Shown one piece after another: positions 1 to 64,000 of a stretch of DNA of 64,000 bases (its first letter is position 1; every line of letters begins with the position of its first letter). The DNA is from Acinetobacter puyangensis (GTDB lineage Bacteria > Pseudomonadota > Gammaproteobacteria > Pseudomonadales > Moraxellaceae). A program made the translations under genes and the position numbers. The stretch covers positions 186,001 through 250,000 of the forward strand of contig NZ_OANT01000003.1 of assembly GCF_900096995.1 (NCBI RefSeq), read 5' to 3'. The notes below the pieces were generated by a model that made no database searches, was not told the DNA's origin, and saw nothing but the letters and a program-made list of their open reading frames with translations.

Positions 1-302
1 AATTTCACTATTCATGTCTTGTATCGCCTAAAAAACGACCTCTGTCGCAAACATAGACGAAACGTCAACAGACCCTATCTTTTCAATTTTATTATCAGCT
101 TATTTGGCAGAATTACGAGTCTATTGTGTAAACAGATCGTTCAATTTTATCCCTTAAAAGTTGTATGGCTTTATGCTATACTATGACAGCAAAATTAAAC
201 ATGACTAACAATAAAAATCAGTTATAGTGATTTTAAGCGATCATTTAAATAACAATCGGATACCTGTTTTCTTATCCTTCATTATGAGCCTTTAATGCAG
301 AC
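1..302. other. Left-edge intergenic region, no gene seen
   Basis: AT-rich sequence ahead of the CorA-family gene. A possible -10 hexamer (TATACT at 177-182) has no well-spaced -35 partner, so no promoter is assigned. No RNA gene, terminator or coding fragment was recognised. Confidence 0.5.
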
Positions 303-1469
303 ATGAAACAATATTATTTTTATATTCATTCAGAATCGCAGACGATTTTCTTAAGTTCCAAACCTTTGGAAAATAAGCAACTGGTCTTTGTCTGGCTGGA
401 GTGTACGCTGGAGGATCTGGTACATCCTGAACAATGGCAGCAGCAAGTCTATGAAAAAACCCATTTGATGATCAATGAATATCATATCGAAGATATTTGC
501 AATATAGATCATCCTTCCAATTACGATACTACGGAAGATTATGATCTGTTGATCTTTCGCAAATTGGTCACACCTGAAGATGGTTTTGCCAAAGTATCAT
601 TGCCTGATCATGATGAAAAAATTAAAACATTTAATCCATCCGAACTATTAACCACGCCGATGAGTTTCTGTATTTCTCCTTCTTATTTGATCAGTATAAG
701 AGATACAAATAATTTGGCGACCAAACAATATGTAGATCGTTTAAACAATATGCTGAATAAGGATATCAGCCAATTGGGAAAAAATATTCGCTTGCCCAGT
801 TCACCTTTGGATCTGACCTTACGCTTGTTAAATATCGTGATAGATCGTTATCTGGATATTCGCTTACCTTTAACTCAGCGGGTGACATTTTGGCAAAATC
901 AGTTATTACAAAGCTCGGCCAGATTTACCCAATGGCAGGATCTGTTTCAGGAAAATATGGCCTTACAGCAAATTGAATATTTGTGTGAGGAACAAATTGA
1001 TGTGTTGCAAGAACTGCGTGATGATATTATGGAAAACCAAAGCCAGTTAACTGGTGAATTTTCCTTGGAAAGTCAGGATATTACACTGGTACGTGTGCAT
1101 GATTTATTAAGTCATGTAGAGCGGGTACAAAAACACGTCTCCCGTCTGGAAGCAATGATTAAAACGGCGATAGATTTGCACTTTTCAGCTATTGCCAATC
1201 AAACCAACGAAAATATGCGCATTTTAGCCATTATTACCGCGATCTTCTCGCCACTTACCTTGCTCACGGGAATTTATGGGATGAACTTTGAGGTCATTCC
1301 CGGTTTAAAAAATCCGTATGGCTTTTGGTTGATGGTGATGACGATGATTTTAACTACATTGATCCTGATGTATATTTTTAGACGTAAACGCCTCATGGGT
1401 ACCAGTCAGCGTAGTATTACCGAGTTATTATCGCAAAACCAAAGTCTGGATATTAAAAATATTAAATAA
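303..1469 (+). CDS. CorA-family divalent metal ion transporter
   Basis: Inner-membrane Mg2+/Co2+ or Zn2+ channel of the CorA/ZntB superfamily. The protein has 388 residues: a long soluble N-terminal cytoplasmic domain, then two C-terminal membrane segments (about 303-323 and 338-360). The diagnostic GMN selectivity motif is at residues 326-328, directly after the first membrane helix, and a basic tail (FRRKR) follows the second helix. The sequence after GMN (FEVIPG) mixes CorA and ZntB features, so the metal cannot be assigned. The gene stands alone. It starts at ATG after a weak ribosome site and ends before a hairpin shared with the convergent cbpM. Family assignment is secure; the substrate is not. 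Confidence 0.9.
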   Translation: MKQYYFYIHSESQTIFLSSKPLENKQLVFVWLECTLEDLVHPEQWQQQVYEKTHLMINEYHIEDICNIDHPSNYDTTEDYDLLIFRKLVTPEDGFAKVSLPDHDEKIKTFNPSELLTTPMSFCISPSYLISIRDTNNLATKQYVDRLNNMLNKDISQLGKNIRLPSSPLDLTLRLLNIVIDRYLDIRLPLTQRVTFWQNQLLQSSARFTQWQDLFQENMALQQIEYLCEEQIDVLQELRDDIMENQSQLTGEFSLESQDITLVRVHDLLSHVERVQKHVSRLEAMIKTAIDLHFSAIANQTNENMRILAIITAIFSPLTLLTGIYGMNFEVIPGLKNPYGFWLMVMTMILTTLILMYIFRRKRLMGTSQRSITELLSQNQSLDIKNIK

Positions 1470-1497
1470 ACACCCAACACGGTGCGTGTTGGGTGAA
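1470..1497 (-). terminator. Hairpin terminator between corA-like gene and cbpM
   Basis: A perfect 10-bp stem (CACCCAACAC at 1471-1480, GTGTTGGGTG at 1486-1495) with a 5-nt loop. Read on the minus strand it is followed by a T-rich tract, so it fits termination of the cbpA-cbpM transcript. It may also slow transcripts from the left. Confidence 0.65.
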
Positions 1498-1542
1498 AAA
1501 TATATATTTCAATGATGAGTCTTTTTACAAAGACAAATGAAC

Positions 1543-1863
1543 TTATCTGATTTTTTTACGAAGATGCTGAACTTCATCAATCAGATCCAACATGACTGCA
1601 ACTGCACGAAAACTGGCATCGAAATCACGTTGCAGGCGATAAGCCCGGCGTGCGCGGGCCAGATCTTCGCCTAGGAATTGATGGTGTTTCGGATCGTTTG
1701 TAGGACTAGACAAAATATCATATTCAAATAGTTGAAAGACCCAGGATTCATCCTGTCCGCAGGCTTGAACAAACTGGATAAAGTTCAAGCTACTGTGTTG
1801 ATCCACAATTTCACTGTCACAAACATGTGGAATCTGGATCTCACGAATGGTGATTTTACTCAT
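1543..1863 (-). CDS. cbpM: CbpM chaperone modulator
   Basis: A 106-residue MerR-HTH-like modulator that binds the J-domain of CbpA and restrains its co-chaperone activity. It lies 10 bp downstream of cbpA in the same direction, which is the usual cbpAM pairing, with AAGGAG ahead of the ATG. The C-terminal half is helical and rich in Arg and Leu (about residues 65-106). Identification rests on size, position and overall sequence character; there is no catalytic motif to check. It is probably cotranscribed with cbpA. Confidence 0.85.
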   Translation of the reverse strand: MSKITIREIQIPHVCDSEIVDQHSSLNFIQFVQACGQDESWVFQLFEYDILSSPTNDPKHHQFLGEDLARARRAYRLQRDFDASFRAVAVMLDLIDEVQHLRKKIR

Positions 1864-1873
1864 GGGAAACTCC

Positions 1874-2824
1874 TTATGCTCGTGGATTATAGGCGTTAAA
1901 CGCTTGGGCTAACTGTTGATAGGCTTGTTTTTGTTCGTCATTTTGTGCAGTAGGCAGCACAATATTGATGATCAGGTATAAATTACCGGCTTCTTTGCTA
2001 TTGGGAATACCTTTACCTTTTAAGCGTAATTGTTGGCCATTTTTGGCATTGGTTGGTAAGTTGATTTGTAAACGACCTGCCGGGGTATTCACTTCAACTT
2101 GTTCGCCCAGTGCAGCCTCCCAAGGGCTGACATCAACCGTAGCATAAACATCTGCATCTTCAACATAAAGACGTTTATCTTCTTTGTACTGAATTTCAAT
2201 ATAAAGATCACCGGCTTTACCTCCATTGACGCCGGCCTGCCCCTGTCCGGACAAACGAATTTGCTGGCCTTCTTTCATGCCTTTTGGAATTTTGACCTGT
2301 AAGGTTTTACGCTGAATTTCAGCTTCGCCATGGGCATTATAGGTTGGAATTTGCAGGGTGATCTGTTGTGTGGTGCCGGTATAGGCAACGTCTAAATCCA
2401 CTTCAATTTTTGCATGTTGATCTTCACCCTGAAAACTCTGTTGCTGGCGACGACTGCCACTACCACCAAAACCTGCGCCAAAGCGACCAAATAGATCTTC
2501 AAAACCACTGAAATCTGCGTGTTCACCGCCGCCCGTGCTTTGACGATAAAATTGTGCGCCATCAAAGCCGCCTTGTCCTTGCGCCCCTTGTCCAAAGCCG
2601 GCAAAACCTTGTGGATTATCCAGCATCTGATCATATTCAGCTTTTTTTTCGGGATGACTCAAGGTATCGTAAGCCACATTGATGGCTTGCATTTTTTCCT
2701 CGGCATCGGCTTCTTTGCTGACATCGGGATGGTATTTTCGGGCAAGTTTACGATAACTTTTTTTGATTTCCTCGGCACTGGCATAACGGTCAACGCCAAG
2801 GGCTTGATAATAATTTTCTGCCAT
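1874..2824 (-). CDS. cbpA: Curved-DNA-binding protein CbpA (DnaJ-class co-chaperone)
   Basis: DnaJ-type co-chaperone for DnaK, 316 residues. The N-terminal J-domain carries the HPD motif at residues 32-34. A Gly/Phe/Gln-rich linker follows (about 70-130), then two beta-sandwich substrate-binding domains typical of class B DnaJ proteins. The zinc-finger CxxCxGxG repeats of true DnaJ are absent, which separates it from DnaJ. The length is close to E. coli CbpA. cbpM follows after 10 bp, supporting an operon. The ribosome site is weak (GAGA about 10 nt before ATG). Confidence 0.92.
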   Translation of the reverse strand: MAENYYQALGVDRYASAEEIKKSYRKLARKYHPDVSKEADAEEKMQAINVAYDTLSHPEKKAEYDQMLDNPQGFAGFGQGAQGQGGFDGAQFYRQSTGGGEHADFSGFEDLFGRFGAGFGGSGSRRQQQSFQGEDQHAKIEVDLDVAYTGTTQQITLQIPTYNAHGEAEIQRKTLQVKIPKGMKEGQQIRLSGQGQAGVNGGKAGDLYIEIQYKEDKRLYVEDADVYATVDVSPWEAALGEQVEVNTPAGRLQINLPTNAKNGQQLRLKGKGIPNSKEAGNLYLIINIVLPTAQNDEQKQAYQQLAQAFNAYNPRA

Positions 2825-2917
2825 AATTTATATTCTCTATTTAATGTTCGTTTGACGTTAAATATGGGGGTGTATCTATTATTTTAAAGCATCAATGTTT
2901 GGTAAATAGATAAAATC

Positions 2918-2954
2918 ACAAAAAATAACCCTGAATCTGGAGGGTGATTCAGGG
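2918..2954 (-). terminator. Rho-independent terminator of hslO
   Basis: A 9-bp stem (CCCTGAATC at 2929-2937, GATTCAGGG at 2946-2954) followed on the minus strand by TTATTTTTTG. It lies about 47 bp past the hslO stop codon. Confidence 0.8.
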
Positions 2955-3001
2955 CAAGAGAAAAATCAAGGCTTCGCCATCATGTGATCAAGCAATTACG
3001 A

Positions 3002-3874
3002 TTAACTGACATGTCGTCCAAATAATCCCAATGCTTCTTCTGCGCTAAAGGTATATCTGCTGTTACAGAACTGACAATGCATTTCTATCGGGTTTTGCTC
3101 AAGCAGGGTTTCCTGAACTGCTTCTTCACCAATTTGGATCAAAGCATTGGCACAACGTTGTTTGGAACAGGTACAACCAAAACTCAGGACTTCACTGTCT
3201 GGTAAACGCACATCTTCTTCATTATACAAACGATAAAGAATTTCTTGAGCGGGCAGGGAAATCAATTCTTCTGCTTTTAAGGTTTCAGTCAACATGGTTA
3301 AACGCGGCCATAAATCCTGATCAACGCTTTCCTGTTCTTCCTCGGTACGGGGTAAAAGCTGGATGAGCAAACCACCTGCCGATTCTTCAGAACTTGCCAA
3401 TACAATTCGGGTTGGGATTTGTGCGGACAAATCATAGTATTGCACCAGACATTGCGCCAATGTGGCATGTTCAAGCGGAACAATGCCCTGATAGCGTTCG
3501 CCCACATCGGGTTCAATGTTGATAAATAATACGCCGCCAACCAAATTGGATAAGGCCACACGGCTATCGGCCGCTTCTAAAAAGCGTGGGTCCTGTTCAA
3601 ATTCTGCCAACGCACGCACTTCACCCAGATGATTACACTCGGCCATGGCCCATTTCAATGTACCAGTACTCTGGATTTGTATGCTTAAACGTCCCTTAAT
3701 TTTTAAAGTACTCGCCAATAGACTGCTGGCAACCAGCATTTCCCCCAACAGCACTTTAATGGCTTGCGGGTAATCTCGTTGTGCCAAAATTGTTTTTAGC
3801 GCTTGTTTTAAATGCACAACTTCACCACGAACAGGACAATCATGGATATAAAAGCGTTGGCGGATATCAGACAT
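3002..3874 (-). CDS. hslO: Hsp33 redox-regulated holdase chaperone
   Basis: Cytoplasmic chaperone switched on by oxidative unfolding. The four zinc-binding cysteines are in the expected C-terminal CxC...CxxC arrangement: Cys234 and Cys236 (FGCTC) and Cys267 and Cys270 (CQFC), counted from the chosen start. The start at 3874 (MSDIRQ) is preferred over an in-frame ATG four codons upstream because GGAG lies 6 nt before it. The length of 290 residues matches the family. It follows the Kef antiporter gene in the same direction after a short gap, so cotranscription is possible. Confidence 0.95.
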   Translation of the reverse strand: MSDIRQRFYIHDCPVRGEVVHLKQALKTILAQRDYPQAIKVLLGEMLVASSLLASTLKIKGRLSIQIQSTGTLKWAMAECNHLGEVRALAEFEQDPRFLEAADSRVALSNLVGGVLFINIEPDVGERYQGIVPLEHATLAQCLVQYYDLSAQIPTRIVLASSEESAGGLLIQLLPRTEEEQESVDQDLWPRLTMLTETLKAEELISLPAQEILYRLYNEEDVRLPDSEVLSFGCTCSKQRCANALIQIGEEAVQETLLEQNPIEMHCQFCNSRYTFSAEEALGLFGRHVS

Positions 3875-3929
3875 AAATTTCTCCATTTAGGCTTTATATA
3901 GTGGCAAATCAAAAAATCTCAAGTCTTTA

Positions 3930-5768
3930 TTATGCCGATGGATCAGAGGTTCGGGGTTGATCCGGATTGCCAGATGATGTTTCTTCAACCTGATTTTTTT
4001 CCTGTACAAATTCATCATTTTCAAACAGATTTTCAAGTTCATGCAGCATATCGCGATTGGATTCAAGCAATTTTTGCGGATCGGCATAGATGCCTTGCTG
4101 GCGTTGTAACAGTTGTTCATCATACTCAAAAAATTGTTGAATATGTTTTTTGGCAAGTTGAGGATCTGTACCGAGTGAGAGCAGTATTTGTTCACCCATG
4201 GCAAGTGCCGATAGATACGTTTCCCGCCAGATATGCGTAATGCCGAGTTCACGTAATAAATACACATGATGACGATCGCGTGCCCGTGCCAGAATAGGCA
4301 GTTCCGGATGATACAGGCGAACATGACGTGCGATATTCATCGAATCTTCTACATCATCAATGGCAAGGACCAGTAAACGTGCCGAAGATAATCCGGCGGA
4401 ATGTAAAATTTCCGGAACAGTTGCATCGCCATAATAGACTTTGCCACCATATTTACGGACAAAATCAATATTGTCGATATTATTATCAATGGCGGTAAAG
4501 CGAACATGATGTAAATGGGCAATACGGGAAACAATTTGTCCGAAGCGGCCAAAACCGGCAACCACGATATGATTTTCATGTTGCGGTATTTCATCGTATT
4601 GTTTGGCTTGTTCATGTTTGGCAAATACAGGTTCAATCCAGCGATCCAGAATGGCAAATAATGCTGGGGTTAGCATCATGGAAAAAGTCACGATCAGCGT
4701 GAGTGGTGCCAGCATGGCAGCGCTAATCATTTTCTCTGATGCGGCGACACTAAACACCACAAAGGCAAATTCACCGCCTTGCGCCAATGCAACACCAAGA
4801 CGAAAGCTATTGGCGAGGCTATGCTTTCGCAAATAGGCAATTAAAGTGACGCAAAGCAGCTTGATCAGGATCAGGGCAAACGTACCGGCAACAATCAACA
4901 GGGGGTGTTCGATAATAATATTCAGACTGATGCCCATGCCGACGGTCATAAAGAATAGACCGAGTAATAAGCCTTTAAAGGGTTGAATACTGCCTTCCAG
5001 TTCGTGACGAAATTCGGAATCTGCCAGTAAGACACCTGTTAAAAATGCGCCTAAGGTTGTACTGATGCCAATCGCATCCATGAGCACCACCACTGCCAGT
5101 ACAATGAATAAACCGACCGCAGTGAGTAATTCGGTTGCACCGCTTTTTGCCACAAAGCGAAACAGGGGACGTAAAATATAACGGCTAAATAAAAACAAAC
5201 CTGAAAATGTTGCAATCACTGCGGCAAAATAGGCAATGCCATGATGTGCGCCCTGATGACCTGCGAGCAATGGAATCAATGCCAATAACACCATTGCTGC
5301 GATATCTTGAAACAGTAAAATGGCAAAGGATTGTTGTCCGTAAAAGCTTTTTAATTGTTGTCGATCCCGCAGTAATTGCAAGACAAAGGCTGTAGAAGAT
5401 AAGGCCAGCGCAAAGCCGACCACAAAACTGGCCGAAAAGGAAAAGGGCAGAAATAACCATAACAGTAGCATCAGCACACTGCCTGTTACCGCCATTTGCA
5501 AGCCACCCAGCACAAAGATGGATTGACGCATGTGCCAGAGCCGTTGCGGACGCAGTTCCAGACCAATCAGGAACATCAGCATGATGACCCCATATTCAGC
5601 CAGTTTCATAATCTCGTCAGGATCATTGGCGATATTGAATACACTAGGGCCAAGCAAAATACCGGTAAACAAATATCCCAAAACGGTCGGGATACCAATA
5701 CGTTTGCCGAATGGCACCAGAATCAGCGCCGCAGCAATAAAAATAGTGATTTGTACGAGCATTGGCAT
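3930..5768 (-). CDS. Kef-type monovalent cation:proton antiporter (CPA2) with RCK domain
   Basis: Inner-membrane K+/H+ antiporter of 612 residues. Roughly residues 1-380 form a dozen hydrophobic helices of the Na_H_exchanger type. A TrkA-N/RCK nucleotide-binding domain follows, with the Rossmann motif GFGRFG near residue 405. The acidic C-terminal tail is Ser/Pro-rich. This architecture is that of KefB/KefC/YbaL-like glutathione- or nucleotide-gated K+ efflux systems. No separate KefF/KefG ancillary gene is adjacent, so the ligand is unknown. hslO lies 55 bp downstream. Confidence 0.88.
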   Translation of the reverse strand: MPMLVQITIFIAAALILVPFGKRIGIPTVLGYLFTGILLGPSVFNIANDPDEIMKLAEYGVIMLMFLIGLELRPQRLWHMRQSIFVLGGLQMAVTGSVLMLLLWLFLPFSFSASFVVGFALALSSTAFVLQLLRDRQQLKSFYGQQSFAILLFQDIAAMVLLALIPLLAGHQGAHHGIAYFAAVIATFSGLFLFSRYILRPLFRFVAKSGATELLTAVGLFIVLAVVVLMDAIGISTTLGAFLTGVLLADSEFRHELEGSIQPFKGLLLGLFFMTVGMGISLNIIIEHPLLIVAGTFALILIKLLCVTLIAYLRKHSLANSFRLGVALAQGGEFAFVVFSVAASEKMISAAMLAPLTLIVTFSMMLTPALFAILDRWIEPVFAKHEQAKQYDEIPQHENHIVVAGFGRFGQIVSRIAHLHHVRFTAIDNNIDNIDFVRKYGGKVYYGDATVPEILHSAGLSSARLLVLAIDDVEDSMNIARHVRLYHPELPILARARDRHHVYLLRELGITHIWRETYLSALAMGEQILLSLGTDPQLAKKHIQQFFEYDEQLLQRQQGIYADPQKLLESNRDMLHELENLFENDEFVQEKNQVEETSSGNPDQPRTSDPSA

Positions 5769-5919
5769 AAGGCATATACGATAAAAATTACATCACTTTT
5801 AGTTTACTACGGTTTGCAAGGCTAAAATTCATAAAATCTTTTAAATTAGTCGCGGCATATTGATTGGCAGTAAAAATAATATCTAAAAAATTTTTAGCCC
5901 AGAAAATTAACGTAGCGAA

Positions 5920-5946
5920 TGTTGCTGACAAAACATGAGTTCAACA
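5920..5946 (+). promoter_or_regulatory. Class A upstream activator site (UAS) for the DszC-like/MFS operon
   Basis: TGTTG-N6-AAACA inverted repeat (5920-5935, right half slightly degenerate), followed 6 bp later by CAACA at 5942-5946. The first base lies exactly 99 bp upstream of the -24 element at 6019. Geometry is the same as the sites at 9430, 39543, 49360 and 55100. Confidence 0.65.
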
Positions 5947-6018
5947 AAGATATCGTATTCAGATGCAAATTATGCTCAATCAATTTTTATAATATTTTGA
6001 AAAATATAAAAATTTTAG

Positions 6019-6034
6019 TTGGCACATAAATTGA
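6019..6034 (+). promoter_or_regulatory. Sigma-54-like promoter, -24 TTGGCAC / -12 TTGA
   Basis: TTGGCAC, 5-nt spacer, TTGA. The -24 GG is intact, but the canonical -12 GC is GA. The next 140 bp lead to the DszC-like gene. Sequence between UAS and promoter is closely similar to that before 9529, as if the whole control region were duplicated. Confidence 0.6.
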
Positions 6035-6160
6035 CAATATCAACTGACAGTTCATTTCGGCTTTGACCATGGTTTGCCGACATTGATGATCCAAAATTAT
6101 CAGAATCGGTCATGTCCGGATTTAAATCATGGCAAATATCATAAAGAGGAATTTATTACT

Positions 6161-7456
6161 ATGACACAGTCAGGTCATACCACTACGCTTGCGCCAAATC
6201 TGAATTTAGATCCAAATACGAGTGGTTGGGGTGAAGCACCTTCTTCCCGTTACGAAACACTTGCACAACATTTTCGTACGGTATTCGCCCGTATTCAGCA
6301 ACAGGCTTTACAACGGGAAGTTGAGCATATTTTGCCTTTTGAACAGATTCAATGGCTTAAAGAGAGTGGATTTACCCGTTTACGTTTACCAAAACATCAT
6401 GGTGGCTTTGATGCAACCATTCCTGAATTATTTAAACTCATTAGCGAGCTGGCAGAAGCTGACTCGAATTTACCGCAGATATTAAGGGTACATTTTGGTT
6501 TCACCGAAGATATTCTGGTTTCAAAAGATGAAGAATTTAGACAACGTTGGCTAAACAGATTGGCAAAAGGAGAAATTATTGGCAGTGCTTGGTCTGAGGG
6601 TGGCAAGGAAGATCAAAATCAATTTCAGACTCATGTGTATAAAGATGAAATAGGTGCAATCCGACTTAGCGGGCAAAAATTTTATACCACGGGGAGTCTG
6701 TTTGCGGATTGGATTGAGGTCGGCATCAGTGATTTACAGGGGGAGTCTGCTTCGGTATTGGTCAGCCGGTATGCAGATGGTGTGTCTGTTGTTGATGACT
6801 GGAATGGCTTCGGACAGCAGTTGACCGCAAGTGGTACGGCTTTTTTTAATAAGGTGTTGGTAGATGCTCGTGAAATTCTAGCGGATGATGTGCGGTTTAA
6901 ATATTCGGCAGCATTTTATCAATTGGTGCAATTGGCCATCATCACCGGTGTAGGACGTGGGGCAACACGCCATGTTTCTCAAACGGTGAACAGCAGAACA
7001 CGTAACTATAGCCATGCCAATTCACAATTTATTAAAAATGATCCGCAAATTTTGCAAATCATTGGACAAATTCGCAGTGCTGCTTATACCGCAGGTGTAC
7101 TGGTGGAGAAAGTCGCACAAAGTCTGCAACGTACTTATCTTGCAGCACTAGGTGACGATTTATATCACGAACAACAACAAAATGTTTTGGCAGAACTGGA
7201 AAGTGCACAGGCGCAATCTGTTATTACCTCTTTATTGTTAAATGCTTCAACCATTTTATTTGATGCACTGGGCGCATCAGCAACGGATAAACGCTTAGGT
7301 TTTGATCAGTATTGGCGCAATATCCGGACCTTGTCTTCCCATAATCCTCGAGTGTTCAAAGAACGGATTATCGGTGATTTTAGCGTGAATGGGACATTGC
7401 CACCGTATCAATGGCGGATTGGTGACGTTGCTAAAGCAGAGCGCGCTACGGCGTGA
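6161..7456 (+). CDS. DszC-like FMNH2-dependent monooxygenase (acyl-CoA dehydrogenase fold)
   Basis: A 431-residue protein of the acyl-CoA-dehydrogenase superfamily branch that uses reduced flavin to oxygenate sulfur compounds (SfnC/DszC/MsuC group). Features seen are an N-terminal helical domain, the middle-domain flavin segment (KFYTTGSLFADW), a DDWNGFGQQLTASGTA stretch, and a C-terminal FDQYWRNIRTLSSHNP signature typical of these oxygenases. The start at 6161 (MTQSGH) follows AAAGAGGA; an upstream in-frame extension lacks a ribosome site. It is a paralog of the gene at 41624. Transcription is probably from the sigma-54-like promoter at 6019, with the MFS gene downstream. The exact substrate (sulfone, sulfoxide or sulfinate) is unknown. 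Confidence 0.82.
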   Translation: MTQSGHTTTLAPNLNLDPNTSGWGEAPSSRYETLAQHFRTVFARIQQQALQREVEHILPFEQIQWLKESGFTRLRLPKHHGGFDATIPELFKLISELAEADSNLPQILRVHFGFTEDILVSKDEEFRQRWLNRLAKGEIIGSAWSEGGKEDQNQFQTHVYKDEIGAIRLSGQKFYTTGSLFADWIEVGISDLQGESASVLVSRYADGVSVVDDWNGFGQQLTASGTAFFNKVLVDAREILADDVRFKYSAAFYQLVQLAIITGVGRGATRHVSQTVNSRTRNYSHANSQFIKNDPQILQIIGQIRSAAYTAGVLVEKVAQSLQRTYLAALGDDLYHEQQQNVLAELESAQAQSVITSLLLNASTILFDALGASATDKRLGFDQYWRNIRTLSSHNPRVFKERIIGDFSVNGTLPPYQWRIGDVAKAERATA

Positions 7457-7547
7457 TCCTCTTCATCGCATATTAAAAATAAAGCTGGCCTATGGTGATT
7501 GGTATTCAACCGCAATGATCCATGCCTCGTTTGTCTATTTCTCCCAC

Positions 7548-7585
7548 GAGAAAAGTAATCCATTAAAAAACTTAATATTTTTCTC
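7548..7585 (+). other. Long-loop hairpin in the gap before the MFS gene
   Basis: CGAGAAAA and TTTTCTCG form an 8-bp stem around a loop of about 22 nt, 40 bp ahead of the MFS start codon. It could be an mRNA structure separating the two genes' expression; it lacks a T-run and is not a clear terminator. Confidence 0.3.
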
Positions 7586-7627
7586 GGTTCTGTGATGTCT
7601 TGATATAGAGATAAAAAGGATAGTGTT

Positions 7628-9094
7628 ATGAGCAGCGTATCTGAACTAGAAAGTCAACGCTATGAAATTAATAGCCCTAATGATGTGTCGTCATTGGTGT
7701 CAAAATTTGCCGGGCAGGGCAAAAGTAATAAAGTGATTTGGTTAGCATTAATCGGCGTATTTATTGATGCCTATGATCTAACCACTTTATCCTTTGGTAT
7801 TGATCAGGTGGTGGAAGAGTTTTCCTTAACACCGGTAATGACCGGTGTCGTCGCATCGGCAATCATATGCGGTACCATTGTTGGGAATATTCTTGGTGGC
7901 TGGCTGACAGATAAGATCGGCCGTTATCGTGTATTTATGGCAGATATGGTGTTATTCGTGATTGCTGCCATTGTGGCCGGTTTTGCACCAAATGTATGGG
8001 TCTTGATTCTGGCACGATTTATTATGGGCATCAGTGTCGGGGTAGATTTACCAGTCGCTATGTCTTACTTGTCAGAGTTTTCAAAATTTAGTGGCAAAAG
8101 TAATAAAGCAGCACGTTTAGCAGCATGGTGCCCGATGTGGTATGCAGCATCTTCAGTGTGTTTTGGTATTGTCCTTGCGTTATATTTTTTACTTCCACCT
8201 GAACATATTAATTGGCTATGGCGAGCATCTCTGATTTTTGGTGCTGTACCTGCATTGTTGATTATTTTTATTCGGGGTAAATATTTGACCGAGTCACCGA
8301 TTTGGTTGGCCAATCAGGGAGATCTGGCAGGGGCTGCCAAAGTGTTGCGTGAGTCCTATCATATTAATGCCCATGCCAATGTTGCTCGGGTAGAGAAGAA
8401 GCAGACTGAACGTAAACAAGAAGGTTTTTTGGTTTTATTTAACAAGACATATTTATCTCGTACTATCGTATCGATCGTGATTCATATTTCAGTGGCGTTT
8501 CAATACACCACCATTGCATTTTTCTTACCCTCTATTTTAAGCCGATTTTTTCATACCGATGTATTAACCACAATTTCTACGACGTTAGGGTTAAATCTTC
8601 TATTTGCCTTTACGGGTGGTTTACTCGGCGTTTATGTTGCGAGTCGGTTTGCTTCGCGGCATGTTTTGCTGGCAGGATTCGTTTTGCAGTTCATCGCACT
8701 TATTGTGCTGGCATGGATTGGACAGCCGGCAAATGCTGTCTTGCTTTATCTGGCGATCGGCATGTTGGGACTATGGCTGTTTTCGGAAGGCTTTGGCCCA
8801 GGTGCGCAAATGATGGTTTATCCGACCATGGCCTATCCCGCATCCATTCGTGGTGTGGGTGTCGGATTTAATCGTGCGGTAACTGGGGTGGCGCAAGCAA
8901 TCGCAATGTTTGTATTGCCGATCTGGATGGCAAATTATAAAACCGATGTCTTTTTGATCATTTCTATTTTCGCAATTGTCCCGGTTATTGTCATTGGTTT
9001 CTTAATTAAATATGAACCGACAAAACAGGATGTCGATGCAGTGATTGAGGAAAATCAGGATAAAAAAATCGTAGGGCATGCGCTCCCTGATTAA
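7628..9094 (+). CDS. MFS transporter of the metabolite:H+ symporter type
   Basis: A 488-residue major facilitator with 12 predicted membrane helices. The loop 2-3 signature is present (GGWLTDKIGRYR), and helix 1 has the D-A-Y-D pattern common in sugar/aromatic acid:H+ symporters. Helix 4 carries R and the GxDLPVAMSYLSEF segment. A long central cytoplasmic loop lies around residues 225-265. It is 171 bp downstream of the DszC-like gene and ends before a clear terminator, so the two probably form one sulfur-starvation unit. By context it may import the oxygenase substrate or export a desulfurised product; the sequence alone does not decide. Confidence 0.82.
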   Translation: MSSVSELESQRYEINSPNDVSSLVSKFAGQGKSNKVIWLALIGVFIDAYDLTTLSFGIDQVVEEFSLTPVMTGVVASAIICGTIVGNILGGWLTDKIGRYRVFMADMVLFVIAAIVAGFAPNVWVLILARFIMGISVGVDLPVAMSYLSEFSKFSGKSNKAARLAAWCPMWYAASSVCFGIVLALYFLLPPEHINWLWRASLIFGAVPALLIIFIRGKYLTESPIWLANQGDLAGAAKVLRESYHINAHANVARVEKKQTERKQEGFLVLFNKTYLSRTIVSIVIHISVAFQYTTIAFFLPSILSRFFHTDVLTTISTTLGLNLLFAFTGGLLGVYVASRFASRHVLLAGFVLQFIALIVLAWIGQPANAVLLYLAIGMLGLWLFSEGFGPGAQMMVYPTMAYPASIRGVGVGFNRAVTGVAQAIAMFVLPIWMANYKTDVFLIISIFAIVPVIVIGFLIKYEPTKQDVDAVIEENQDKKIVGHALPD

Positions 9095-9203
9095 GTTCAA
9101 TTCACCTTGTGTTTGTTTTGATGAGCAGATGGATCGCTGTAGGACAAGAACATTATTCCAGTATGATTCACACATTTTAGGCTGTCATGTATAGGTTAAA
9201 ATA

Positions 9204-9240
9204 ATGGAGATTTGTGATATGTATAAATCTCCATTTTATT
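9204..9240 (+). terminator. Rho-independent terminator after the MFS gene
   Basis: Perfect 10-bp stem (ATGGAGATTT at 9204-9213, AAATCTCCAT at 9225-9234) followed by TTTATT. The rest of 9095-9621 contains only the UAS and promoter listed separately. Confidence 0.75.
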
Positions 9241-9429
9241 GTTTATTTACTCATATGCTTTTAAATCCCAATACTTTATTGCTAGATGGCAGAGTTAAGT
9301 TTATTCGCCAAAGAAATTTCATGTTCCTCTATCTTAGCTATAAATTCTTGATCATAAAATTACATTTAGATGAAATATCTGATGTAGGCATATAAAACGA
9401 TAATATCCATTAGCACATTCAGACTTTAA

Positions 9430-9456
9430 TGTTGCCCTTACAACAACAGTTCAACA
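9430..9456 (+). promoter_or_regulatory. Class A UAS for the Liv-type ABC operon
   Basis: TGTTG-N6-CAACA (9430-9445, with C at position 6 and A at 11), plus a third CAACA half-site at 9452-9456. Its first base is 99 bp upstream of the -24 element. Confidence 0.7.
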
Positions 9457-9528
9457 ATACAGCATAAATAGTATGCAAATTGTCTTTGAGATATAAATAT
9501 AACAATATGAAAAATATATAAATTTTAG

Positions 9529-9544
9529 TTGGCATGTAAATTGA
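9529..9544 (+). promoter_or_regulatory. Sigma-54-like promoter of the Liv-type ABC operon
   Basis: TTGGCATG, 4-nt spacer, TTGA. Intact -24 GG, with -12 GA in place of GC. The operon's first start codon is about 78 bp downstream. The AT tract immediately upstream (GAAAAATATATAAATTTTAG) is almost identical to that before 6019. Confidence 0.6.
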
Positions 9545-9621
9545 AGACATCACAATAATATTTATTTTTTAAATGGATAAAACCAAAACAGGTTTTGTCC
9601 TGTGAGGGGAAGTATTACACG

Positions 9622-10785
9622 ATGTCAGATCACCTCCAAAGCCTTGCTACATTATTGGCATATCATGCACAGGTACGTCCGCATGCGATCGCATTACGCC
9701 ATAAGCAATTGGGTTTGTGGCGGCAATGGTCATGGCAACAATTACTGGAGATGAGCCAGCGCTATGCATCGGCTTTAACCGCCTATGGTTTTCAAAAAGA
9801 CCAGACCTTTTTTATCGCCAGTTCCCCTAATGTAGAGGTGGTGGCAATCAGTATTACGGTACAGGCGTTAGGTGGTCGGGTGCAATTACTGGATCAAGCC
9901 GCAGAAGAGCTGGATGCGGTACAACTCCATCAGGATTTAAATATTTTACAGCCTGATTATGTACTGGTTGAGCAGTTGCAACAACTCAGTCCGTTGGCTT
10001 CTTTGAATTATCATCCAACCTATATTTTTTATATTGAACAAAATAATTTAAGCGCATTTGATCATGAATATATTGTTGATCTTAAAACTTTATTTTCTGA
10101 ATTAAAGCCACAGCATCAGATTGAATTCAAACAAATTCGTACACCCTTGATGCAAACTGCATTTAGTTTTGAAAAAGTTGAAGATGGACAGCGTTTTCGG
10201 GTGTATTACTCGCATCAGGAATTGATTGAAGAAGCGCAGCGCTTAGTAGATGCCTATCAGCTTGAGGCAACAGAACAGGCTTTTATCGCACGGGCATTTT
10301 CCAGTGTTGGACATATTCGTTATTTATGGTCGGCATGGTTATATGCCGGTTTCTGTTTGAATATCCCGGAATCATTACAAACACGCGATCAGGATCGGCA
10401 AGTGATTTCACCGAGTTTGGTGCTGGGTACCAAACAAACCTATGAACGGGTAGAGCAATTGATCATGGCACGCTTACCAAAATCCGATTCATGGCTATTC
10501 CATCAGTATCAGGCGGCAATTCAGCAAATTGGACAACAACGTACACCATCTTTGATACAGCGACTGGTATTTGCATTGTTTAAACAGGCGATTTTAGAAG
10601 AGCTGGGATTCTCACAGTTAAAAACTGCATTGATCGTAGGAGAACCGGTATCTGATCAAACAGCACAATTTTATCAGGCATTGGGTATTCAGTTACAACA
10701 CTGGGGCCAACATGCAGCATGGCAGGCCATGACCTCTACGATGTCATTAAACCTCACATCATCTTCCACAATAACAATACATTAG
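9622..10785 (+). CDS. Degenerate AMP-binding (acyl-CoA ligase-like) protein, likely catalytically dead
   Basis: A 387-residue protein with the N-terminal fold of long-chain acyl-CoA synthetases: an opening like RPHAIALRHKQLGLWRQWSW, a middle LVLGTKQTYERVEQLI segment matching the family's gate region, and a late LKTALIVGEPVSDQTAQFYQALG match. The TSGTTG-x-PKG phosphate loop is replaced by unrelated sequence (around FSFEKVEDGQRFRVYYSH), and the whole C-terminal adenylation lid is missing. Full-length relatives have about 600 residues and often head Liv-type ABC operons. The ATG at 9622 with GAGGGGA upstream is preferred over an in-frame TTG at 9595. LivG follows after 10 bp. A role as a pseudoenzyme or a decaying gene are both possible. 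Confidence 0.65.
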   Translation: MSDHLQSLATLLAYHAQVRPHAIALRHKQLGLWRQWSWQQLLEMSQRYASALTAYGFQKDQTFFIASSPNVEVVAISITVQALGGRVQLLDQAAEELDAVQLHQDLNILQPDYVLVEQLQQLSPLASLNYHPTYIFYIEQNNLSAFDHEYIVDLKTLFSELKPQHQIEFKQIRTPLMQTAFSFEKVEDGQRFRVYYSHQELIEEAQRLVDAYQLEATEQAFIARAFSSVGHIRYLWSAWLYAGFCLNIPESLQTRDQDRQVISPSLVLGTKQTYERVEQLIMARLPKSDSWLFHQYQAAIQQIGQQRTPSLIQRLVFALFKQAILEELGFSQLKTALIVGEPVSDQTAQFYQALGIQLQHWGQHAAWQAMTSTMSLNLTSSSTITIH

Positions 10786-10795
10786 GAGAATCTGG

Positions 10796-11617
10796 ATGTC
10801 TGCCGTAATACAACAGGAAATTTTGCAGCTACAAGATATTGATCTATCGTTTGCAGCGTCTCAAGTCCTTAAAAAATTGAATTTTCAGGTGCGCACAGGG
10901 GAGATTTGCGCCTTGATTGGTCCCAATGGGGCTGGTAAAAGTTCGGTGATTAATATTATTAATGGGATTTATCGACCACAGGCTGGACAGATTATTTTTG
11001 CGGGTAAAGTACTCAAACAGTATAAAGCAAAGCATGCACCATATCTGGGGATCGCGCGAACCTTTCAGAATTTGGCCTTATTTAAGCATATGTCGGTGCT
11101 GGATAATGTGTTGACTGGTCGAGTGTTAAAAAGTCGTTATTCCGTGCTTGGTGCAATTTTACGTTTACCTAGGAGTAAACGAGATGAGGATTTACAACGC
11201 CTAAAAGTTGAAGAAATCCTGAAATTGCTGAATCTACAACAATATCGCGACAAGGTGGTAAGTACCTTGTCTTATGGTTTGCAAAAACGGGTTGAACTGG
11301 CTAGAGCACTGGCTGCGGAACCGAAACTGTTGCTCCTTGATGAACCGATGGCGGGCATGAATCATGAAGAAAAACAAAGTATCGCCGAGTTTGTAAAAAA
11401 AATAAATCTACGGCTCGGCATTACTGTACTGATGATTGAGCACGATTTGGCTGTGGTGATGGAGATTTCAGACCATATTGTGGTGCTGGATTACGGTAAA
11501 AAAATTGCCGATGGAACGCCACAGCATATTCAGCAACATCCGGAAGTATTGAGTGCCTATCTTGGGGTACAACGTGTTGATGTCACGCCTTCCCATTCGA
11601 ATGAATTAAAAATATGA
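10796..11617 (+). CDS. Branched-chain-amino-acid-type ABC transporter ATPase (LivG-like)
   Basis: Cytoplasmic ATPase subunit, 273 residues. Walker A is GPNGAGKSS (42-50). The ABC signature is the LivG-type variant LSYGLQKRVELAR (near 157), followed by Walker B LLLLDEP and the MIEHDLAVVM switch region with its H-loop. The C-terminal extension is typical of LivG. The ATG follows AGGAGA. It works with the LivH/LivM-like permeases, the periplasmic binding protein and LivF-like ATPase downstream, all closely packed. Control by a sulfur-starvation-type promoter suggests the cargo is an organosulfur compound rather than leucine. Confidence 0.9.
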   Translation: MSAVIQQEILQLQDIDLSFAASQVLKKLNFQVRTGEICALIGPNGAGKSSVINIINGIYRPQAGQIIFAGKVLKQYKAKHAPYLGIARTFQNLALFKHMSVLDNVLTGRVLKSRYSVLGAILRLPRSKRDEDLQRLKVEEILKLLNLQQYRDKVVSTLSYGLQKRVELARALAAEPKLLLLDEPMAGMNHEEKQSIAEFVKKINLRLGITVLMIEHDLAVVMEISDHIVVLDYGKKIADGTPQHIQQHPEVLSAYLGVQRVDVTPSHSNELKI

Positions 11618-11626
11618 GGGTTTAGT

Positions 11627-12508
11627 ATGTCATTTTTTTTAGAGGTTTTGCTGGGTGGCACACTTGCCGGGGTGATGTATTCACTGGTGGCAATCGGATT
11701 CGTGCTGATTTATCGGGCATCTGGCGTGTTTAATTTTGCTCAAGGGTCGCTGGTACTGTTTTCGGCATTGACCTTTGTCAATTTAACCGAACGTGGTGTG
11801 CCATTTGTGCTGGCATTTATTGCGACCATGCTGGTGATTTTTTTGCTGGTATTACTGATTGATGCCTTGATTTTAAAGCACTTGATCAATCGCTCGGTGA
11901 TGACTTTATTTATGGCCACACTGGGTTTGAGCTACATCATCGAAGGTCTGGCACAAACTGTCTGGGGCACACAGGTTCATGGCTTGGATATTGGAATTTC
12001 CGATGCGCCGATGAATTTTTTTGGCATCATGCTGAGTAAATTTGATTTATTTGCTACAGCAATTGCCGGCAGTCTGGTGATTATTTTGTCGCTGCTATTT
12101 AGTAAAACCCGTTTTGGTATTGCCTTGCGGGCCGTTGCAGATGACCCATTGGCTGCACAGTCTGTCGGGATTCGGTTAAATAGAATCTGGATTTTGGTGT
12201 GGACCGTTGCAGGCTTTGTTGCACTGGTCGCAGGTTTGTTGTGGGGCGCACGTCTCGGTGTGCAGTTCTCATTGTCACTGGTAGTACTTAAGGCTTTACC
12301 TGTACTGATTATTGGTGGTTTTACCTCAATTTCAGGCGCTATTGTTGCAGGTTTGATTATTGGTGCAACCGAGAAACTGGCAGAAATTTATCTGGGTAGC
12401 ATCATCGGCTCTGGGCTTGAAAACTGGTTTCCCTATGTGCTTGCCATACTTTTTTTATTGGTACGTCCAACGGGTTTGTTTGGTCAGCAACAGGTAGAGA
12501 GGGTCTAG
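11627..12508 (+). CDS. ABC transporter permease, LivH-like
   Basis: Inner-membrane permease of 293 residues with about eight hydrophobic helices. The family-typical opening (GTLAGVMYSLVAIGFVLIYR) and the cytoplasmic EAA-like loop RFGIALRAVADDPLAAQSVG, which couples to the ATPases, are both visible. It starts 9 bp after the LivG-like stop codon, with GAGGG overlapping that stop, and is 3 bp from the LivM-like gene, so translation is probably coupled. It forms a heterodimer with the next permease. Confidence 0.9.
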   Translation: MSFFLEVLLGGTLAGVMYSLVAIGFVLIYRASGVFNFAQGSLVLFSALTFVNLTERGVPFVLAFIATMLVIFLLVLLIDALILKHLINRSVMTLFMATLGLSYIIEGLAQTVWGTQVHGLDIGISDAPMNFFGIMLSKFDLFATAIAGSLVIILSLLFSKTRFGIALRAVADDPLAAQSVGIRLNRIWILVWTVAGFVALVAGLLWGARLGVQFSLSLVVLKALPVLIIGGFTSISGAIVAGLIIGATEKLAEIYLGSIIGSGLENWFPYVLAILFLLVRPTGLFGQQQVERV

Positions 12509-12511
12509 CAG

Positions 12512-13582
12512 ATGTTTTTATTTAGTCAGGCACGACAATTTACTCAGCATTATCAAGATGAACAGCGTATTTTTCGCTTAAAAGAACACCGTATTCTGTT
12601 TTTATTTGCCTTATTGATTGCCTTTGTTTTTGTCCCTTTTGTCGGTTCGGATTATTTATTTAATGCGATTCTGGTGCCTTATCTGGTGCTGGCACTTGCA
12701 GGTCTGGGACTTAATATTCTCACTGGCTATACCGGACAGTTGTCTTTAGGATCGGCGGCATTTATGGCAGTTGGGGCATTTGCCACCTATAACCTTGAGC
12801 TACGAATTCCACAATTACCTTTATTACTCAGTATTTTTCTGGGTGGTGTGATTGCTGCATTATTTGGTGTTCTGGTTGGCCTGCCAAGTCTAAGAATTAA
12901 AGGCTTTTATCTGATTGTATCGACGCTGGCTGCACAATTTTTTGTGCCTTGGTTATTTACCCAATATGGCTGGTTTACCAATCATAACGCTTCGGGGGTG
13001 ATCACCGCACCCCGACTGGAGATTCTAGGATATTCCTTAAATAGTCCGGTCGGACATTATTTATTGACTTTAAGCATTGTCGTACTCCTCACCGTAGTAG
13101 CACGGCATTTAATCCAGAGCCAATATGGACGTAATTTTCGTGCAGTACGTGATATGGAAACAGCAGCGACCACATTGGGTATTCCTGTTGGACGGACCAA
13201 ATTGTTCGCATTTGCTGTGAGCTCATTTTATCTGGGTATCGCAGGTGCATTATGGGCATTTGCTTATCTGGGAACGATTGAAGCCAATGGTCTGGATCTG
13301 AATCGTTCTTTTCAAATTTTATTCATCATCATTATTGGTGGTTTAGGCAGTCTGGCGGGCAGTTTTTACGGTGCCGCTTTTATCGTGCTATTGCCGATTG
13401 TGCTCAGCATTTTAGGTCAGGCGGTCTTTGGTCAAGCGATTGATCAAGCGTTATTACAAAACCTGCAAAAAATTATTTTTGGGGCTTTGATTATTTATTT
13501 TCTGATTAAAGAGCCAGAAGGGCTAAGCCGTTTATGCCGCAATGCATATCAACGACTGAGAACATGGCCGTTACGTTATTAA
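12512..13582 (+). CDS. ABC transporter permease, LivM-like
   Basis: Second inner-membrane permease, 356 residues. It has a soluble N-terminal extension of about 30 residues before the first helix, then the LivM signature ALAGLGLNILTGYTGQLSLG and a coupling loop (YGRNFRAVRDMETAATTLGI). It begins 3 bp after the LivH-like stop, so it is part of the same tight operon. No defect is visible. Confidence 0.9.
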   Translation: MFLFSQARQFTQHYQDEQRIFRLKEHRILFLFALLIAFVFVPFVGSDYLFNAILVPYLVLALAGLGLNILTGYTGQLSLGSAAFMAVGAFATYNLELRIPQLPLLLSIFLGGVIAALFGVLVGLPSLRIKGFYLIVSTLAAQFFVPWLFTQYGWFTNHNASGVITAPRLEILGYSLNSPVGHYLLTLSIVVLLTVVARHLIQSQYGRNFRAVRDMETAATTLGIPVGRTKLFAFAVSSFYLGIAGALWAFAYLGTIEANGLDLNRSFQILFIIIIGGLGSLAGSFYGAAFIVLLPIVLSILGQAVFGQAIDQALLQNLQKIIFGALIIYFLIKEPEGLSRLCRNAYQRLRTWPLRY

Positions 13583-13603
13583 TTATTTTTTAAAAGGTAT
13601 GCG

Positions 13604-15010
13604 ATGAAACTATTTAAATCTTTATGGTTTTGGCTAGCGGTGATTGCACTGATCTTAATTTTGATCGTGTTTTTAACCAGCAATAAAAAGACCAGTGAAC
13701 AGCAGTCGGCACAGGCGCAGCAAGACACGGCAACAGGGGCACAAAGCACCTTGTCCGATCAAAATGCCCAGTATTTTCCTTTGCAAAGTTATCGGGTTGG
13801 TCCTTATGCAGCAGCGGGGACGGGCTTTTTTGGCGGATTTATTGATTATATGAAAGCCATTAATGCACAGGGCGGTGTTAATGGTGTCAAGCTGGTGTGG
13901 TCGGAATGTGAAACCGAATATGTGGTGGAAAAAGGTGTGGAGTGTTATGAGCGTTTGAAAAAAGGCCTGAATGGTGCGCCTGCCGCTGCAACTAATCCTT
14001 TGTCGGTGGGAATTGCTTATGCCACGCTGGAACGCTCAACGCAGGATAAACTGCCATTGATTACCATTAACCATGGGCGTACCGATTCGACTGATGGCCG
14101 GGTTTTTCCTTATGTATTCCCCTTACAGCTTAATCCCTACAGTGAAGTCTCAGCTATTATTAATTATTTGGGACAACAAAGTGGTGGATTGGATCAGCTA
14201 AAAGGCAAAAAAATTGTGGTGCTATATCACGGTTCGCCTTACGGTAAAGAAACCATTCCGGTGATTGATATTTTATCGAAGAAATATGGTTTTAGTGTGA
14301 CGCATATCGAAGTGCCGCATCCTGGCAATGAACAGCAGTCACAATGGTTGAATATTCGTCGCATTCAACCTGATTGGGTAATCTTACGCGGATTTGGCGT
14401 GATGAATCCTGTGGCTTTAAAAACCGCACAAAAAGTCGGTTATCCCTCGGATAAAATTATTGGCAATATCTGGTCGAATTCTGAAGAAGATGCTGCGCCA
14501 GCGGGTGATGCGTCCAAAGGCTTTATTTCGATTACTACGCATCCATCAGGTACCAATTTTCCTGTCTTGCAACAAATCAAAAGCCTTGTGGTGGATAAAG
14601 GGCAATCTGATCTTAAAGATTCGAAACAGTTTGGTACGGTGAATTATAACCTAGGTGTGGTTAACGGGATTTTGAATGTGGAAGCGGTACGTGTGGCGCA
14701 AGAAAAATTTGGTCATCGTCCACTGAGTGGTGAAGAGGTACGCTGGGGCTTTGAAAATATTCATTTAACTGATGAACGTCTAAAAGAACTGGGTGCTTAT
14801 GGCTTGGTTCAGCCTTTAAAACTGTCGTGTGAAGATCATGAAGGTGGCGGTGCAGTACGTTTTCAGCAATGGGATGGCACAAAGTGGAATGTGATCAGTG
14901 ACTGGGTGCAGGCAGATCGCGCCTTATTACGTCCAATCATCGAAGAATCCTCACAGAAATATGCTAAAGAACAAGGCATTACTGTCCGTGACTGTGCTGC
15001 GGAAAGCTAA
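13604..15010 (+). CDS. ABC transporter periplasmic binding protein (LivK-type) with N-terminal membrane anchor
   Basis: A 468-residue Peripla_BP_6-type solute-binding protein. The N-terminus is a single hydrophobic helix (residues about 7-25, FWLAVIALILILIVFLTS) followed by a Gln/Ala/Thr-rich linker. There is neither an AxA signal-peptidase site nor a lipobox, so the protein is probably tethered by an uncleaved helix. The two-lobed domain begins near FPLQSYRVGPYAAAG. Two cysteines (CETEYVVEKGVEC) and two late ones (SCEDH, RDC) suggest periplasmic disulfides. It feeds the LivGHMF-like subunits encoded around it. The ligand is unknown; promoter class points to a sulfur compound. Confidence 0.82.
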   Translation: MKLFKSLWFWLAVIALILILIVFLTSNKKTSEQQSAQAQQDTATGAQSTLSDQNAQYFPLQSYRVGPYAAAGTGFFGGFIDYMKAINAQGGVNGVKLVWSECETEYVVEKGVECYERLKKGLNGAPAAATNPLSVGIAYATLERSTQDKLPLITINHGRTDSTDGRVFPYVFPLQLNPYSEVSAIINYLGQQSGGLDQLKGKKIVVLYHGSPYGKETIPVIDILSKKYGFSVTHIEVPHPGNEQQSQWLNIRRIQPDWVILRGFGVMNPVALKTAQKVGYPSDKIIGNIWSNSEEDAAPAGDASKGFISITTHPSGTNFPVLQQIKSLVVDKGQSDLKDSKQFGTVNYNLGVVNGILNVEAVRVAQEKFGHRPLSGEEVRWGFENIHLTDERLKELGAYGLVQPLKLSCEDHEGGGAVRFQQWDGTKWNVISDWVQADRALLRPIIEESSQKYAKEQGITVRDCAAES

Positions 15011-15023
15011 AAAGGAGTACGCT

Positions 15024-15767
15024 ATGACCATACTGCTTGATGTACAAAACATTGAGGTAGTCTATGACCAAAGTATTTTAGCCGTCAAGCAGGTGAGTCT
15101 GGCTGTGCCACAAGGGGCAATTGTGGCATTGCTGGGCGCAAATGGTGCAGGCAAAAGTACCACACTCAAAGCAATTTCGCAGTTGATTGCGGCTGAGAAT
15201 GGCCAGATTCATCGTGGAGAAATTATCTATCAGGGCGCGTCCATTCTTGGACAGAATCCCAGTGATATTGTCAAAAAAGGTTTGGTACAGGTACTTGAAG
15301 GTCGACATTGCTTTGCCCATCTGAGTGTAGAAGAAAATCTACTGACTGGCGGCTTTATCCATCGGCCATCACAGGCAAAATTACAGCAGGCATTGCAACA
15401 GGTTTATCATTATTTTCCGCGGTTGGCGGAGAAGAAAAATACTTTGGCTGGTTATACTTCTGGCGGTGAGCAACAAATGCTGGCGATTGGTCGGGCGTTG
15501 ATGACGGATCCCAAACTGATCTTACTCGATGAACCCTCCATGGGACTGGCACCTAAAATTAGCCATGAGATTTTTGAATTGATTGGCAATTTACGAGCAG
15601 AGCAAGGGATGAGTTTTCTGGTTGCAGAACAGAATATCCAGTTGGCACAGGATTATACCGATAATGCCTACGTGATTGAAAATGGAGTAGTTCGCTTATC
15701 CGGACAAACCAAAGCACTATATGAAACAGGCGCAATTCAAAGGGCTTATCTTGGGCAAACGGCTTAG
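15024..15767 (+). CDS. Branched-chain-amino-acid-type ABC transporter ATPase (LivF-like)
   Basis: Second ATPase of the importer, 247 residues. Walker A is GANGAGKST (38-46), the signature SGGEQQMLAIGRAL, and Walker B LILLDEPSMGLAP, with the MSFLVAEQN switch region. The ATG at 15024 follows AAGGAG by 6 nt; a longer in-frame form would overlap the binding-protein gene without a ribosome site. It is the last gene of the operon and is followed by a strong terminator. Confidence 0.92.
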   Translation: MTILLDVQNIEVVYDQSILAVKQVSLAVPQGAIVALLGANGAGKSTTLKAISQLIAAENGQIHRGEIIYQGASILGQNPSDIVKKGLVQVLEGRHCFAHLSVEENLLTGGFIHRPSQAKLQQALQQVYHYFPRLAEKKNTLAGYTSGGEQQMLAIGRALMTDPKLILLDEPSMGLAPKISHEIFELIGNLRAEQGMSFLVAEQNIQLAQDYTDNAYVIENGVVRLSGQTKALYETGAIQRAYLGQTA

Positions 15768-15789
15768 ATTACTGCATTATTATGATGAT

Positions 15790-15826
15790 AAAAGCACTGA
15801 ACGGATATTTCGTCAGTGCTTTTATT
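15790..15826 (+). terminator. Terminator of the Liv-type ABC operon
   Basis: Perfect 11-bp stem (AAAAGCACTGA at 15790-15800, TCAGTGCTTTT at 15813-15823) followed by ATTTG. It ends the six-gene operon and may also act on transcripts from the convergent ssuFB side. Confidence 0.85.
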
Positions 15827-15899
15827 TGTAGCACATTCTCTTATTTTCTAAATACATTTCAATCATTAATTTTATAGAGTGAGGAATTACCCAGAAAGG

Positions 15900-16727
15900 C
15901 TATACCGAAAATTGATATTCATTAAATTGTCGGCGTGTTAATTCAAGTGAATGTAATTCTTCAGATGAAAATTGGCTAAAATCTTTCAGTATTTCATTTT
16001 TGATATTGGTGAGTCTAAAATCTTCCCGATGTCTGGGATGCGGGACGTCAACAGGAATAATACGTTTAATGACACCAGGATTAGGTTGCATCACCACCAC
16101 ACGTTCGCCTAAAAATACGGCCTCTTCGATATCGTGGGTCACAATAATCATGGTAATTTTTTCAGTTTCCCAAATGCGTTGCAGCTCTTGTTGTAATTTT
16201 GCCCGAGTAAGCGCATCCAATGCACCAAAGGGTTCGTCTAGAAGCAGAATTTTAGGGCGATTGACCAATCCTCGAGCAATGGCAACACGTTGACTCATAC
16301 CACCGGAAAGTTGTGAGGGGTAGGCATTTTGAAAAGCGGTCAAACCGACCAGTTCGATATGTTCATCAATGGTTTTATCCTGCTCTTCACGACTTAACGT
16401 GCTGTTTTGTAGGGCGACTCGGATGTTTTCTCGCACATTTAACCATGGAAACAGACGATGGTCCTGAAATACAATACCTCTTTCCAGACTGGCGCCTTGG
16501 ATTGGTTTACCATCAATTAAAATGTCACCAGAAAACTCCTGTTCTAGTCCGATTAATAATCTTAATAAGGTAGATTTACCACAGCCGCTACTCCCCACGA
16601 TACTGATAAACTCGCCAGGTTGAATATTTAAAGAGATATGATCAAGTACAGGTAAAGGTTGATTGTTTTTTTGCCGATAAAATTTACTGACATCTTTGAT
16701 CGACACTGCACCAAGAAATTCTGCCAT
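15900..16727 (-). CDS. ssuB: Sulfonate/nitrate/taurine-type ABC transporter ATPase (SsuB-like)
   Basis: ATPase subunit of 275 residues. Walker A is GSSGCGKST (45-53). FQDHRLFPWL is the Q-loop segment typical of SsuB/TauB, the signature is LSGGMSQR, and Walker B is ILLLDEPFGALD. No permease or binding-protein gene is adjacent: its only partner is the molbindin-like ssuF 25 bp upstream. It may energise one of the permeases encoded at 31-37 kb, where only one ATPase is present for three permeases. This is an inference from gene counting. Confidence 0.85.
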   Translation of the reverse strand: MAEFLGAVSIKDVSKFYRQKNNQPLPVLDHISLNIQPGEFISIVGSSGCGKSTLLRLLIGLEQEFSGDILIDGKPIQGASLERGIVFQDHRLFPWLNVRENIRVALQNSTLSREEQDKTIDEHIELVGLTAFQNAYPSQLSGGMSQRVAIARGLVNRPKILLLDEPFGALDALTRAKLQQELQRIWETEKITMIIVTHDIEEAVFLGERVVVMQPNPGVIKRIIPVDVPHPRHREDFRLTNIKNEILKDFSQFSSEELHSLELTRRQFNEYQFSV

Positions 16728-16752
16728 GAGGAACTCACCTTCTCGTTATTGT

Positions 16753-16968
16753 TTATAGTTTTGCTAAAGCGACTTCAGTTGCTTTAATCAGGACCACTAC
16801 TTCATTTCCGACTTGGATATTTAAATCTTTTACCGAGCGTGTGGTAATAACTGAGGTAAATAATCCGGCAGGTGTTTCTACATCCACCTCGGAGACGACA
16901 GGACCTTCAATGATTTCCTTTACGATTCCCTTAAATTGATTACGTACATTAATTGCTTGAATAGTCAT
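16753..16968 (-). CDS. ssuF: Molbindin-like TOBE-domain protein (SsuF-like)
   Basis: A 71-residue single Mop/TOBE domain, recognisable by NQFKGIVKEIIEGPVVSEVDVET and the closing VVVLIKATEVALAKL. Such proteins bind oxyanions. In Pseudomonas putida, SsuF, a protein of this kind, is encoded in the ssu operon and is needed for sulfonate use, which fits this setting. Here it precedes ssuB rather than following it as in P. putida. The ribosome site is weak, and no sigma-54-like element was found in the AT-rich 206 bp upstream. Confidence 0.82.
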   Translation of the reverse strand: MTIQAINVRNQFKGIVKEIIEGPVVSEVDVETPAGLFTSVITTRSVKDLNIQVGNEVVVLIKATEVALAKL

Positions 16969-17174
16969 GAAAATAAAATACCTATATTAAAATAATTGAA
17001 TAATTATATGGGGTTTATATTGATTTAAAAAATAATAATAACTGATATTAAATGCATAAAATGTATTAAGTGGTTTCTTTGAATAATTATATAGAAAAGC
17101 ATTATATGTTCTATTGATATAAAACATATAATATATAGTCTGATTATAAAATAATATTGGGTTGTCTAATATTA

Positions 17175-18227
17175 TTACGGACTCGGATTTGGATATTGTT
17201 GATGGATTTTTTCAATTTTTGAAAGTATATCTTCAGATAAATGAAGGTGAATACTATCAATATTGGTTTTTAGTTGCTCCAGATTGGTGGCACCGATAAT
17301 ATTACTCGTTACAAAACGCTGCTGATTAATATAAGCCAATGCCAATTGTGCTGGATCCAGATGATGGGCTTTGGCTAAATCGACATATAATTGGGTGGCT
17401 TTTACTGCATTTTCACTTTTATAACGACCAAAGCGTTGCCATTTTGTGATTCTCGCACCTTCAGGTAATGCACCATTGAGGTATTTTCCGGTCAGATGTC
17501 CAAAAGCCAAAGGTGAATACGCCAATAATCCAACCTTTTCCCGAATCGCAATTTCGGCATTACCAATTTCAAAGCTGCGATTCAATAAATTATAGGGATT
17601 TTGGATCGAAACAATACGGGCAAGATTGTGCTTTTCGGCAAGATGGAGAAATTGTGTTACACCCCATGGTGTTTCATTAGATAAACCAATATGACGAATT
17701 TTTCCTGCTTTGACCAAATCGTCCAGAACCGTTAATGTTTCCAGAATTGGAACAGTATATTCATCCTCGACATGATGATAACCTAACTGGCCAAAAAAAT
17801 TAGTTGTGCGATCAGGCCAGTGTAATTGATATAAGTCAATATAATCAGTTTTTAAGCGTTTTAAGCTGTCGTGTAAAGCCTGTTCAATATTGGCTCGATT
17901 ATGGCGACTTTTGCCTTCACGAATATGGTCTGTTCCTCCATTGGCAGCGGATGGGCCTGCAACTTTACTGGCAATAACGAGTTTGTCCCGTTGTTGGGAT
18001 TTTTGGGCTAACCATGTTCCAATATAGCTTTCAGTCAGGCCCTGAGTTTCTGGTTTTGGCGGAACCGGATAGAGCTCGGCGGCATCAATAAAATTAACAC
18101 CTTGATCAATGGCATAATCTAGTTGTGCATGGGCTTCTTGTTCAGTATTTTGTTCGCCCCATGTCATGGTGCCCAGTGCAATAATACTGACCTCTATCTC
18201 GGTTGTGCCTAATTTTTTGTATTGCAT
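17175..18227 (-). CDS. Aldo/keto reductase (Tas-like)
   Basis: A 350-residue NADPH-dependent TIM-barrel oxidoreductase. The family motifs are present: GTMTWGEQNTEQEA near the start, the catalytic Asp-Ala-Ala-Glu-x-Tyr segment (FIDAAELYPVP), Lys in IASKVAG, and a C-terminal ATNLEQL cofactor segment. It closely resembles the Tas branch. It is the third gene of a minus-strand set (monooxygenase, nitroreductase, aldo/keto reductase) with gaps of 18 bp, and AGGAAG precedes the ATG. It could detoxify aldehydes released by desulfonation; that role is inferred. Confidence 0.88.
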   Translation of the reverse strand: MQYKKLGTTEIEVSIIALGTMTWGEQNTEQEAHAQLDYAIDQGVNFIDAAELYPVPPKPETQGLTESYIGTWLAQKSQQRDKLVIASKVAGPSAANGGTDHIREGKSRHNRANIEQALHDSLKRLKTDYIDLYQLHWPDRTTNFFGQLGYHHVEDEYTVPILETLTVLDDLVKAGKIRHIGLSNETPWGVTQFLHLAEKHNLARIVSIQNPYNLLNRSFEIGNAEIAIREKVGLLAYSPLAFGHLTGKYLNGALPEGARITKWQRFGRYKSENAVKATQLYVDLAKAHHLDPAQLALAYINQQRFVTSNIIGATNLEQLKTNIDSIHLHLSEDILSKIEKIHQQYPNPSP

Positions 18228-18245
18228 TACATCTTCCTGAACGAA

Positions 18246-18848
18246 TTAAAATGTTGTTTCAACAGAAAATTTCCCTTCATAGGTAAATTGCTCAGTTGGG
18301 TGGCGGGTACTTGGAAATTCACGAGACTGGAGATGATCGGGTAGATTGTCTTTGTCTCCTTGTTTGCCGAGGACAATAATGGCCTGAATGGCATAGTTGT
18401 CAGGGATGGCTAAATTATGACGTACCTGATCTTGATCATAACCACCAATGGCATGTGTTTTCCAGCCTTTTAAATCGGCTTGTATGGCTAAATGTGACCA
18501 AGCAGCCCCTGTATCAAAAGCATGACTACGCAGTTGTTGCTCAGTATTTTGTCCGGGAACTAAAAAGTTGGTTTTAGAGATCACCACAATTAAAGCCGAT
18601 GCATCTTTTGCCCAAGACTGATTGTATTCAGATAATGTAGCAAAGATATTGTCCCAATGTGGTGTATCTTTGCGTGCATAAATAAATCGCCAAGGCTGTG
18701 AATTCCATGCTGAAGGTGCCCAGCGAGCCGCTTCAAACAGTTGCTGTAATGTGGCTTGATCAATAACCGCTGGGCTAAAACTACGAGGCGACCAGCGTTG
18801 TAAAAAGAAATCTTCAATATCATGATTTGATTGGCGAATATAGGTCAT
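18246..18848 (-). CDS. Nitroreductase-family FMN protein
   Basis: A 200-residue nitroreductase-fold flavoprotein. RWSPRSF near the N-terminus, ARWAPSAWNSQPWRF and the late IIVLGKQGD segment fit the family's FMN-binding pattern. It lies 18 bp after the DszA/NtaA-type monooxygenase gene, with GAGGAAA upstream of its ATG, so it is a plausible supplier of reduced flavin to that enzyme. Its natural electron acceptor cannot be told from sequence. Confidence 0.85.
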   Translation of the reverse strand: MTYIRQSNHDIEDFFLQRWSPRSFSPAVIDQATLQQLFEAARWAPSAWNSQPWRFIYARKDTPHWDNIFATLSEYNQSWAKDASALIVVISKTNFLVPGQNTEQQLRSHAFDTGAAWSHLAIQADLKGWKTHAIGGYDQDQVRHNLAIPDNYAIQAIIVLGKQGDKDNLPDHLQSREFPSTRHPTEQFTYEGKFSVETTF

Positions 18849-18866
18849 TTTTATTTCCTCTATTTT

Positions 18867-20216
18867 TTAAGATACTTTATGGTGTTGCTGATGTAGAACA
18901 TATTGATTTTGAGGACGCGCTAAGCCTAGATTTTCCCTTAGAGTATTGCCTTCATAAGCAGTGCGAAATAAACCGCGACGTTGTAATTCAGGCACAACCA
19001 GATCAACAAAATCATTTAAACCTTCTGGTGTGGTCGGTGGCAGTACATTAAATCCATCCGCCGCTTCATTTTCAAACCATTCCTGTAGTTGGTCTACCAC
19101 TTGTTCCACTGTACCAATCAGTTGCCAATGCCCACGGACACCGGCAATCCATTCGTATAGTTGACGAATGGTGAAATTATTTTTTCTGGCAATATCAATA
19201 ATTAATGCGCGACGACTGATTTGAGTTTCTGTTTCTGGTAACTCAGGTAAAGGTTGATCTAAATCATATTGAGATAAATCCCATCCACCTGCCAGCGCAC
19301 TTAATAGCGATAGGCCTGCTTCAGGGCGGATTAATTTTGTCACCCGATCATATTTTTCACGCGCCTCTGCTTCGGTTTTACCGACAAAAGCCGATACGCC
19401 AGGTAAAATAAGCAATTGATCTGGCGTGCGCCCATATTTGGCGAGACGACTTTTAACATCACGATAAAATTCTTGTGCACTGGCCAATTCCTGATGCGCA
19501 GTAAAGATCACTTCAGCAAATTGTCCGGCAAGCTCACGACCCGGTTCAGATGAACCCGCCTGTACAATGACAGGATAACCTTGTGGTGGGCGTGCAATAT
19601 TCAATGCACCTTTCACCGTATAATGTTTACTTTTGTGATTTGGATGATGCAATTTTTCAGGATCATAAAATTGTCCAGTTTCTTTATTATAAACAAAGGC
19701 ATCATCTTCCCAGCTATCCCAGAGTTTTTGAATCAAACTTACATATTCTGCCGCGCGTTCATAGCGTTCTGCGTGAGTAGGTTGTGTATCATAACCAAAA
19801 TTATATGCCGCAGCTTCAGATGCTGTGGTGACCACATTCCACCCCGCACGTCCTTTACTGATATGATCCAGCGACGCAAATTTACGCGCCAGTAGATACG
19901 GTTCTTCATAGGTGGTGGAAGCGGTGGCAATAAAGCCAAGATGTTTGGTCACAGCCGATAGGGCGGCAAATAAAGTGACAGGTTCAAAGCCCACCACTTT
20001 GTCGCTGGTACCATTATCTTTTAAATTACCAAAGTTGACAGACAGGCCATCTGCCAGAAAATAGGCATCGAACAAACCTCGTTCAGCAGTCTTTGCCAGT
20101 TCAATCAGATAGTCGATATCGAGCCCGCGATCTGCCTGAGATTCTGCCAAGCGCCAGCCAGCAGCATGTTGACTGGTGGCGGGGATAAATGCGCCTAATC
20201 GAATTTTTCTACTCAT
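18867..20216 (-). CDS. Luciferase-like flavin monooxygenase, NtaA/SnaA/DszA family
   Basis: FMNH2-dependent monooxygenase of 449 residues. Family marks are the MSRKIRLGAF start, the LAKTAERGLFDAYFLAD strand, LDHISKGRAGWNVVTT, and VIVQAGSSEPGRELA. The start at 20216 follows AAGGAA; the upstream in-frame extension is unsupported. It is a close paralog of the divergently transcribed gene at 20631, with long identical stretches, suggesting a local inverted duplication. It heads the set with nitroreductase and aldo/keto reductase. Relatives act on dibenzothiophene sulfone, nitrilotriacetate or other compounds; the substrate here is probably organosulfur. Confidence 0.87.
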   Translation of the reverse strand: MSRKIRLGAFIPATSQHAAGWRLAESQADRGLDIDYLIELAKTAERGLFDAYFLADGLSVNFGNLKDNGTSDKVVGFEPVTLFAALSAVTKHLGFIATASTTYEEPYLLARKFASLDHISKGRAGWNVVTTASEAAAYNFGYDTQPTHAERYERAAEYVSLIQKLWDSWEDDAFVYNKETGQFYDPEKLHHPNHKSKHYTVKGALNIARPPQGYPVIVQAGSSEPGRELAGQFAEVIFTAHQELASAQEFYRDVKSRLAKYGRTPDQLLILPGVSAFVGKTEAEAREKYDRVTKLIRPEAGLSLLSALAGGWDLSQYDLDQPLPELPETETQISRRALIIDIARKNNFTIRQLYEWIAGVRGHWQLIGTVEQVVDQLQEWFENEAADGFNVLPPTTPEGLNDFVDLVVPELQRRGLFRTAYEGNTLRENLGLARPQNQYVLHQQHHKVS

Positions 20217-20268
20217 GATATGTTCCTTTTTTAAATATAGAAGACACTTTAAATGTATTTTAGTTATA

Positions 20269-20284
20269 TCAATAAACATGCCAT
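20269..20284 (-). promoter_or_regulatory. Sigma-54-like promoter of the minus-strand monooxygenase set
   Basis: On the minus strand: ATGGCATG, 4-nt spacer, TTGA. It lies 53 bp upstream of the start codon at 20216. The -12 GA variant matches the divergent promoter at 20558. Confidence 0.5.
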
Positions 20285-20384
20285 AAATTATTAATATATT
20301 AATCAATAACTTATTTTTTTATTTGATCAGGGGTGATGAATTTTAAACGTAAATGCTGATAAATGAACAGGTCAAAGCTGAATA

Positions 20385-20400
20385 TGCGTAAGAATACGCA
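20385..20400. promoter_or_regulatory. Class B palindrome TGCGTA-N4-TACGCA
   Basis: Perfect 16-bp palindrome with spacer AGAA. Its position (116 bp from the minus-strand -24 element) suggests it serves the minus-strand gene set; no third half-site is clear. Confidence 0.55.
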
Positions 20401-20460
20401 CAATACTATTTTGTTTGGTTTTGAGCAGATAGGCGCAGAAAAATTTTAAAAGTAAAAATA

Positions 20461-20487
20461 TGCGTATTTTTAAGCGTAGCATCAGCA
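20461..20487 (+). promoter_or_regulatory. Class B UAS for the plus-strand monooxygenase/ChrA operon
   Basis: TGCGTA-N4-TAAGCG inverted repeat (right half degenerate) followed 6 bp later by CAGCA. It begins 97 bp upstream of the -24 element at 20558, the same distance as the class B site at 23212. Confidence 0.55.
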
Positions 20488-20557
20488 CAATCCTGATGAA
20501 TAATCAGCATCTTATTTTTTTAAAAACATAACTATATGAAAATTATAAAAATAATAA

Positions 20558-20573
20558 CTGGCATGTATTTTGA
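20558..20573 (+). promoter_or_regulatory. Sigma-54-like promoter of the monooxygenase/ChrA operon
   Basis: CTGGCATG, 4-nt spacer, TTGA. It lies 58 bp upstream of the monooxygenase start codon. Confidence 0.55.
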
Positions 20574-20630
20574 CTAAGATAATGATGCTGAGCAAGTGAT
20601 TTAAATAATTTTAATCGAATGGAGATTACA

Positions 20631-21989
20631 ATGAGTAGAAAGATTAGATTGGGTGCTTTTCTGCCCGCAACCGGACAACATCTCGGTGCATGGCGACATC
20701 CAGAAGCTTCGCCTGAAAGACACTTGGATATTGATTATTTAATCGAAATTGCACAAACCGCAGAACGAGGTTTGTTCGATGCCTATTTTCTTGCTGATTC
20801 ACCTGCCATTAATTTTGGTGGATCGGCTGGGATTGATCATGTCGGTGTCAGTAGTAAGGTCGCAGGTTTCGAACCTATTACTTTATTTGCTGCTTTATCG
20901 GCTGTGACTAAAAATATTGGTTTTATTGCCACTGCATCGACTACCTATGAAGCACCTTATTTACTGGCGCGTAAATTTGCGTCGCTAGATCATATCAGTA
21001 AAGGACGTGCAGGTTGGAATGTGGTTACCACTGCTTCGACTGAAGCTGCTTATAATTTTGGTTATGAGCAACAGATTCCGCATACCGAACGTTATGATCG
21101 GGCGCAAGAATATGTGGGATTGATTCAAAAACTCTGGGATAGCTGGGAAGATGATGCCTTTGTTTATAATAAAGAAACTGGACAATTTTATGATCCTGAA
21201 AAATTGCATCATCCAAATCACAAAGGTAAACATTATGCGGTGAAAGGTGCGCTCAATGTATCCCGTTCACCACAAGGTTATCCTGTGATTGTACAGGCGG
21301 GTTCATCTGAACCGGGTCGTGAACTGGCAGGGCGTTATGCAGAAGTCATTTTTACTGCACATCAGGAATTAGCCAGTGCGCAAGAGTTTTATCGTGATGT
21401 TAAAAGTCGTCTTGCCAAATATGGACGTACGCCGGATCAGTTACTGGTTTTACCCGGTGTATCTATTTTTGTCGGAAAAACCGAAGCAGAGGCACACGCA
21501 AAATATCAGGAGTTGACCCAGTTGATTCGTCCAGAAGCTGGTCTTGCTTTATTAAGTGGCTTAGCCGGTGGTATAGATTTTTCGGATTATGATTTAGATG
21601 CTCCATTCCCGGACATTCAAGCCGACGCTACAGTACGTAGTCGTCCTGCATTGATTGCTGATATTGCCAAGAAAAACAATTTTACGATTCGTCAATTGTA
21701 TGAGTGGGTGGCGGGTGTCCGTGGGCATTGGCAACTAATTGGTACAGTGGAACAAGTGGCAGATCAACTACAGGAATGGTTTGAACATGAAGCGGCGGAT
21801 GGCTTTAATATTTTACCGCCAAGCACGCCTGCGGGGTTAAATGACTTTGTTGATCTGGTTGTGCCTGAATTACAACGCCGTGGTTTATTTCGTACCGCAT
21901 ACGAAGGGACAACCTTACGGGAAAATTTAGGCTTGGCACGTCCGGAAAACCAGTATGTATTACAGCAGAAACAGACAAAAGTGTCTTAA
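20631..21989 (+). CDS. Luciferase-like flavin monooxygenase, NtaA/SnaA/DszA family (second copy)
   Basis: A 452-residue paralog of the 18867 gene, with the same MSRKIRLGAF start, ERGLFDAYFLAD, GRAGWNVVTTAS and VIVQAGSSEPGRELAG motifs. Differences concentrate near the N-terminus (residues 12-30) and around residues 310-340, which may alter substrate choice. The start at 20631 is taken because GGAG lies 5-6 nt upstream; four extra codons are possible. It is followed after about 110 bp by a two-part ChrA-type transporter. Confidence 0.87.
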   Translation: MSRKIRLGAFLPATGQHLGAWRHPEASPERHLDIDYLIEIAQTAERGLFDAYFLADSPAINFGGSAGIDHVGVSSKVAGFEPITLFAALSAVTKNIGFIATASTTYEAPYLLARKFASLDHISKGRAGWNVVTTASTEAAYNFGYEQQIPHTERYDRAQEYVGLIQKLWDSWEDDAFVYNKETGQFYDPEKLHHPNHKGKHYAVKGALNVSRSPQGYPVIVQAGSSEPGRELAGRYAEVIFTAHQELASAQEFYRDVKSRLAKYGRTPDQLLVLPGVSIFVGKTEAEAHAKYQELTQLIRPEAGLALLSGLAGGIDFSDYDLDAPFPDIQADATVRSRPALIADIAKKNNFTIRQLYEWVAGVRGHWQLIGTVEQVADQLQEWFEHEAADGFNILPPSTPAGLNDFVDLVVPELQRRGLFRTAYEGTTLRENLGLARPENQYVLQQKQTKVS

Positions 21990-22101
21990 TATTGAAGGTG
22001 GCGTTAGATCCATCTGGGGCACTGGTTTTTATGAATAATAAAAATGAGTGCTCTGCTAATGCTCAGTCATGAGGTTATTAGGCACAAATTTTAGGAGAAA
22101 A

Positions 22102-22659
22102 ATGAACGATATCATTTCACCAAATTGTAAGACCATATTCTTAGGTTTTTTAAAGCTGGGATTACTTGGTTTTGGTGGCGTTTTACCGCTGGCGCGATAT
22201 ATGATTGTTGACCAAAAAAAATGGTTAAGTGCAGATGAATTTACCGATTTATTAGGTATTTGTCAGATTTTACCGGGTGGAAATATCATCAATATGTCCA
22301 TTGCGATAGGTCTGCAATTTGAGGGTATTAAAGGTGCAATAAGTGCAATTACCGGTTTATTTTGTGCACCTATCTTTATCGTGATCTTGATTTATCAATT
22401 TTATCTACAATTTCAGCATATTGTCTGGGTGCAACATTTTATTTTGGGAATGGCCGCCGCCGCCGCAGGATTATTAATTGCAACAGGCTTGAGAATGTTA
22501 AAACCGATACTGAAAGAAGATCTTACCATTATCACGTTGCTACTGACTTTTATCTTAATGATCGGGATGAAGCTACCGTTGATCATGACTTTATTATTAT
22601 TGCTGGGCGTGAATTTATGCATGATTAGGATGAAAAAACACAAATATGGTATTGATTAG
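22102..22659 (+). CDS. Short-chain ChrA-type transporter, first half
   Basis: A 185-residue membrane protein carrying one chromate_transp domain. The signature FLKLGLLGFGGVLPLARYMIVDQKKWLS and a QILPGGNIINMSIAIG segment are clear. Several hydrophobic helices follow. The ATG at 22102 is preceded by AGGAGA, and the gene overlaps the next by 14 bp. Two-gene ChrA systems work as heterodimers of oppositely oriented halves. ChrA proteins export chromate, a sulfate analogue, and a cyanobacterial homolog (SrpC) is induced by sulfur starvation, so a role with sulfur oxyanions fits this operon. Confidence 0.85.
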   Translation: MNDIISPNCKTIFLGFLKLGLLGFGGVLPLARYMIVDQKKWLSADEFTDLLGICQILPGGNIINMSIAIGLQFEGIKGAISAITGLFCAPIFIVILIYQFYLQFQHIVWVQHFILGMAAAAAGLLIATGLRMLKPILKEDLTIITLLLTFILMIGMKLPLIMTLLLLLGVNLCMIRMKKHKYGID

Positions 22660-23164
22660 CCTAGCGATCATTTTTACGCAATTATCATTATTAGCTTTTG
22701 GTGGAGGAAATGCGATTCTTCCTGAGATGAAGCATCAAGTGGTAGATGCTCATCATTGGCTGACAGCACAACAATTTAGTGTCATGTTTGCCATGTCACA
22801 AGCTGCGCCTGGTCCTAATATGATGATTGTGCCGTTAATTGGATGGTATGTGGCAGGATTACCCGGCGTATTGGTGGCAACTTTGGCCAAATTAGTCCCG
22901 TCATCACTGATTATGATATTTTCCATGCAATCATTGGATAAAATCAAAGGTCATCTTTTTTATCGCTATTTTGAACGGGCCTTGAAACCGATTACAGTCA
23001 GTTTGATTCTAGTGAGTGGCTATCTTATTGCTGGAGCGGCTGCACAAAATTATTTATTGATAGCCATTATTTTACTCATAGCCTGTCTAAGTTATTTTAA
23101 AAATTTGCATCCATTTTGGCTAATGTTACTAGGTTCTGGTCTGGCTGTTTTGCTGCTACATTGA
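22646..23164 (+). CDS. Short-chain ChrA-type transporter, second half
   Basis: A 172-residue partner with the second ChrA-type signature (FTQLSLLAFGGGNAILPEMKHQVVD) and the SQAAPGPNMMIVPLIGW motif. Five or six hydrophobic helices are visible. The 14-bp overlap with the first half points to translational coupling and equal synthesis. It ends the operon; no strong terminator was seen before the next UAS. Confidence 0.85.
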   Translation: MVLISLAIIFTQLSLLAFGGGNAILPEMKHQVVDAHHWLTAQQFSVMFAMSQAAPGPNMMIVPLIGWYVAGLPGVLVATLAKLVPSSLIMIFSMQSLDKIKGHLFYRYFERALKPITVSLILVSGYLIAGAAAQNYLLIAIILLIACLSYFKNLHPFWLMLLGSGLAVLLLH

Positions 23165-23211
23165 CATATTGATCATTTAGACCAGTTTATTTTTATTAAA
23201 AAAGCATTGGT

Positions 23212-23238
23212 TGCGTATTTTTACGCATAGCAGCAACA
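23212..23238 (+). promoter_or_regulatory. Class B UAS for the GNAT/flavin reductase operon
   Basis: Perfect TGCGTA-N4-TACGCA palindrome (23212-23227), then 6 bp and CAACA at 23234-23238. It starts 97 bp upstream of the -24 element at 23309. A further GTGCGTAA half-site lies just downstream. Confidence 0.65.
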
Positions 23239-23308
23239 ATCTGTGCGTAAAGCAGCGGCCTATCGTTGTTGAGTTATTTTATTTATTTGAAAAATATAAT
23301 TATTTTTT

Positions 23309-23324
23309 GTGGCATGAAAGTTGA
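23309..23324 (+). promoter_or_regulatory. Sigma-54-like promoter of the GNAT/flavin reductase operon
   Basis: GTGGCATG, 4-nt spacer, TTGA; 56 bp upstream of the GNAT start codon. Confidence 0.55.
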
Positions 23325-23379
23325 ATAGTTGATAAAGCAATGATTACTTGAACCTTGTATAACTGATTTAGGGTGAAAA

Positions 23380-23817
23380 ATGGTCGATTTTAATAAGATA
23401 AAATATTCTACAGATAAACAGACATTTGACTTAAATGTGATTCATCGTTTTTTAAAAAATAGCTATTGGAGCAAAAATATTCCGCAGATTGTCGTTCAAC
23501 AGGCCATTGAAAATTCGTTTTGTATTGCTGCATTTCTGGAAGAAGAACAGATAGGCTTTGCGCGTTTAATTACAGATTATGCGACATTTGCCTATTTAGC
23601 AGATGTTTTTATTATAGAAAAATATCAACGACACGGCATTGGTAGCATCTTGATTCATCATTTAATGAAAGAAGCCGAGACGATGAATTTAAGAAGAATA
23701 TTATTAGCGACCCGAGATGCCCATGATTTATATACAAAATATGGTTTTTCATCATTAAAGCATCCACAAAATTTTATGGAGATTGTTCGTCCAAATATTT
23801 ACGTGGCAGCAGGCTGA
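23380..23817 (+). CDS. GNAT-family N-acetyltransferase
   Basis: A 145-residue acetyl-CoA-dependent acyltransferase. The core pattern is visible: FCIAAFLEEEQIGFARLITD for beta-strands 2-4, the acetyl-CoA loop in YQRHGIGSILIHHLM (R/Q-x-x-G-x-G/A form), and a closing YTKYGFSSL. The start at 23380 follows AGGGTGAA. It lies directly behind a class B sigma-54-like promoter and 88 bp before the flavin-reductase-like gene. Its substrate is unknown; similar proteins in sulfur operons may modify amines or sulfur amino acid analogues, but this is speculation. Confidence 0.85.
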   Translation: MVDFNKIKYSTDKQTFDLNVIHRFLKNSYWSKNIPQIVVQQAIENSFCIAAFLEEEQIGFARLITDYATFAYLADVFIIEKYQRHGIGSILIHHLMKEAETMNLRRILLATRDAHDLYTKYGFSSLKHPQNFMEIVRPNIYVAAG

Positions 23818-23905
23818 TTTTGTAAAAGATGTCATGAATCCTATTTTAAGGTTCTGGCGAGATGACGACATAAACGTAATTATTTAACCATTAAAGGAAC
23901 TCACT

Positions 23906-24778
23906 ATGACAACACTTCAACCTTTACTCCAACAACGTTATGGTAATTCACAATCATTACCTGATGTTTTTCAACATGCAGATTTATCTGATTTTGATAA
24001 TGCAGTATTGACGACTTTGCTATCACATGCGTCTTTACGACATTTTAGTGATCGTACCGTAAGCGCAGAAGTTCTATCCGTATTGATTGCAGCAGCACAA
24101 TCTGCATCGACTTCTTCCAATTTACAAGCATGGAGTGTGATTGCAGTCCAAGATCCAACCCATAAGGCGCAATTATCGCAACTTGCGGCCAATCAGGCAT
24201 TTATTCGTGAGGCACCTTTATTTTTAATTTGGACCATTGACCTCCATCGCCCGACTGAAGTGATTGAATTGGCTCAGCCAGATGGTGCAGTGGAGCAAGC
24301 TCTCGGCTTGGAATCGGTAGATAGCTTATTAATTGGTACAATTGATGCGGCATTGGCAGCACAAAATTTAACTATTGCCGCACATTCACTGGGGTTGGGT
24401 TCAGTTTATGTTGGTGCAATTCGTAATAATTTAGAAGAAATTATCAATTTATTAAAATTGCCTAAAGGGGTTATTCCAGTATTTGGTTTGGCTGTAGGAT
24501 ATCCACAAGACCATCTCCAAAAAAGTATAAAACCTCGTTTACCTCAACGGGTTATTTTACATCATGAAGTTTATCAGACAGACAACGATCTGGATGAAAC
24601 AGCTTTAGGCCATTATGAGGCAATACTCAACCAGTTTCAGATACAGGCGGGTCAAGCACAAGATCGCTGGCGTGACAAGGTTTGGCAAAGATTGAATGCG
24701 TTGCATGGTCGTGAAAGGTTAGCCGCGACATTTAATCAACAGGGATTAAATATTTTTTCCGAAAAAAAAGATAAATAA
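23906..24778 (+). CDS. NADPH-dependent nitroreductase/flavin reductase (NfsA/FRP type)
   Basis: A 290-residue nitroreductase-fold protein. SHASLRHFSDRTV and AAQSASTSSNLQAWS are the FMN-phosphate and dimer-interface motifs of NfsA/FRP-type oxidoreductases. GLGSVYVGAIRN and VFGLAVGYP appear later in the expected order. A basic C-terminal arm (about 225-290) is typical of the NADPH-specific group. AAAGGA precedes the ATG. It could supply FMNH2 to the monooxygenases nearby. A strong terminator follows. Confidence 0.87.
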   Translation: MTTLQPLLQQRYGNSQSLPDVFQHADLSDFDNAVLTTLLSHASLRHFSDRTVSAEVLSVLIAAAQSASTSSNLQAWSVIAVQDPTHKAQLSQLAANQAFIREAPLFLIWTIDLHRPTEVIELAQPDGAVEQALGLESVDSLLIGTIDAALAAQNLTIAAHSLGLGSVYVGAIRNNLEEIINLLKLPKGVIPVFGLAVGYPQDHLQKSIKPRLPQRVILHHEVYQTDNDLDETALGHYEAILNQFQIQAGQAQDRWRDKVWQRLNALHGRERLAATFNQQGLNIFSEKKDK

Positions 24779-24841
24779 ATTTAATTAACTCAATATATTA
24801 TTTTGAATGTAGATAATGTAGTATTTTTTTAATTTAGTCTG

Positions 24842-24872
24842 GCGAAGTAACATGATTACTTCGCTTTTTTAT
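24842..24872 (+). terminator. Terminator of the GNAT/flavin reductase operon
   Basis: 9-bp perfect stem (GCGAAGTAA at 24842-24850, TTACTTCGC at 24856-24864), 5-nt loop, then six T. Confidence 0.9.
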
Positions 24873-24940
24873 AATAAAGAATCGTATTATAAGAAAAATA
24901 TTAAAGTTTATAATTTATTGTTCTGAGTAATGTTAAATAA

Positions 24941-24971
24941 TTGACAAAGTGGATTATTTAAACCTTATAAA
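24941..24971 (+). promoter_or_regulatory. Possible sigma-70 promoter of the AtsK-like gene
   Basis: TTGACA (24941-24946) and TTATAA/TATAAA (24965-24971) with 18-19 bp spacing. No -24/-12 element or UAS was found here, unlike most operons nearby. A 7-bp inverted repeat (AACATTG at 24994-25000, CAATGTT at 25009-25015) lies in the leader and might be an operator. Confidence 0.4.
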
Positions 24972-25044
24972 CTGAATTTGTCAGTTGAGTTCAAACATTG
25001 TTTTGAGTCAATGTTTTAAATCAATATAATTAAAGGAAATTAAA

Positions 25045-26013
25045 ATGAGCCAAATTCAATTAGCCAATCCATCTCAATCAGAATATGCATATCAACATAT
25101 TCAGGTCAAACCGATTACCGGACGTATAGGTGCTGAAATCTCCGGTATCAAGCTAAGCGGTCAGTTAGAGGATCAAGTGGTGACGGAGATTAACCAAGCT
25201 TTATTACACTATAAAGTGATATTTTTCCGGGAACAACAGCATTTAACGGATCTCGAACAAGAGGCTTTTGCTGGATTATTAGGTACACCATTGAATCATC
25301 CCAGTGTGCCAATCAAAGATGAAACCAAACATACTTTAGCGATTGATTCACGTGGTGGCCGTGCATCTTCATGGCATACCGATATTACATTTTTAGCGAA
25401 TTATCCGAAATATACGATTTTAAGAAATGTCGTTGCACCTGAAGTGGGTGGAGATACGGTTTGGGCAAATACCACCGCAGCCTATGAGGATTTAACGCCG
25501 GAATTGAAAACTTTGGCCGAAAGTTTACGTGCCATCCACACCAATGTTTACGATTATGCCAGTCGAGTAACTTCCGTAGAAGAGAAGGAAGGGCGTAAAT
25601 TATTTACTACAGCTGTTGAGATTGAAACAGAGCATCCATTGGTCCGTGTACATCCTGAAACGGGTGAAAAAACACTGGTCCTCGGACATTTCTTTAAAAG
25701 TTTTACGGGTCTAAATAATGAAGACTCACGTTTATTATTTACTTTATTTCAAAACCATATCGTACGTTGGGAAAATATTGTACGCTGGCGCTGGGCAGTA
25801 GGTGATGTGGCGATCTGGGATAATCGTGCGACGCAGCACCGCGCAATTGATGACTATGGCGACGCGCTAAGAATTGCAACACGGGTAACCTTAGAAGGTG
25901 ATATTCCGGTAGGTGTTGATGGTCGATCAAGTCAAATTATTAAAAATATTGTGAATCAGGATATTTCTGATTTACGCCGAGATGAAGGACGCATCTATAA
26001 AAAGGTTTCTTAA
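25045..26013 (+). CDS. atsK: Fe(II)/2-oxoglutarate dioxygenase, alkylsulfatase AtsK/TauD family
   Basis: Cytoplasmic dioxygenase that cleaves sulfate esters or sulfonates with 2-oxoglutarate and O2, giving sulfate or sulfite plus an aldehyde. The iron-binding facial triad is clear: His111 and Asp113 in WHTDITF and His265 in TQHRAIDDYG. The 2-oxoglutarate-binding arginine lies about 15 residues later in RIATRV. The length of 322 residues is close to P. putida AtsK (about 300). The overall sequence favours AtsK over taurine-specific TauD. It is monocistronic, with its own terminator. Confidence 0.85.
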   Translation: MSQIQLANPSQSEYAYQHIQVKPITGRIGAEISGIKLSGQLEDQVVTEINQALLHYKVIFFREQQHLTDLEQEAFAGLLGTPLNHPSVPIKDETKHTLAIDSRGGRASSWHTDITFLANYPKYTILRNVVAPEVGGDTVWANTTAAYEDLTPELKTLAESLRAIHTNVYDYASRVTSVEEKEGRKLFTTAVEIETEHPLVRVHPETGEKTLVLGHFFKSFTGLNNEDSRLLFTLFQNHIVRWENIVRWRWAVGDVAIWDNRATQHRAIDDYGDALRIATRVTLEGDIPVGVDGRSSQIIKNIVNQDISDLRRDEGRIYKKVS

Positions 26014-26108
26014 GCACAAGCAGATTAGCGATTATAAAATTTAAGTCAAGCTGGAACTGAAATCATGAATAAAGATAGCGAAAAATAATAGTTTATATTT
26101 CTAAGTAC

Positions 26109-26145
26109 AAGACTTAATATCAAATGTGTATTAAGTCTTTTTTAT
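26109..26145 (+). terminator. Terminator of the AtsK-like gene
   Basis: AAGACTTAATA (26109-26119) pairs with TATTAAGTCTT (26129-26139), loop of 9 nt, followed by T-rich sequence that runs to the next gene's ribosome site region. Confidence 0.85.
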
Positions 26146-26164
26146 TAGGTTAAATGTGGTTTTA

Positions 26165-26878
26165 ATGGCAAAGGATCAGTTTAATTCCAGAGAGTGGCTG
26201 AAAAATATATTAAATGAGGATGCTGTTTTTACGGGATTTAGTCATGAGTCAAGACAACTAATACTCAAGCATGCTTCATTTCGGCGTTTTTTATCTGATC
26301 AGCTGATTCTGGATCACGGACAAATCATCGAAGATGTGTATATTCTATTAAATGGCACATTACAGGTGGGCTGGTTGCAAACCGATGGTCAGTTAAAACT
26401 GAATAATTATCTTGTGAATCAGAGTGTTTTTAATCTGGTTGCTTTTTTACAGAAAAAACCACTGAATTATGATTATTTTGCCATTGGCCAAGTTGAAATT
26501 TCGATCATTCCCGGAGCAGTATTTTTACAACAATTAAAACAACAACCCGATGCAATGTGGCATGTTTTACAATTGCTTAGCCAACGGATGTATACTTTAT
26601 TTGAACAATCCCGCTATGTGCATACTGCAAATCTGATACAACGGATCGCCTATCATTTAAATCGTTTAGCCATACAATATGGTGATTGTCAGCATAATAC
26701 CTGTTTGATTGGTATTCGTATTACACAACAAGAATTTGCAGAATTATTTGGTGTATCAAGACAAACATTACATAAAAATCTACAATTTTTTTTGGAACAA
26801 AATATATTGGAATGGAATTATAGTCAGATTTATATTTTGGATATGGCTCAATTAGAAAAAATTTGTGAACTTGAATAA
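26165..26878 (+). CDS. Crp/Fnr-family transcriptional regulator
   Basis: A 237-residue regulator with an N-terminal cyclic-nucleotide-binding-type beta-roll (about 30-120), a long dimer helix, and a C-terminal winged helix. The recognition helix is near residues 190-210 (TQQEFAELFGVSRQTLHKNL). The Fnr-type cysteine cluster is absent, and the residues that bind cAMP in Crp are not evident, so the signal is unknown. The start is uncertain: ATG at 26165 is chosen, but an in-frame GTG at 26156 is possible. It sits between the AtsK-like gene and the transporter operon and may control one of them. Confidence 0.8.
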   Translation: MAKDQFNSREWLKNILNEDAVFTGFSHESRQLILKHASFRRFLSDQLILDHGQIIEDVYILLNGTLQVGWLQTDGQLKLNNYLVNQSVFNLVAFLQKKPLNYDYFAIGQVEISIIPGAVFLQQLKQQPDAMWHVLQLLSQRMYTLFEQSRYVHTANLIQRIAYHLNRLAIQYGDCQHNTCLIGIRITQQEFAELFGVSRQTLHKNLQFFLEQNILEWNYSQIYILDMAQLEKICELE

Positions 26879-27026
26879 TTTTTTATAAAAACACTGAAGA
26901 TTTATATGAGTTTTAATTATAAATTTCTAATAATTTTTAGTTGATATGATATATTTTATTTTAATAAAAGATGCTATTTTGGTGGTATTATTTAATCTTG
27001 TAGATTTGATTTAATTTTTTAACTTG

Positions 27027-27061
27027 TGCGTAATATTGGGCACGATGCGTAATATTAAGCA
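27027..27061 (+). promoter_or_regulatory. Class B-like tandem UAS for the porin/ABC operon
   Basis: Two near-identical 16-bp elements, TGCGTAATATT-RR-GCA, at 27027-27042 and 27046-27061, 19 bp apart. The first begins 95 bp upstream of the -24 element at 27122. The rest of 26879-27345 is AT-rich with no other feature recognised. Confidence 0.55.
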
Positions 27062-27121
27062 CCATGTTGTTTTGTGAGCATATATAATAAAAATAAATTT
27101 AATAAAATCAATGGAATAAAG

Positions 27122-27137
27122 TTGGTATGTTTCTTGA
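27122..27137 (+). promoter_or_regulatory. Sigma-54-like promoter of the porin/ABC transporter operon
   Basis: TTGGTATG, 4-nt spacer, TTGA. It lies 208 bp upstream of the porin start, leaving a long AT-rich leader. Confidence 0.45.
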
Positions 27138-27345
27138 TTAATAATAAGTCAATTGAATTAATTTTAAACTTCAGTTCTTGGCTTAATTTGTTTGATATCA
27201 CAATTTTGTATAAGTGCTCTTAATGTTTTTTTTGAGAATTTATGGTTTTTTATCTTTGATAAAAATAAACAGATTGTGTTGTGAAAATTGAGTGGGATTA
27301 ATTCATTTTACATAAATTTTTTTACTAATTATTCTTGGAGCTATT

Positions 27346-28800
27346 GTGAAGCAAAATAATCTTGCAATATCTATTGCACTGGGTGTGACTTTATTATCAA
27401 GTAGCAATGTGGTATTTGCTGCCAACGAAGAAATATTGTTAAAACTACAAGCTCAAATTGATGCCTTGCAACAACAGGTTAAAAATTTGCAGCAAGGTAG
27501 TTTATCTGAGGAGAGTGTCCAACAGGTAACGGTTCGGGAAGAAGGGGAGGTTGTTGAAGAGGATAATAGTCGAGTCATTGCAACCAAAGCTGATGTTGAA
27601 GGGGTTCAGGCTGCATTAGAAAGTTATAAGTATGATCAGGATCGCTTGCGTGAACGTAGTACTGCAAAAACGACGCGTGATACAACCTTATTTGGTACAG
27701 TCCAGTTAAGGGCACAAAACGACAGTGTGCCTACCTCCGCAGGAAATAGTAATGACTATGAAACACGCAAGCTAAATTTTGAAGTGCCTTTAGCGCAATT
27801 TGGGGTACGAGGTAATCTGTATCGTGATTATAAGGAAGGTAAAAATCTAACCTATCAATTGTCATTTGCTTATGCCAAACGTACAGGCAGTAATACCAGT
27901 GATGTCAATCTACAGGATGCATGGTTGCAATATAGTTTTGCACCGACCAATGGTGGACTAGAAGATCCCAAGCTAACATTAACTTTCGGTCAACAGCAAA
28001 TTCCATTTGGTCAGGAAGCACAGTCACCCGAAGATTTAAGACCAACGATAACTCAGGCTCGTGCCGTCGGGCAGCTGGGTTTGGGGACACGTCAAATCGG
28101 CCTAGTATTAAGAGGGGATATTAAACCTTATACCGATTACGCTGCCAATTATCGCGCGCCATTATTGGAATATGCCTTGGGCGTGACAAATGGGAATGGC
28201 TGGAATAGAACAGATGATAATAACAGCAAAGATTATGTCGGTCGTTTGGCATTCACCTTACCCGTCGACTATGCCAGTATTTTTCGTGAATTAAAATTCG
28301 GGGCATCCTATAAAAAGGGTACCAATAATATTTCAGGTGGTACATCAGTCGGTTTAATCACTGATAAAGGTAAAAATGATGTTTTAGGTCTGGATGTTTA
28401 TTATAACCATGCGCCATTTGGTGTGACCTATGAATATTATAAAGGCACGCGGGATGCATTAATTTCAGGCACCACCGGTACGCAAGAAATAAAATCTGAC
28501 GGTCAAACGGCAACCCTGTTTTATACCGTGGGTGATCAATTTTATAACAGTATAAAAGCAGCTGCCAAGTTTGACGACTTCTGGCCAAAATCTATTCAAG
28601 CCTATTATCGCTTTGACACCTTTGATCCGAATACCGCCACTGCAAAAGAAACAGGAGAGGTGGATATTCACTCTTTGGGTCTGAATTTCTTCTTCGCACA
28701 AACTACCAAGTTTCAATTGGGTCTAAGTCGCTGGAATTATGCCAGTCCTGATGTGAAAGACAACAATCAGGTACAAGCACAATTCCAGTATGGATTCTAA
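27346..28800 (+). CDS. Outer-membrane porin with N-terminal coiled coil
   Basis: A 484-residue outer-membrane beta-barrel. A cleavable signal peptide ends near VVFA-AN (residue 25). A short coiled coil follows (about 28-50, LKLQAQIDALQQQVKNLQQ), then a barrel rich in alternating aromatic/polar strands that closes with a C-terminal Phe (QFQYGF). The pattern is that of OprO/OprP-like putative porins, which take up anions. The start codon is GTG with TTGGAG upstream. It heads the 10-kb organosulfur transport operon, so it probably passes sulfate esters or sulfonates through the outer membrane. Confidence 0.8.
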   Translation: MKQNNLAISIALGVTLLSSSNVVFAANEEILLKLQAQIDALQQQVKNLQQGSLSEESVQQVTVREEGEVVEEDNSRVIATKADVEGVQAALESYKYDQDRLRERSTAKTTRDTTLFGTVQLRAQNDSVPTSAGNSNDYETRKLNFEVPLAQFGVRGNLYRDYKEGKNLTYQLSFAYAKRTGSNTSDVNLQDAWLQYSFAPTNGGLEDPKLTLTFGQQQIPFGQEAQSPEDLRPTITQARAVGQLGLGTRQIGLVLRGDIKPYTDYAANYRAPLLEYALGVTNGNGWNRTDDNNSKDYVGRLAFTLPVDYASIFRELKFGASYKKGTNNISGGTSVGLITDKGKNDVLGLDVYYNHAPFGVTYEYYKGTRDALISGTTGTQEIKSDGQTATLFYTVGDQFYNSIKAAAKFDDFWPKSIQAYYRFDTFDPNTATAKETGEVDIHSLGLNFFFAQTTKFQLGLSRWNYASPDVKDNNQVQAQFQYGF

Positions 28801-28842
28801 AGTGCTGCGTTCAATTTTAATTTTTAATCAAGAGAGATCTTT

Positions 28843-29943
28843 ATGAAACAATTTATACAACGTCTTCTACTTGCCGCAACTGTTGTTGCCTCATTTATTC
28901 CATTTTCTACTGTTTTTGCAGCAGAGAATCCCACAGTAATCCGTTTTGGGGTACCCGGAGCCGGTGAAGGCGGACGACCAAAAACAGGTGGAAGTTTTAA
29001 TGCGACAGCACATTTGCGTGGGATATTGGAACAAGAATTTAAAAAAGATGGGATTAAGGTGACTTGGTCTTTTTTCCCGGGTGCTGGCCCACAACAGAAT
29101 GAGGCATTTGCCAACGGAAAAATAGATTTTGCCTCGCATGGTGATTTACCCGCCATTGTCGGGCGTTCTACCGGTTTAAAACATAAAGTAATCTTTTCAC
29201 CAGGTCGCTTTACCAGTGCTTATTTTGTTGTGCCGGCTGACTCAACAGCAAAAAATATTCGGGATTTGAAAGGGAAGACAATTTCTATTTTTAAAGGCAC
29301 CAATGGTCAGTTGGCTTTAGGCCGTCTATTGGAAAAACATGGCTTAAGTGAAAAAGATTTCCGTGTTATTAGTCAGGATACATTCTCTGTACGGACGTCA
29401 TTAGCAACCGGAGATATTGACGGTACCATTACCACGCCTTGGTCTTTAGAAGCACGTGGTGTTGCCAAACGTATTTATGATGGCCGTAATGACCGTACGA
29501 CTTATGGTCCAAACGTATTCTGGGTCAGCGAAGTGTTTGAGAAAAAATATCCGCATATCGTGCAACGGGTGGTCGATACTTTTGTGAAGCAAGCGTATTG
29601 GAGCACCTTGGAAGCAAATCGTGATACTCAATATCGGTTATGGGCGCAATCGGGTATTCCTTATTTAGATTATAAACGTGAATGGGATGGCGTGAATCTA
29701 AAAGAAAAACTGAATCCTTTACTAGACCAATATTTCTATGCAGCTACCAAGAAATCTGTTCAGCAATCAAAAAGTTATCGTTTGATTCGTCGCGATGTTG
29801 ATGTCGATAACTGGGTTGAACCCAAGTATTTGAAAGTTTCTTTACAGAAGTTGGGTCTGGAAAATTATTGGCCGCAATTTGATGCCAATGCCAAGCAAAT
29901 TGCAGGGACAGGGACTCAAACAAAACCGACCAAAGCGTGGTAA
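28843..29943 (+). CDS. Sulfate ester/sulfonate ABC transporter binding protein (AtsR/SsuA-like)
   Basis: A 366-residue periplasmic binding protein. Signal peptide with cleavage near VFA-AEN (residue 26). The mature part follows the SsuA/TauA/AtsR fold: IRFGVPG start, GKIDFASHGDLPAIVG, and LKGKTISIFKGTNGQLALGRLL. It lies 42 bp after the porin gene. Compared with the other three binding proteins in the operon it is soluble rather than a lipoprotein and distinct in sequence. The ligand is inferred from context only. Confidence 0.83.
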   Translation: MKQFIQRLLLAATVVASFIPFSTVFAAENPTVIRFGVPGAGEGGRPKTGGSFNATAHLRGILEQEFKKDGIKVTWSFFPGAGPQQNEAFANGKIDFASHGDLPAIVGRSTGLKHKVIFSPGRFTSAYFVVPADSTAKNIRDLKGKTISIFKGTNGQLALGRLLEKHGLSEKDFRVISQDTFSVRTSLATGDIDGTITTPWSLEARGVAKRIYDGRNDRTTYGPNVFWVSEVFEKKYPHIVQRVVDTFVKQAYWSTLEANRDTQYRLWAQSGIPYLDYKREWDGVNLKEKLNPLLDQYFYAATKKSVQQSKSYRLIRRDVDVDNWVEPKYLKVSLQKLGLENYWPQFDANAKQIAGTGTQTKPTKAW

Positions 29944-30029
29944 TGCAGGATTAAAAATAATCAGGGAAGATTTTTATCAAATTTTGTAAATGGAAGTTAT
30001 ACCGCTGTTTTGTCGCTGGAAGATGATTT

Positions 30030-31286
30030 ATGTCGAGGCTGATGATGCCAAAAATTTCTGATAATGCTCGTTTTATGCTGAGTTTTATCTTAGTTGCTTC
30101 AACTGCTGGTCTTGGAATAGGTACAGCGAAAGTTGCAACCTCATTGTTTGCTATTGAGTTAAATGCATCAGAATTTGAGATGGGGTTGGTGGCAGCTGCC
30201 CAGACCATTGGCATTTTATTTATGGGACTACCGACAGGCGCCTTAATTAATCGTTTCGGTCCATTAATACTGTTTAGTACAGGTAGTTTATTGTCCGGGC
30301 TGTGGTATGCCTTCACCCCGATGCTACAGCAAACATGGTTTTTGATTGTGTGCAGTACTTTAGTGAGTTTTTGTATGCCATTACGTTTTGTGTCATTGAA
30401 TACAGTCTTTATGAGTCAGCTCTACCAGATTGGTGCTGCCAAAGCTGGCTGGTTTCGTGGTGCGCATATGATCGGCTTTATGTTACTGGGGCCCATGTTG
30501 GCAGTGTGGTTAGTCCATAGTCTGGGTTTTGTTGGTGCATTTTGGGCCTTGGCAACGCTGTTTATTGTGCCTGTTTTTATCGCGCCTTTTATGTTTCGTG
30601 ATTATAAAGTAGATCGCAAAACGTCTCCTCGTATCAGTTGGAATGCCTTGATTGAGCCGCTTTCACTTTTGAAAAAGGAATTGGCCTTGCGCTATGCCGC
30701 ATTGATTGAGTTTGCCAGTAATGCAGCCATGAGTTATTTCACCTTTTTTATTGTGGTGATTGCGATTCAAAGCTATGGCTTTCATCCCGCAGCAGCAGCG
30801 AGTTTGGTGACGTTATATGGACTGGTTTACATGGTGGCATTATTTGGTGTCGGCCTGTTATTGGCACGTATCGGTGAAAAACACTTTTATCAACTTGGTT
30901 TTGCAATTGTCGGGCTAGGCTTGTTGTGTTTAGGCGTACCTTTTACTGCATATTGGTTGTGGTTGGGCGCACCGATTTTGGGTCTGGGTTTGGGTATTGT
31001 CAATGTCGCAAATTTATCAGCATTTGCTCATATTGGCCAACGGGTGGGTATGGCCAACGTTTCAGCCTTGTCATCATTTTCTGGACCTGTCGGAAGTTTA
31101 TTGGGCAGTATTTTAGGTGGGTTATTTGGACACATATGGGGATTACAAACACTATTTTTCCCCGTGGCAATTTTGTTTTTGGCTTTAATTATCTTATTAC
31201 AGATTAAAGATCCATTTAGACAAAGTGGCCTTCAACAAACACATGATACAGAGATTGATATTTTAACGAATGTGGATGGGCAATGA
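30030..31286 (+). CDS. MFS transporter
   Basis: A 418-residue major facilitator with about 12 membrane helices and a central basic loop (RDYKVDRKT near 190-200). The helix 2-3 loop is the divergent GLPTGALINRFGP. GGAAG precedes the ATG by 7 nt. Its last codons overlap the region just before the first permease, so it is built into the ABC operon. It may be an alternative importer or an exporter of desulfurised carbon skeletons; sequence does not tell. Confidence 0.8.
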   Translation: MSRLMMPKISDNARFMLSFILVASTAGLGIGTAKVATSLFAIELNASEFEMGLVAAAQTIGILFMGLPTGALINRFGPLILFSTGSLLSGLWYAFTPMLQQTWFLIVCSTLVSFCMPLRFVSLNTVFMSQLYQIGAAKAGWFRGAHMIGFMLLGPMLAVWLVHSLGFVGAFWALATLFIVPVFIAPFMFRDYKVDRKTSPRISWNALIEPLSLLKKELALRYAALIEFASNAAMSYFTFFIVVIAIQSYGFHPAAAASLVTLYGLVYMVALFGVGLLLARIGEKHFYQLGFAIVGLGLLCLGVPFTAYWLWLGAPILGLGLGIVNVANLSAFAHIGQRVGMANVSALSSFSGPVGSLLGSILGGLFGHIWGLQTLFFPVAILFLALIILLQIKDPFRQSGLQQTHDTEIDILTNVDGQ

Positions 31287-31287
31287 G

Positions 31288-32151
31288 ATGAGTATTGTGA
31301 ATGAGCAAAAAATGAGTCACATCACCGAACAGGATAATCTGCATTCCCCTCGCATATTGGCCTCGGTGAAGCGTGGCTTGTTATGGTTGGGACGTTCGGG
31401 TTTGAGTGTAATCCTCGGATTGATTGTACCTATCTTACTGCTGGGATTTTGGCAGTATGTTTATCAAAAACAATGGTTACCCGAACAGATTTTGCCAAGT
31501 CCTGTCTTGGTGTGGCAAACGTTTTGGGAGCTTATAGAAACGGGCGAGTTAACTGAAAACTTAGTCATTAGCCTAAAACGAATTGGCTGGAGTGTATTAC
31601 TGGGGGGCGGCATTGGCTTATTGCTTGGATTTGTCATTGGTTTATCACGTAAAGCTTATGCTTATTTATATCCAACCTTTAATTTGATTGCACAATTTCC
31701 AGTGATTGGCTGGATTCCGCTGTTACTCATTTTTCTTGGTATTGGTGAAAGTTTAAAAATTGTCGCGATTTCACTTGCTGTGGTCGTGCCAGTAATGGTG
31801 GCAACGTATAAAAGTGTTAGCAATGTTTCTGAAAAATTCATTGAAGTCTCAAAAGTTTATGAGTTTAGTCAGTGGCAAACTTTGCTAAAAGTGATTATCC
31901 CGGCAGGCTTGCCCAATATTGTCAGTGGATTGCGACAAGGCATCATGCAGGCATGGCTGGCATTGGTGTTTGTTGAGTTGTTGGCAAGTAGTGAAGGGAT
32001 TGGTTATCTGATTGTATGGGGACGTCAGTTGTCGCAACCCGATATTATCTATATGTCGATTATTGTGATTGGGGTGATTGGTTATTTGCTGGATGGCATT
32101 TTACAACTGATTGAAAAACGGTTTAACCATTGGCAAAACCACGCATTCTAG
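31288..32151 (+). CDS. Sulfonate-type ABC transporter permease (SsuC-like) 1
   Basis: Inner-membrane permease of 287 residues. About six hydrophobic helices are seen, and the BPD_transp_1 coupling loop is KVYEFSQWQTLLKVIIPAGLPNIVSGLR. The start at 31288 is chosen over an in-frame ATG 6 codons upstream because it clears the MFS stop by 1 bp; the ribosome site is poor, suggesting coupled translation. It probably pairs with the next permease (32162). Confidence 0.85.
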   Translation: MSIVNEQKMSHITEQDNLHSPRILASVKRGLLWLGRSGLSVILGLIVPILLLGFWQYVYQKQWLPEQILPSPVLVWQTFWELIETGELTENLVISLKRIGWSVLLGGGIGLLLGFVIGLSRKAYAYLYPTFNLIAQFPVIGWIPLLLIFLGIGESLKIVAISLAVVVPVMVATYKSVSNVSEKFIEVSKVYEFSQWQTLLKVIIPAGLPNIVSGLRQGIMQAWLALVFVELLASSEGIGYLIVWGRQLSQPDIIYMSIIVIGVIGYLLDGILQLIEKRFNHWQNHAF

Positions 32152-32161
32152 GAGGTCATTC

Positions 32162-32950
32162 ATGGCATTTATTCATCGAATTCAAACACTGAATTGGCAA
32201 CACATCAATTGGCGTGGTTGGGTGATTCCGTTATTGTTTATCCTGCTATGGAGTGTTGCCTCTTGGCAAAACTGGGTTAATCCCAAGTTGATTCCAGCAC
32301 CTATTGCCGTATTACATACGGCTTGGCAGCATATTTTCCAATTAGAATTCTGGCAAAGCATTGCAGCAAGTTTAGGACGTGATTTAAGCGGGTTTGCCAT
32401 TGGCAGTTTCTTTGGTATTGCTTTTGGTATTTTGGTCGGTTCATCCAAAATAGCCAACTATTTGTTTTCTCCGAGTTTTAATGTATTGCGTCAAGTGTCT
32501 TTATTTGCATGGTTACCGTTGATTACCACCTTTTTGGACCATGGTAATGGTGCCAAGATTTTATTTATCAGTTTATCTGTATTTTATCCGGTTGCACTGC
32601 ATACCATTGATGGCGTGCGAGGTATTTCCTCTAAGCAATATGAAGTCGCACAGGTCTACGCTTTTAGTCGTTGGCAGTTACTCCGTCAATTAATTTTACC
32701 CGCTGCGGCACCTCAGATTTTCGTTGGGCTACAGTTGGGCTTGATCTTTGCGTGGCTTGCGACCATCGGTTCGGAGTTCTTATTGGCAAGTTATGGCACT
32801 GGTTTAGGCAATCTGGTGATTCAGGGACGTGCTGCCATGGATGTGGCTTTGATTGTATTTGGCCTGATCGTGATTGGTCTGATTGGTATTTTATTAAATA
32901 GTCTTGCCAATCAGTTAGAGCGTCGCTGGCTACATTGGCGCAACCATTGA
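32162..32950 (+). CDS. Sulfonate-type ABC transporter permease (SsuC-like) 2
   Basis: A 262-residue permease with the family coupling loop QVYAFSRWQLLRQLILPAAAPQIFVGLQ and about six helices. A strong AGGAGG site lies 6 nt before the ATG at 32162, so the in-frame upstream extension is rejected. It begins 10 bp after the first permease and could form a heterodimer with it, whereas SsuC systems usually have one permease gene. Confidence 0.86.
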   Translation: MAFIHRIQTLNWQHINWRGWVIPLLFILLWSVASWQNWVNPKLIPAPIAVLHTAWQHIFQLEFWQSIAASLGRDLSGFAIGSFFGIAFGILVGSSKIANYLFSPSFNVLRQVSLFAWLPLITTFLDHGNGAKILFISLSVFYPVALHTIDGVRGISSKQYEVAQVYAFSRWQLLRQLILPAAAPQIFVGLQLGLIFAWLATIGSEFLLASYGTGLGNLVIQGRAAMDVALIVFGLIVIGLIGILLNSLANQLERRWLHWRNH

Positions 32951-32961
32951 GGGGGAAAACA

Positions 32962-34065
32962 ATGCACATCCGAAAAGTTGCTCCTCATGTATGGATCGCT
33001 GTATTGCTGCTCGGATTGAGTACCTTTCTTGTGGGTTGTCAGCAGTCAAATGAATCCACAAAAGGAAAAATCACTGAATTACGTTATCAGGGCACGCCGG
33101 GTGCGGTGGGTTTGCCTGAGCTTGCTGAAGATCTTGGCTATTTAGGTGAGCTAAAGCTGAATTATGTTGGCAGTACCCAAGGAGGGCCTGAAAATATGCA
33201 AGCCCTGATGAGTAAAGATGTTGACTATGCCAGTGCATTTAATGGTGCGATTGTGAAGCTGGCGCATGCGACACGTAATAGTCCCAACAGTATTGTTGCA
33301 GTAGTCGGATCATATGGCAGTGATCAACATACATGGACATGTTATTGCGTATTAGAAGATAGTCCGATCCGATCAGCACGGGATTTAATCGGTAAAAAGA
33401 TTGCTGGAAATACTTTGGGTGCCCATTTCGAATTTATTATAAGAGAATGGTTGGCTCAGCAAGGCTTAACTCAGAATGAAATCAAGCAAGTGCAACTGGT
33501 GGTATTACCGCCAGTGAGTACTGAGCAGGCTTTACGTCAAGGTCAGATTCATGCAGCCTCCATGTCAACAATTTTAAGGGATAAAGCCTTTGCCCGTGGT
33601 GGGGTTCGTAAATTATTTGCCGATACTGATTTATATGGTGAATTTACTGCGGGGACCTATGTATTTACCCGTCAATTTACCCAGCAGCATCCTGAGGTGG
33701 TGAAGCAGTTTGTGTCAGGGGTTGGGCGTGCATTGGAGTGGAGTAGAAATAACCCACCTGAAGTGGTGCGTGAACGATTAACCCAAATTATTCGCAAACG
33801 CGGCCGCAATGAAAATGATCAATTGATTCAATACTGGAATAGTTATGGTGTGATTGAAACAGGCGGTTATGTGACAGCGCAGCAATTTCAGCCATGGATT
33901 GATTTTATGGTGAAAAATGGTGAATTAAAAGCCAATGACATCACCCCAGAAGATATTTTTAGCAACGAATTTAATTCTTTCGCACCGCAGCAGGTACAAG
34001 CATCAGGGGCGACAGAAACAGCAGCTTATAGCCAATCTACCGAACATGTAGAGGTTAAGCCATGA
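32962..34065 (+). CDS. ABC transporter binding lipoprotein (SsuA/TauA-like) 1
   Basis: A 367-residue periplasmic binding lipoprotein: hydrophobic helix then lipobox LVGC (Cys26). The mature fold has GAVGLPELAEDLGYLG, GGPENMQALMSKDVDYASAFNGA, and the lobe-2 ARDLIGKKIAGNTLGAHFEF. GAGGGGG precedes the ATG at 32962. It is a close tandem paralog of the next gene, with which it overlaps by 4 bp. A vicinal-type cysteine pair (CYC at about 125-127) is conserved between the two. It probably delivers an organosulfur ligand to the SsuC-like permeases. Confidence 0.85.
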   Translation: MHIRKVAPHVWIAVLLLGLSTFLVGCQQSNESTKGKITELRYQGTPGAVGLPELAEDLGYLGELKLNYVGSTQGGPENMQALMSKDVDYASAFNGAIVKLAHATRNSPNSIVAVVGSYGSDQHTWTCYCVLEDSPIRSARDLIGKKIAGNTLGAHFEFIIREWLAQQGLTQNEIKQVQLVVLPPVSTEQALRQGQIHAASMSTILRDKAFARGGVRKLFADTDLYGEFTAGTYVFTRQFTQQHPEVVKQFVSGVGRALEWSRNNPPEVVRERLTQIIRKRGRNENDQLIQYWNSYGVIETGGYVTAQQFQPWIDFMVKNGELKANDITPEDIFSNEFNSFAPQQVQASGATETAAYSQSTEHVEVKP

Positions 34066-35174
34066 ATATTTATCAGTTTTATAATTATTTTAAACCACGT
34101 CTAAATCTATTATTCCTCAGTCTTATCAGCTGTATATTCCTCTTAACCGGCTGTGACCGCAAGGCAGCAACGGATACCGATGGATTAGACAATAAAGATC
34201 AATCTTTTATCCTGCGTTATCAGGATTATCCAGGCCGAGTCAGCTTACCCGAGTTGGCCGAAGACTTGGGTTTTTTAGGCAATATTAGGCTGGATTACAA
34301 AGGTAGCATTCAGGGTGGTCCTGAAAATATGCAAGCCATGATCAGTGGTGATGTCGATTATTCCAGTGCATTTAATGGTGCCATTGTCAAATTGGCACTT
34401 GCGACAAGAAATAGTCCAAACAGTATTGTTGCCGTAGTGGGATCGAATGGCAGTGATAAAGAAACCTATTGGTGTTATTGCGTATTGGCAGACAGTCCGA
34501 TCAGGACTGCACAGGATTTGATTGGCAAAAAAGTTGCGGGGAATACGCTGGGCGCACACGTTGAATTTATCTTGCGTGAATGGTTACAACAGAATGGTTT
34601 AAAGCGTGATGAAGCCAAACAAGTACAGTTGATTGCCTTGCCGCCTGTTGCCACAGAGCAAGCCTTACGACAAGGGCAAATTCAGGTGGCAGCCATGAAT
34701 GATATTGTGCGTGACAAGGCATTGGAACGTGGAGGATTACGCCAGTTATTTGCGGATATTGATCTATATGGTGAGTTTACTTCAGCAAATTATGTCTTTA
34801 CCCGTCGTTTTACCCAGCAACATCCAACAGTTGTCCAGCAATTTGTCAAAGGCGTTGCTCAAGCTTTGCAATGGAGTCGAGAGCAGCCCCGAGAAGTAGT
34901 ACAGCAGCGTATGCGTAGCATTATTGCCAAGCGTAAACGCAATGAAAATGATGCATTGGTTCAATACTGGAAAAGTTATGGTGTGGTTGAAACCAATGCT
35001 TCCATTACGTCAAGCCAGTATCAGCCATGGATTGATTTTATGGTTACACAGGGTGAATTAAAAGCCAATGAAATTACCCCAGAAGATATTTTTAGCAATC
35101 AATTTAATCCTTTTGTGAATGACAGCCAGCATGCTGCATTGACAGCAAAGGAAGGAGTCAAAAATGAGCAGTAA
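34062..35174 (+). CDS. ABC transporter binding lipoprotein (SsuA/TauA-like) 2
   Basis: A 370-residue tandem paralog of the preceding gene, with the same GGPENMQAM, DYSSAFNGAIVKLA, TRNSPNSIVAVVGS and CYC motifs. Lipobox is LTGC (Cys at about 31). The ATG overlaps the previous stop as ATGA, and its own end overlaps the ATPase gene by 11 bp, so all three are translationally coupled. Divergence is highest in the linker after the lipobox and at the C-terminal tail, which fits a duplication followed by ligand specialisation. Confidence 0.85.
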   Translation: MNIYQFYNYFKPRLNLLFLSLISCIFLLTGCDRKAATDTDGLDNKDQSFILRYQDYPGRVSLPELAEDLGFLGNIRLDYKGSIQGGPENMQAMISGDVDYSSAFNGAIVKLALATRNSPNSIVAVVGSNGSDKETYWCYCVLADSPIRTAQDLIGKKVAGNTLGAHVEFILREWLQQNGLKRDEAKQVQLIALPPVATEQALRQGQIQVAAMNDIVRDKALERGGLRQLFADIDLYGEFTSANYVFTRRFTQQHPTVVQQFVKGVAQALQWSREQPREVVQQRMRSIIAKRKRNENDALVQYWKSYGVVETNASITSSQYQPWIDFMVTQGELKANEITPEDIFSNQFNPFVNDSQHAALTAKEGVKNEQ

Positions 35175-35991
35175 TTTAAGTATTCATCAAGTCTATAAAA
35201 CCTTTCCTGCAAAAAAAGTAAAAGGCGCAATCGTTCCAGATTTTGTTGCAGTGGAAAATATCTCCTTAGAGGTAAAGGCTGGAGAGTTTCTGGTGATTGT
35301 TGGACCAAGTGGTTGTGGAAAATCAACTTTACTGGATTTATTGGCAGGCCTCAACACGCCCACTGGCGGTGAAATCAAAATCGATGGTAGAACGATTACT
35401 GGGCCGGGTTTGGACCGCGGCATTGTGTTTCAGCAATATGCTTTATTTCCTTGGTTGACTGCCTTACAAAATATTGAGTTTGGTTTGGAGGCGAAAGGCA
35501 TTGCTAAAGAAGAACGTCAGAAAACTGCACAATATTTTCTGCAATTGGTGGGATTAACTGACTTTAAAGATCATTATCCAAGCGAACTGTCAGGGGGGAT
35601 GAAACAGCGTGTGGCGATTGCCAGAAGTTTAGCCTATAACCCAGATGTGTTGTTAATGGATGAACCATTTGCCGCACTTGATGCGCAAACACGAGAAACG
35701 CTGCAAGGTGAATTATTAAGGATTTGGCAACAAACAGGAAAAACTGTGGTTTTTATCACGCATAGCATTGATGAAGCCATTTATTTAGGCCAGCGTATTG
35801 CAGTGATGACCTCTAAACCTGGTCGGATTGAAACCATTATTGATGTTCCAGAGGCCTTACGTAGTAATCAGGAAGATGTCCGTTCCACGCTGGAATTTGG
35901 TCAGCTTCGTCATCGGATCTGGAGTTTATTACGAGAAGAAGTCATAAAAGCACAAGAGCTAGAAAATTATAGTCAGTTGAGTGCTTCTTAA
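35164..35991 (+). CDS. Sulfonate-type ABC transporter ATPase (SsuB/TauB-like)
   Basis: A 275-residue ATPase. Walker A GPSGCGKST (47-55), Q-loop region FQQYALFPWL, signature LSGGMKQR (about 150), Walker B VLLMDEPFAALD and the FITHSIDEA switch. It is the only ATPase among three permeases and four binding proteins in this operon, so it may be shared. It overlaps the upstream lipoprotein gene by 11 bp. Confidence 0.9.
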   Translation: MSSNLSIHQVYKTFPAKKVKGAIVPDFVAVENISLEVKAGEFLVIVGPSGCGKSTLLDLLAGLNTPTGGEIKIDGRTITGPGLDRGIVFQQYALFPWLTALQNIEFGLEAKGIAKEERQKTAQYFLQLVGLTDFKDHYPSELSGGMKQRVAIARSLAYNPDVLLMDEPFAALDAQTRETLQGELLRIWQQTGKTVVFITHSIDEAIYLGQRIAVMTSKPGRIETIIDVPEALRSNQEDVRSTLEFGQLRHRIWSLLREEVIKAQELENYSQLSAS

Positions 35992-36020
35992 TTTTAACAA
36001 GATAAATTTATTCAGGAGTT

Positions 36021-36881
36021 ATGATCATGACAAGTTCAAAACAAGACATAATATCGACTGAACAGGCAATTCGATCTGATGTGCTTCAATCTGCCGTACA
36101 TAAAGCCAGAAGCTATGATTGGACGTGGTTGTACAATGGTTTTAGACGCAGTATAGCAATTATCTTATTCTTTATTTTATGGGAATTATTACCACGGCTA
36201 GGGGTAGTCGATGAAGCATTCTTACCGCCCTTTAGCAAAGTATTGGCAGCAGGCTATCATTTGATTGTCAATGGACAATTCTTTGTGCATTTACAGGCCA
36301 GTCTGCTGCGATCACTTAGTGGCTTTATTATCGCTTTAGCGACAGCCATTCCCTTAGGTTTTGCGATTGGCTGGTATCGGGGATTTTCTGATTATTTAAA
36401 TCCTTTACTGGAGTTATTGCGTAATACCAGTGCCTTGGCAGTATTGCCCGTATTTATGCTGTTTTTGGGAATTGGCGAATCATCGAAAATCGCATTGATT
36501 ATTTTTGCCTGCGTTTGGCCGATTTTATTAAATACCATTTCTGCGGTACGTAATGTTGATCCATTATTGATTAAATCTGCCCGTACCTTGGGGCTAAGTG
36601 ATGCGAAATTATTCCGTAAAGTGATTTTACCTGCGGCGGTGCCAACGATCTTTGTCGGTATCCGACTGGCGGGAACTTCTTGTATTTTGGTATTAGTGGC
36701 AGCTGAAATGATCGGTGCAAAAGCTGGATTAGGTTATTTGATTATTTATTCACAATATAACTTTCAGATACCAGAAATGTTTGTGGGGATTATCAGTATT
36801 ACTGCATTTGGTTTTGCATTTAACTATCTTTTATTGGCTGTAGAAAAACATTTTACCGCATGGAATAGGACAGCAGGGTGA
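36021..36881 (+). CDS. Sulfonate-type ABC transporter permease (SsuC-like) 3
   Basis: A 286-residue permease. A soluble N-terminal segment of about 45 residues comes before the first helix; the coupling loop is SARTLGLSDAKLFRKVILPAAVPTIFVGIRLAG. GGAG lies ahead of two possible in-frame starts (36021, 36027). It ends 4 bp inside the next lipoprotein gene. It is more like classical SsuC than the two upstream permeases and may homodimerise. Confidence 0.87.
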   Translation: MIMTSSKQDIISTEQAIRSDVLQSAVHKARSYDWTWLYNGFRRSIAIILFFILWELLPRLGVVDEAFLPPFSKVLAAGYHLIVNGQFFVHLQASLLRSLSGFIIALATAIPLGFAIGWYRGFSDYLNPLLELLRNTSALAVLPVFMLFLGIGESSKIALIIFACVWPILLNTISAVRNVDPLLIKSARTLGLSDAKLFRKVILPAAVPTIFVGIRLAGTSCILVLVAAEMIGAKAGLGYLIIYSQYNFQIPEMFVGIISITAFGFAFNYLLLAVEKHFTAWNRTAG

Positions 36882-37945
36882 TGTTAATGCATTTGAGCAT
36901 ATATAAAAAACCATTTCACATACTGCTCTATTTATTCTTTGGTGGTGTGCTATTGTTATTGAATGGCTGCACTAAAAACACAGAAATAGGCAGTGCAACA
37001 GGTGAATTAAATGTTGTCGGTAAGCCTTTGGAGACATTAAGTTTTAATTATTTAGGTTCGCCAGGTACAGTTACACCCTTGGAACTTGCTGAGGATCTTG
37101 GATATTTAGCACCTGTGAAATTGAATTATGTTGGCATTGCGACAGGCGGACCACAAGGATTACAAGCAGCTTTAACAGGTGATGTGGATATTAGTAGCAC
37201 TTCATTTGTGGGATCAATTGTAAATATTGTCGCCAGTAATGCGCCAGTGGTTGCGGTGGTGGCAGCTTATGGTTCACCACCTGACGATAACAAGGGCTAT
37301 TATGTGCTGGAAGGCAGTCCGATTAAACAGCAACGTGATTTAATTGGTAAAAAAGTTGCGGTCAATATTTTAGGGGCGCAAGCCGAAGTCATGTTAAAAG
37401 AATGGCTGAAACGAGGTGGGCTAACTGCAAGTGAAATTAATCAGGTAACCATGGTGGTTGTTCCACCTGGCAGTGGTGAACAGGCATTGCGCCAAGGGCA
37501 TGTCGATGTTGCAGCATTAACAGGACCTGCCATAGATCGAGGTGGTGTACGGATACTTTATCGTGACTGGGAAATGTTTGGTAATAAAACATTGGGTGGC
37601 TATGCCATGTCCAAGCGTTATCTGGAGAAAAATCCGCATACTGCCCAGCAAGTGGTGACCGGTATTGGTCGAGCCTTGGATTGGGCAAATGCGCATAGCC
37701 GTGAAGAGGTAATTGCCCGTTTTGAACAAATAGTGCTAAAACGCCAGCGGCCAGAAAATACTGAAGCGTTACAATATTGGTATGGCTGGGGCGTTGCTGA
37801 TGGTGGCAAGCTCAAAGATGAAGACTTTCAGATTTGGATTGATTGGTTGGTCAATGATGGACAGCTAAAAGCAGGGCAGGTGCAAGCCAGTCAGGTTTAT
37901 CGTAATGATTATAATGTTGCAGATACCATTAAAAAGGCACATTAA
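36878..37945 (+). CDS. ABC transporter binding lipoprotein (SsuA/TauA-like) 3
   Basis: A 355-residue lipoprotein; hydrophobic helix then lipobox LNGC. The mature sequence (GTVTPLELAEDLGYL, GGPQGLQAALTGDVDISS, RDLIGKKVAVNILGAQAEV) shares its plan with the two tandem copies upstream but is clearly more divergent and lacks their CYC pair. It is the last gene of the operon and overlaps the third permease by 4 bp, so that permease is its probable partner. Confidence 0.85.
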   Translation: MMLMHLSIYKKPFHILLYLFFGGVLLLLNGCTKNTEIGSATGELNVVGKPLETLSFNYLGSPGTVTPLELAEDLGYLAPVKLNYVGIATGGPQGLQAALTGDVDISSTSFVGSIVNIVASNAPVVAVVAAYGSPPDDNKGYYVLEGSPIKQQRDLIGKKVAVNILGAQAEVMLKEWLKRGGLTASEINQVTMVVVPPGSGEQALRQGHVDVAALTGPAIDRGGVRILYRDWEMFGNKTLGGYAMSKRYLEKNPHTAQQVVTGIGRALDWANAHSREEVIARFEQIVLKRQRPENTEALQYWYGWGVADGGKLKDEDFQIWIDWLVNDGQLKAGQVQASQVYRNDYNVADTIKKAH

Positions 37946-38063
37946 TTTTTTGAATGAAAACCATTTGCTGTAATCATGGATAACTAATACGGATTAATGA
38001 TTTTTATCTCACATAAAATTAATGCATTATCACTAATTAAGATTTAAGATCAGGTATAAAGTT

Positions 38064-39209
38064 ATGTCTATTTTAATTCATCCCGACTCACGTCGACTGA
38101 TTAAATCTGAACGTGCCACAGCAATGGTGTATGAAGATAAAAGATCCCGTGCACTATTGGCAAGAATTGAACAAATTGCTTCGAGTGAAGCAAGTGTTTT
38201 AATTATTGGTGATACAGGCACAGGTAAAGAATTGGTGGCTAGACATGTCCATATGTTAAGTCACAGGAAAGATGGTCCCTTTGTTGCAGTCAACTGTGGT
38301 GCTTTTACTGAGTCATTGGCTGAAAGTGAGTTATTCGGGCACGAAAAAGGGGCCTTTACCGGCGCTTTATATCATAAAATGGGTTGGTTTGAAGCCGCCA
38401 ATAATGGCACTTTATTTTTAGATGAAATCGGTGATTTATCTTTAAGCTTACAGGTCAAGTTATTACGCGTGTTACAGGAACGAGAGATTTATCGTGTTGG
38501 TTCATTAAAACCGATTAAATTAAATGTCCGTGTTATTGCGGCAACCAATGTACAATTAGATGAAGCAGTACAAGCAGGTAAATTTCGGGAAGATTTATTT
38601 TATCGCTTAAATGTGGTGAGATTAAAAATCTTACCTTTGGCTGATCGCCCAGATGATATCTTGCCGTTGGCGAATCATTTTGTCACCGAATATAGCCGTA
38701 GATTAGGTTATATTCGTCCAAAATTTAGTCCGGAAGCAGAAAGAAAATTATTAGGTTACCCTTACCCGGGTAATATTCGTGAACTGGAAAATGCTATTCA
38801 TCATGCATTACTTGTCTGCAAGAATAATGAAATACAACCGACAGATTTTTGTTTTGCGACACTTGCACGGCAAGCAAGCCGCCCGGCTTATCGTACTATA
38901 GAAAGTAGTTTTGATAATATTCGATCAACAGAATTCTCACTTGAAAATACTGAAGATCTTTTACCCAAACAAATGTTACAACATGCATTATTAAAAATCT
39001 TCGAGTCGGGTTCAGCATTGTCACATGAAACGATAGACCGATTAATTGAAGAAACTACGATTCGAGTGGCCTATGAATATTGTCATCGTAATCAAATGCA
39101 GACAGCAAAGTTACTGGGCGTCAGTCGTAATGTGGTCAGAAATCGATTATTAAAATTTGGTATCATTGGTGATGAAATGCCATCTATTATCAATATTAAT
39201 GCATTGTAA
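38064..39209 (+). CDS. Sigma-54-dependent activator, SfnR-type (no sensory domain), copy 1
   Basis: Enhancer-binding AAA+ activator of 381 residues. Walker A GDTGTGKE (49-56), the sigma-54 contact loop GAFTGA (96-101) and Walker B LFLDEIGD are intact. The C-terminal Fis-type helix-turn-helix ends with TAKLLGVSRNVVRNRLLKFG. As in Pseudomonas SfnR there is almost no N-terminal regulatory domain, so activity is probably set by expression level. It lies 118 bp after the transporter operon and before msuE. It is a candidate reader of the UAS sites described here. Confidence 0.9.
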   Translation: MSILIHPDSRRLIKSERATAMVYEDKRSRALLARIEQIASSEASVLIIGDTGTGKELVARHVHMLSHRKDGPFVAVNCGAFTESLAESELFGHEKGAFTGALYHKMGWFEAANNGTLFLDEIGDLSLSLQVKLLRVLQEREIYRVGSLKPIKLNVRVIAATNVQLDEAVQAGKFREDLFYRLNVVRLKILPLADRPDDILPLANHFVTEYSRRLGYIRPKFSPEAERKLLGYPYPGNIRELENAIHHALLVCKNNEIQPTDFCFATLARQASRPAYRTIESSFDNIRSTEFSLENTEDLLPKQMLQHALLKIFESGSALSHETIDRLIEETTIRVAYEYCHRNQMQTAKLLGVSRNVVRNRLLKFGIIGDEMPSIININAL

Positions 39210-39245
39210 ATACATATAGAATATTTCCCTGAAAAATTTAATTTT

Positions 39246-39279
39246 AAAATAAGAATAAATAATTAAAACTTCTTATTTT
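39246..39279 (+). terminator. Possible terminator after SfnR-type gene 1
   Basis: AAAATAAGAA (39246-39255) pairs with TTCTTATTTT (39270-39279), 14-nt loop. The stem is AT-rich and there is no T-run, so it is weak. Confidence 0.35.
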
Positions 39280-39375
39280 ATCAGAATATAAATCTGATAT
39301 GGTGTAATTAAAATCTCTAAACTTAATCATTTTTTTTAGAATAAACATCAATGAAATTTTAAATGTATTAAAAGC

Positions 39376-39406
39376 TGTATGTCTTGTTGGACATACACTT
39401 TATTTT
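39376..39406 (+). terminator. Terminator candidate upstream of msuE
   Basis: TGTATGTC (39376-39383) pairs with GACATACA (39390-39397), 6-nt loop, followed by CTTTATTTT. It probably insulates the msuE promoter region from read-through. Confidence 0.6.
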
Positions 39407-39542
39407 ATTGATATTGATTATAGCCTTTCTTAATGAGTTGGTATTTCATATAGGACGATCTATACACAGTGCATTAGTGCTTTTACTTATTCCATGCAAG
39501 GTGAAATAGACCATTTCACAGCAGAGAAAATCAAAACTCGAC

Positions 39543-39569
39543 TGTTGTTCCAGCAACAGTTCATCAACA
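39543..39569 (+). promoter_or_regulatory. Class A UAS for msuE-sfnG operon
   Basis: Perfect TGTTG-N6-CAACA (39543-39558) plus third half-site CAACA at 39565-39569. It starts 99 bp upstream of the -24 element. Confidence 0.75.
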
Positions 39570-39641
39570 CATCAGTGTAGATTAGCCCGACAAAGTACAT
39601 TGATTAAATTTTAAATAATTGAAAAACAATGAAAAATAATT

Positions 39642-39657
39642 TGGCACGATTTTGGCG
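39642..39657 (+). promoter_or_regulatory. Sigma-54 promoter of msuE-sfnG operon
   Basis: TTGGCACG, 4-nt spacer, TGGC. Both the -24 GG and the -12 GC are intact. It is 62 bp upstream of the msuE start codon. Confidence 0.75.
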
Positions 39658-39718
39658 TATATAAACATATATCAGCACATTGCTCTGTCATTTATATTGA
39701 AAAATTAGGTTATATATT

Positions 39719-40417
39719 ATGAGTTCAGTATCTTCAATTCGCCCTTTACGTTTGGTTGCCGTTTCTGGCGCAACAAGTTCACCTTCCAAAACCGAAGCCT
39801 TAATTGATGCGATCGTGGCACAGTTACAACAGCAAATTAATCTTGATATTGAGTATGTCAAATTAAGTCAGATTGGTCATTTACTACATGGTGCGGCACG
39901 ACGTGATTTGCTTGCGCCAGAAATCCAACAGGCACTCGATCATATTGAAAGTGCAGATGCCTTAATTGTGGCCAGTCCGGTTTATCGTGCGTCATATACA
40001 GGATTATTTAAACATTTATTTGATTTTATTGATCAATTTGCATTGGTGGATAAACCTGTTCTGTTGGCAGCAACGGGCGGCAGCGAGCGTCATGCACTGG
40101 TGTTGGAACATCAGTTCCGTCCGTTATTTAGCTTTTTTCAAGCCCATACTTTACCGATTGGGGTGTTTGCTACCGATCAGGATTTTGCAAACTACCACGT
40201 AACAAATCCTGTATTGCTTGAACGTATCCAGTTGGCGGTCACACGGGCAATTCCCCAGTTTTTATTTGCCAGTCAGGTCAATGTTTCTGCTGAGGCACAG
40301 CTTGACAAGGCCTCATCACCATTGAAATTACATCAATTACTGACCACACAATTGCCAACCACATTGTTGGGTTCTATCAATCCACAAATTCAGAAGCTGG
40401 AAGTATCAGCCAGTTAA
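39719..40417 (+). CDS. msuE: NAD(P)H-dependent FMN reductase MsuE/SfnF type
   Basis: A 232-residue flavodoxin-fold reductase that makes FMNH2 for the neighbouring monooxygenase. The phosphate-binding loop SGATSSPSKTEALI lies near residues 15-28. ASPVYRASYTGLFKHLFDF and LLAATGGSERHAL are the other family marks. Its position directly before sfnG is the same pairing as SfnF-SfnG in Pseudomonas, so it could equally be called sfnF. It is first in an operon with a well-formed sigma-54 promoter. Confidence 0.9.
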   Translation: MSSVSSIRPLRLVAVSGATSSPSKTEALIDAIVAQLQQQINLDIEYVKLSQIGHLLHGAARRDLLAPEIQQALDHIESADALIVASPVYRASYTGLFKHLFDFIDQFALVDKPVLLAATGGSERHALVLEHQFRPLFSFFQAHTLPIGVFATDQDFANYHVTNPVLLERIQLAVTRAIPQFLFASQVNVSAEAQLDKASSPLKLHQLLTTQLPTTLLGSINPQIQKLEVSAS

Positions 40418-40486
40418 AATAGTGATCCATTAATCAGCCAACAAAAATCAATTTTTTTAACATTATACAATTTCAGGAGTTTTAAT

Positions 40487-41602
40487 ATGACAACAGTACA
40501 TAAAGAGAGTTCACCAACAGAGATCCGTTTTGCTTATTGGGTGCCGAATGTAAGTGGTGGTTTGGTGGTCAGTAATATTGAACAACGCACCGACTGGGGT
40601 ATTGATTATAACCGTCGTTTGGCACAGGCAGCCGAGCGTAATGGTTTTGATTATGCACTATCGCAAATTCGTTTTACCGCAGGGTATGGTGCGGAATATC
40701 AGCATGAATCGGTGTCTTTCAGTCATGCCATTTTGGCTGCAACAGATAAAATAAAAGTGATTGCTGCGATTTTACCTGGACCATGGAAGCCTGCATTGGC
40801 AGCAAAGCAATTGGCGACTATTGATCAACTGACCAATGGCCGGATTGCAGTCAATATTGTCAGTGGCTGGTTTAAAGGTGAGTTTGATGCGATTGGTGAG
40901 GAATGGCCAGAGCATGATGAACGTTATGTCCGTTCTGAGGAATTTATTCGGAGCTTAAAGGGCATTTGGACACAGGATAATTTTTCATTTGATGGTAAAT
41001 ATTATCAATTTAAAGACTACACATTAAAACCAAAACCATTACAACAACATCCAGAAATTTTTCAGGGCGGTAGTTCCCGTGCGGCACGTGATATGGCTGC
41101 TCGTGTTTCCGATTGGTATTTTACCAATGGCAATAGTGTTGAAGGAATCAAGGCCCAAGTCGATGATATTCGGGAAAAAGCCAAAGCCAATAACCATCAT
41201 GTCAAGATTGGCGTAAATGCGTTCATTATCGCCCGTGATACCGAGGAACAAGCACAGGCTGTGTTACAGGAAATTATTGCCAAAGCCAATCCGGAAGCGG
41301 TCAATGCCTTTGGTGATGCCACCCGTGAAGCAGGTGCGGCAAGTCCGGAAGGTGAAGGGAACTGGGCAAAATCAACCTTTGATGATCTTGTGCAATATAA
41401 CGATGGCTTTAAAACCAATCTGATCGGAACACCACAACAAGTTGCCGAAAGAATTGTGGCATTAAAAGCCGTGGGTGTGGATCTGGTACTGGCAGCCTTT
41501 TTACATTTTATTGAAGAAGTCGAATACTTTGGTGAAAAAGTCTTACCTTTGATACGTGAACTTGAAGCACAACAAAAAGCACAGCTTGAAGAAGCGGTTT
41601 AA
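40487..41602 (+). CDS. sfnG: Dimethyl sulfone monooxygenase SfnG
   Basis: FMNH2-dependent luciferase-like enzyme that converts dimethyl sulfone to methanesulfinate. The 371-residue protein begins with the SfnG-typical FAYWVPNVSGGLVVS and has NGRIAVNIVSGWFKGEF and EIFQGGSSRAARDMAARVS. It differs clearly from SsuD/MsuD (48056) and the DszA-like enzymes. GGAG precedes the ATG. msuE supplies reduced flavin, and MsuC/MsuD encoded at 46.7-49.2 kb would carry the product on to sulfite. Confidence 0.94.
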   Translation: MTTVHKESSPTEIRFAYWVPNVSGGLVVSNIEQRTDWGIDYNRRLAQAAERNGFDYALSQIRFTAGYGAEYQHESVSFSHAILAATDKIKVIAAILPGPWKPALAAKQLATIDQLTNGRIAVNIVSGWFKGEFDAIGEEWPEHDERYVRSEEFIRSLKGIWTQDNFSFDGKYYQFKDYTLKPKPLQQHPEIFQGGSSRAARDMAARVSDWYFTNGNSVEGIKAQVDDIREKAKANNHHVKIGVNAFIIARDTEEQAQAVLQEIIAKANPEAVNAFGDATREAGAASPEGEGNWAKSTFDDLVQYNDGFKTNLIGTPQQVAERIVALKAVGVDLVLAAFLHFIEEVEYFGEKVLPLIRELEAQQKAQLEEAV

Positions 41603-41623
41603 TGAAAGAATGAGGATCATAAA

Positions 41624-42859
41624 ATGACAAGCTTACACGATATTCCAGCGATTGCGTATAGTACAGACTATAAAGCACTCGCACAAAAATACCGTCCGAT
41701 CTTTGATCAAATTACTGCGGGTGCTCTACAACGGGAAAAAGAAAGAATTTTACCTTTTGAACCGATTCTGTGGCTTAAACAAGCAGGCTTTGGTGCGGTT
41801 CGTATCCCTGTTGAGCAGGGTGGTGATGGCGCTTCGATTCCCCAACTTTTTCAGCTATTAATTGAACTCTCCAAAGCAGATTCAAATGTCACGCAAGCCC
41901 TACGTGGACATTTCGCTTTTGTTGAAGATCGCTTGAATGCACAGCGAGATGCCGATCAAAGCCACTGGTTTAAACGCTTTGTTGCTGGTGAAATTGTCGG
42001 TAATGCATGGACAGAAATTGGCAATGTCAAAATCGGTGATGTGATTACCAAGGTCACCAAACAGGGTGAGCAATGGATTGTAAATGGTAAAAAATATTAC
42101 ACCACTGGTAGTATCTTTGCCGACTGGTTTGACCTGTTTGCCCAGATTGAGGAAACAGGTGAGTCTGTGATTGCTGCGACTCGAACGCAACAACAAGGCG
42201 TGACCATAGACGATGATTGGGATGGTTTTGGTCAACGCACCACAGGCAGCGGCACAGCGGTTTTAGTCAATGCTGAGGTAGAAGAAGTGATTCCTTTTGA
42301 TTCACGTTTTAAATATCAAACTGCCTTTTATCAACTATTCCATCTATCAACATTAACAGGCATTGCCCAAGCCGCTGTGGCAGAGTTTACCCAGCAAGTA
42401 CGACAACGTACCCGTGTCTTTAGTCATGGTAATGGTGATCGGGTCGATCAGGATGTACAAGTGCTGCAAGTGATTGGTAAAGCATCGGCACAAGCCTATG
42501 CAGCAGAAGCCATTACCATTCAGGCAGCACAGGCTTCACAACGGGCTTTTCATGCACATTTTTCCCAAGATGAAGAGGCTGAAAAGCACATCAATATTTT
42601 GGCAGAAATCGAATCTGCACAAGGGCAAGTCGTGATTGCTGATCTGGTCTTAGATTTGACCAGTAAATTGTTTAATGTACTTGGTGCTTCGGCAGCAAGT
42701 CGTGACAAAGCATTGGATCGCTTCTGGCGCAATGCACGTACTGTATCTTCTCATAATCCACTTATTTATAAAGAGAAAAGTATTGGCGACTGGGAGGTGA
42801 ATGGTACAGAGCCAATTTATGCATGGCAGATTGGTGGTGGTAGTAAAGAGAACGGCTAG
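41624..42859 (+). CDS. DszC-like FMNH2-dependent monooxygenase (acyl-CoA dehydrogenase fold)
   Basis: A 411-residue paralog of the 6161 gene. QREKERILPFEPILWLKQAGFGAVRIP, KYYTTGSIFADWFDL, DDDWDGFGQRTTGSGTA and LDRFWRNARTVSSHNP are shared motifs. It is the third gene of the msuE-sfnG operon, 21 bp after sfnG. It may oxidise a dimethyl-sulfide-derived or other sulfur compound with FMNH2; members of this branch include SfnC and DszC. A terminator follows. Confidence 0.82.
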   Translation: MTSLHDIPAIAYSTDYKALAQKYRPIFDQITAGALQREKERILPFEPILWLKQAGFGAVRIPVEQGGDGASIPQLFQLLIELSKADSNVTQALRGHFAFVEDRLNAQRDADQSHWFKRFVAGEIVGNAWTEIGNVKIGDVITKVTKQGEQWIVNGKKYYTTGSIFADWFDLFAQIEETGESVIAATRTQQQGVTIDDDWDGFGQRTTGSGTAVLVNAEVEEVIPFDSRFKYQTAFYQLFHLSTLTGIAQAAVAEFTQQVRQRTRVFSHGNGDRVDQDVQVLQVIGKASAQAYAAEAITIQAAQASQRAFHAHFSQDEEAEKHINILAEIESAQGQVVIADLVLDLTSKLFNVLGASAASRDKALDRFWRNARTVSSHNPLIYKEKSIGDWEVNGTEPIYAWQIGGGSKENG

Positions 42860-42869
42860 TCTTGTTTTT

Positions 42870-42907
42870 AAATAAAATGCTTATCGGCAGATGAGCGTTT
42901 TATTTTT
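42870..42907 (+). terminator. Terminator of the msuE-sfnG operon
   Basis: AAATAAAATGCT (42870-42881) pairs with AGCGTTTTATTT (42894-42905; one G-U pair), then TT. It lies just before the XerC/D site at 42981. Confidence 0.75.
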
Positions 42908-42980
42908 GTAGAAAGTGTTATAAAATATTTTAGAGCTATACTCTTTTTTATATAATTTATTCATTATGTTATGGATTTTT

Positions 42981-43008
42981 ATTTCGCATAAGAGATTTTA
43001 TGTTAAAT
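42981..43008 (+). other. XerC/XerD recombination site 1 (dif/pdif-like)
   Basis: 28-bp site: ATTTCGCATAA (XerC-type arm), 6-bp spacer GAGATT, TTATGTTAAAT (XerD-type arm). The XerD arm is identical to that of the E. coli chromosomal dif. Left boundary of the AT-rich accessory insert. Confidence 0.8.
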
Positions 43009-43268
43009 CTTAGGTTTGATAAATTTTATGATAAACCTCTCATTAGTTATTAAAAATCAATCTATTGATAGGTAATTTTTGCCTTTTATCAAATGATCGT
43101 TTGGGTATAGAACAATGATAGGCTAGTTGCCTAAAATTTCTCAAATGAAAGTCTCTTGCTAGTTCAGCACACATCACTATATCCTGAATACGAACTAGCT
43201 CTGGTTGATAATGTTTCATTTTACTTATTTTTATGTTATTAATATTTAAATTACTATTGTATGATGCA

Positions 43269-44000
43269 ATGTCTAGACAAGTTTTACCTAGAGACATTAA
43301 GTTGCTTTATGGCTTATCAGCAGCTAGATGTAATATATGTGAAAAAGTACTATTTGAACCAAAAATCAATGAAGATGGATATGTTCATATAGGTCAAATG
43401 GCACATAATATTGCTTATTCAGAACATGAAAGTGCGCCTAGAGCTATTGATGGCTTATCAGGTGATAATTCATATCAAAACCTAATTTTACTCTGTGCTA
43501 ATGATCATATTAGTGTTGATCAAAACACAGCCCTGTATACAATAGAATATATTAGAACTATCAAAAATAACTTTGAAAACTCTGTTAGAATTAGGTTGAA
43601 TAATGCTGTTAGACCTGATAAATCTTTAGTTGATTTAATTCACTCAAATTATAATTTACAGGCTTTAATTTACAGCTTAAATTTTCCTTTAATTTTATTA
43701 CCTTTTAACATTGGTGATATCATTGATATGGAAAACTTTTTATTAGAACCAAATAGACCTACTTCTTATCCATTCCGAGATGAAAGGTTAAATGGACTTA
43801 TGCTGCCAATTCTAGAATTGGCTCATCAATTGAGTCCATATATAATTTCATATTATTCCCCTTCTAATGTTGGTGATTTAAGACCAATTAGAGAAAAACA
43901 GATCCCTGTTAATGAGCAGGCTGCTATAACAAATATTGTTCAGAACCTATTTCAATCAATATTTAATTGGCTTGAATATTGTCGAATTAACTATAGTTGA
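43269..44000 (+). CDS. HNH-endonuclease-like protein
   Basis: A 243-residue protein with an N-terminal HNH-type zinc domain: CNIC (Cys21, Cys24), then GQMAHNIAY (His46), and QNLILLCANDHISVD (Asn71, Cys76, His80, Asp84). This is the Cx2C...AH...N..LC..H order of HNH nucleases seen in restriction and defence genes. The C-terminal 150 residues match nothing I recognise. The start is uncertain: ATG 43269 has no ribosome site, and an in-frame ATG at 43233 is possible. It is AT-rich unlike its neighbours and sits alone between two XerC/D sites, so it is probably acquired. Confidence 0.7.
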   Translation: MSRQVLPRDIKLLYGLSAARCNICEKVLFEPKINEDGYVHIGQMAHNIAYSEHESAPRAIDGLSGDNSYQNLILLCANDHISVDQNTALYTIEYIRTIKNNFENSVRIRLNNAVRPDKSLVDLIHSNYNLQALIYSLNFPLILLPFNIGDIIDMENFLLEPNRPTSYPFRDERLNGLMLPILELAHQLSPYIISYYSPSNVGDLRPIREKQIPVNEQAAITNIVQNLFQSIFNWLEYCRINYS

Positions 44001-44005
44001 TTTTG

Positions 44006-44038
44006 AGTGGGATTATATTTTCATTATCAGATCCCACT
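44006..44038 (+). terminator. Hairpin after the HNH gene
   Basis: AGTGGGAT and ATCCCACT form a perfect 8-bp stem with a 17-nt loop, 6 bp past the stop codon. No T-run follows, so terminator function is tentative. Confidence 0.4.
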
Positions 44039-44233
44039 AATAGTGATGTGTGCTGAAAAACAGGATTGTTTAAAGTGGTAAATTATACATTCTGATTAGG
44101 CATTTTATCCCAAGTCTTGTCCGCAGAAATTGGGGATAATTTAGGCACTGTATGAATTGATAATACAGATGAAAAGTTAAATTTGACTAAAAAGAAACCA
44201 ATTTATTGGCGAAATATATCAGAGCTGTATAAA

Positions 44234-44265
44234 AAAGAGCCGATATATTTCTATATCGGCTCTTT
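44234..44265 (-). terminator. Terminator of the serine protease gene
   Basis: Perfect 14-bp stem (44234-44247 and 44252-44265) with a TTTC loop. On the minus strand it is followed by TTT, fitting the serine protease gene that ends at 44395. The rest of 44001-44394 has no recognisable gene; a short open stretch after 44183 is not convincing. Confidence 0.75.
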
Positions 44266-44326
44266 GCTGTTTATTAGGTTTTTATATTTATTTAAATATT
44301 TGATTTTAAATGAAAATATTTAATTA

Positions 44327-44360
44327 ATTTCGCATAACCATAAGCACCATTATGTTAAAT
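44327..44360 (+). other. XerC/XerD site 2, with expanded 12-bp centre
   Basis: Both arms are perfect (ATTTCGCATAA at 44327-44337, TTATGTTAAAT at 44350-44360), but they are separated by 12 bp (CCATAAGCACCA) rather than 6. The extra 6 bp look like a tandem copy of CATAAS from the arm edge. Confidence 0.7.
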
Positions 44361-44394
44361 ATGATTTAAGAAGTATGCTAATAATTTAATATAA

Positions 44395-45225
44395 TTAGAT
44401 CTTCCACGTCTCTATTGCATATGATTCCAAAACTTTGAGTTCACTAGATTTGATTACAATGCCTAAATGCATCATTGAATCAATCTTAAATTGAAGACCT
44501 TTACTTAAAATGATCTGACCAGAACTTGTGAACTGAGGACCCGCATATAAAATACCCAATAATTTTAATCTTGATTGTCCCATCACAATACTTTGAGTTT
44601 TTCTATCTAAGTACCCATCTCTATTGTATAGAAAAACTGGTGAACCAGAAGATCCTGGGAAACACGCCATGTCTATCATGAATTCTTGATTACCATTATA
44701 TGGTTTATTGGGACTAGTTGCCGTAATGCCCTGTCTTATAATAGGTAAATTATTTACAGTATCTGACAAACCATTTGGACAACCTACCATTGTTATTTCT
44801 TCTATGGCATCAAAATATTGCCAATCACCATCTTCGGGTATGATGTCCATTGTGATAGGAGCATAGAAAATTGGAGTACTTTGATGTATGGCTTGCTGTA
44901 GTATTGAACCAATAGATATAGCGCACAAATCTATATTTTGATTAGGATGATTGAGAAGTGTGTCATGTAAAAGGATATTAACATCTATTAAGCTTCCAGA
45001 TGGTTTATAAACAGTTTGGTCTGCTATATGACATTTAATATGTATTTGGTCTGCTCCAGAAACAACGTGTTTATTTGTGATGAGAACAGGTATAAGAGAA
45101 TCTTGGGTTTTATTAAAACATGTAAAAAATCCAGTTCCTGTGCCAATTATATTTCCCTGAGACAAGGCTGTAATTTTTACAGTGGAATAAAGTAAGCTTT
45201 CAGCTATAGATAATGAAAAATTCAT
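44395..45225 (-). CDS. Trypsin-like serine protease domain protein
   Basis: A 276-residue chymotrypsin/trypsin-fold protease. The triad is visible in order: His53 (TNKHVV), Asp99 (NIDLCAI) and Ser193 in GSSGSP (191-196). There is no signal peptide, PDZ domain or membrane helix, so it is probably cytoplasmic, as in protease components of some phage-defence or stress systems. It is AT-rich, stands alone, and lies between XerC/D site 2 and sites 3 and 4. Function is unknown; link to the HNH gene is only by position. Confidence 0.72.
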   Translation of the reverse strand: MNFSLSIAESLLYSTVKITALSQGNIIGTGTGFFTCFNKTQDSLIPVLITNKHVVSGADQIHIKCHIADQTVYKPSGSLIDVNILLHDTLLNHPNQNIDLCAISIGSILQQAIHQSTPIFYAPITMDIIPEDGDWQYFDAIEEITMVGCPNGLSDTVNNLPIIRQGITATSPNKPYNGNQEFMIDMACFPGSSGSPVFLYNRDGYLDRKTQSIVMGQSRLKLLGILYAGPQFTSSGQIILSKGLQFKIDSMMHLGIVIKSSELKVLESYAIETWKI

Positions 45226-45238
45226 GTGATTTTCCTAA

Positions 45239-45266
45239 AATAAACATAATACGTCTTATTCAAAAT
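45239..45266 (-). other. XerC/XerD site 3 (degenerate, inverted)
   Basis: AATAAACATAA, spacer TACGTC, TTATTCAAAAT on the plus strand. It differs from site 4 at four of 28 positions (three in the arms, one in the spacer) and lies 129 bp inside it, just upstream of the protease start codon. Confidence 0.5.
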
Positions 45267-45395
45267 CAACGAAAATATTGTTTTAATTTATTGTTGGGAA
45301 AACAATGAACCATCCATTTTTCGCACCATAAAATAACAAGGATTAAAACTACTAAAAAGATGATTTCTAATTCCTTTATTTTTAAGTATTTATAC

Positions 45396-45423
45396 AATTA
45401 ACATAATACGGCTTATACGAAAT
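45396..45423 (-). other. XerC/XerD site 4 (pdif-like, inverted)
   Basis: On the minus strand: ATTTCGTATAA, spacer GCCGTA, TTATGTTAATT, which fits the Acinetobacter plasmid pdif pattern. Orientation is opposite to sites 1 and 2. Right boundary of the accessory insert. Confidence 0.78.
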
Positions 45424-45477
45424 ATCCAATTTATCTTAGGTATTTCAATAAGTTGGCATGCACCTATTTTACCATCA

Positions 45478-45510
45478 CAGCCGACAGTAACATGCCGGCT
45501 GTTTTTCGCC
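45478..45510 (+). terminator. Terminator-like hairpin at the right edge of the insert
   Basis: ACAGCCGACA pairs with TGCCGGCTGT (one mismatch), 6-nt loop, followed by TTTTT on the plus strand. No plus-strand gene lies directly before it, so it may have been cut off from an earlier transcript by the insertion. Confidence 0.55.
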
Positions 45511-45586
45511 TTTCTGGTACATATCACCAAAAAATTTAGCAGTTTTATGCCAAAAGTGAATTCTATTATTAATTATAGTTTAAATT

Positions 45587-46660
45587 TTAATCTCCCCGTT
45601 TACTCACCACCAATTCTCCCAACTCGATTAATCTTGAACGAACCACATTGCGGCTTAGACCCAATAATTGAGCAGTTTTTACCTGATTTTGATGGCAATA
45701 ATCATAGGCGACCCGTAATAATTGTTCTTCAAACTGTGAATACACTTTGCCTTCGTGTTGCTGAAATAAACCCTGAAAGACTTCTTTGAGTTTTGCATCA
45801 ATCACAGGGCGTTTGGCTTCTTGCTGATGCTTATCGTTGGCACGCTGTGCAGGGGATTTTAACAAAGGCAAATCATCACTTTGAATGATGCCATTTTGGC
45901 AAATCAATAAGGCATGATGAATCATGTTTTCCAGCTCACGAATATTGCCGGGCCACCAGTAATCATTCAGTTTTTGTTTGGCTTGGGCTGAAAATTCGGC
46001 TTTGTCATAGCCCAGTTGTGCATGATATTTGTCAATAAAATGATAGGCCAATGGTAAAATATCACCTTTACGTTCTCGTAATGGTTTGATATTTAAGGTG
46101 ACGACATTAAGGCGATAATATAAATCCTCACGGAACTGTTCGGCAATAATGGCTTGTTCCAGATTGACATTGGTGGCAGCTAAAACCCGTACATCGATGG
46201 CAATACTTTTACGTGAGCCTAAGCGTACCACTTCTCGTTCCTGTAAGACCCGTAATAATTTAACCTGAATGCGTTTAGATAAATCACCGATTTCATCGAG
46301 CAACAAGGTGCCGCCATTGGCCGCTTCAAACCAGCCCGCACTACTGGATAATGCGCCGGTAAAAGCACCTTTTTCATGTCCAAACAGTTCACTTTCCACC
46401 AGATTTTCAGAAAAGGCACCGCAGTTCACCGCGATAAATGGTTTGTGGCGACGATGACTATGTTCATGAATTTGCCTTGCAATCAATTCTTTGCCTGTAC
46501 CTGTTTCACCATGAATCAGAACACTGGCTTCACTTGGCGCAATCTGTTTAATATATTCCAGTAATTTTTGTGATTCTGGATCATTAAAGACTTGTGCCGT
46601 CGCTTTGTGGGAATGACTACGTTGGGTAATTTCGGGCAAAGTAATAATATCTTGTCGCAT
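45587..46660 (-). CDS. sfnR: Sigma-54-dependent activator SfnR-type, copy 2
   Basis: A 357-residue AAA+ enhancer-binding protein lacking a sensory domain. Walker A GETGTGKE (51-58), GAFTGA (98-103), Walker B LLLDEIGD, and a C-terminal Fis-type HTH ending [20 protein letters not shown]. It is last in the msuD-msuC-sfnR set, the same order as the Pseudomonas msu genes followed by an sfnR gene, so it is the best candidate for the orthologous SfnR. Its operon has a sigma-54 promoter with a class A UAS, so self-amplification is likely. Confidence 0.9.
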
Positions 46661-46753
46661 TCCATTATATCCTTGTCACTATACGATGATTTAATGTTGA
46701 GATAAGGATCTCCTCAGCGGATCGTGCAGTATTGAAAAATGTCATCGTATCCA

Positions 46754-47950
46754 TTATGAATAAAAAGATGCTTTGGGATAACGGTCATTTAAAGCCCATT
46801 GTCCAAGGTCTTTGAGTTTATATTCCACTGGATCGTGCAGGGTTTGGGTACGGACATTGCGCCAGAAGCGATCAAAACGTAAGGCGGCATGAGTGGCTCG
46901 TGCACCTGTCACTTCAAAGATACGACTACTAATATCCAGACTGGTTCGGGTCGCAGCTACTTTAGCAGTTGCAACAGCAAGTGCAACTTCACCACGTTGT
47001 TGTTCGGTTAAATCCTCAGCAATCTCCCATGCCCATTGCAATTTACTGATGGCATGTTGATTGAGCAAACGTAATGATTCAAGTTCTAGCCAGAACTCAC
47101 CATAATGTCGCAGGATATATGGGTCATCGGTTGCATGTTCGACATCGGACAAAAACCATGCCCGGGTTTCTTTGCTGGTATATTGTTTGGCTTCAGCCAG
47201 TGCGCCTTCGGCAACGCCAAGGAACATATTGATAAAGATCAGTTGGGCGATTAATGGTCTTAATGAGGAAAAAGGCGTGCTAAGTGGACCCGGGTCGATC
47301 AGCATATCCTTGGCTTCAACACGGACACGTTCAAAAATGGCACTACCGCTATCGGTTTGGCGTTGTCCAATATTATCCCAGTCGTGATATAAGGTAATTC
47401 CTGAACGTGATGTTGGTACGGCAGCAATCAATAATTTTCCTGTATGTTCATCCAGACCTGAGGCAATCAGCATTTCAGAATCAAGTGCGCCGGAACAAAA
47501 ACTTTTTTTACCGGAAAACTCGTACCAGCCGTCTTGATATTTAACGATGGTGCGTTTATCCAGTGGATTTAAGGCATTACCCCAAAACCATGATTTTTCG
47601 GCAGTGAGTTGATACCAGCGTTGCCACTGTGCGCTATTGCCAAACAAGCGTATGCTGGCTAAATGTAAATGATGAAAACCAAAAACGTGGGCAAGTGAGC
47701 TATCTGCTTGGGCAAAAATTCTTACCACATCTAAAGTTTGCTGCCATGAAGCAGAAAACCCGCCAAATTCTTCGGGAATTGATAAAGACAGTAAGCCACT
47801 TTGGCGAATTAAATCACGTTCATCTTTGGGTGTGCCGCCTTGCCGATCCCGTTCAATTGCGGTATGTGCAAATTGCTGTGCAAGTGCTTGTGCCACAGCA
47901 CTTGCATCGGAAAGCTGGTTAATGCGATGCGTTTGATTAAAAACATTCAT
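46754..47950 (-). CDS. msuC: FMNH2-dependent methanesulfinate monooxygenase (MsuC-like)
   Basis: A 398-residue acyl-CoA-dehydrogenase-fold oxygenase. GKKSFCSGALDSEMLIASG, DWDNIGQRQTDSGSAIF and FDRFWRNVRTQTLHDPVEYKL are family marks. It lies between msuD and sfnR as in the msuEDC/sfnR clusters of Pseudomonas, where MsuC turns methanesulfinate into methanesulfonate. AGGA precedes the ATG. The 93-bp gap to sfnR contains a long-range 9-bp inverted repeat (46681-46689 with 46742-46750). Confidence 0.83.
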   Translation of the reverse strand: MNVFNQTHRINQLSDASAVAQALAQQFAHTAIERDRQGGTPKDERDLIRQSGLLSLSIPEEFGGFSASWQQTLDVVRIFAQADSSLAHVFGFHHLHLASIRLFGNSAQWQRWYQLTAEKSWFWGNALNPLDKRTIVKYQDGWYEFSGKKSFCSGALDSEMLIASGLDEHTGKLLIAAVPTSRSGITLYHDWDNIGQRQTDSGSAIFERVRVEAKDMLIDPGPLSTPFSSLRPLIAQLIFINMFLGVAEGALAEAKQYTSKETRAWFLSDVEHATDDPYILRHYGEFWLELESLRLLNQHAISKLQWAWEIAEDLTEQQRGEVALAVATAKVAATRTSLDISSRIFEVTGARATHAALRFDRFWRNVRTQTLHDPVEYKLKDLGQWALNDRYPKASFYS

Positions 47951-48055
47951 ATTTTGTTATCCTGCAAAATATCGTGATCTTTTTTTAAAGGTAAAGGGCA
48001 TGGGGCTGTATCTCTGACCATAATATTCATGTTTTGGCATAGATTTTAAAATGAT

Positions 48056-49207
48056 TTATCCCTGTGCATTTTTGTGTGGTGGAACCACATCATTGGCAAT
48101 CATTTCACCAAAGGGACCTGTGAGATTGGTTTGACCAAATTTAGCATAACTGGCATAGGGTTCCGGTAATAAAGGGAATACCAGTTCTGCAAAACGATAG
48201 GCTTCTTCAAGATGTGGGTAACCGGAAAAAATAAAACTTTCAATGCCCAGATCCGCATATTCTTTGATGCGTGCCACGATCATTTCCGGATCACCGACCA
48301 ATGCGGTGCCTGCACCACCCCGTACCAATCCTACACCTGCCCAGAGATTTGGCGACACTTCCAGTTGATCACGTCGTCCCTGATGTAATTCTGCCATACG
48401 TTTTTGTCCGACGGAATCAAAACGGGCAAAAGAGGCTTGTGCCTTGGCAATGGTTTCATCGGAGATATGTTCAATCAGTTGATTGGCGGCTGCCCATGCC
48501 TCTTCATTGGTTCGGCGTACAATCACATGCAGACGAATACCGAATTTAACTTGCCGTCCTTGCTGTTCTGCTTTGGCTCGCACCTGTGCAATTTTTTCTG
48601 CGACCGCAGCAGGCGGTTCACCCCAGGTTAAATAAACATCGACCTGTTTGGCTGCCAAATCTTGTGCAACATCCGATGAACCACCAAAATACAGCGGTGG
48701 ATAAGGTTTCTGTACAGGTGGATAGAGCACCTTGGCATTTTTAACAGTCAGATGTTTGCCTTCAAAATTCACTGCTTCGCCTTGTAAAACATGACGCCAG
48801 ATGTGTAGAAATTCATCGGCAGCTTCATAGCGTTCAGTGTGGTTTAGAAATAAACCATCACCTAGATTCTCATCAGGATCGCCACCTGACACCACATTAA
48901 TCAATAAACGTCCATTGGACAAACGATCCAGCGTGGCAGCCTGTCTGGCTGAAACTGTCGGAGAAATAATCCCTGGACGAATGGCCACAAGAAATTTTAA
49001 TTTTTCGGTTAAAGGCACAAGTGCCGAAGCCACCACCCACGAATCTTCACAGGAACGACCGGTTGGAATCAATACAGCATAATAGCCAAGATAATCTGCT
49101 GCTTGCGCAATTTGTCTTAAATACGGTAGAGAAACGGGTCGGGCACTTTCACTTGTCCCCAAAAAATGCCCATCGCCATGCGTTGGTAAAAACCAGAAAA
49201 TATTCAT
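48056..49207 (-). CDS. msuD: FMNH2-dependent (methane/alkane)sulfonate monooxygenase MsuD/SsuD
   Basis: A 383-residue luciferase-like enzyme that releases sulfite from sulfonates. [31 protein letters not shown] (including the conserved Cys), [20 protein letters not shown] and [20 protein letters not shown] closely follow E. coli SsuD. Gene order with msuC and sfnR favours MsuD; SsuD cannot be excluded because the two are very alike. It starts the operon, 28 bp from the sigma-54 promoter's expected start point. Confidence 0.9.
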
Positions 49208-49246
49208 TGTAAGTTAACTCTGTTAAAACGTTATATTTACTTCTTT

Positions 49247-49262
49247 GCAATCTATATACCAA
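49247..49262 (-). promoter_or_regulatory. Sigma-54 promoter of msuD-msuC-sfnR
   Basis: On the minus strand: TTGGTATA, 4-nt spacer, TTGC followed by A. Both invariant dinucleotides (-24 GG, -12 GC) are intact, and the -12 box is perfect. Confidence 0.75.
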
Positions 49263-49333
49263 TAATTTTATTTATATAAAACAATAGAGTAATAATTTAA
49301 TATCGGTTGGTTTATTCGGTGTGTGGGAAAAGA

Positions 49334-49360
49334 TGTTGATTCACTGTTGGTCATGCAACA
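49334..49360 (-). promoter_or_regulatory. Class A UAS for msuD-msuC-sfnR
   Basis: On the minus strand: TGTTG-N6-CAACA (49360-49345), then 6 bp and CAACA (49338-49334). It begins 98 bp upstream of the -24 element. Confidence 0.75.
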
Positions 49361-49590
49361 GTTTTTTATCAAGCTTTCATCATCATCCTTTGAACATAAG
49401 AAACGTTAATAGTTAAACTGAATATTTTTAGCATTTAATCTTATTGGTATTACTCGAATAAAAAAATTAAATTAACTCAATATCATTAAGGCATGTTGCA
49501 GCGTTATTCATAAATATGCCAATTCGATTTGTCCTATGCTGCTTTCATCTTTTTTAATCATTTATCAAAGCATATAGGGTTTAAATTTTC

Positions 49591-49636
49591 TTGTTGATCA
49601 CTACGAATCAGCATTTATGTTTTTGTTGATCGCTAC
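49591..49636 (+). repeat. Direct repeat TTGTTGATCRCTAC upstream of SfnR-type gene 3
   Basis: Two 14-bp copies at 49591-49604 and 49623-49636, one mismatch, start-to-start 32 bp (three helical turns), 58 bp before the start codon. Possible operator of the regulator gene. No sigma-54 element precedes this gene. Confidence 0.45.
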
Positions 49637-49693
49637 TTTTGTTTGAGGCATTGCCATGCAATGTATCTGTCCTCATGAATTTTGGAGATAATT

Positions 49694-50767
49694 ATGGAGA
49701 TCGTCAAGCATCCCGAATCTCGTCAACTGGTTCGCACGGTCAAGGCCAGTGCCTATGTATTTGAAGATCAAAATTCAAAACGGCTGATGTCGTATATTGC
49801 ACAAATTGCCCCGAGTGAAGCAACTGTATTAATTATTGGTGAAACAGGTACAGGTAAAGAACTGGTTGCCCGCCAGATTCATGCATTATCGAACCGTAAA
49901 AATAAACCCTTTGTTGCAGTGAATTGTGGTGCTTTGTCCGATACATTGGCCGAAGCAGAGCTATTTGGTCATGAGCGTGGTGCATTTACAGGCGCAATCA
50001 GTAATCAAATCGGCTGGTTTGAAGCTGCGCAGGGTGGAACGATTTTCCTTGATGAAATTGGTGATTTATCTCCAAGTATTCAGGTCAAATTACTGCGTAT
50101 TCTACAAGAAAATGAAGTGGTACGCTTAGGTTCCAGACAGAGTAAAAAAATTGATGTACGGGTCATTGCAGCCACCAATATCAAACTGGAAGAAGCAGTT
50201 TATGCAGGAAATTTTCGGGAAGATTTATATTTTCGTTTAAAAGTTGCGTCTTTGCATATTTTGCCGTTACGTTTGCGTATTGGTGATATTCTGCCGTTAG
50301 CACAGCATTTTATTGAAGATTATTCCACTAGCCTTAAACGGCTTGCACCGGTTTTAAGTGAAGAGGCTCGGCAATTATTATGTGATTATCATTGGCCGGG
50401 GAATATTCGGGAACTGGAAAATGCCATACATCATGCTTTATTGATTTGTAAAAATGGCATCATTCAAAGCTATGATTTTCAATTGACAGGTTTTAAGCAT
50501 AAGTTGTCTTTACACGATGCTGATTTATCCATTTATCAACCGGCGGGTCAGAACTTAAAACAAATTTTATTTGAATGGTTCGAGCAGGGCATTGAAGATT
50601 TAAATGAACAGCTGGAAGCGGAAATTACCGAAGCTGCTTATCAATATTGCCATGAAAACCAGCTACATACCGCAAAACTATTAGGTGTTAGTCGCAATAT
50701 TATCCGTGCCCGATTAATCAAACATGGTTTGTTGTCACCCAATACCCGTACATCAACTGTGTCTTGA
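49694..50767 (+). CDS. Sigma-54-dependent activator SfnR-type, copy 3
   Basis: A 357-residue AAA+ activator without a sensory domain. Walker A GETGTGKE (49-56), GAFTGA, Walker B IFLDEIGD, and a C-terminal HTH ending TAKLLGVSRNIIRARLIKHG. The start at 49694 is chosen because GGAG lies 6 nt upstream; a TTG 4 codons earlier is less likely. The recognition helix differs from copies 1 and 2 (IIRARL versus VVRNRL and VVRSRL). It shares its upstream region with msuD and converges on the DszA-like gene across a bidirectional terminator. Confidence 0.9.
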   Translation: MEIVKHPESRQLVRTVKASAYVFEDQNSKRLMSYIAQIAPSEATVLIIGETGTGKELVARQIHALSNRKNKPFVAVNCGALSDTLAEAELFGHERGAFTGAISNQIGWFEAAQGGTIFLDEIGDLSPSIQVKLLRILQENEVVRLGSRQSKKIDVRVIAATNIKLEEAVYAGNFREDLYFRLKVASLHILPLRLRIGDILPLAQHFIEDYSTSLKRLAPVLSEEARQLLCDYHWPGNIRELENAIHHALLICKNGIIQSYDFQLTGFKHKLSLHDADLSIYQPAGQNLKQILFEWFEQGIEDLNEQLEAEITEAAYQYCHENQLHTAKLLGVSRNIIRARLIKHGLLSPNTRTSTVS

Positions 50768-50786
50768 TCATTGTTCTTCAAGAGGC

Positions 50787-50822
50787 ATGTGATGGTGAAA
50801 AAATTTCACCATCACATTTTTT
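50787..50822. terminator. Bidirectional terminator between SfnR-type gene 3 and DszA-like gene
   Basis: Perfect 14-bp stem (50787-50800 and 50804-50817), AAA loop, TTTTT on the plus strand. Confidence 0.88.
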
Positions 50823-52184
50823 CTAGCGTTTATAACTTGCACCAACATGCGGTGCAGATAAATGATCTCCCTGACCAAATAACTTATGCCGCAATGTCCC
50901 TTCACGATAGGCTTGAGGATAAACCCCTCGTTTCTGTAATTCTGGCACCACATATTCAACCACGTCACTAAAGGTTTCATGTGCCACTGCATAGGCGAGA
51001 TTAAAACCATCTACACCAGTTTCTTCTACCCATTCTTGCAAAACATCGGCAATGGTTGCAGCAGAACCGACAAATACAGGTCCATTACCGCCAATGCTGG
51101 TCCATTCTGCGACCTCATCGACAGTCCACGAGCGACTTGGATCGGCAGTGCTATAAGATTCCAATAGCGATTGAATGGCATTGGTTTTAATATATTGGAT
51201 TCGGTCATCTTTGCCAAACTGGGCAAAATCAACACCACTCCAGCCAGATACCAGCGTTAATGCACCGTCATGACTAGCATATTTTTGATATTCCTTGAGC
51301 TTATCTTGAGCTTCTTGATCAGTTGCGCCGGTAATAATGGTCGCCAGCGTATAGATATAAACACTGTTTGGATCACGACCTTCGGCTTGTAGGCGTTGTC
51401 TGGTATCGTCCACAAAACGTTTTAATAGAACTTTTGATGGCACAGAAATAAAAATACATTCGGCATGTTTGGCAGCAAAGTTTTTACCACGGGATGATGC
51501 GCCAGCCTGATATAAAACGGGCGTTCTTTGTGGTGACGGTTCACTAATATGAATACCGGGGACTTTAAAATATTTACCTTCATGCTCAATCGGAAACACT
51601 TTATCAGCATGGGTAAAAATCCCTGATTCACGATCACGCACCACCGCATCATCCTGCCAGCTGCCTTGCCATAATTTATATAAGACTTCTAAATATTCAT
51701 CGGCAATATCATAACGGTCATCATGAGATACTTGATCGTCCTGTCCGATATTTTTTGCACCACTGGATAAATAGGAGGTGACAATATTCCAGCCCGCCCG
51801 TCCCTTGGTTAAATGATCCAGTGTGGTGATACGACGGGCAAATGGATAAGGATGCTCAAAAGAGATAGAGGTCGTGATACCAAAGCCTAAATGTTTGGTT
51901 ACTGCTGCCATTGCAGGTGCCAGTTGTAATGGATCATTGACTGGGACTTGTACCGCACCTTGTAGGGCATGGCGATTATCGCCATGGAAAACATCGTATG
52001 TGCCGAGGACATCGGCAATAAAAATACCATCAAAGATACCTTTTTCCAGAATTTGTGCCAAATCTGTCCAGTATTCAATGTCTTTATATTGCCATGAACG
52101 ATCTCTCGGATGGCGCCATAGGCCCGGTGATTGATGGGCAACACAGTTCATTTCAAATGCATTAAAACGAATTTGTTTGGTCAT
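50823..52184 (-). CDS. DszA-like sulfone monooxygenase (NtaA/SnaA/DszA family)
   Basis: FMNH2-dependent luciferase-like enzyme of 453 residues, the same length as dibenzothiophene-sulfone monooxygenase DszA. IRFNAFEMNCVAHQSPGLWRHPRD, GIFDGIFIADVLGTYDVF, TTLDHLTKGRAGWNIVTSYL and PVLYQAGASSRGKNFAA match DszA closely. The second ATG (52184) is taken as start, 6 nt from GAGGAA. It is last in the metN-metI-metQ-like operon, 39 bp after the binding-protein gene, so the ABC system probably imports its substrate. Confidence 0.86.
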   Translation of the reverse strand: MTKQIRFNAFEMNCVAHQSPGLWRHPRDRSWQYKDIEYWTDLAQILEKGIFDGIFIADVLGTYDVFHGDNRHALQGAVQVPVNDPLQLAPAMAAVTKHLGFGITTSISFEHPYPFARRITTLDHLTKGRAGWNIVTSYLSSGAKNIGQDDQVSHDDRYDIADEYLEVLYKLWQGSWQDDAVVRDRESGIFTHADKVFPIEHEGKYFKVPGIHISEPSPQRTPVLYQAGASSRGKNFAAKHAECIFISVPSKVLLKRFVDDTRQRLQAEGRDPNSVYIYTLATIITGATDQEAQDKLKEYQKYASHDGALTLVSGWSGVDFAQFGKDDRIQYIKTNAIQSLLESYSTADPSRSWTVDEVAEWTSIGGNGPVFVGSAATIADVLQEWVEETGVDGFNLAYAVAHETFSDVVEYVVPELQKRGVYPQAYREGTLRHKLFGQGDHLSAPHVGASYKR

Positions 52185-52223
52185 GATCATTTCCTCTATT
52201 TTTTGATTGATTTTTCAATGGGA

Positions 52224-53105
52224 TTATTCGGCAGATACCGGCGTTAACACATTTTTGACTAGAGGATCATCGGTAGTCCGTAAATATTCATCTAGACGTG
52301 GATCTGCAAAGGCTTGTTGTAATTTAATAATCTGTGGGTTTTTTAAATGCTCGGTTGCAACCACTAATCGAGATGCAAATGTTTTTGGCGCAGGTGGAAA
52401 TAATATACCTTTACTTCGCGGAACTTTACCGGCATCAAATTGTAGAACATAACCAATGGCAGCATCTACGGAGTCCAGTACACGCGGTAATGACAGTAAA
52501 TCAAGTTCTTTAAAAACGAAATTTTTTGGATTGTCCTGAATATCACGTAGTTTTGCCACCCGAGGTTCGATGGCTGGATTTAAGCCGATTGCACCGATAC
52601 GTTGTAGTAACCACAATGCCTGTCCCTGATTGGCACCATCATTGGGAACAATAATCGTTGCGCCATCTGGTAGATCAGCAAAGTTTTTATAACGATCGGA
52701 ATAAATGCCAAATGCCCATTGAAACACTTCAACGGTTGGCGTGAGCTTAAAATCATTTGCATCAACGACTTGTTTTAACCACCATTGATGCTGATAAATT
52801 GTTCCGGCATATTGGCCATCGTTTACCGCACGATTGGCCTGTACTGGATCTTGTAAGCCAACTGCTTCAATTTTTATACCGTAATCGGGTGCAATATTTT
52901 GACTAACAAATTCAATGATACGTTGTTCTCCTGCCATCGCAGGTTCAAAATGGACTTTAAGAACATCACCGAAATCACTGCTGTGTTGATTTTTTTTAAG
53001 GCTAAACACTGCGATTAGAATCACAATGATAAGAATCGCGATGCCGATCAGTAAGGGTTTTTTGCTGGATTTTTTTAATTCAAAATCAGTAGGGCTATTA
53101 CTCAT
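52224..53105 (-). CDS. MetQ/NlpA-family binding protein with membrane anchor
   Basis: A 293-residue NlpA/MetQ-type solute-binding protein. The mature domain has HFEPAMAGEQRIIEFVSQNIAPDYGIKIE, DGQYAGTIYQHQWWLKQ, and IIVPNDGANQGQALWLLQRIGAIGL. Instead of the usual lipobox it has a single uncleaved N-terminal helix (about 17-36) flanked by lysines. MetQ normally binds methionine; ligand residues differ enough, and the context is so rich in sulfur monooxygenases, that an organosulfur ligand is plausible. Confidence 0.82.
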   Translation of the reverse strand: MSNSPTDFELKKSSKKPLLIGIAILIIVILIAVFSLKKNQHSSDFGDVLKVHFEPAMAGEQRIIEFVSQNIAPDYGIKIEAVGLQDPVQANRAVNDGQYAGTIYQHQWWLKQVVDANDFKLTPTVEVFQWAFGIYSDRYKNFADLPDGATIIVPNDGANQGQALWLLQRIGAIGLNPAIEPRVAKLRDIQDNPKNFVFKELDLLSLPRVLDSVDAAIGYVLQFDAGKVPRSKGILFPPAPKTFASRLVVATEHLKNPQIIKLQQAFADPRLDEYLRTTDDPLVKNVLTPVSAE

Positions 53106-53160
53106 GGGAGAATCCTCAAGTTTATTTCATCTTGTTTAAGATTGGAAATTATTAAAATGC

Positions 53161-53859
53161 TCATGGTCGTGTTGCCCATTGGCTTAATTTTTGACCGACC
53201 AGTTGTACCACTTGAATGGTGATAATAAGGGTAATAATGGTGGCAATCATGATGTGATGATCAAAGCGCTGATAGCCGTAAACCACCGCCAGATAACCGA
53301 TACCCCCTGCACCAATAGTGCCGGCAATGGCTGAATATTCGATCATGGTGATGGTGTTGAGTGTGGCTGCCGAGATTAAACTGGGGAGAGCTTCGGATAG
53401 TTGTACCGATTGAATAATTTGCAGATTTGATCCACCTGAAACACGACCTACAGCAGTGACTTCTTCGGGTAATTCACGCAAGGCGTTTTCAACCAAGCGC
53501 GCAAAAAATGGAATGCCTGCAATGGTCATAGGTACTACAGCCGCAGGAATACCAATTGTGGTGCCTGTGAGCCATTTGGTGAAAGGAATAATTGCCGCCA
53601 TTAAGACCAGAAAAGGTAAAGAGCGCCCGATATTGACCAATATACTTAATACGTCATGAAGTGAACGATGAGGGAAAAGACCTTTTTTCGAGCTGTTGAA
53701 CAAAAGCACACCCACAAAACCACCGATAATGATGACCAGCGTCATCACAATGCCAACCATTATCCATGTTTCCAAATAGGCAGGCAGTAACATCTCTGGC
53801 ACTTCAGACCATGGCGTGTTTTGATTAAATGCAATGTCTGGTAAACGGTTTTCACTCAT
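53161..53859 (-). CDS. MetI-family ABC transporter permease
   Basis: A 232-residue inner-membrane permease with five to six helices. The EAA coupling loop is EEVTAVGRVSGGSNLQIIQSVQLSEALPSLIS, and the MetI signature IGRSLPFLVLMAAIIPFT is present. It lies between the MetN-like ATPase and MetQ-like protein genes, the standard metNIQ order. Confidence 0.9.
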   Translation of the reverse strand: MSENRLPDIAFNQNTPWSEVPEMLLPAYLETWIMVGIVMTLVIIIGGFVGVLLFNSSKKGLFPHRSLHDVLSILVNIGRSLPFLVLMAAIIPFTKWLTGTTIGIPAAVVPMTIAGIPFFARLVENALRELPEEVTAVGRVSGGSNLQIIQSVQLSEALPSLISAATLNTITMIEYSAIAGTIGAGGIGYLAVVYGYQRFDHHIMIATIITLIITIQVVQLVGQKLSQWATRP

Positions 53860-53916
53860 ATGATTCTCATGGTTTATTTATTGTGTTTGCTGCTTGTATC
53901 GTCATATATTTTGATC

Positions 53917-54933
53917 TTAATGACAGGTTTGACTGTTATTCGCCCTCGTCTGATAGACTTGGGCTTGTATGTTGTGAGTCTTTAAGAATCTAATGGCTTG
54001 ATCGCTATCAATACCTTTAAAACCAATTAACGCACGTGCCACGGTGGCTTTGGATATTTCTTCAATATTTGCTGCAAGTAACTGAACACCCTGATTAAAC
54101 TGTTGTGAAAAATCATTTAACCAAGACTGTTCCTGATCACTTGCATGCGAATACAACACTTCCAGCAGGGTCAAATCGGCAGCAAGATGCTGAGGTTGCT
54201 TTAAGGGTAATAATTGTTTGCCAATGGTTGAGTCTGGATTAAGAATGAGTTGCTGTAATGCGCCTTGTTCTATGATTTGACCGGCATTGAGTACTGCAAC
54301 CTGATCTGCAACTTGACGAACCACATCCATTTCGTGCGTGATCAACATGACAGAGAGTTCCAGTTCGTCTTTTAAACGATTAATCAAGTTGAGAATAGAC
54401 TGAGTTGTTTCGGGATCTAGCCCGGAGGTCGCTTCATCTGCCAGTAAAATTTTGGGTTTAAGTGCCAAGGCGCGTGCAATACCGACACGCTGTTTTTGTC
54501 CGCCAGAGAGTTGACCTGGATAATGGTGTGCACGATCTGATAAGCCGACATTTTCCAATAATTCCTGTACCCGTTTAGCAATGGCCTGATCCGTCACACC
54601 GAGATAATGTAAGGGTAATGCAATATTTTCTGCCACTGTACGACGGCCAAGCAAAGAGGATGATTGAAAGATCACACCGATATTCCGTCGGTGAGTGCTT
54701 AATTCTTTTTCGGACAGATAGGTTAAATCTAAACCATCAACTTTAATGCTGCCTTGACTGGGCCGTTCTAATAAACTGACACATTTAGACAGTGTGGACT
54801 TTCCTGATCCACTCGGACCTAACACTGCGGTAATAGACTTTTTGGCCACATAGAGATTGATATCCTTTAATACTTGGACGTGTTCTGTCGCAGGATTTTG
54901 ATAATTTTTATAAAGATGTTCAATTTGTAGCAT
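53917..54933 (-). CDS. MetN-family ABC transporter ATPase with NIL domain
   Basis: A 338-residue ATPase. Walker A GPSGSGKST (39-47), Q-loop region FQSSSLLGRRTV, signature LSGGQKQR (about 142), Walker B ILLADEATSGLDP. A C-terminal NIL-type regulatory domain (about 260-338) is present, as in MetN. The ATG at 54933 is chosen: a longer in-frame form would begin inside the sigma-54 promoter. It is first of the four-gene operon ending with the DszA-like gene. Confidence 0.9.
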   Translation of the reverse strand: MLQIEHLYKNYQNPATEHVQVLKDINLYVAKKSITAVLGPSGSGKSTLSKCVSLLERPSQGSIKVDGLDLTYLSEKELSTHRRNIGVIFQSSSLLGRRTVAENIALPLHYLGVTDQAIAKRVQELLENVGLSDRAHHYPGQLSGGQKQRVGIARALALKPKILLADEATSGLDPETTQSILNLINRLKDELELSVMLITHEMDVVRQVADQVAVLNAGQIIEQGALQQLILNPDSTIGKQLLPLKQPQHLAADLTLLEVLYSHASDQEQSWLNDFSQQFNQGVQLLAANIEEISKATVARALIGFKGIDSDQAIRFLKTHNIQAQVYQTRANNSQTCH

Positions 54934-54985
54934 ATGTTGGCACCAAGGAGAAAATTCAAAAATAATTTGATATTGATTTGTTAAT

Positions 54986-55001
54986 GCGGGAACCATGCCA
55001 A
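54986..55001 (-). promoter_or_regulatory. Sigma-54 promoter of the metNIQ-DszA-like operon
   Basis: On the minus strand: TTGGCATG, 4-nt spacer, CCGC followed by A. GG and GC are intact at the right spacing. It also rules out the upstream ATG at 54996 as the metN start. Confidence 0.7.
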
Positions 55002-55073
55002 TAATTTTTTATAATATTTTCAATTACTTATTTTTCTACCCAAGTCAAATTATCCTTTTGTTGTTGTCATAAA

Positions 55074-55100
55074 TGTTTAATCACTGTTGAGTGAACAACA
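55074..55100 (-). promoter_or_regulatory. Class A UAS for the metNIQ-DszA-like operon
   Basis: On the minus strand: TGTTG-N6-CAACA (55100-55085), then AAACA as third half-site. It begins 99 bp upstream of the -24 element. Confidence 0.72.
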
Positions 55101-55141
55101 CTTATCTATTTCCCAGTGATATAAGCATTAAGTTTTAATGC

Positions 55142-55168
55142 TGTTTCTAAGGCAACAGTCAATCATCA
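55142..55168 (+). promoter_or_regulatory. Class A UAS for sfnB
   Basis: TGTTT-N6-CAACA (55142-55157), then 6 bp and CATCA. It begins 97 bp upstream of the plus-strand -24 element. Confidence 0.65.
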
Positions 55169-55238
55169 GGATCGATAAAAAAAGTACAGTCTAAGCATAT
55201 ATTTTTATAATAAAAATAGATTATTCAAAGATTTAAAT

Positions 55239-55254
55239 TTGGCATGGCTGATGC
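55239..55254 (+). promoter_or_regulatory. Sigma-54 promoter of sfnB
   Basis: TTGGCATG, 4-nt spacer, ATGC followed by A. GG and GC are intact, 96 bp before the sfnB start codon. Confidence 0.75.
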
Positions 55255-55349
55255 ACTATAAGCGTAAATAACCTTAGAAAGGTGAAGATATTTTCTAATG
55301 GCAGCATTAGAAAACTTTAATAATGTATTTTAAATAAGAGAGCAAATAT

Positions 55350-56573
55350 ATGGGTAACTTAAATATTGATCAATATATTCAGTCCACGCCAAAACAGACT
55401 GCACACCGTATTCAATCCGAAGCCGAAGCGATCGAGATTGCCAAACAACTAGCAGAAAAATTTAAACAGGGTGCGGCTGAACGTGACCAGAACCGACAAT
55501 TGCCGATTGATGAATTAAATGAATATTCACAAAGTGGTTTATGGGCCATTCGAGTGCCAAAAGAATATGGTGGCATTGGTGCTTCCTATCGTACTGTGGT
55601 GGAAGTATTTAAAACCATTTCGTCAGCCGATGGTTCGCTTGGACAGATTCCACAAAATCATGTTGCGATTTTGGATACCCTGATTTTTGATGGTTCTGAA
55701 CAGCAAAAACAGTTTTTTTATGATCTGGTATTACAAGGCAATCGTTTTGGTAATGCTTTTTCGGAAATTGGCAATAAACACGTCGCTGATTTTCAGACTA
55801 AAATTAGAAAAGAGGATGATGATTATATCGTAAATGGCAAGAAATTCTTTTCTACAGGGGCATTATTGGCACAGTGGATTCCGATTGTTACCGTAGATGA
55901 TGAGGGCAATGCTTATCTGGCATTTACCCCAAGAGAAACCGAGGGTTTAACTATCATCAATGACTGGTCGAGCTTTGGTCAGAAAACCACAGCCAGCGGG
56001 ACAGTGATTATTGAAAACGTACGGGTTCCTGCACAATATGTCGTACCGATTAACTCCTTTACCAATCCCACACCAACAGGAGCAATTTCACAAATTTTAC
56101 AGGCAGCGATTGATGCAGGCTTGGCGCGTGGTGCGATTGAGGAAACCATCAATTACGTCAAACACTATACCCGTCCTTGGATTGATGCCAAACAGGAAAG
56201 TGCGACCGAAGATCATTTTAGCATTGCTGCAATTGGTGATTTAAAAACCCGATTGCTGGCAGCCGAAGCTGTTCTGGATCTGGCTGCGGATCAAGTTGAT
56301 CTTGCGATTCAAGAACAAACTGAACAAAATTCGGCGCAAGCCTCTATTTTGGTGGCACAGGCCAAAATTTTAACCACCGAAATTGCAATTCTGGCGAGTA
56401 ATAAATTATTTGAATTGGCAGGCACCCGTTCGACATTGGCAGAGCATAATTTGGATCGTCACTGGCGTAATGCTCGCACGCATACCTTACATGATCCGGT
56501 ACGCTGGAAATATTATATTGTCGGTAATTATTATCTTAATGATATCCAACCTGAACGTCATGCATGGTTATAA
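55350..56573 (+). CDS. sfnB: SfnB-family sulfur acquisition oxidoreductase
   Basis: A 407-residue acyl-CoA-dehydrogenase-fold flavoprotein. The SfnB pattern is clear: AHRIQSEAEAIEIAKQLAEKF, SGLWAIRVPKEYGGIGASYRT, ISSADGSLGQIPQNHVA, GNAFSEIGNKH, and the C-terminal LDRHWRNARTHTLHDPVRWK. SfnB proteins are induced by sulfate limitation and are thought to oxygenate organosulfur compounds, though the reaction is unproven. It is divergent from the metNIQ-like operon and ends before a bidirectional terminator. Confidence 0.9.
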   Translation: MGNLNIDQYIQSTPKQTAHRIQSEAEAIEIAKQLAEKFKQGAAERDQNRQLPIDELNEYSQSGLWAIRVPKEYGGIGASYRTVVEVFKTISSADGSLGQIPQNHVAILDTLIFDGSEQQKQFFYDLVLQGNRFGNAFSEIGNKHVADFQTKIRKEDDDYIVNGKKFFSTGALLAQWIPIVTVDDEGNAYLAFTPRETEGLTIINDWSSFGQKTTASGTVIIENVRVPAQYVVPINSFTNPTPTGAISQILQAAIDAGLARGAIEETINYVKHYTRPWIDAKQESATEDHFSIAAIGDLKTRLLAAEAVLDLAADQVDLAIQEQTEQNSAQASILVAQAKILTTEIAILASNKLFELAGTRSTLAEHNLDRHWRNARTHTLHDPVRWKYYIVGNYYLNDIQPERHAWL

Positions 56574-56627
56574 GCAGTGATTTAATGCTAAATATTAAAA
56601 AGAATATTTGGTGTTTATTTAATTTAT

Positions 56628-56660
56628 AATAGCCTATTATTCATAATAGGCTATTTTATT
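56628..56660. terminator. Bidirectional terminator between sfnB and the TorF-type gene
   Basis: Perfect 13-bp stem (56628-56640 and 56643-56655), 2-nt loop, TTATT after it. Serves the two convergent genes. Confidence 0.85.
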
Positions 56661-56667
56661 ATTTAGA

Positions 56668-57423
56668 TTAGAATGAAAATGATTTATTTAAACCCAGAAT
56701 AATTTTATTATCATGACCATCGAGATCAATACCAACATAAGAAAATTTGGCAGAAAAACCTTCTTTAAACTGTTTATTTAAACTTAGCGAATAATTGATA
56801 AACTTATTCATGCCACCGACCTTTTTTTGATCCAGTGCATCGCCAAAAACGTAGCCAACTTGAGGGGTTAAAATCAGATCGGATTTTAATTGGATATCTG
56901 CTTGAGTTGTGACATACCATGCGGATTCATCCTGTGTTTTTGGGGAAGGCAAATAGCCATTACGATCAGGTGAGAAATAGACTCTGGCACTCAGGTTTGT
57001 GGGTACACTACCATCAATCTGATAATTTAAACTGGCAGAACCTTCAATAAAATTATATTTAGATGCATTGAGAAACGTAATATAACTAAGGTTAAGATCA
57101 TAGCCGAGTTTATCCGTAATTTTATTAGCATAGCCGGTATAAAAATCCCATTCAACATCACTGTCAAATACGCCATCACCGGTTTTATCATACCATTTGA
57201 TGTTTGAAGCAAAACTGCCGAGGTAAAATCCTGAAGCATTGTTATAATCAATATTGCCTTGAACACTGACGCCACCAGTTTGATCTAATCCCCTGGCATA
57301 ATAATCACTCACCACACCAATATTTCCAGAAACATCTGCATAACTTAATATACTGAATAATGATGTAGAAAGAAATAATCCTGATTTAGTCATAGAATTG
57401 ACTTGATTTTTAAAAAATAGCAT
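56668..57423 (-). CDS. TorF-family outer membrane protein/porin
   Basis: A 251-residue outer-membrane beta-barrel with a signal peptide ending near LSYA-DVSGN. The mature start SGNIGVVSDYYARGLDQTGG is the mark of the TorF (TIGR02001-type) family, and the chain ends in aromatic Phe (KSFSF). The strand pattern alternates polar and aromatic residues throughout. The start at 57423 is consistent with the sigma-54-like element upstream; an in-frame ATG 10 codons on is the alternative. Probably an uptake channel under sulfur-starvation control. Confidence 0.83.
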   Translation of the reverse strand: MLFFKNQVNSMTKSGLFLSTSLFSILSYADVSGNIGVVSDYYARGLDQTGGVSVQGNIDYNNASGFYLGSFASNIKWYDKTGDGVFDSDVEWDFYTGYANKITDKLGYDLNLSYITFLNASKYNFIEGSASLNYQIDGSVPTNLSARVYFSPDRNGYLPSPKTQDESAWYVTTQADIQLKSDLILTPQVGYVFGDALDQKKVGGMNKFINYSLSLNKQFKEGFSAKFSYVGIDLDGHDNKIILGLNKSFSF

Positions 57424-57462
57424 ATGTAAAATACCCTGAATATTAAATGGTATGATGCTATG

Positions 57463-57478
57463 GCATTTTTTATGCCAA
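57463..57478 (-). promoter_or_regulatory. Sigma-54-like promoter of the TorF-type gene
   Basis: On the minus strand: TTGGCATA, 4-nt spacer, ATGC. The element sits within a TGGCAT-N5-ATGCCA palindrome and so also reads on the plus strand; it could instead be an operator. Confidence 0.55.
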
Positions 57479-57548
57479 AATTAATGCATTGAAAAATATA
57501 TAAAAATTTATTTTTTATTGATGGTTGTTGTATATTTTTATGAGAATT

Positions 57549-57575
57549 TGTTTATTAACTGTTGTATTTTTCGGG
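57549..57575 (-). promoter_or_regulatory. Partial class A UAS of the TorF-type gene
   Basis: On the minus strand: CAACAG (from 57564) and third half-site AAACA are kept, but the first TGTTG half is lost (CCCGA). It begins 97 bp from the -24 element and abuts the priA stop codon. Confidence 0.4.
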
Positions 57576-59810
57576 TTAACTTAGTTCCTGTGGGTCAATA
57601 TCAATAATAATGCGTAATTCAAATTTACGGGGTTGTTTAAATAGCCATTGCCACCACAAGCTGATTTGTTGTTGTAAAGCGACTCTTGAGCTACAGAACA
57701 TCAGTAAATGTGCACGATAGGAACCTGCTTTACGCTGCATTGGCGCAGGAATTGGACCCCAGAATTCAACCTCGGTATTGCCAAAGTTTGGCCATATTTG
57801 TGCGGCCATCTGTAAAAATTCCAGATTAAACAGATCGTTTTGGCTTTCTGCACGGATTAATGCTGCATAGCGATAAGGTGGCAGTTGGGCAATTTTACGC
57901 TCAGCCAGAGATTTTTCTGCGAAGGCTGCATAACCTTCATGAATCAAGGTTTGTAATAATGGATGATCAGGACGGTAACTTTGCAATAATACTTGTCCAG
58001 CCACTTGTCCCCGACCAGCACGTCCAGCGACTTGCATGATCAATTGGGCAGTACGTTCCGGTGCCCGAAAATCGACACTCATCAGGCCTGCATCAATATC
58101 CAAAATGGTGACTAAACTGACATAGGGAAAATGGTGCCCTTTTGCCAGCATTTGTGTGCCCAAAAATATGGCTGCCCCCGAACGATAGGCACGCTGGTAG
58201 ACTTTCTCCCAACTGTTTGATTGCATTGTGGTATCACGATCAACCCGAAAAATTGGATAGTCCGGAAATAATTCTTGTAAATGCTCCTCGATACGTGCAG
58301 TTCCGCTACCAATCGGTTTTAATTCTGTGGCCTGACAGGACGGGCAGGTGGTTGGTATAGGTTGTATTAAATCGCAATGATGGCATTGTAGTTGTGCCCG
58401 AGGATGATAATGCAGGGTTAAATGTGCATCACAACGCGGACAGTCGGCTTGCCATCCACAACTGGTACACATCAATACAGGTGCATAGCCCCGACGATTA
58501 ATGAACACCAGTACTTGTTGCCCTTTTTCCAGTTGTTGTCTGATGGTTTCAATTAAGCTTTGTGCCAGACCATGTTGTTTTTCCGCAGATTTTAAATCGA
58601 TTAGTTTAAAACTTGGCGGTTTGGCTGTTCCGGCACGATGTTTAAGTCTGAGATGGGTCATTTTTTGTTGTTGTACCAGATACAGACTTTCAAAACTTGG
58701 TGTGGCAGAACCCAGAACAACCGGACATTGTTGTTTAAAAGCACGATACAGCGCCACATCACGGGCATGGTAACGGAACATATCCTGTTGTTTATAGGAA
58801 AGATCATGTTCTTCATCCAGAATAATCAGTCCCAAACGTGGCAGGGGACAGAAAATTGCCAGTCGTGTACCGAGAATAATACTGGCTTTGCCGGTTTGTG
58901 CCTGCTGCCAGGCCTGTAAGCGTTGTGAGTCGGTCAGGCCGGAGTGTAAAAGAATGGTATCGGTCAGAAAGCGTGCTTTAAAACGTTCTACGGTTTGTGG
59001 TGTTAAACCGATTTCCGGCACCAGCACCAGCACCTGTTTATTGCGTTCCAGTGCAGTCTGGATCGCCTGTAAATAGACTTCTGTTTTACCACTGCCGGTG
59101 ATTCCATCGAGTAGGAAACTCTCATACTTACCGAGTGCCTTGCGTATTTTTTTTATGGCGATGTCTTGTTCGGCATTGGCATCAAGTGGCATTTGTGCCA
59201 GTTGCATTGGTGTTGGACTAAAATCGATCGGTTGCATAAAATGCTCAACCAAACCACGCTTTTCCAGTTGTTTTAACTGACTGGTGCTGACGCCAGACAT
59301 ATTTAAAATTGATTCGGAAGCACCTTTTTTATGTAATTTTATGGATTGATAAGCGGCATAAAGTTTGCTGCCAGCTTTTGGCAGCTTGATTTCATCGCCT
59401 GCTTCATTATGAAGTTCAATTATTTTCCAGTAATAGGACAATAAGTGATATGGACGGCCTTGCCTTAAAATATTCGGTAATGCGGTTAGGACCACTTCTC
59501 CGATGGGCGACTGATAGTAATGAGCAGCCCAGCTTAAAACATGTAGACATTGCAGATCAAACAATGCCGGTTCTTTAAATAATTTGATAATAGGCTTGAG
59601 TTTAAACGGTTGGGTAAAGGCAATCTGACAATCAATTTTTTCGACAATAATGCCGATCATTTTTTTATTCATAAAGGGTACGGCAACCCTTGCGCCAATG
59701 GTGGCTTGTTCAAATTGTTCAGTCGTGACTTCATACTCGATCAGATCAAAAATAAATACGGCAATCGCCACACGAATGCGGTAGGGATGATCTTGTACGG
59801 TTGTTGTCAT
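57576..59810 (-). CDS. priA: Primosomal protein N' (PriA helicase)
   Basis: Replication-restart DNA helicase of 744 residues. It has an N-terminal 3'-DNA-binding domain, Walker A DGITGSGKTEV, the DEEHD box (ILDEEHDLSYKQQD), and zinc-binding cysteines in two groups (CTSCGWQADCPRC and CHHC...CPSC). The late VAGRAGRGQVAGQV motif VI is intact. The start at 59810 (MTTTVQDH) is preferred over a TTG 9 codons upstream. It is a core chromosomal gene and marks the right end of the sulfur island. Confidence 0.95.
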   Translation of the reverse strand: MTTTVQDHPYRIRVAIAVFIFDLIEYEVTTEQFEQATIGARVAVPFMNKKMIGIIVEKIDCQIAFTQPFKLKPIIKLFKEPALFDLQCLHVLSWAAHYYQSPIGEVVLTALPNILRQGRPYHLLSYYWKIIELHNEAGDEIKLPKAGSKLYAAYQSIKLHKKGASESILNMSGVSTSQLKQLEKRGLVEHFMQPIDFSPTPMQLAQMPLDANAEQDIAIKKIRKALGKYESFLLDGITGSGKTEVYLQAIQTALERNKQVLVLVPEIGLTPQTVERFKARFLTDTILLHSGLTDSQRLQAWQQAQTGKASIILGTRLAIFCPLPRLGLIILDEEHDLSYKQQDMFRYHARDVALYRAFKQQCPVVLGSATPSFESLYLVQQQKMTHLRLKHRAGTAKPPSFKLIDLKSAEKQHGLAQSLIETIRQQLEKGQQVLVFINRRGYAPVLMCTSCGWQADCPRCDAHLTLHYHPRAQLQCHHCDLIQPIPTTCPSCQATELKPIGSGTARIEEHLQELFPDYPIFRVDRDTTMQSNSWEKVYQRAYRSGAAIFLGTQMLAKGHHFPYVSLVTILDIDAGLMSVDFRAPERTAQLIMQVAGRAGRGQVAGQVLLQSYRPDHPLLQTLIHEGYAAFAEKSLAERKIAQLPPYRYAALIRAESQNDLFNLEFLQMAAQIWPNFGNTEVEFWGPIPAPMQRKAGSYRAHLLMFCSSRVALQQQISLWWQWLFKQPRKFELRIIIDIDPQELS

Positions 59811-59985
59811 AAATGCTTTATCCAATTTAAAAAACAATCATAGCGAAAAAATGATTCGTCAGTTATGCTTAAATCTAACAATGTGTTATCGCAATAATCG
59901 TTACATCGTATGGAATTTTAATCAATATATCATTCAAATATGATAATAATGTCCATATTTTTCTGATTAATTTTTTGAGTAAGTG

Positions 59986-61191
59986 ATGCCTGCCTATCAG
60001 TATTCTGCAATTGACGCAAATGGCAAACAACATAAAGGGTTGATGGATGGCGATTCTGCGCGTCAGATTCGCCAACAGTTGCGTGATCAACAGCTTACCC
60101 CGATTCAGGTTGAACCTGTCCTTGATCAAAATAAATCGACCAAATTCGGTTTTTTCCAGAAAACCCTGAGCGCCTATGATCTGGCATTAATGACCAGACA
60201 ACTTTCGGTATTGATTGCTGCCAGTATTCCGTTAGAAGAAGCCATTCGTGCAGTGGCCAAGCAAAGCGAAAAACGTCATGTTCAAAGCTTACTCATGTCT
60301 GTGCGATCAAAAGTCCTAGAAGGCCATTCACTGGCTCAGGCATTACAACAAAGCTCAAGCTTTCCCTCTTTATATATTGCGACCATTGCCGCAGGAGAGC
60401 GATCAGGACATTTGGATCTTATTCTTGATCAGCTGGCAGACTACACCGAAAATCGTTACGCCATGCAAAAGAAAGTGCAGGGTGCAATGATTTATCCGAT
60501 CATTCTGATGCTGATGTCTTTTGCCATCATCATGGGATTAATGACGTATGTTGTCCCTGATATTGTCAAGGTCTTTGCCAATACCAAACAGGCCCTGCCT
60601 TGGATCACACAAGTCCTGATGGTCAGTAGCGATATCATTCGTACGTTTTGGCCCTATATGTTGACGCTTAGTGTGCTCATATTGCTATTACTGGGAAAAT
60701 TTTTAAGAACCAGTGCAGGACATTACACACTTGATCGTTTAATCCTCAAATTGCCATTAATTGGTAAATTATCTCGTGGTATAAATGCAGCACGTTTTGC
60801 CAGTACTTTATCAATTCTGACGCAATCCGGTGTACCGTTGGTCGATGCCTTAAAAATTGGCGCAGCGGTCAGCTCAAACTGGGTGATACGGGATGCGGTG
60901 AACATTGCCGCAGAAAAAGTGACAGAAGGTGGCAATCTGGCCAGTCAACTGGAAAAATCAGGTTATTTCCCACCGATGATGGTGCAAATGATCCGAAGCG
61001 GTGAAAGTTCCGGCGAGCTGGATCGTATGTTACAACGGGCATCAGATATGCAGGATCGTGAAGTGACCTCAACCATCACCACGTTATTGGCTTTACTTGA
61101 GCCATTAATGCTGGTATTTATGGCAGCAATTGTATTGGTCATCGTGATTGCAGTGATGTTACCCATTGTGAATATGAATAACTTAATTTAG
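59986..61191 (+). CDS. gspF: Type II secretion inner-membrane protein GspF
   Basis: A 401-residue type II secretion platform protein with two T2SSF domains (about 65-190 and 270-390) and three membrane helices. LMTRQLSVLIAASIPLEEAI and FASTLSILTQSGVPLVDAL are the paired family motifs. GTG one codon earlier is possible, but the ATG at 59986 is preferred. gspG follows after about 20 bp, while other gsp genes are not in the window, as is usual in Acinetobacter where they are scattered. Confidence 0.95.
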   Translation: MPAYQYSAIDANGKQHKGLMDGDSARQIRQQLRDQQLTPIQVEPVLDQNKSTKFGFFQKTLSAYDLALMTRQLSVLIAASIPLEEAIRAVAKQSEKRHVQSLLMSVRSKVLEGHSLAQALQQSSSFPSLYIATIAAGERSGHLDLILDQLADYTENRYAMQKKVQGAMIYPIILMLMSFAIIMGLMTYVVPDIVKVFANTKQALPWITQVLMVSSDIIRTFWPYMLTLSVLILLLLGKFLRTSAGHYTLDRLILKLPLIGKLSRGINAARFASTLSILTQSGVPLVDALKIGAAVSSNWVIRDAVNIAAEKVTEGGNLASQLEKSGYFPPMMVQMIRSGESSGELDRMLQRASDMQDREVTSTITTLLALLEPLMLVFMAAIVLVIVIAVMLPIVNMNNLI

Positions 61192-61212
61192 TGTTTATGA
61201 TAAGAGATGAAG

Positions 61213-61719
61213 ATGAAAAAAAGACCTATGAAGTATGCAGACCGCATATATCACTTCGAGCATAGCTCTCCGTCTTGCGTTCGTGCAAAGCGATGCTTTG
61301 CTAACCCTCACTCAGGATTTACCTTGATCGAAGTAATGGTGGTGATCGTCATTCTTGGTGTTTTGGCAGCCTTAATTGTCCCCAATGTCATGGGACGTGG
61401 TGAAAAGGCTAAAGTGGATACCACCAATATTGCTTTAAAAAGTACAGCGGGTGCGCTGGATCAATACAAGTTGGACAATGGCCGTTATCCCAGTATGCAA
61501 GATGGTGGACTTGAAGCATTGGTTAACCAGCCTGCAACAGCAAAAAACTGGTTGCCGGGCGGATATGTCAAAGGTGGCTATCCGAAGGACAGTTGGGATA
61601 ATGATTTTCAATATGTGATTCCCGGAACAGAAGGACGAAAATTTGATTTATATTCATTTGGTGCCGATGGTAAAGAAGGCGGCGAAGGCAATGATGCTGA
61701 TATCTATTACCAACCATAA
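61213..61719 (+). CDS. gspG: Type II secretion major pseudopilin GspG, with long leader
   Basis: A 168-residue pseudopilin. The prepilin peptidase site G-FTLIEVMVVIVILG is perfect, with Glu5, and the GspG core has the Ca-binding-type C-terminal region (DLYSFGADGKEGGEG). The leader before the cleavage site is about 35 residues, whereas GspG leaders are usually below 10. The extra part contains a small inverted repeat (GCAAAGC at 61285-61291, GCTTTGC at 61295-61301), which suggests an inserted repeat element. AAGAG lies 6 nt before the chosen ATG. Confidence 0.92.
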   Translation: MKKRPMKYADRIYHFEHSSPSCVRAKRCFANPHSGFTLIEVMVVIVILGVLAALIVPNVMGRGEKAKVDTTNIALKSTAGALDQYKLDNGRYPSMQDGGLEALVNQPATAKNWLPGGYVKGGYPKDSWDNDFQYVIPGTEGRKFDLYSFGADGKEGGEGNDADIYYQP

Positions 61720-62048
61720 ATGCGATCAAATATAAATGGCTTTTAATCATCAATCGTTCTCAACTATAAATTACTATCAAGCGTAAATGATTTTAAGTCT
61801 AAAATTTAAACGAGGATTCGGCCTTGAATTAAAATAAAAATTTAAGGCCGTAAAAATCTATACTATAAATAGAATAAAACGATTTTATTTAAAAAATTAA
61901 TATTTATCAAATGTATATAAAACAACTGATAATAGTTATTAATGCTGGTATTTACAATATAGATAAAATATGAAGCAATATAGGCTTAACAATAAAAGAT
62001 ATTCTTTGCATAATGCTTCTAAGATATAAAAAGATGATGAAGGAGAAT
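61720..62048. other. AT-rich intergenic region
   Basis: No gene is apparent. A weak hairpin (GGCCTT near 61820 with AAGGCC near 61844) lacks a T-run, so no terminator for gspFG is certain. Confidence 0.4.
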
Positions 62049-62378
62049 ATGATGCGAGCATTTTTGATCACTGATCGATTAAATCAGTTGCATTGGGCCA
62101 TGCTAAAATCAATCGCAGTCATTTTGGCTATTCTCCCGGTAAGTCATATTTTATTACAAGCCATGCAGAATGCCGAAGGGAGCAGTCAGATCATGATTGG
62201 TTTCTTTGCTTTAAGTATTTTAAGTACCAATTGTATTGTTTCATTTGTCACCGCATTACAAATCACGACTTGGCAGAATAATCTGGCGCAAAATAAAAGC
62301 GAAAGAGTGTTATTTAAGATATACCAACAAATTCCAATGTTATTTTTAACAGCGATACTGGTTTATGTGGTGATGTAA
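62049..62378 (+). CDS. Hypothetical small membrane protein
   Basis: A 109-residue protein I do not recognise. Three hydrophobic segments are visible (about 19-38, 49-69 and 92-108). AAGGAGA lies 5-8 nt before ATGATG at 62049. It stands alone between gspG and lnt and ends before a shared terminator. Base composition is like the neighbouring core genes. It is probably an inner-membrane protein of unknown role. Confidence 0.65.
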   Translation: MMRAFLITDRLNQLHWAMLKSIAVILAILPVSHILLQAMQNAEGSSQIMIGFFALSILSTNCIVSFVTALQITTWQNNLAQNKSERVLFKIYQQIPMLFLTAILVYVVM

Positions 62379-62400
62379 GTTACCATTCTCCTCATATATA

Positions 62401-62442
62401 AAAAAGCCGCTCAATACTGAAAATCGTATTGAACGGCTTTTT
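62401..62442. terminator. Bidirectional terminator between the small membrane protein gene and lnt
   Basis: AAAAAGCCG-C-TCAATAC pairs with GTATTGA-A-CGGCTTTTT (one mismatch), 8-nt loop. A and T runs on both sides suit convergent genes. Confidence 0.85.
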
Positions 62443-62460
62443 ATATGTTTTATATGTCAC

Positions 62461-64000
62461 TTAACGACGTTGTTTAAAGGCTGTGTTAACGACTTTGGGT
62501 CTAAATACAAAGCCCAGTGCCAATAACAAAGTACAGAACACTAGAATCATCCAGTCGCCAAAACGACTATAGAGTGTTTCGCCAGTATATGCTGGTAATT
62601 CGCCGCGTAAGACCATACGTTGATCGCTTGGAAGTTGTTTTACGATACGACCTTGCGCATCAATAAATGCAGTTACACCGGTATTGGTTGCACGAATAAT
62701 CCATCTGCCATTTTCTTTGGCGCGCATTTGTACCATTTGTAGATGTTGCCAAGGACCGCTGGTCCCTGTAAACCATGCATCATTAGAAATCGTGATCAAA
62801 AAGTCATTGTCTTTGGCATTATTACGGGTTAGGTTCGGATAAGCGATTTCATAACAAATAGCCGATGCTAGACGATAATTTTTAATCAGTAAAGGCGCTT
62901 GATGGTCATGTCCGGCACTAAAGCCACTTAAGGTCACGTCATCCTGTAAGCCCGGTAATACCCAGCTTAATGTGCCAGAGAACGGAATATATTCACCAAA
63001 AGGTACAAGGCGTTGTTTGAAATATAAACCTGATGACTGACGACCCGATGCCATAATCGCATTGTAATAAAGTGGGTTACCCTGTTCGGAATTTTTAATG
63101 TCCCAGTAAGGAATTCCGGTCACCCAAGCTGAACCACGTTCTTCGGCATGTTTACTGATGACATCCAGAAAAGGCTGGATATCACTTTGAAACATTGGAA
63201 TAGAGGCTTCCGGCCAAACCACCAGATCACGACCCCATTCGGTTTGACTGAGTGTGGCATAGATACGTAAGGTTTCAGTCTGGTATTCCACCAGCCATTT
63301 TAGGTCTTGTGGGATGTTGCCCTGAATCAAAGAAACGCTTAATGGTTTCTCATTTTTGGCTTCAACCCATTGAATATGTTTGGCTCCCCATGCGCCGAAT
63401 AAAAGCAGGATAATCGGAACCAGCCAAAAGCGTTTGCCAAATAGGCATTCTGTCAACGCAGCAGCAATCACGATCACCACAAAGGACACACCAAAAATTC
63501 CAAATAATGGTGCATATTCATCTAAACCATAGGTGGTGAATGCATAACCGACGAACAGCCAAGGAAAACCTGTGAAAATCCAGGTTTTCATCCATTCAAA
63601 CAATACCCAGAGCGGTGCAAAAGTCAGTGGTGTTTCCGGGAAGAACCGACGATATAGCCAGCATTGAATGGCATTGAACAGTCCCATGGCAATCGCCATA
63701 AAGGCTATCATCACGACAGCAAGGAATGCGGGTGTATCACCATAGACATGAATTGAGGTATAGAGCCAGAATGCACCGACAAACCATAAACCAATCCCGT
63801 AACTCCAGCCAATCCAAAAGGCGTGTCTGGCTGTACGTTGATGCAAGCAGGCATAAAGCAGTGCTGGGGAGAGGATGGCAAGCCACCAGCAATGATAAGG
63901 TGCCAAGGCAAATGGCAGGAGTATGCCTGCCATGAGTGAAATTAAACACACCAGACTTAAAGGAATGCGTTGTGCGGTTGTAGTGGATCGGGTGCTAGTG
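62461..64000 (-). CDS. lnt: Apolipoprotein N-acyltransferase Lnt (5' end beyond the window)
   Basis: Inner-membrane enzyme that adds the third acyl chain to lipoproteins. N-terminal membrane helices are followed by a nitrilase-type domain with the catalytic Glu (VVWPEASIP), Lys (FKQRLVPFGEYIP) and Cys (ASAICYEIAYP), all present. A C-terminal helix closes the protein. A GTG at 63951 could start a 496-residue form, but the frame stays open to the window edge with plausible sequence (TTTAQRIPLSLV), so the true start is probably outside. The three lipoproteins in the sulfur island would be its clients. Confidence 0.93.
   Translation of the reverse strand, partial: TSTRSTTTAQRIPLSLVCLISLMAGILLPFALAPYHCWWLAILSPALLYACLHQRTARHAFWIGWSYGIGLWFVGAFWLYTSIHVYGDTPAFLAVVMIAFMAIAMGLFNAIQCWLYRRFFPETPLTFAPLWVLFEWMKTWIFTGFPWLFVGYAFTTYGLDEYAPLFGIFGVSFVVIVIAAALTECLFGKRFWLVPIILLLFGAWGAKHIQWVEAKNEKPLSVSLIQGNIPQDLKWLVEYQTETLRIYATLSQTEWGRDLVVWPEASIPMFQSDIQPFLDVISKHAEERGSAWVTGIPYWDIKNSEQGNPLYYNAIMASGRQSSGLYFKQRLVPFGEYIPFSGTLSWVLPGLQDDVTLSGFSAGHDHQAPLLIKNYRLASAICYEIAYPNLTRNNAKDNDFLITISNDAWFTGTSGPWQHLQMVQMRAKENGRWIIRATNTGVTAFIDAQGRIVKQLPSDQRMVLRGELPAYTGETLYSRFGDWMILVFCTLLLALGFVFRPKVVNTAFKQRR

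Follow-up and report, generated by a model that had tools for sequence, protein, structure and literature searches.

The closest described systems are the dif (pdif) modules of Acinetobacter Rep_3/OrfX plasmids, known as C, D and fused CD modules, in which cargo lies between shared 28-bp XerC/XerD sites (PMC13141974; PMC6449649). Modules of this kind have already been described in chromosomes (PMC6449649, PMC12907356; 2019, 2026), so a chromosomal position is not new. Acinetobacter strain M10 has chromosomal dif modules and a dif module island of 36 kb with resistance genes (PMC12907356), and extra chromosomal dif sites are known as well (PMC6449649). We analyzed a 64-kb stretch of DNA (the window) with a 2.4-kb island that likewise has plasmid-like modules at chromosomal sites; its breakpoints were placed against two other genomes. 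Like the plasmid modules, the island has cargo enclosed by sites, replacement of single modules where borders match, and fused modules with direct sites. It differs from them in being chromosomal, in having one site with a 12-bp spacer (S2) and one decayed site (S3), in its HNH and PDC-S45 cargo, and in a conserved XerC-side element for which no description was found in the literature searched.

The left chromosomal neighbor (41624-42859, + strand) is a flavin monooxygenase gene which we take to be dszC/sfnB-like, and the right neighbor (45587-46660, − strand) is a sigma-54 regulator gene, presumably sfnR-like. Both ORFs are collinear with homologs in relatives. The insert between S1 and S4 has two main genes, one HNH-type (+) and one for a trypsin-like protease (−). 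It consists of an HNH module from S1 to S2, an S45 protease module from S2 to S3 and a 129-bp remnant from S3 to S4. The GC content of the insert is 29.8%, compared with 39.4% and 41.6% in the 5-kb flanks, in agreement with the AT-rich insert noted in the sequence-only reading. An Rfam search of the insert gave no match.

The 64-kb window was scanned with a PWM made from 203 sites of other loci at a threshold of at least 9 bits. Exactly four matches were found, all inside the 2.4-kb insert. The four 28-bp sites of the sequence-only reading are all present, but two of them are not regular. S1 (42981-43008, +; ATTTCGCATAA-GAGATT-TTATGTTAAAT; 37.2 bits) and S4 (45396-45423, −; ATTTCGTATAA-GCCGTA-TTATGTTAATT; 40.5 bits) are intact, have the canonical 11-6-11 form and turn their XerC arms toward the chromosome. 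S2 (44327-44360, +; PWM match at 44333-44360, 11.9 bits) is a C/D site of NNNCCA type with good arms (one mismatch over both). It departs from 11-6-11, with a spacer of 12 bp that is 6 bp longer than in related sites and probably impairs it. S3 (45239-45266, −; ATTTTGAATAA-GACGTA-TTATGTTTATT; 22.8 bits) fits the form poorly, with 3-4 mismatches. The orientation is + + − −, with sites 1 and 2 pointing one way and sites 3 and 4 the other as had been read. The arrangement is not the "alternating inverted" one: S1/S2 and S3/S4 are direct pairs, as in the fused CD modules (PMC13141974) that depart from the usual alternation of C/D and D/C sites, and S2/S3 is the only inverted pair.

When the insert was shuffled 200 times (first-order Markov), matches of at least 9 bits occurred 0.025 times on average, with a top score of 14.9. 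S2 by itself stays below this best shuffle, as might be expected if AT-rich look-alike sites had arisen by chance around two ordinary genes. That all four matches of the window fall within 2.4 kb speaks strongly against chance, and so do the breakpoints at sites in the two comparisons that follow; we give this explanation almost no weight.

The window was compared with a sister genome, G071, and with A. bouvetii (G010, NZ_KB849725.1). On the left, the match to G071 is 93.6% over 42401-43008 and ends at the last base of S1. On the right, it is 88.5% and extends to the query end at 46000 from position 45377, which is 19 bp inside S4. Between these borders, which are homologous and at one chromosomal place in both genomes, G071 has a payload unrelated to that of the window. 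A. bouvetii shows 95.1% DNA identity over 42981-44326, from the first base of S1 to the last base before S2. There the HNH module is at another chromosomal locus, between gspE-like and osmC-like genes, with no shared flank. No CCA site is recognizable at the tail end of this copy, so the end of the match at S2 is divergence of that end and not a sign of two intact sites. In both comparisons the breakpoints are at site edges or at most 19 bp from them.

Because G071 has other genes within the same borders and A. bouvetii has the same nuclease module elsewhere, movement of modules between chromosomal places is well supported by these alignments. The suggestion that the insert is movable held up on both counts, and with four empty junctions described below. 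A dif module is recognized as a segment found elsewhere or exchanged with its limits at sites, and this was seen in G071, in A. bouvetii and on plasmid pB18-7. The locus gives a clean natural case of chromosomal Xer modules, with one site holding different cargo, one cargo at different sites, and breakpoints at sites. The same occupied site was seen in the window genome (G000) and G071 only. No excision product, rearrangement or recombination was seen.

The difference between G000 and G071 would also be accounted for if homologous recombination after natural transformation had swapped the block, the sites being just conserved islands at its edges. The flanks are similar enough for this (88-94%), and A. 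baylyi is naturally competent according to the available portion of PMC12442408. However, such recombination leaves unexplained the HNH module of A. bouvetii, which is at an unrelated locus, shares no flank with the window and becomes homologous at the first base of S1, and also the plasmid-borne S45 relative, a module with a site on either side. We consider this explanation improbable.

We are largely confident that the insert is a chromosomal dif-module island whose content is probably exchanged as a block through the outer sites S1 and S4. Modules of the Acinetobacter Rep_3/OrfX plasmid kind would have entered the gap between the dszC-like and sfnR-like genes. With S1 (GAGATT) and S4 (GCCGTA) inverted and their XerC arms outward, the insert may act as one large D-type unit. 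Because the spacers of S1 and S4 differ, simple excision or inversion of the island is not expected. In this scheme, recombination between one outer site and a site of like spacer on a second replicon would produce a cointegrate, which the other outer site would then resolve, giving block exchange. XerCD is the likely recombining enzyme. S2 and S3 look damaged and have presumably lost function, which makes single-module excision doubtful; S1/S4 block exchange fits better.

The tail of the HNH module is a conserved noncoding element of ∼220 bp, which we call Part A (44104-44326, +). We propose that the S1-S2 HNH module is a fused module with Part A as this tail. Part A abuts the XerC arm of S2, and it adjoins the XerC arm of NNNCCA-type sites both in the window and on Acinetobacter plasmids. 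It was delimited from plasmid matches, nhmmer and alignments. Matches were found in 266 of 72,556 plasmid records, all 266 from Acinetobacter, and 116 of them extend over at least 80% of its length. With nhmmer, 44104-44317 gave an E-value of 1.3e-48, the window row being among the model's own sequences. Among 66 non-window HMM hits (51 loci), 49 lie next to a like-oriented site, at its XerC side, as judged by position only (44 CCA, 3 GTA and 2 other); the remaining 17 have no assigned site, 5 being strong hits with no recognized site and 12 short and weak. Signs that Part A is a structured RNA are mixed. A terminator-like hairpin at 44234-44265 covaries, with double changes in 5 of 7 pairs. 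Two inner hairpins show mostly one-sided changes, with double changes in 1/6 and 1/5 pairs. A degenerate Part A is probably present on the XerC (outer) side of S4 (45439-45560, −; also in G071), with nhmmer E-values of 1.5e-5 in the window and 6.3e-5 in locus L063, and 4.6e-6 with a full-tail HMM.

Part A as the orfX end of the plasmid backbone was rejected: the orfX-side site, with classes judged by eye, is of GTA class in 14 of 16 readable loci (L073 and L109 are GAGATT-type), and Part A is absent there. In cer and psi, the accessory DNA lies on the XerC-arm side. Part A resembles these Xer resolution sites with accessory sequences in position only, as a conserved ∼200-bp noncoding stretch that abuts the XerC arm. 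An ArgR-type accessory factor, as for cer, was rejected because ArgR (PF02863) gave 0 matches in the genome, with a positive E. coli control. For the A. baumannii plasmids tested in PMC11705084, the available part of that paper, which names cer and psi, describes FtsK control and no such cis-elements.

A comparison of relatives for an empty single-site allele had been proposed. Empty collinear junctions were found in G057, G107, G081 and G082, with 53-90 bp between the aligned dszC-like and sfnR-like ends, but no single site is left in them. None of these four junctions has a 6-bp-spacer dif site by which the first entry could be explained. G091 and G012 are uninformative on the empty site, since sfnR does not adjoin dszC there. 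With the probable relic of Part A at the right border, the original insertion cannot be placed to single-base precision.

The insert could have begun as a whole Rep_3/OrfX plasmid that integrated and then eroded, leaving the dif modules. The site classes and Part A are the same as on such plasmids, S2 and S3 are damaged, and the probable Part A relic outside S4 would fit as well. Against this, searching the 64 kb with one Rep and one OrfX query brought up no remnant of either gene (best E 0.34). Furthermore, in 18 one-contig chromosomes we found 8 extra-site clusters, read by eye and in one case (G130) recognized only after a relaxed scan, and in all of them, as in S1/S4, the XerC arms face outward, a common polarity that random decay would not necessarily produce. 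The polarity is not universal: two multi-contig loci depart from it, L099 with a D/C site at its start and L080 with a C/D site at its end. We regard a plasmid relic as unlikely, though less so than homologous recombination. Such a relic would account for the first entry alone, and modules could still have been exchanged later.

Most aligned copies of Part A, not including that of the window, are joined to a putative sRNA gene of Rsm/CsrB type, which we call Part B and whose operator resembles a GacA box. A profile search found no Part B in the window. In the C modules of relatives, Part B is a candidate sRNA of the CsrA-binding RsmY/RsmZ/CsrB type, with several GGA motifs (at least 5 in a 211-nt stretch in 33 of 36 copies; range 3-9), covarying hairpins with AGGA loops, a terminator hairpin with an AGGA loop and a GacA-box-like palindrome upstream. 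CsrA is present in the genome. In 33 copies, the hairpins have 59 double-change cells compared with 17.7 when shuffled, and 95.8% of cells are paired. Unlike those sRNAs, Part B is carried on mobile dif modules, and its match to Rfam RsmY (28.1 bits, E 0.0057, full length in one of six loci tested) is under the gathering score of 57. Our model R1 was trained on dif-linked sequences, and its E-values are approximate. A transcriptome study of A. baumannii reportedly lists paralogous sRNAs, and the Part B sRNA may be cataloged there under another name.

Xer sites were surveyed at 51 loci (44 with a site), mostly picked for carrying Part A, which biases the frequency of Part A upward; the loci were not chosen by the class of the adjoining site or by the ends of D modules. 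By spacer, the Acinetobacter sites can be grouped into three classes (NNNCCA, NNNGTA and GAGATT), and the ends of a module rarely share one class. The classes were set by the XerD-proximal triplet, so its information content is partly by construction, but the dominance of GTA, CCA and ATT is not. Site-flank clusters of 23 and 20 are partly due to very short C modules, where 250-bp flanks overlap the next site.

We see an even chance that these modules follow a grammar beyond what is in print: three spacer classes, mixed ends and, next to the XerC arm of NNNCCA sites, Part A, which usually adjoins an sRNA gene under GacA control whose product sequesters CsrA. The HNH module of the window would then be a derivative that keeps Part A, with a nuclease in the place that the sRNA occupies in most copies. 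If so, the dif-module system would spread Rsm-type sRNA genes across the genus and tie horizontal cargo to the host Gac/Csr network, and recombination or expression of the modules may be influenced in cis by Part A. The combination of Part A and an Rsm-type sRNA on mobile modules would turn the control of Xer recombination, and of which cargo is chosen, on Acinetobacter plasmids into a directly testable question.

The cargo was read as an HNH nuclease and a serine protease, and both assignments agree with the profile searches. The HNH-type gene (43269-44000, +) encodes about 243 aa from the chosen start at 43269; an upstream ATG at 43233 is possible. It scores 18.7 bits against Pfam HNH_2, under the cutoff of 21, and matches the PADLOC HNH-effector model with an E-value of 3.3e-21. 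The N-terminal part of the protein resembles HNH effectors of CBASS and PDC-M68A, and a SAVED domain was not matched. The gene is 96% identical in A. bouvetii, where the module lies elsewhere with its limits at sites; a scan of genome contigs with HNH as query returned A. bouvetii only. An 18-bp perfect inverted repeat (43163-43180 and 44040-44057) brackets the gene, and one arm is inside an ORF of 84 aa (43043-43297, −). A 57-aa stretch of this ORF is conserved in A. bouvetii, and no Pfam family was found for it.

The protease gene (44395-45225, −) has homologs in pB18-7, G037 and G022. Its product scores 43.4 bits against Pfam Trypsin_2, over the cutoff of 27.6, and belongs at the sequence level to the PADLOC PDC-S45 family (E 2.2e-101). 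No sequence relative was found in the PDB at E≤0.01. NCBIfam gave no match for either protein, and single-sequence structure predictions were poor (mean pLDDT 40.5 for HNH and 32.7 for S45). Distribution in the genus is patchy at E≤1e-3: 5 of 175 genomes have HNH matches, three of them weak (28-36% identity), and 4 of 175 have S45 matches, the window genome being included in both counts. These two defence-like genes join the known dif-module cargo; a defence role for them is a guess. The proposed plasmid search for a pdif-flanked protease was successful, since an S45 relative forms a D module on the A. indicus plasmid pB18-7 between perfect CGTGTA and CCACCA sites. The Acinetobacter S45 homolog in G022 is located within a type I restriction operon.

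The insert between the dszC-like and sfnR-like genes is a real chromosomal dif-module island. In a PWM scan of the whole 64-kb window, only four positions scored at least 9 bits (S1–S4), whereas shuffled inserts (n=200) gave 0.025 hits on average, with a best score of 14.9 bits. The four XerC/XerD-like sites claimed from sequence alone are real. Their order is + + − −, so they are not strictly alternating as that reading had it. The insert is indeed AT-rich, with 29.8% GC versus 39–42% in the 5-kb flanks. S1 (42981–43008, + strand; spacer GAGATT) and S4 (45396–45423, − strand; spacer GCCGTA) are intact. S2 (44327–44360, + strand) has two arms with one mismatch and a 12-bp spacer, 6 bp longer than in the homologous site of related copies, and S3 (45239–45266, − strand) is decayed. 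S2 and S3 are probably inactive. The 129 bp separating S3 from S4 (45267–45395) contain no listed gene and are probably a module remnant.

Judged by the flanking dszC-like gene, the nearest relative is genome G071 (99% identical), which has an insertion at the equivalent place in the dszC-like/sfnR-like gap. Its counterpart of S1 has the identical spacer GAGATT with two to three arm changes, and its counterpart of S4 has the spacer GGCGTA. The left alignment (93.6% identity) stops at 43008, exactly where S1 ends. The right alignment (88.5%) starts at 45377, 19 bp inside S4, and the outer 120–170 bp are alignable throughout. The cargo differs. G071 carries a 277-aa protein, a toxin-antitoxin-like pair and two small proteins. 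The 277-aa protein and the small proteins had no Pfam match. The antitoxin belongs to the NadS family in NCBIfam, where the putative toxin had no match, and “HigBA” is only our label for the pair, relatives of which occur in more than 10 other fetched loci.

In four more distant relatives (G057, G107, G081 and G082), only 53–90 bp separate the aligned gene ends. Thus the empty junction anticipated by the sequence-only reading exists, but the single site expected there does not: no site with a 6-bp spacer was found with up to 6 mismatches allowed. One 6-mismatch match with an 8-bp spacer in G081 was taken as chance. G091 and G012 were set aside from this comparison because sfnR is not beside dszC.

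The same HNH module was found at a different place in Acinetobacter bouvetii (G010, NZ_KB849725.1), on a 617-kb contig between genes that we named gspE-like and osmC-like by eye. The two copies share 95.1% DNA identity over 42981–44326, a stretch that begins with the first base of S1 and stops directly before S2. A CCA site was not recognisable at the tail end in G010. The neighbouring A. bouvetii dif module (L074:5136–5987), bounded by a CGCGTA site, carries a second HNH-type gene, which is PDC-M68A-like (E 9.4e-25) and had no Pfam match. Other cargo within the same borders in G071, and the same module elsewhere in A. bouvetii, are strong comparative evidence that the island is very probably movable, as had been proposed.

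Since S1 and S4 have different spacers and are inverted, simple excision or inversion is unexpected. Block exchange via two like-spacered plasmid sites would fit the G071 comparison. Across 51 loci (L063–L113), mostly chosen for carrying the element Part A described below, 206 sites fell into three spacer classes, NNNCCA (83), NNNGTA (80) and GAGATT (38), plus 4 others and 1 dif. Both ends of one module seldom share a class: 4 of 77 D modules did so versus 29.5 expected, and 7 of 57 C modules versus 20.4 expected. The accessible text of Mindlin et al. (PMC6449649) describes two clusters of central sequences among such sites, and extra sites in 19 of 20 chromosomes.

Among 18 one-contig chromosomes, a listing read by eye contained 8 clusters of extra sites, one of them (G130) recovered only by a relaxed scan, and the XerC arms point outward in all 8. 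The window, G071, G010, L092, L097, L111 and L112 show the same polarity; the exceptions, L099 and L080, lie on large contigs of multi-contig genomes. The chromosome thus mostly takes the position of the plasmid C-type backbone. With one Rep and one OrfX as queries, the window gave no sign of a rep or orfX remnant (best E 0.34). In both the window and G071 the stretch outside S4 resembles worn Part A; the array may therefore once have been larger than it is today.

Part A (44104–44326), the 223 bp abutting the XerC arm of S2, matched 266 of 72,556 plasmid records, every one from Acinetobacter; 116 matches covered at least 80% of the query. At E≤0.001, a 261-bp query including S2 found matches, some of them weak, in 151 of the 175 genus genomes. 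An HMM of the element gave 66 non-window hits in the 51 loci. Of these, 49 had a site of like orientation with its XerC side towards them (44 CCA, 3 GTA, 2 other); among the unassigned 17, 5 were strong but had no recognised site nearby, and 12 were short and weak. Conversely, Part A was borne by 42/81 CCA, 3/78 GTA, 1/37 GAGATT and 2/4 other sites with room for it. XerC-side flanks of 250 bp (n=202) formed clusters of 58, 32, 23 and 20, and XerD-side clusters never exceeded 4. Keyword searches, covering few subscription papers, found no description of this flank in accessible text on these modules (including PMC6449649, PMC12907356 and PMC11705084); an earlier report may exist. In L013, L025 and L007, other sequence replaces the Part A end just before the expected XerC arm, perhaps insertion sequences of the IS1202 type, a family described as targeting positions 5 bp away from XerC sites (PMC10132070, accessible text).

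In 36 of 44 non-redundant copies, picked by eye, Part A runs on, away from the site, into Part B; L099, among the other eight, was masked there. These 36 copies have a TGTACGC-N4-GCGTACA-like palindrome, which we take to be GacA-box-like, a −10-like box and AGGA motifs, and 33 of them have a terminator. In the alignment of 33 copies (A2; L091:7384–7515, L011:1740–1871, L063:10356–10494 and 30 more), 95.8% of cells are paired and 59 show double changes, versus 17.7 when shuffled. Many dif C modules thus carry, at their Part A end, a candidate Rsm/CsrB-type sRNA gene, Part B. In 1 of 6 loci tested, Rfam RsmY matched end to end at E 0.0057, the best E-value of ten weak matches; the score of 28.1 bits falls short of the gathering cutoff. 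The source genome encodes CsrA. With the sRNA model R1, matches at E≤0.001 came from 174 of the 175 genus genomes; the source genome matched twice. Chromosomal copies exist too, because one-contig genomes match; two such sRNAs have been predicted on the A. baylyi chromosome (PMC5568370, accessible text). Among 30 loci from the R1 search, a dif-like site adjoined Part A in 22. In 6 others Part A was present, whole or in part, with no such site next to it, and L119 and L137 had neither. The window, G010 and several other copies keep Part A and lack Part B. The accessible literature searched contained no report of an sRNA paired with a mobile dif module; in Pseudomonas, a CsrA homolog encoded on a plasmid, RsmQ, has been described (PMC9928087, accessible text). 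Of all these parts, the element on the XerC side and the sRNA carried by mobile modules most merit follow-up.

Both proposed insert genes are present, and the cargo is putatively defence-like. The HNH protein is under the Pfam cutoff with a clear match to PADLOC HNH-effector models, and PADLOC identifies the trypsin-like protease as PDC-S45. HNH matches at E≤1e-3 came from 5 of the 175 genus genomes, the source genome among them and three of them weak, and S45 matches from 4 of 175. The suggested search for plasmid cargo flanked by such sites returned an S45 relative (56% aa identity) on A. indicus plasmid pB18-7, a D module with perfect CGTGTA and CCACCA sites. No good dif site lay near a Moraxella plasmid S45 homolog. 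In G022 the homolog belongs to an operon that also encodes a Fic protein and type I restriction subunits, and the G037 homolog follows an impB/mucB-type polymerase gene; a relaxed scan found no dif-like site in either region. In the G022 operon (L156:424–9889), an extra gene separates hsdM from hsdS. In G077 (L152/L153) the S45 gene is broken and close to a CCA-class site, a case of cargo decay at another dif place. An 18-bp perfect inverted repeat flanks the window HNH gene (43163–43180/44040–44057); one of its arms falls within a small ORF that has no known family. The same repeat occurs in A. bouvetii (L074, 6353 and 7236), and plasmid matches annotated as IS3-type transposase touch this stretch.
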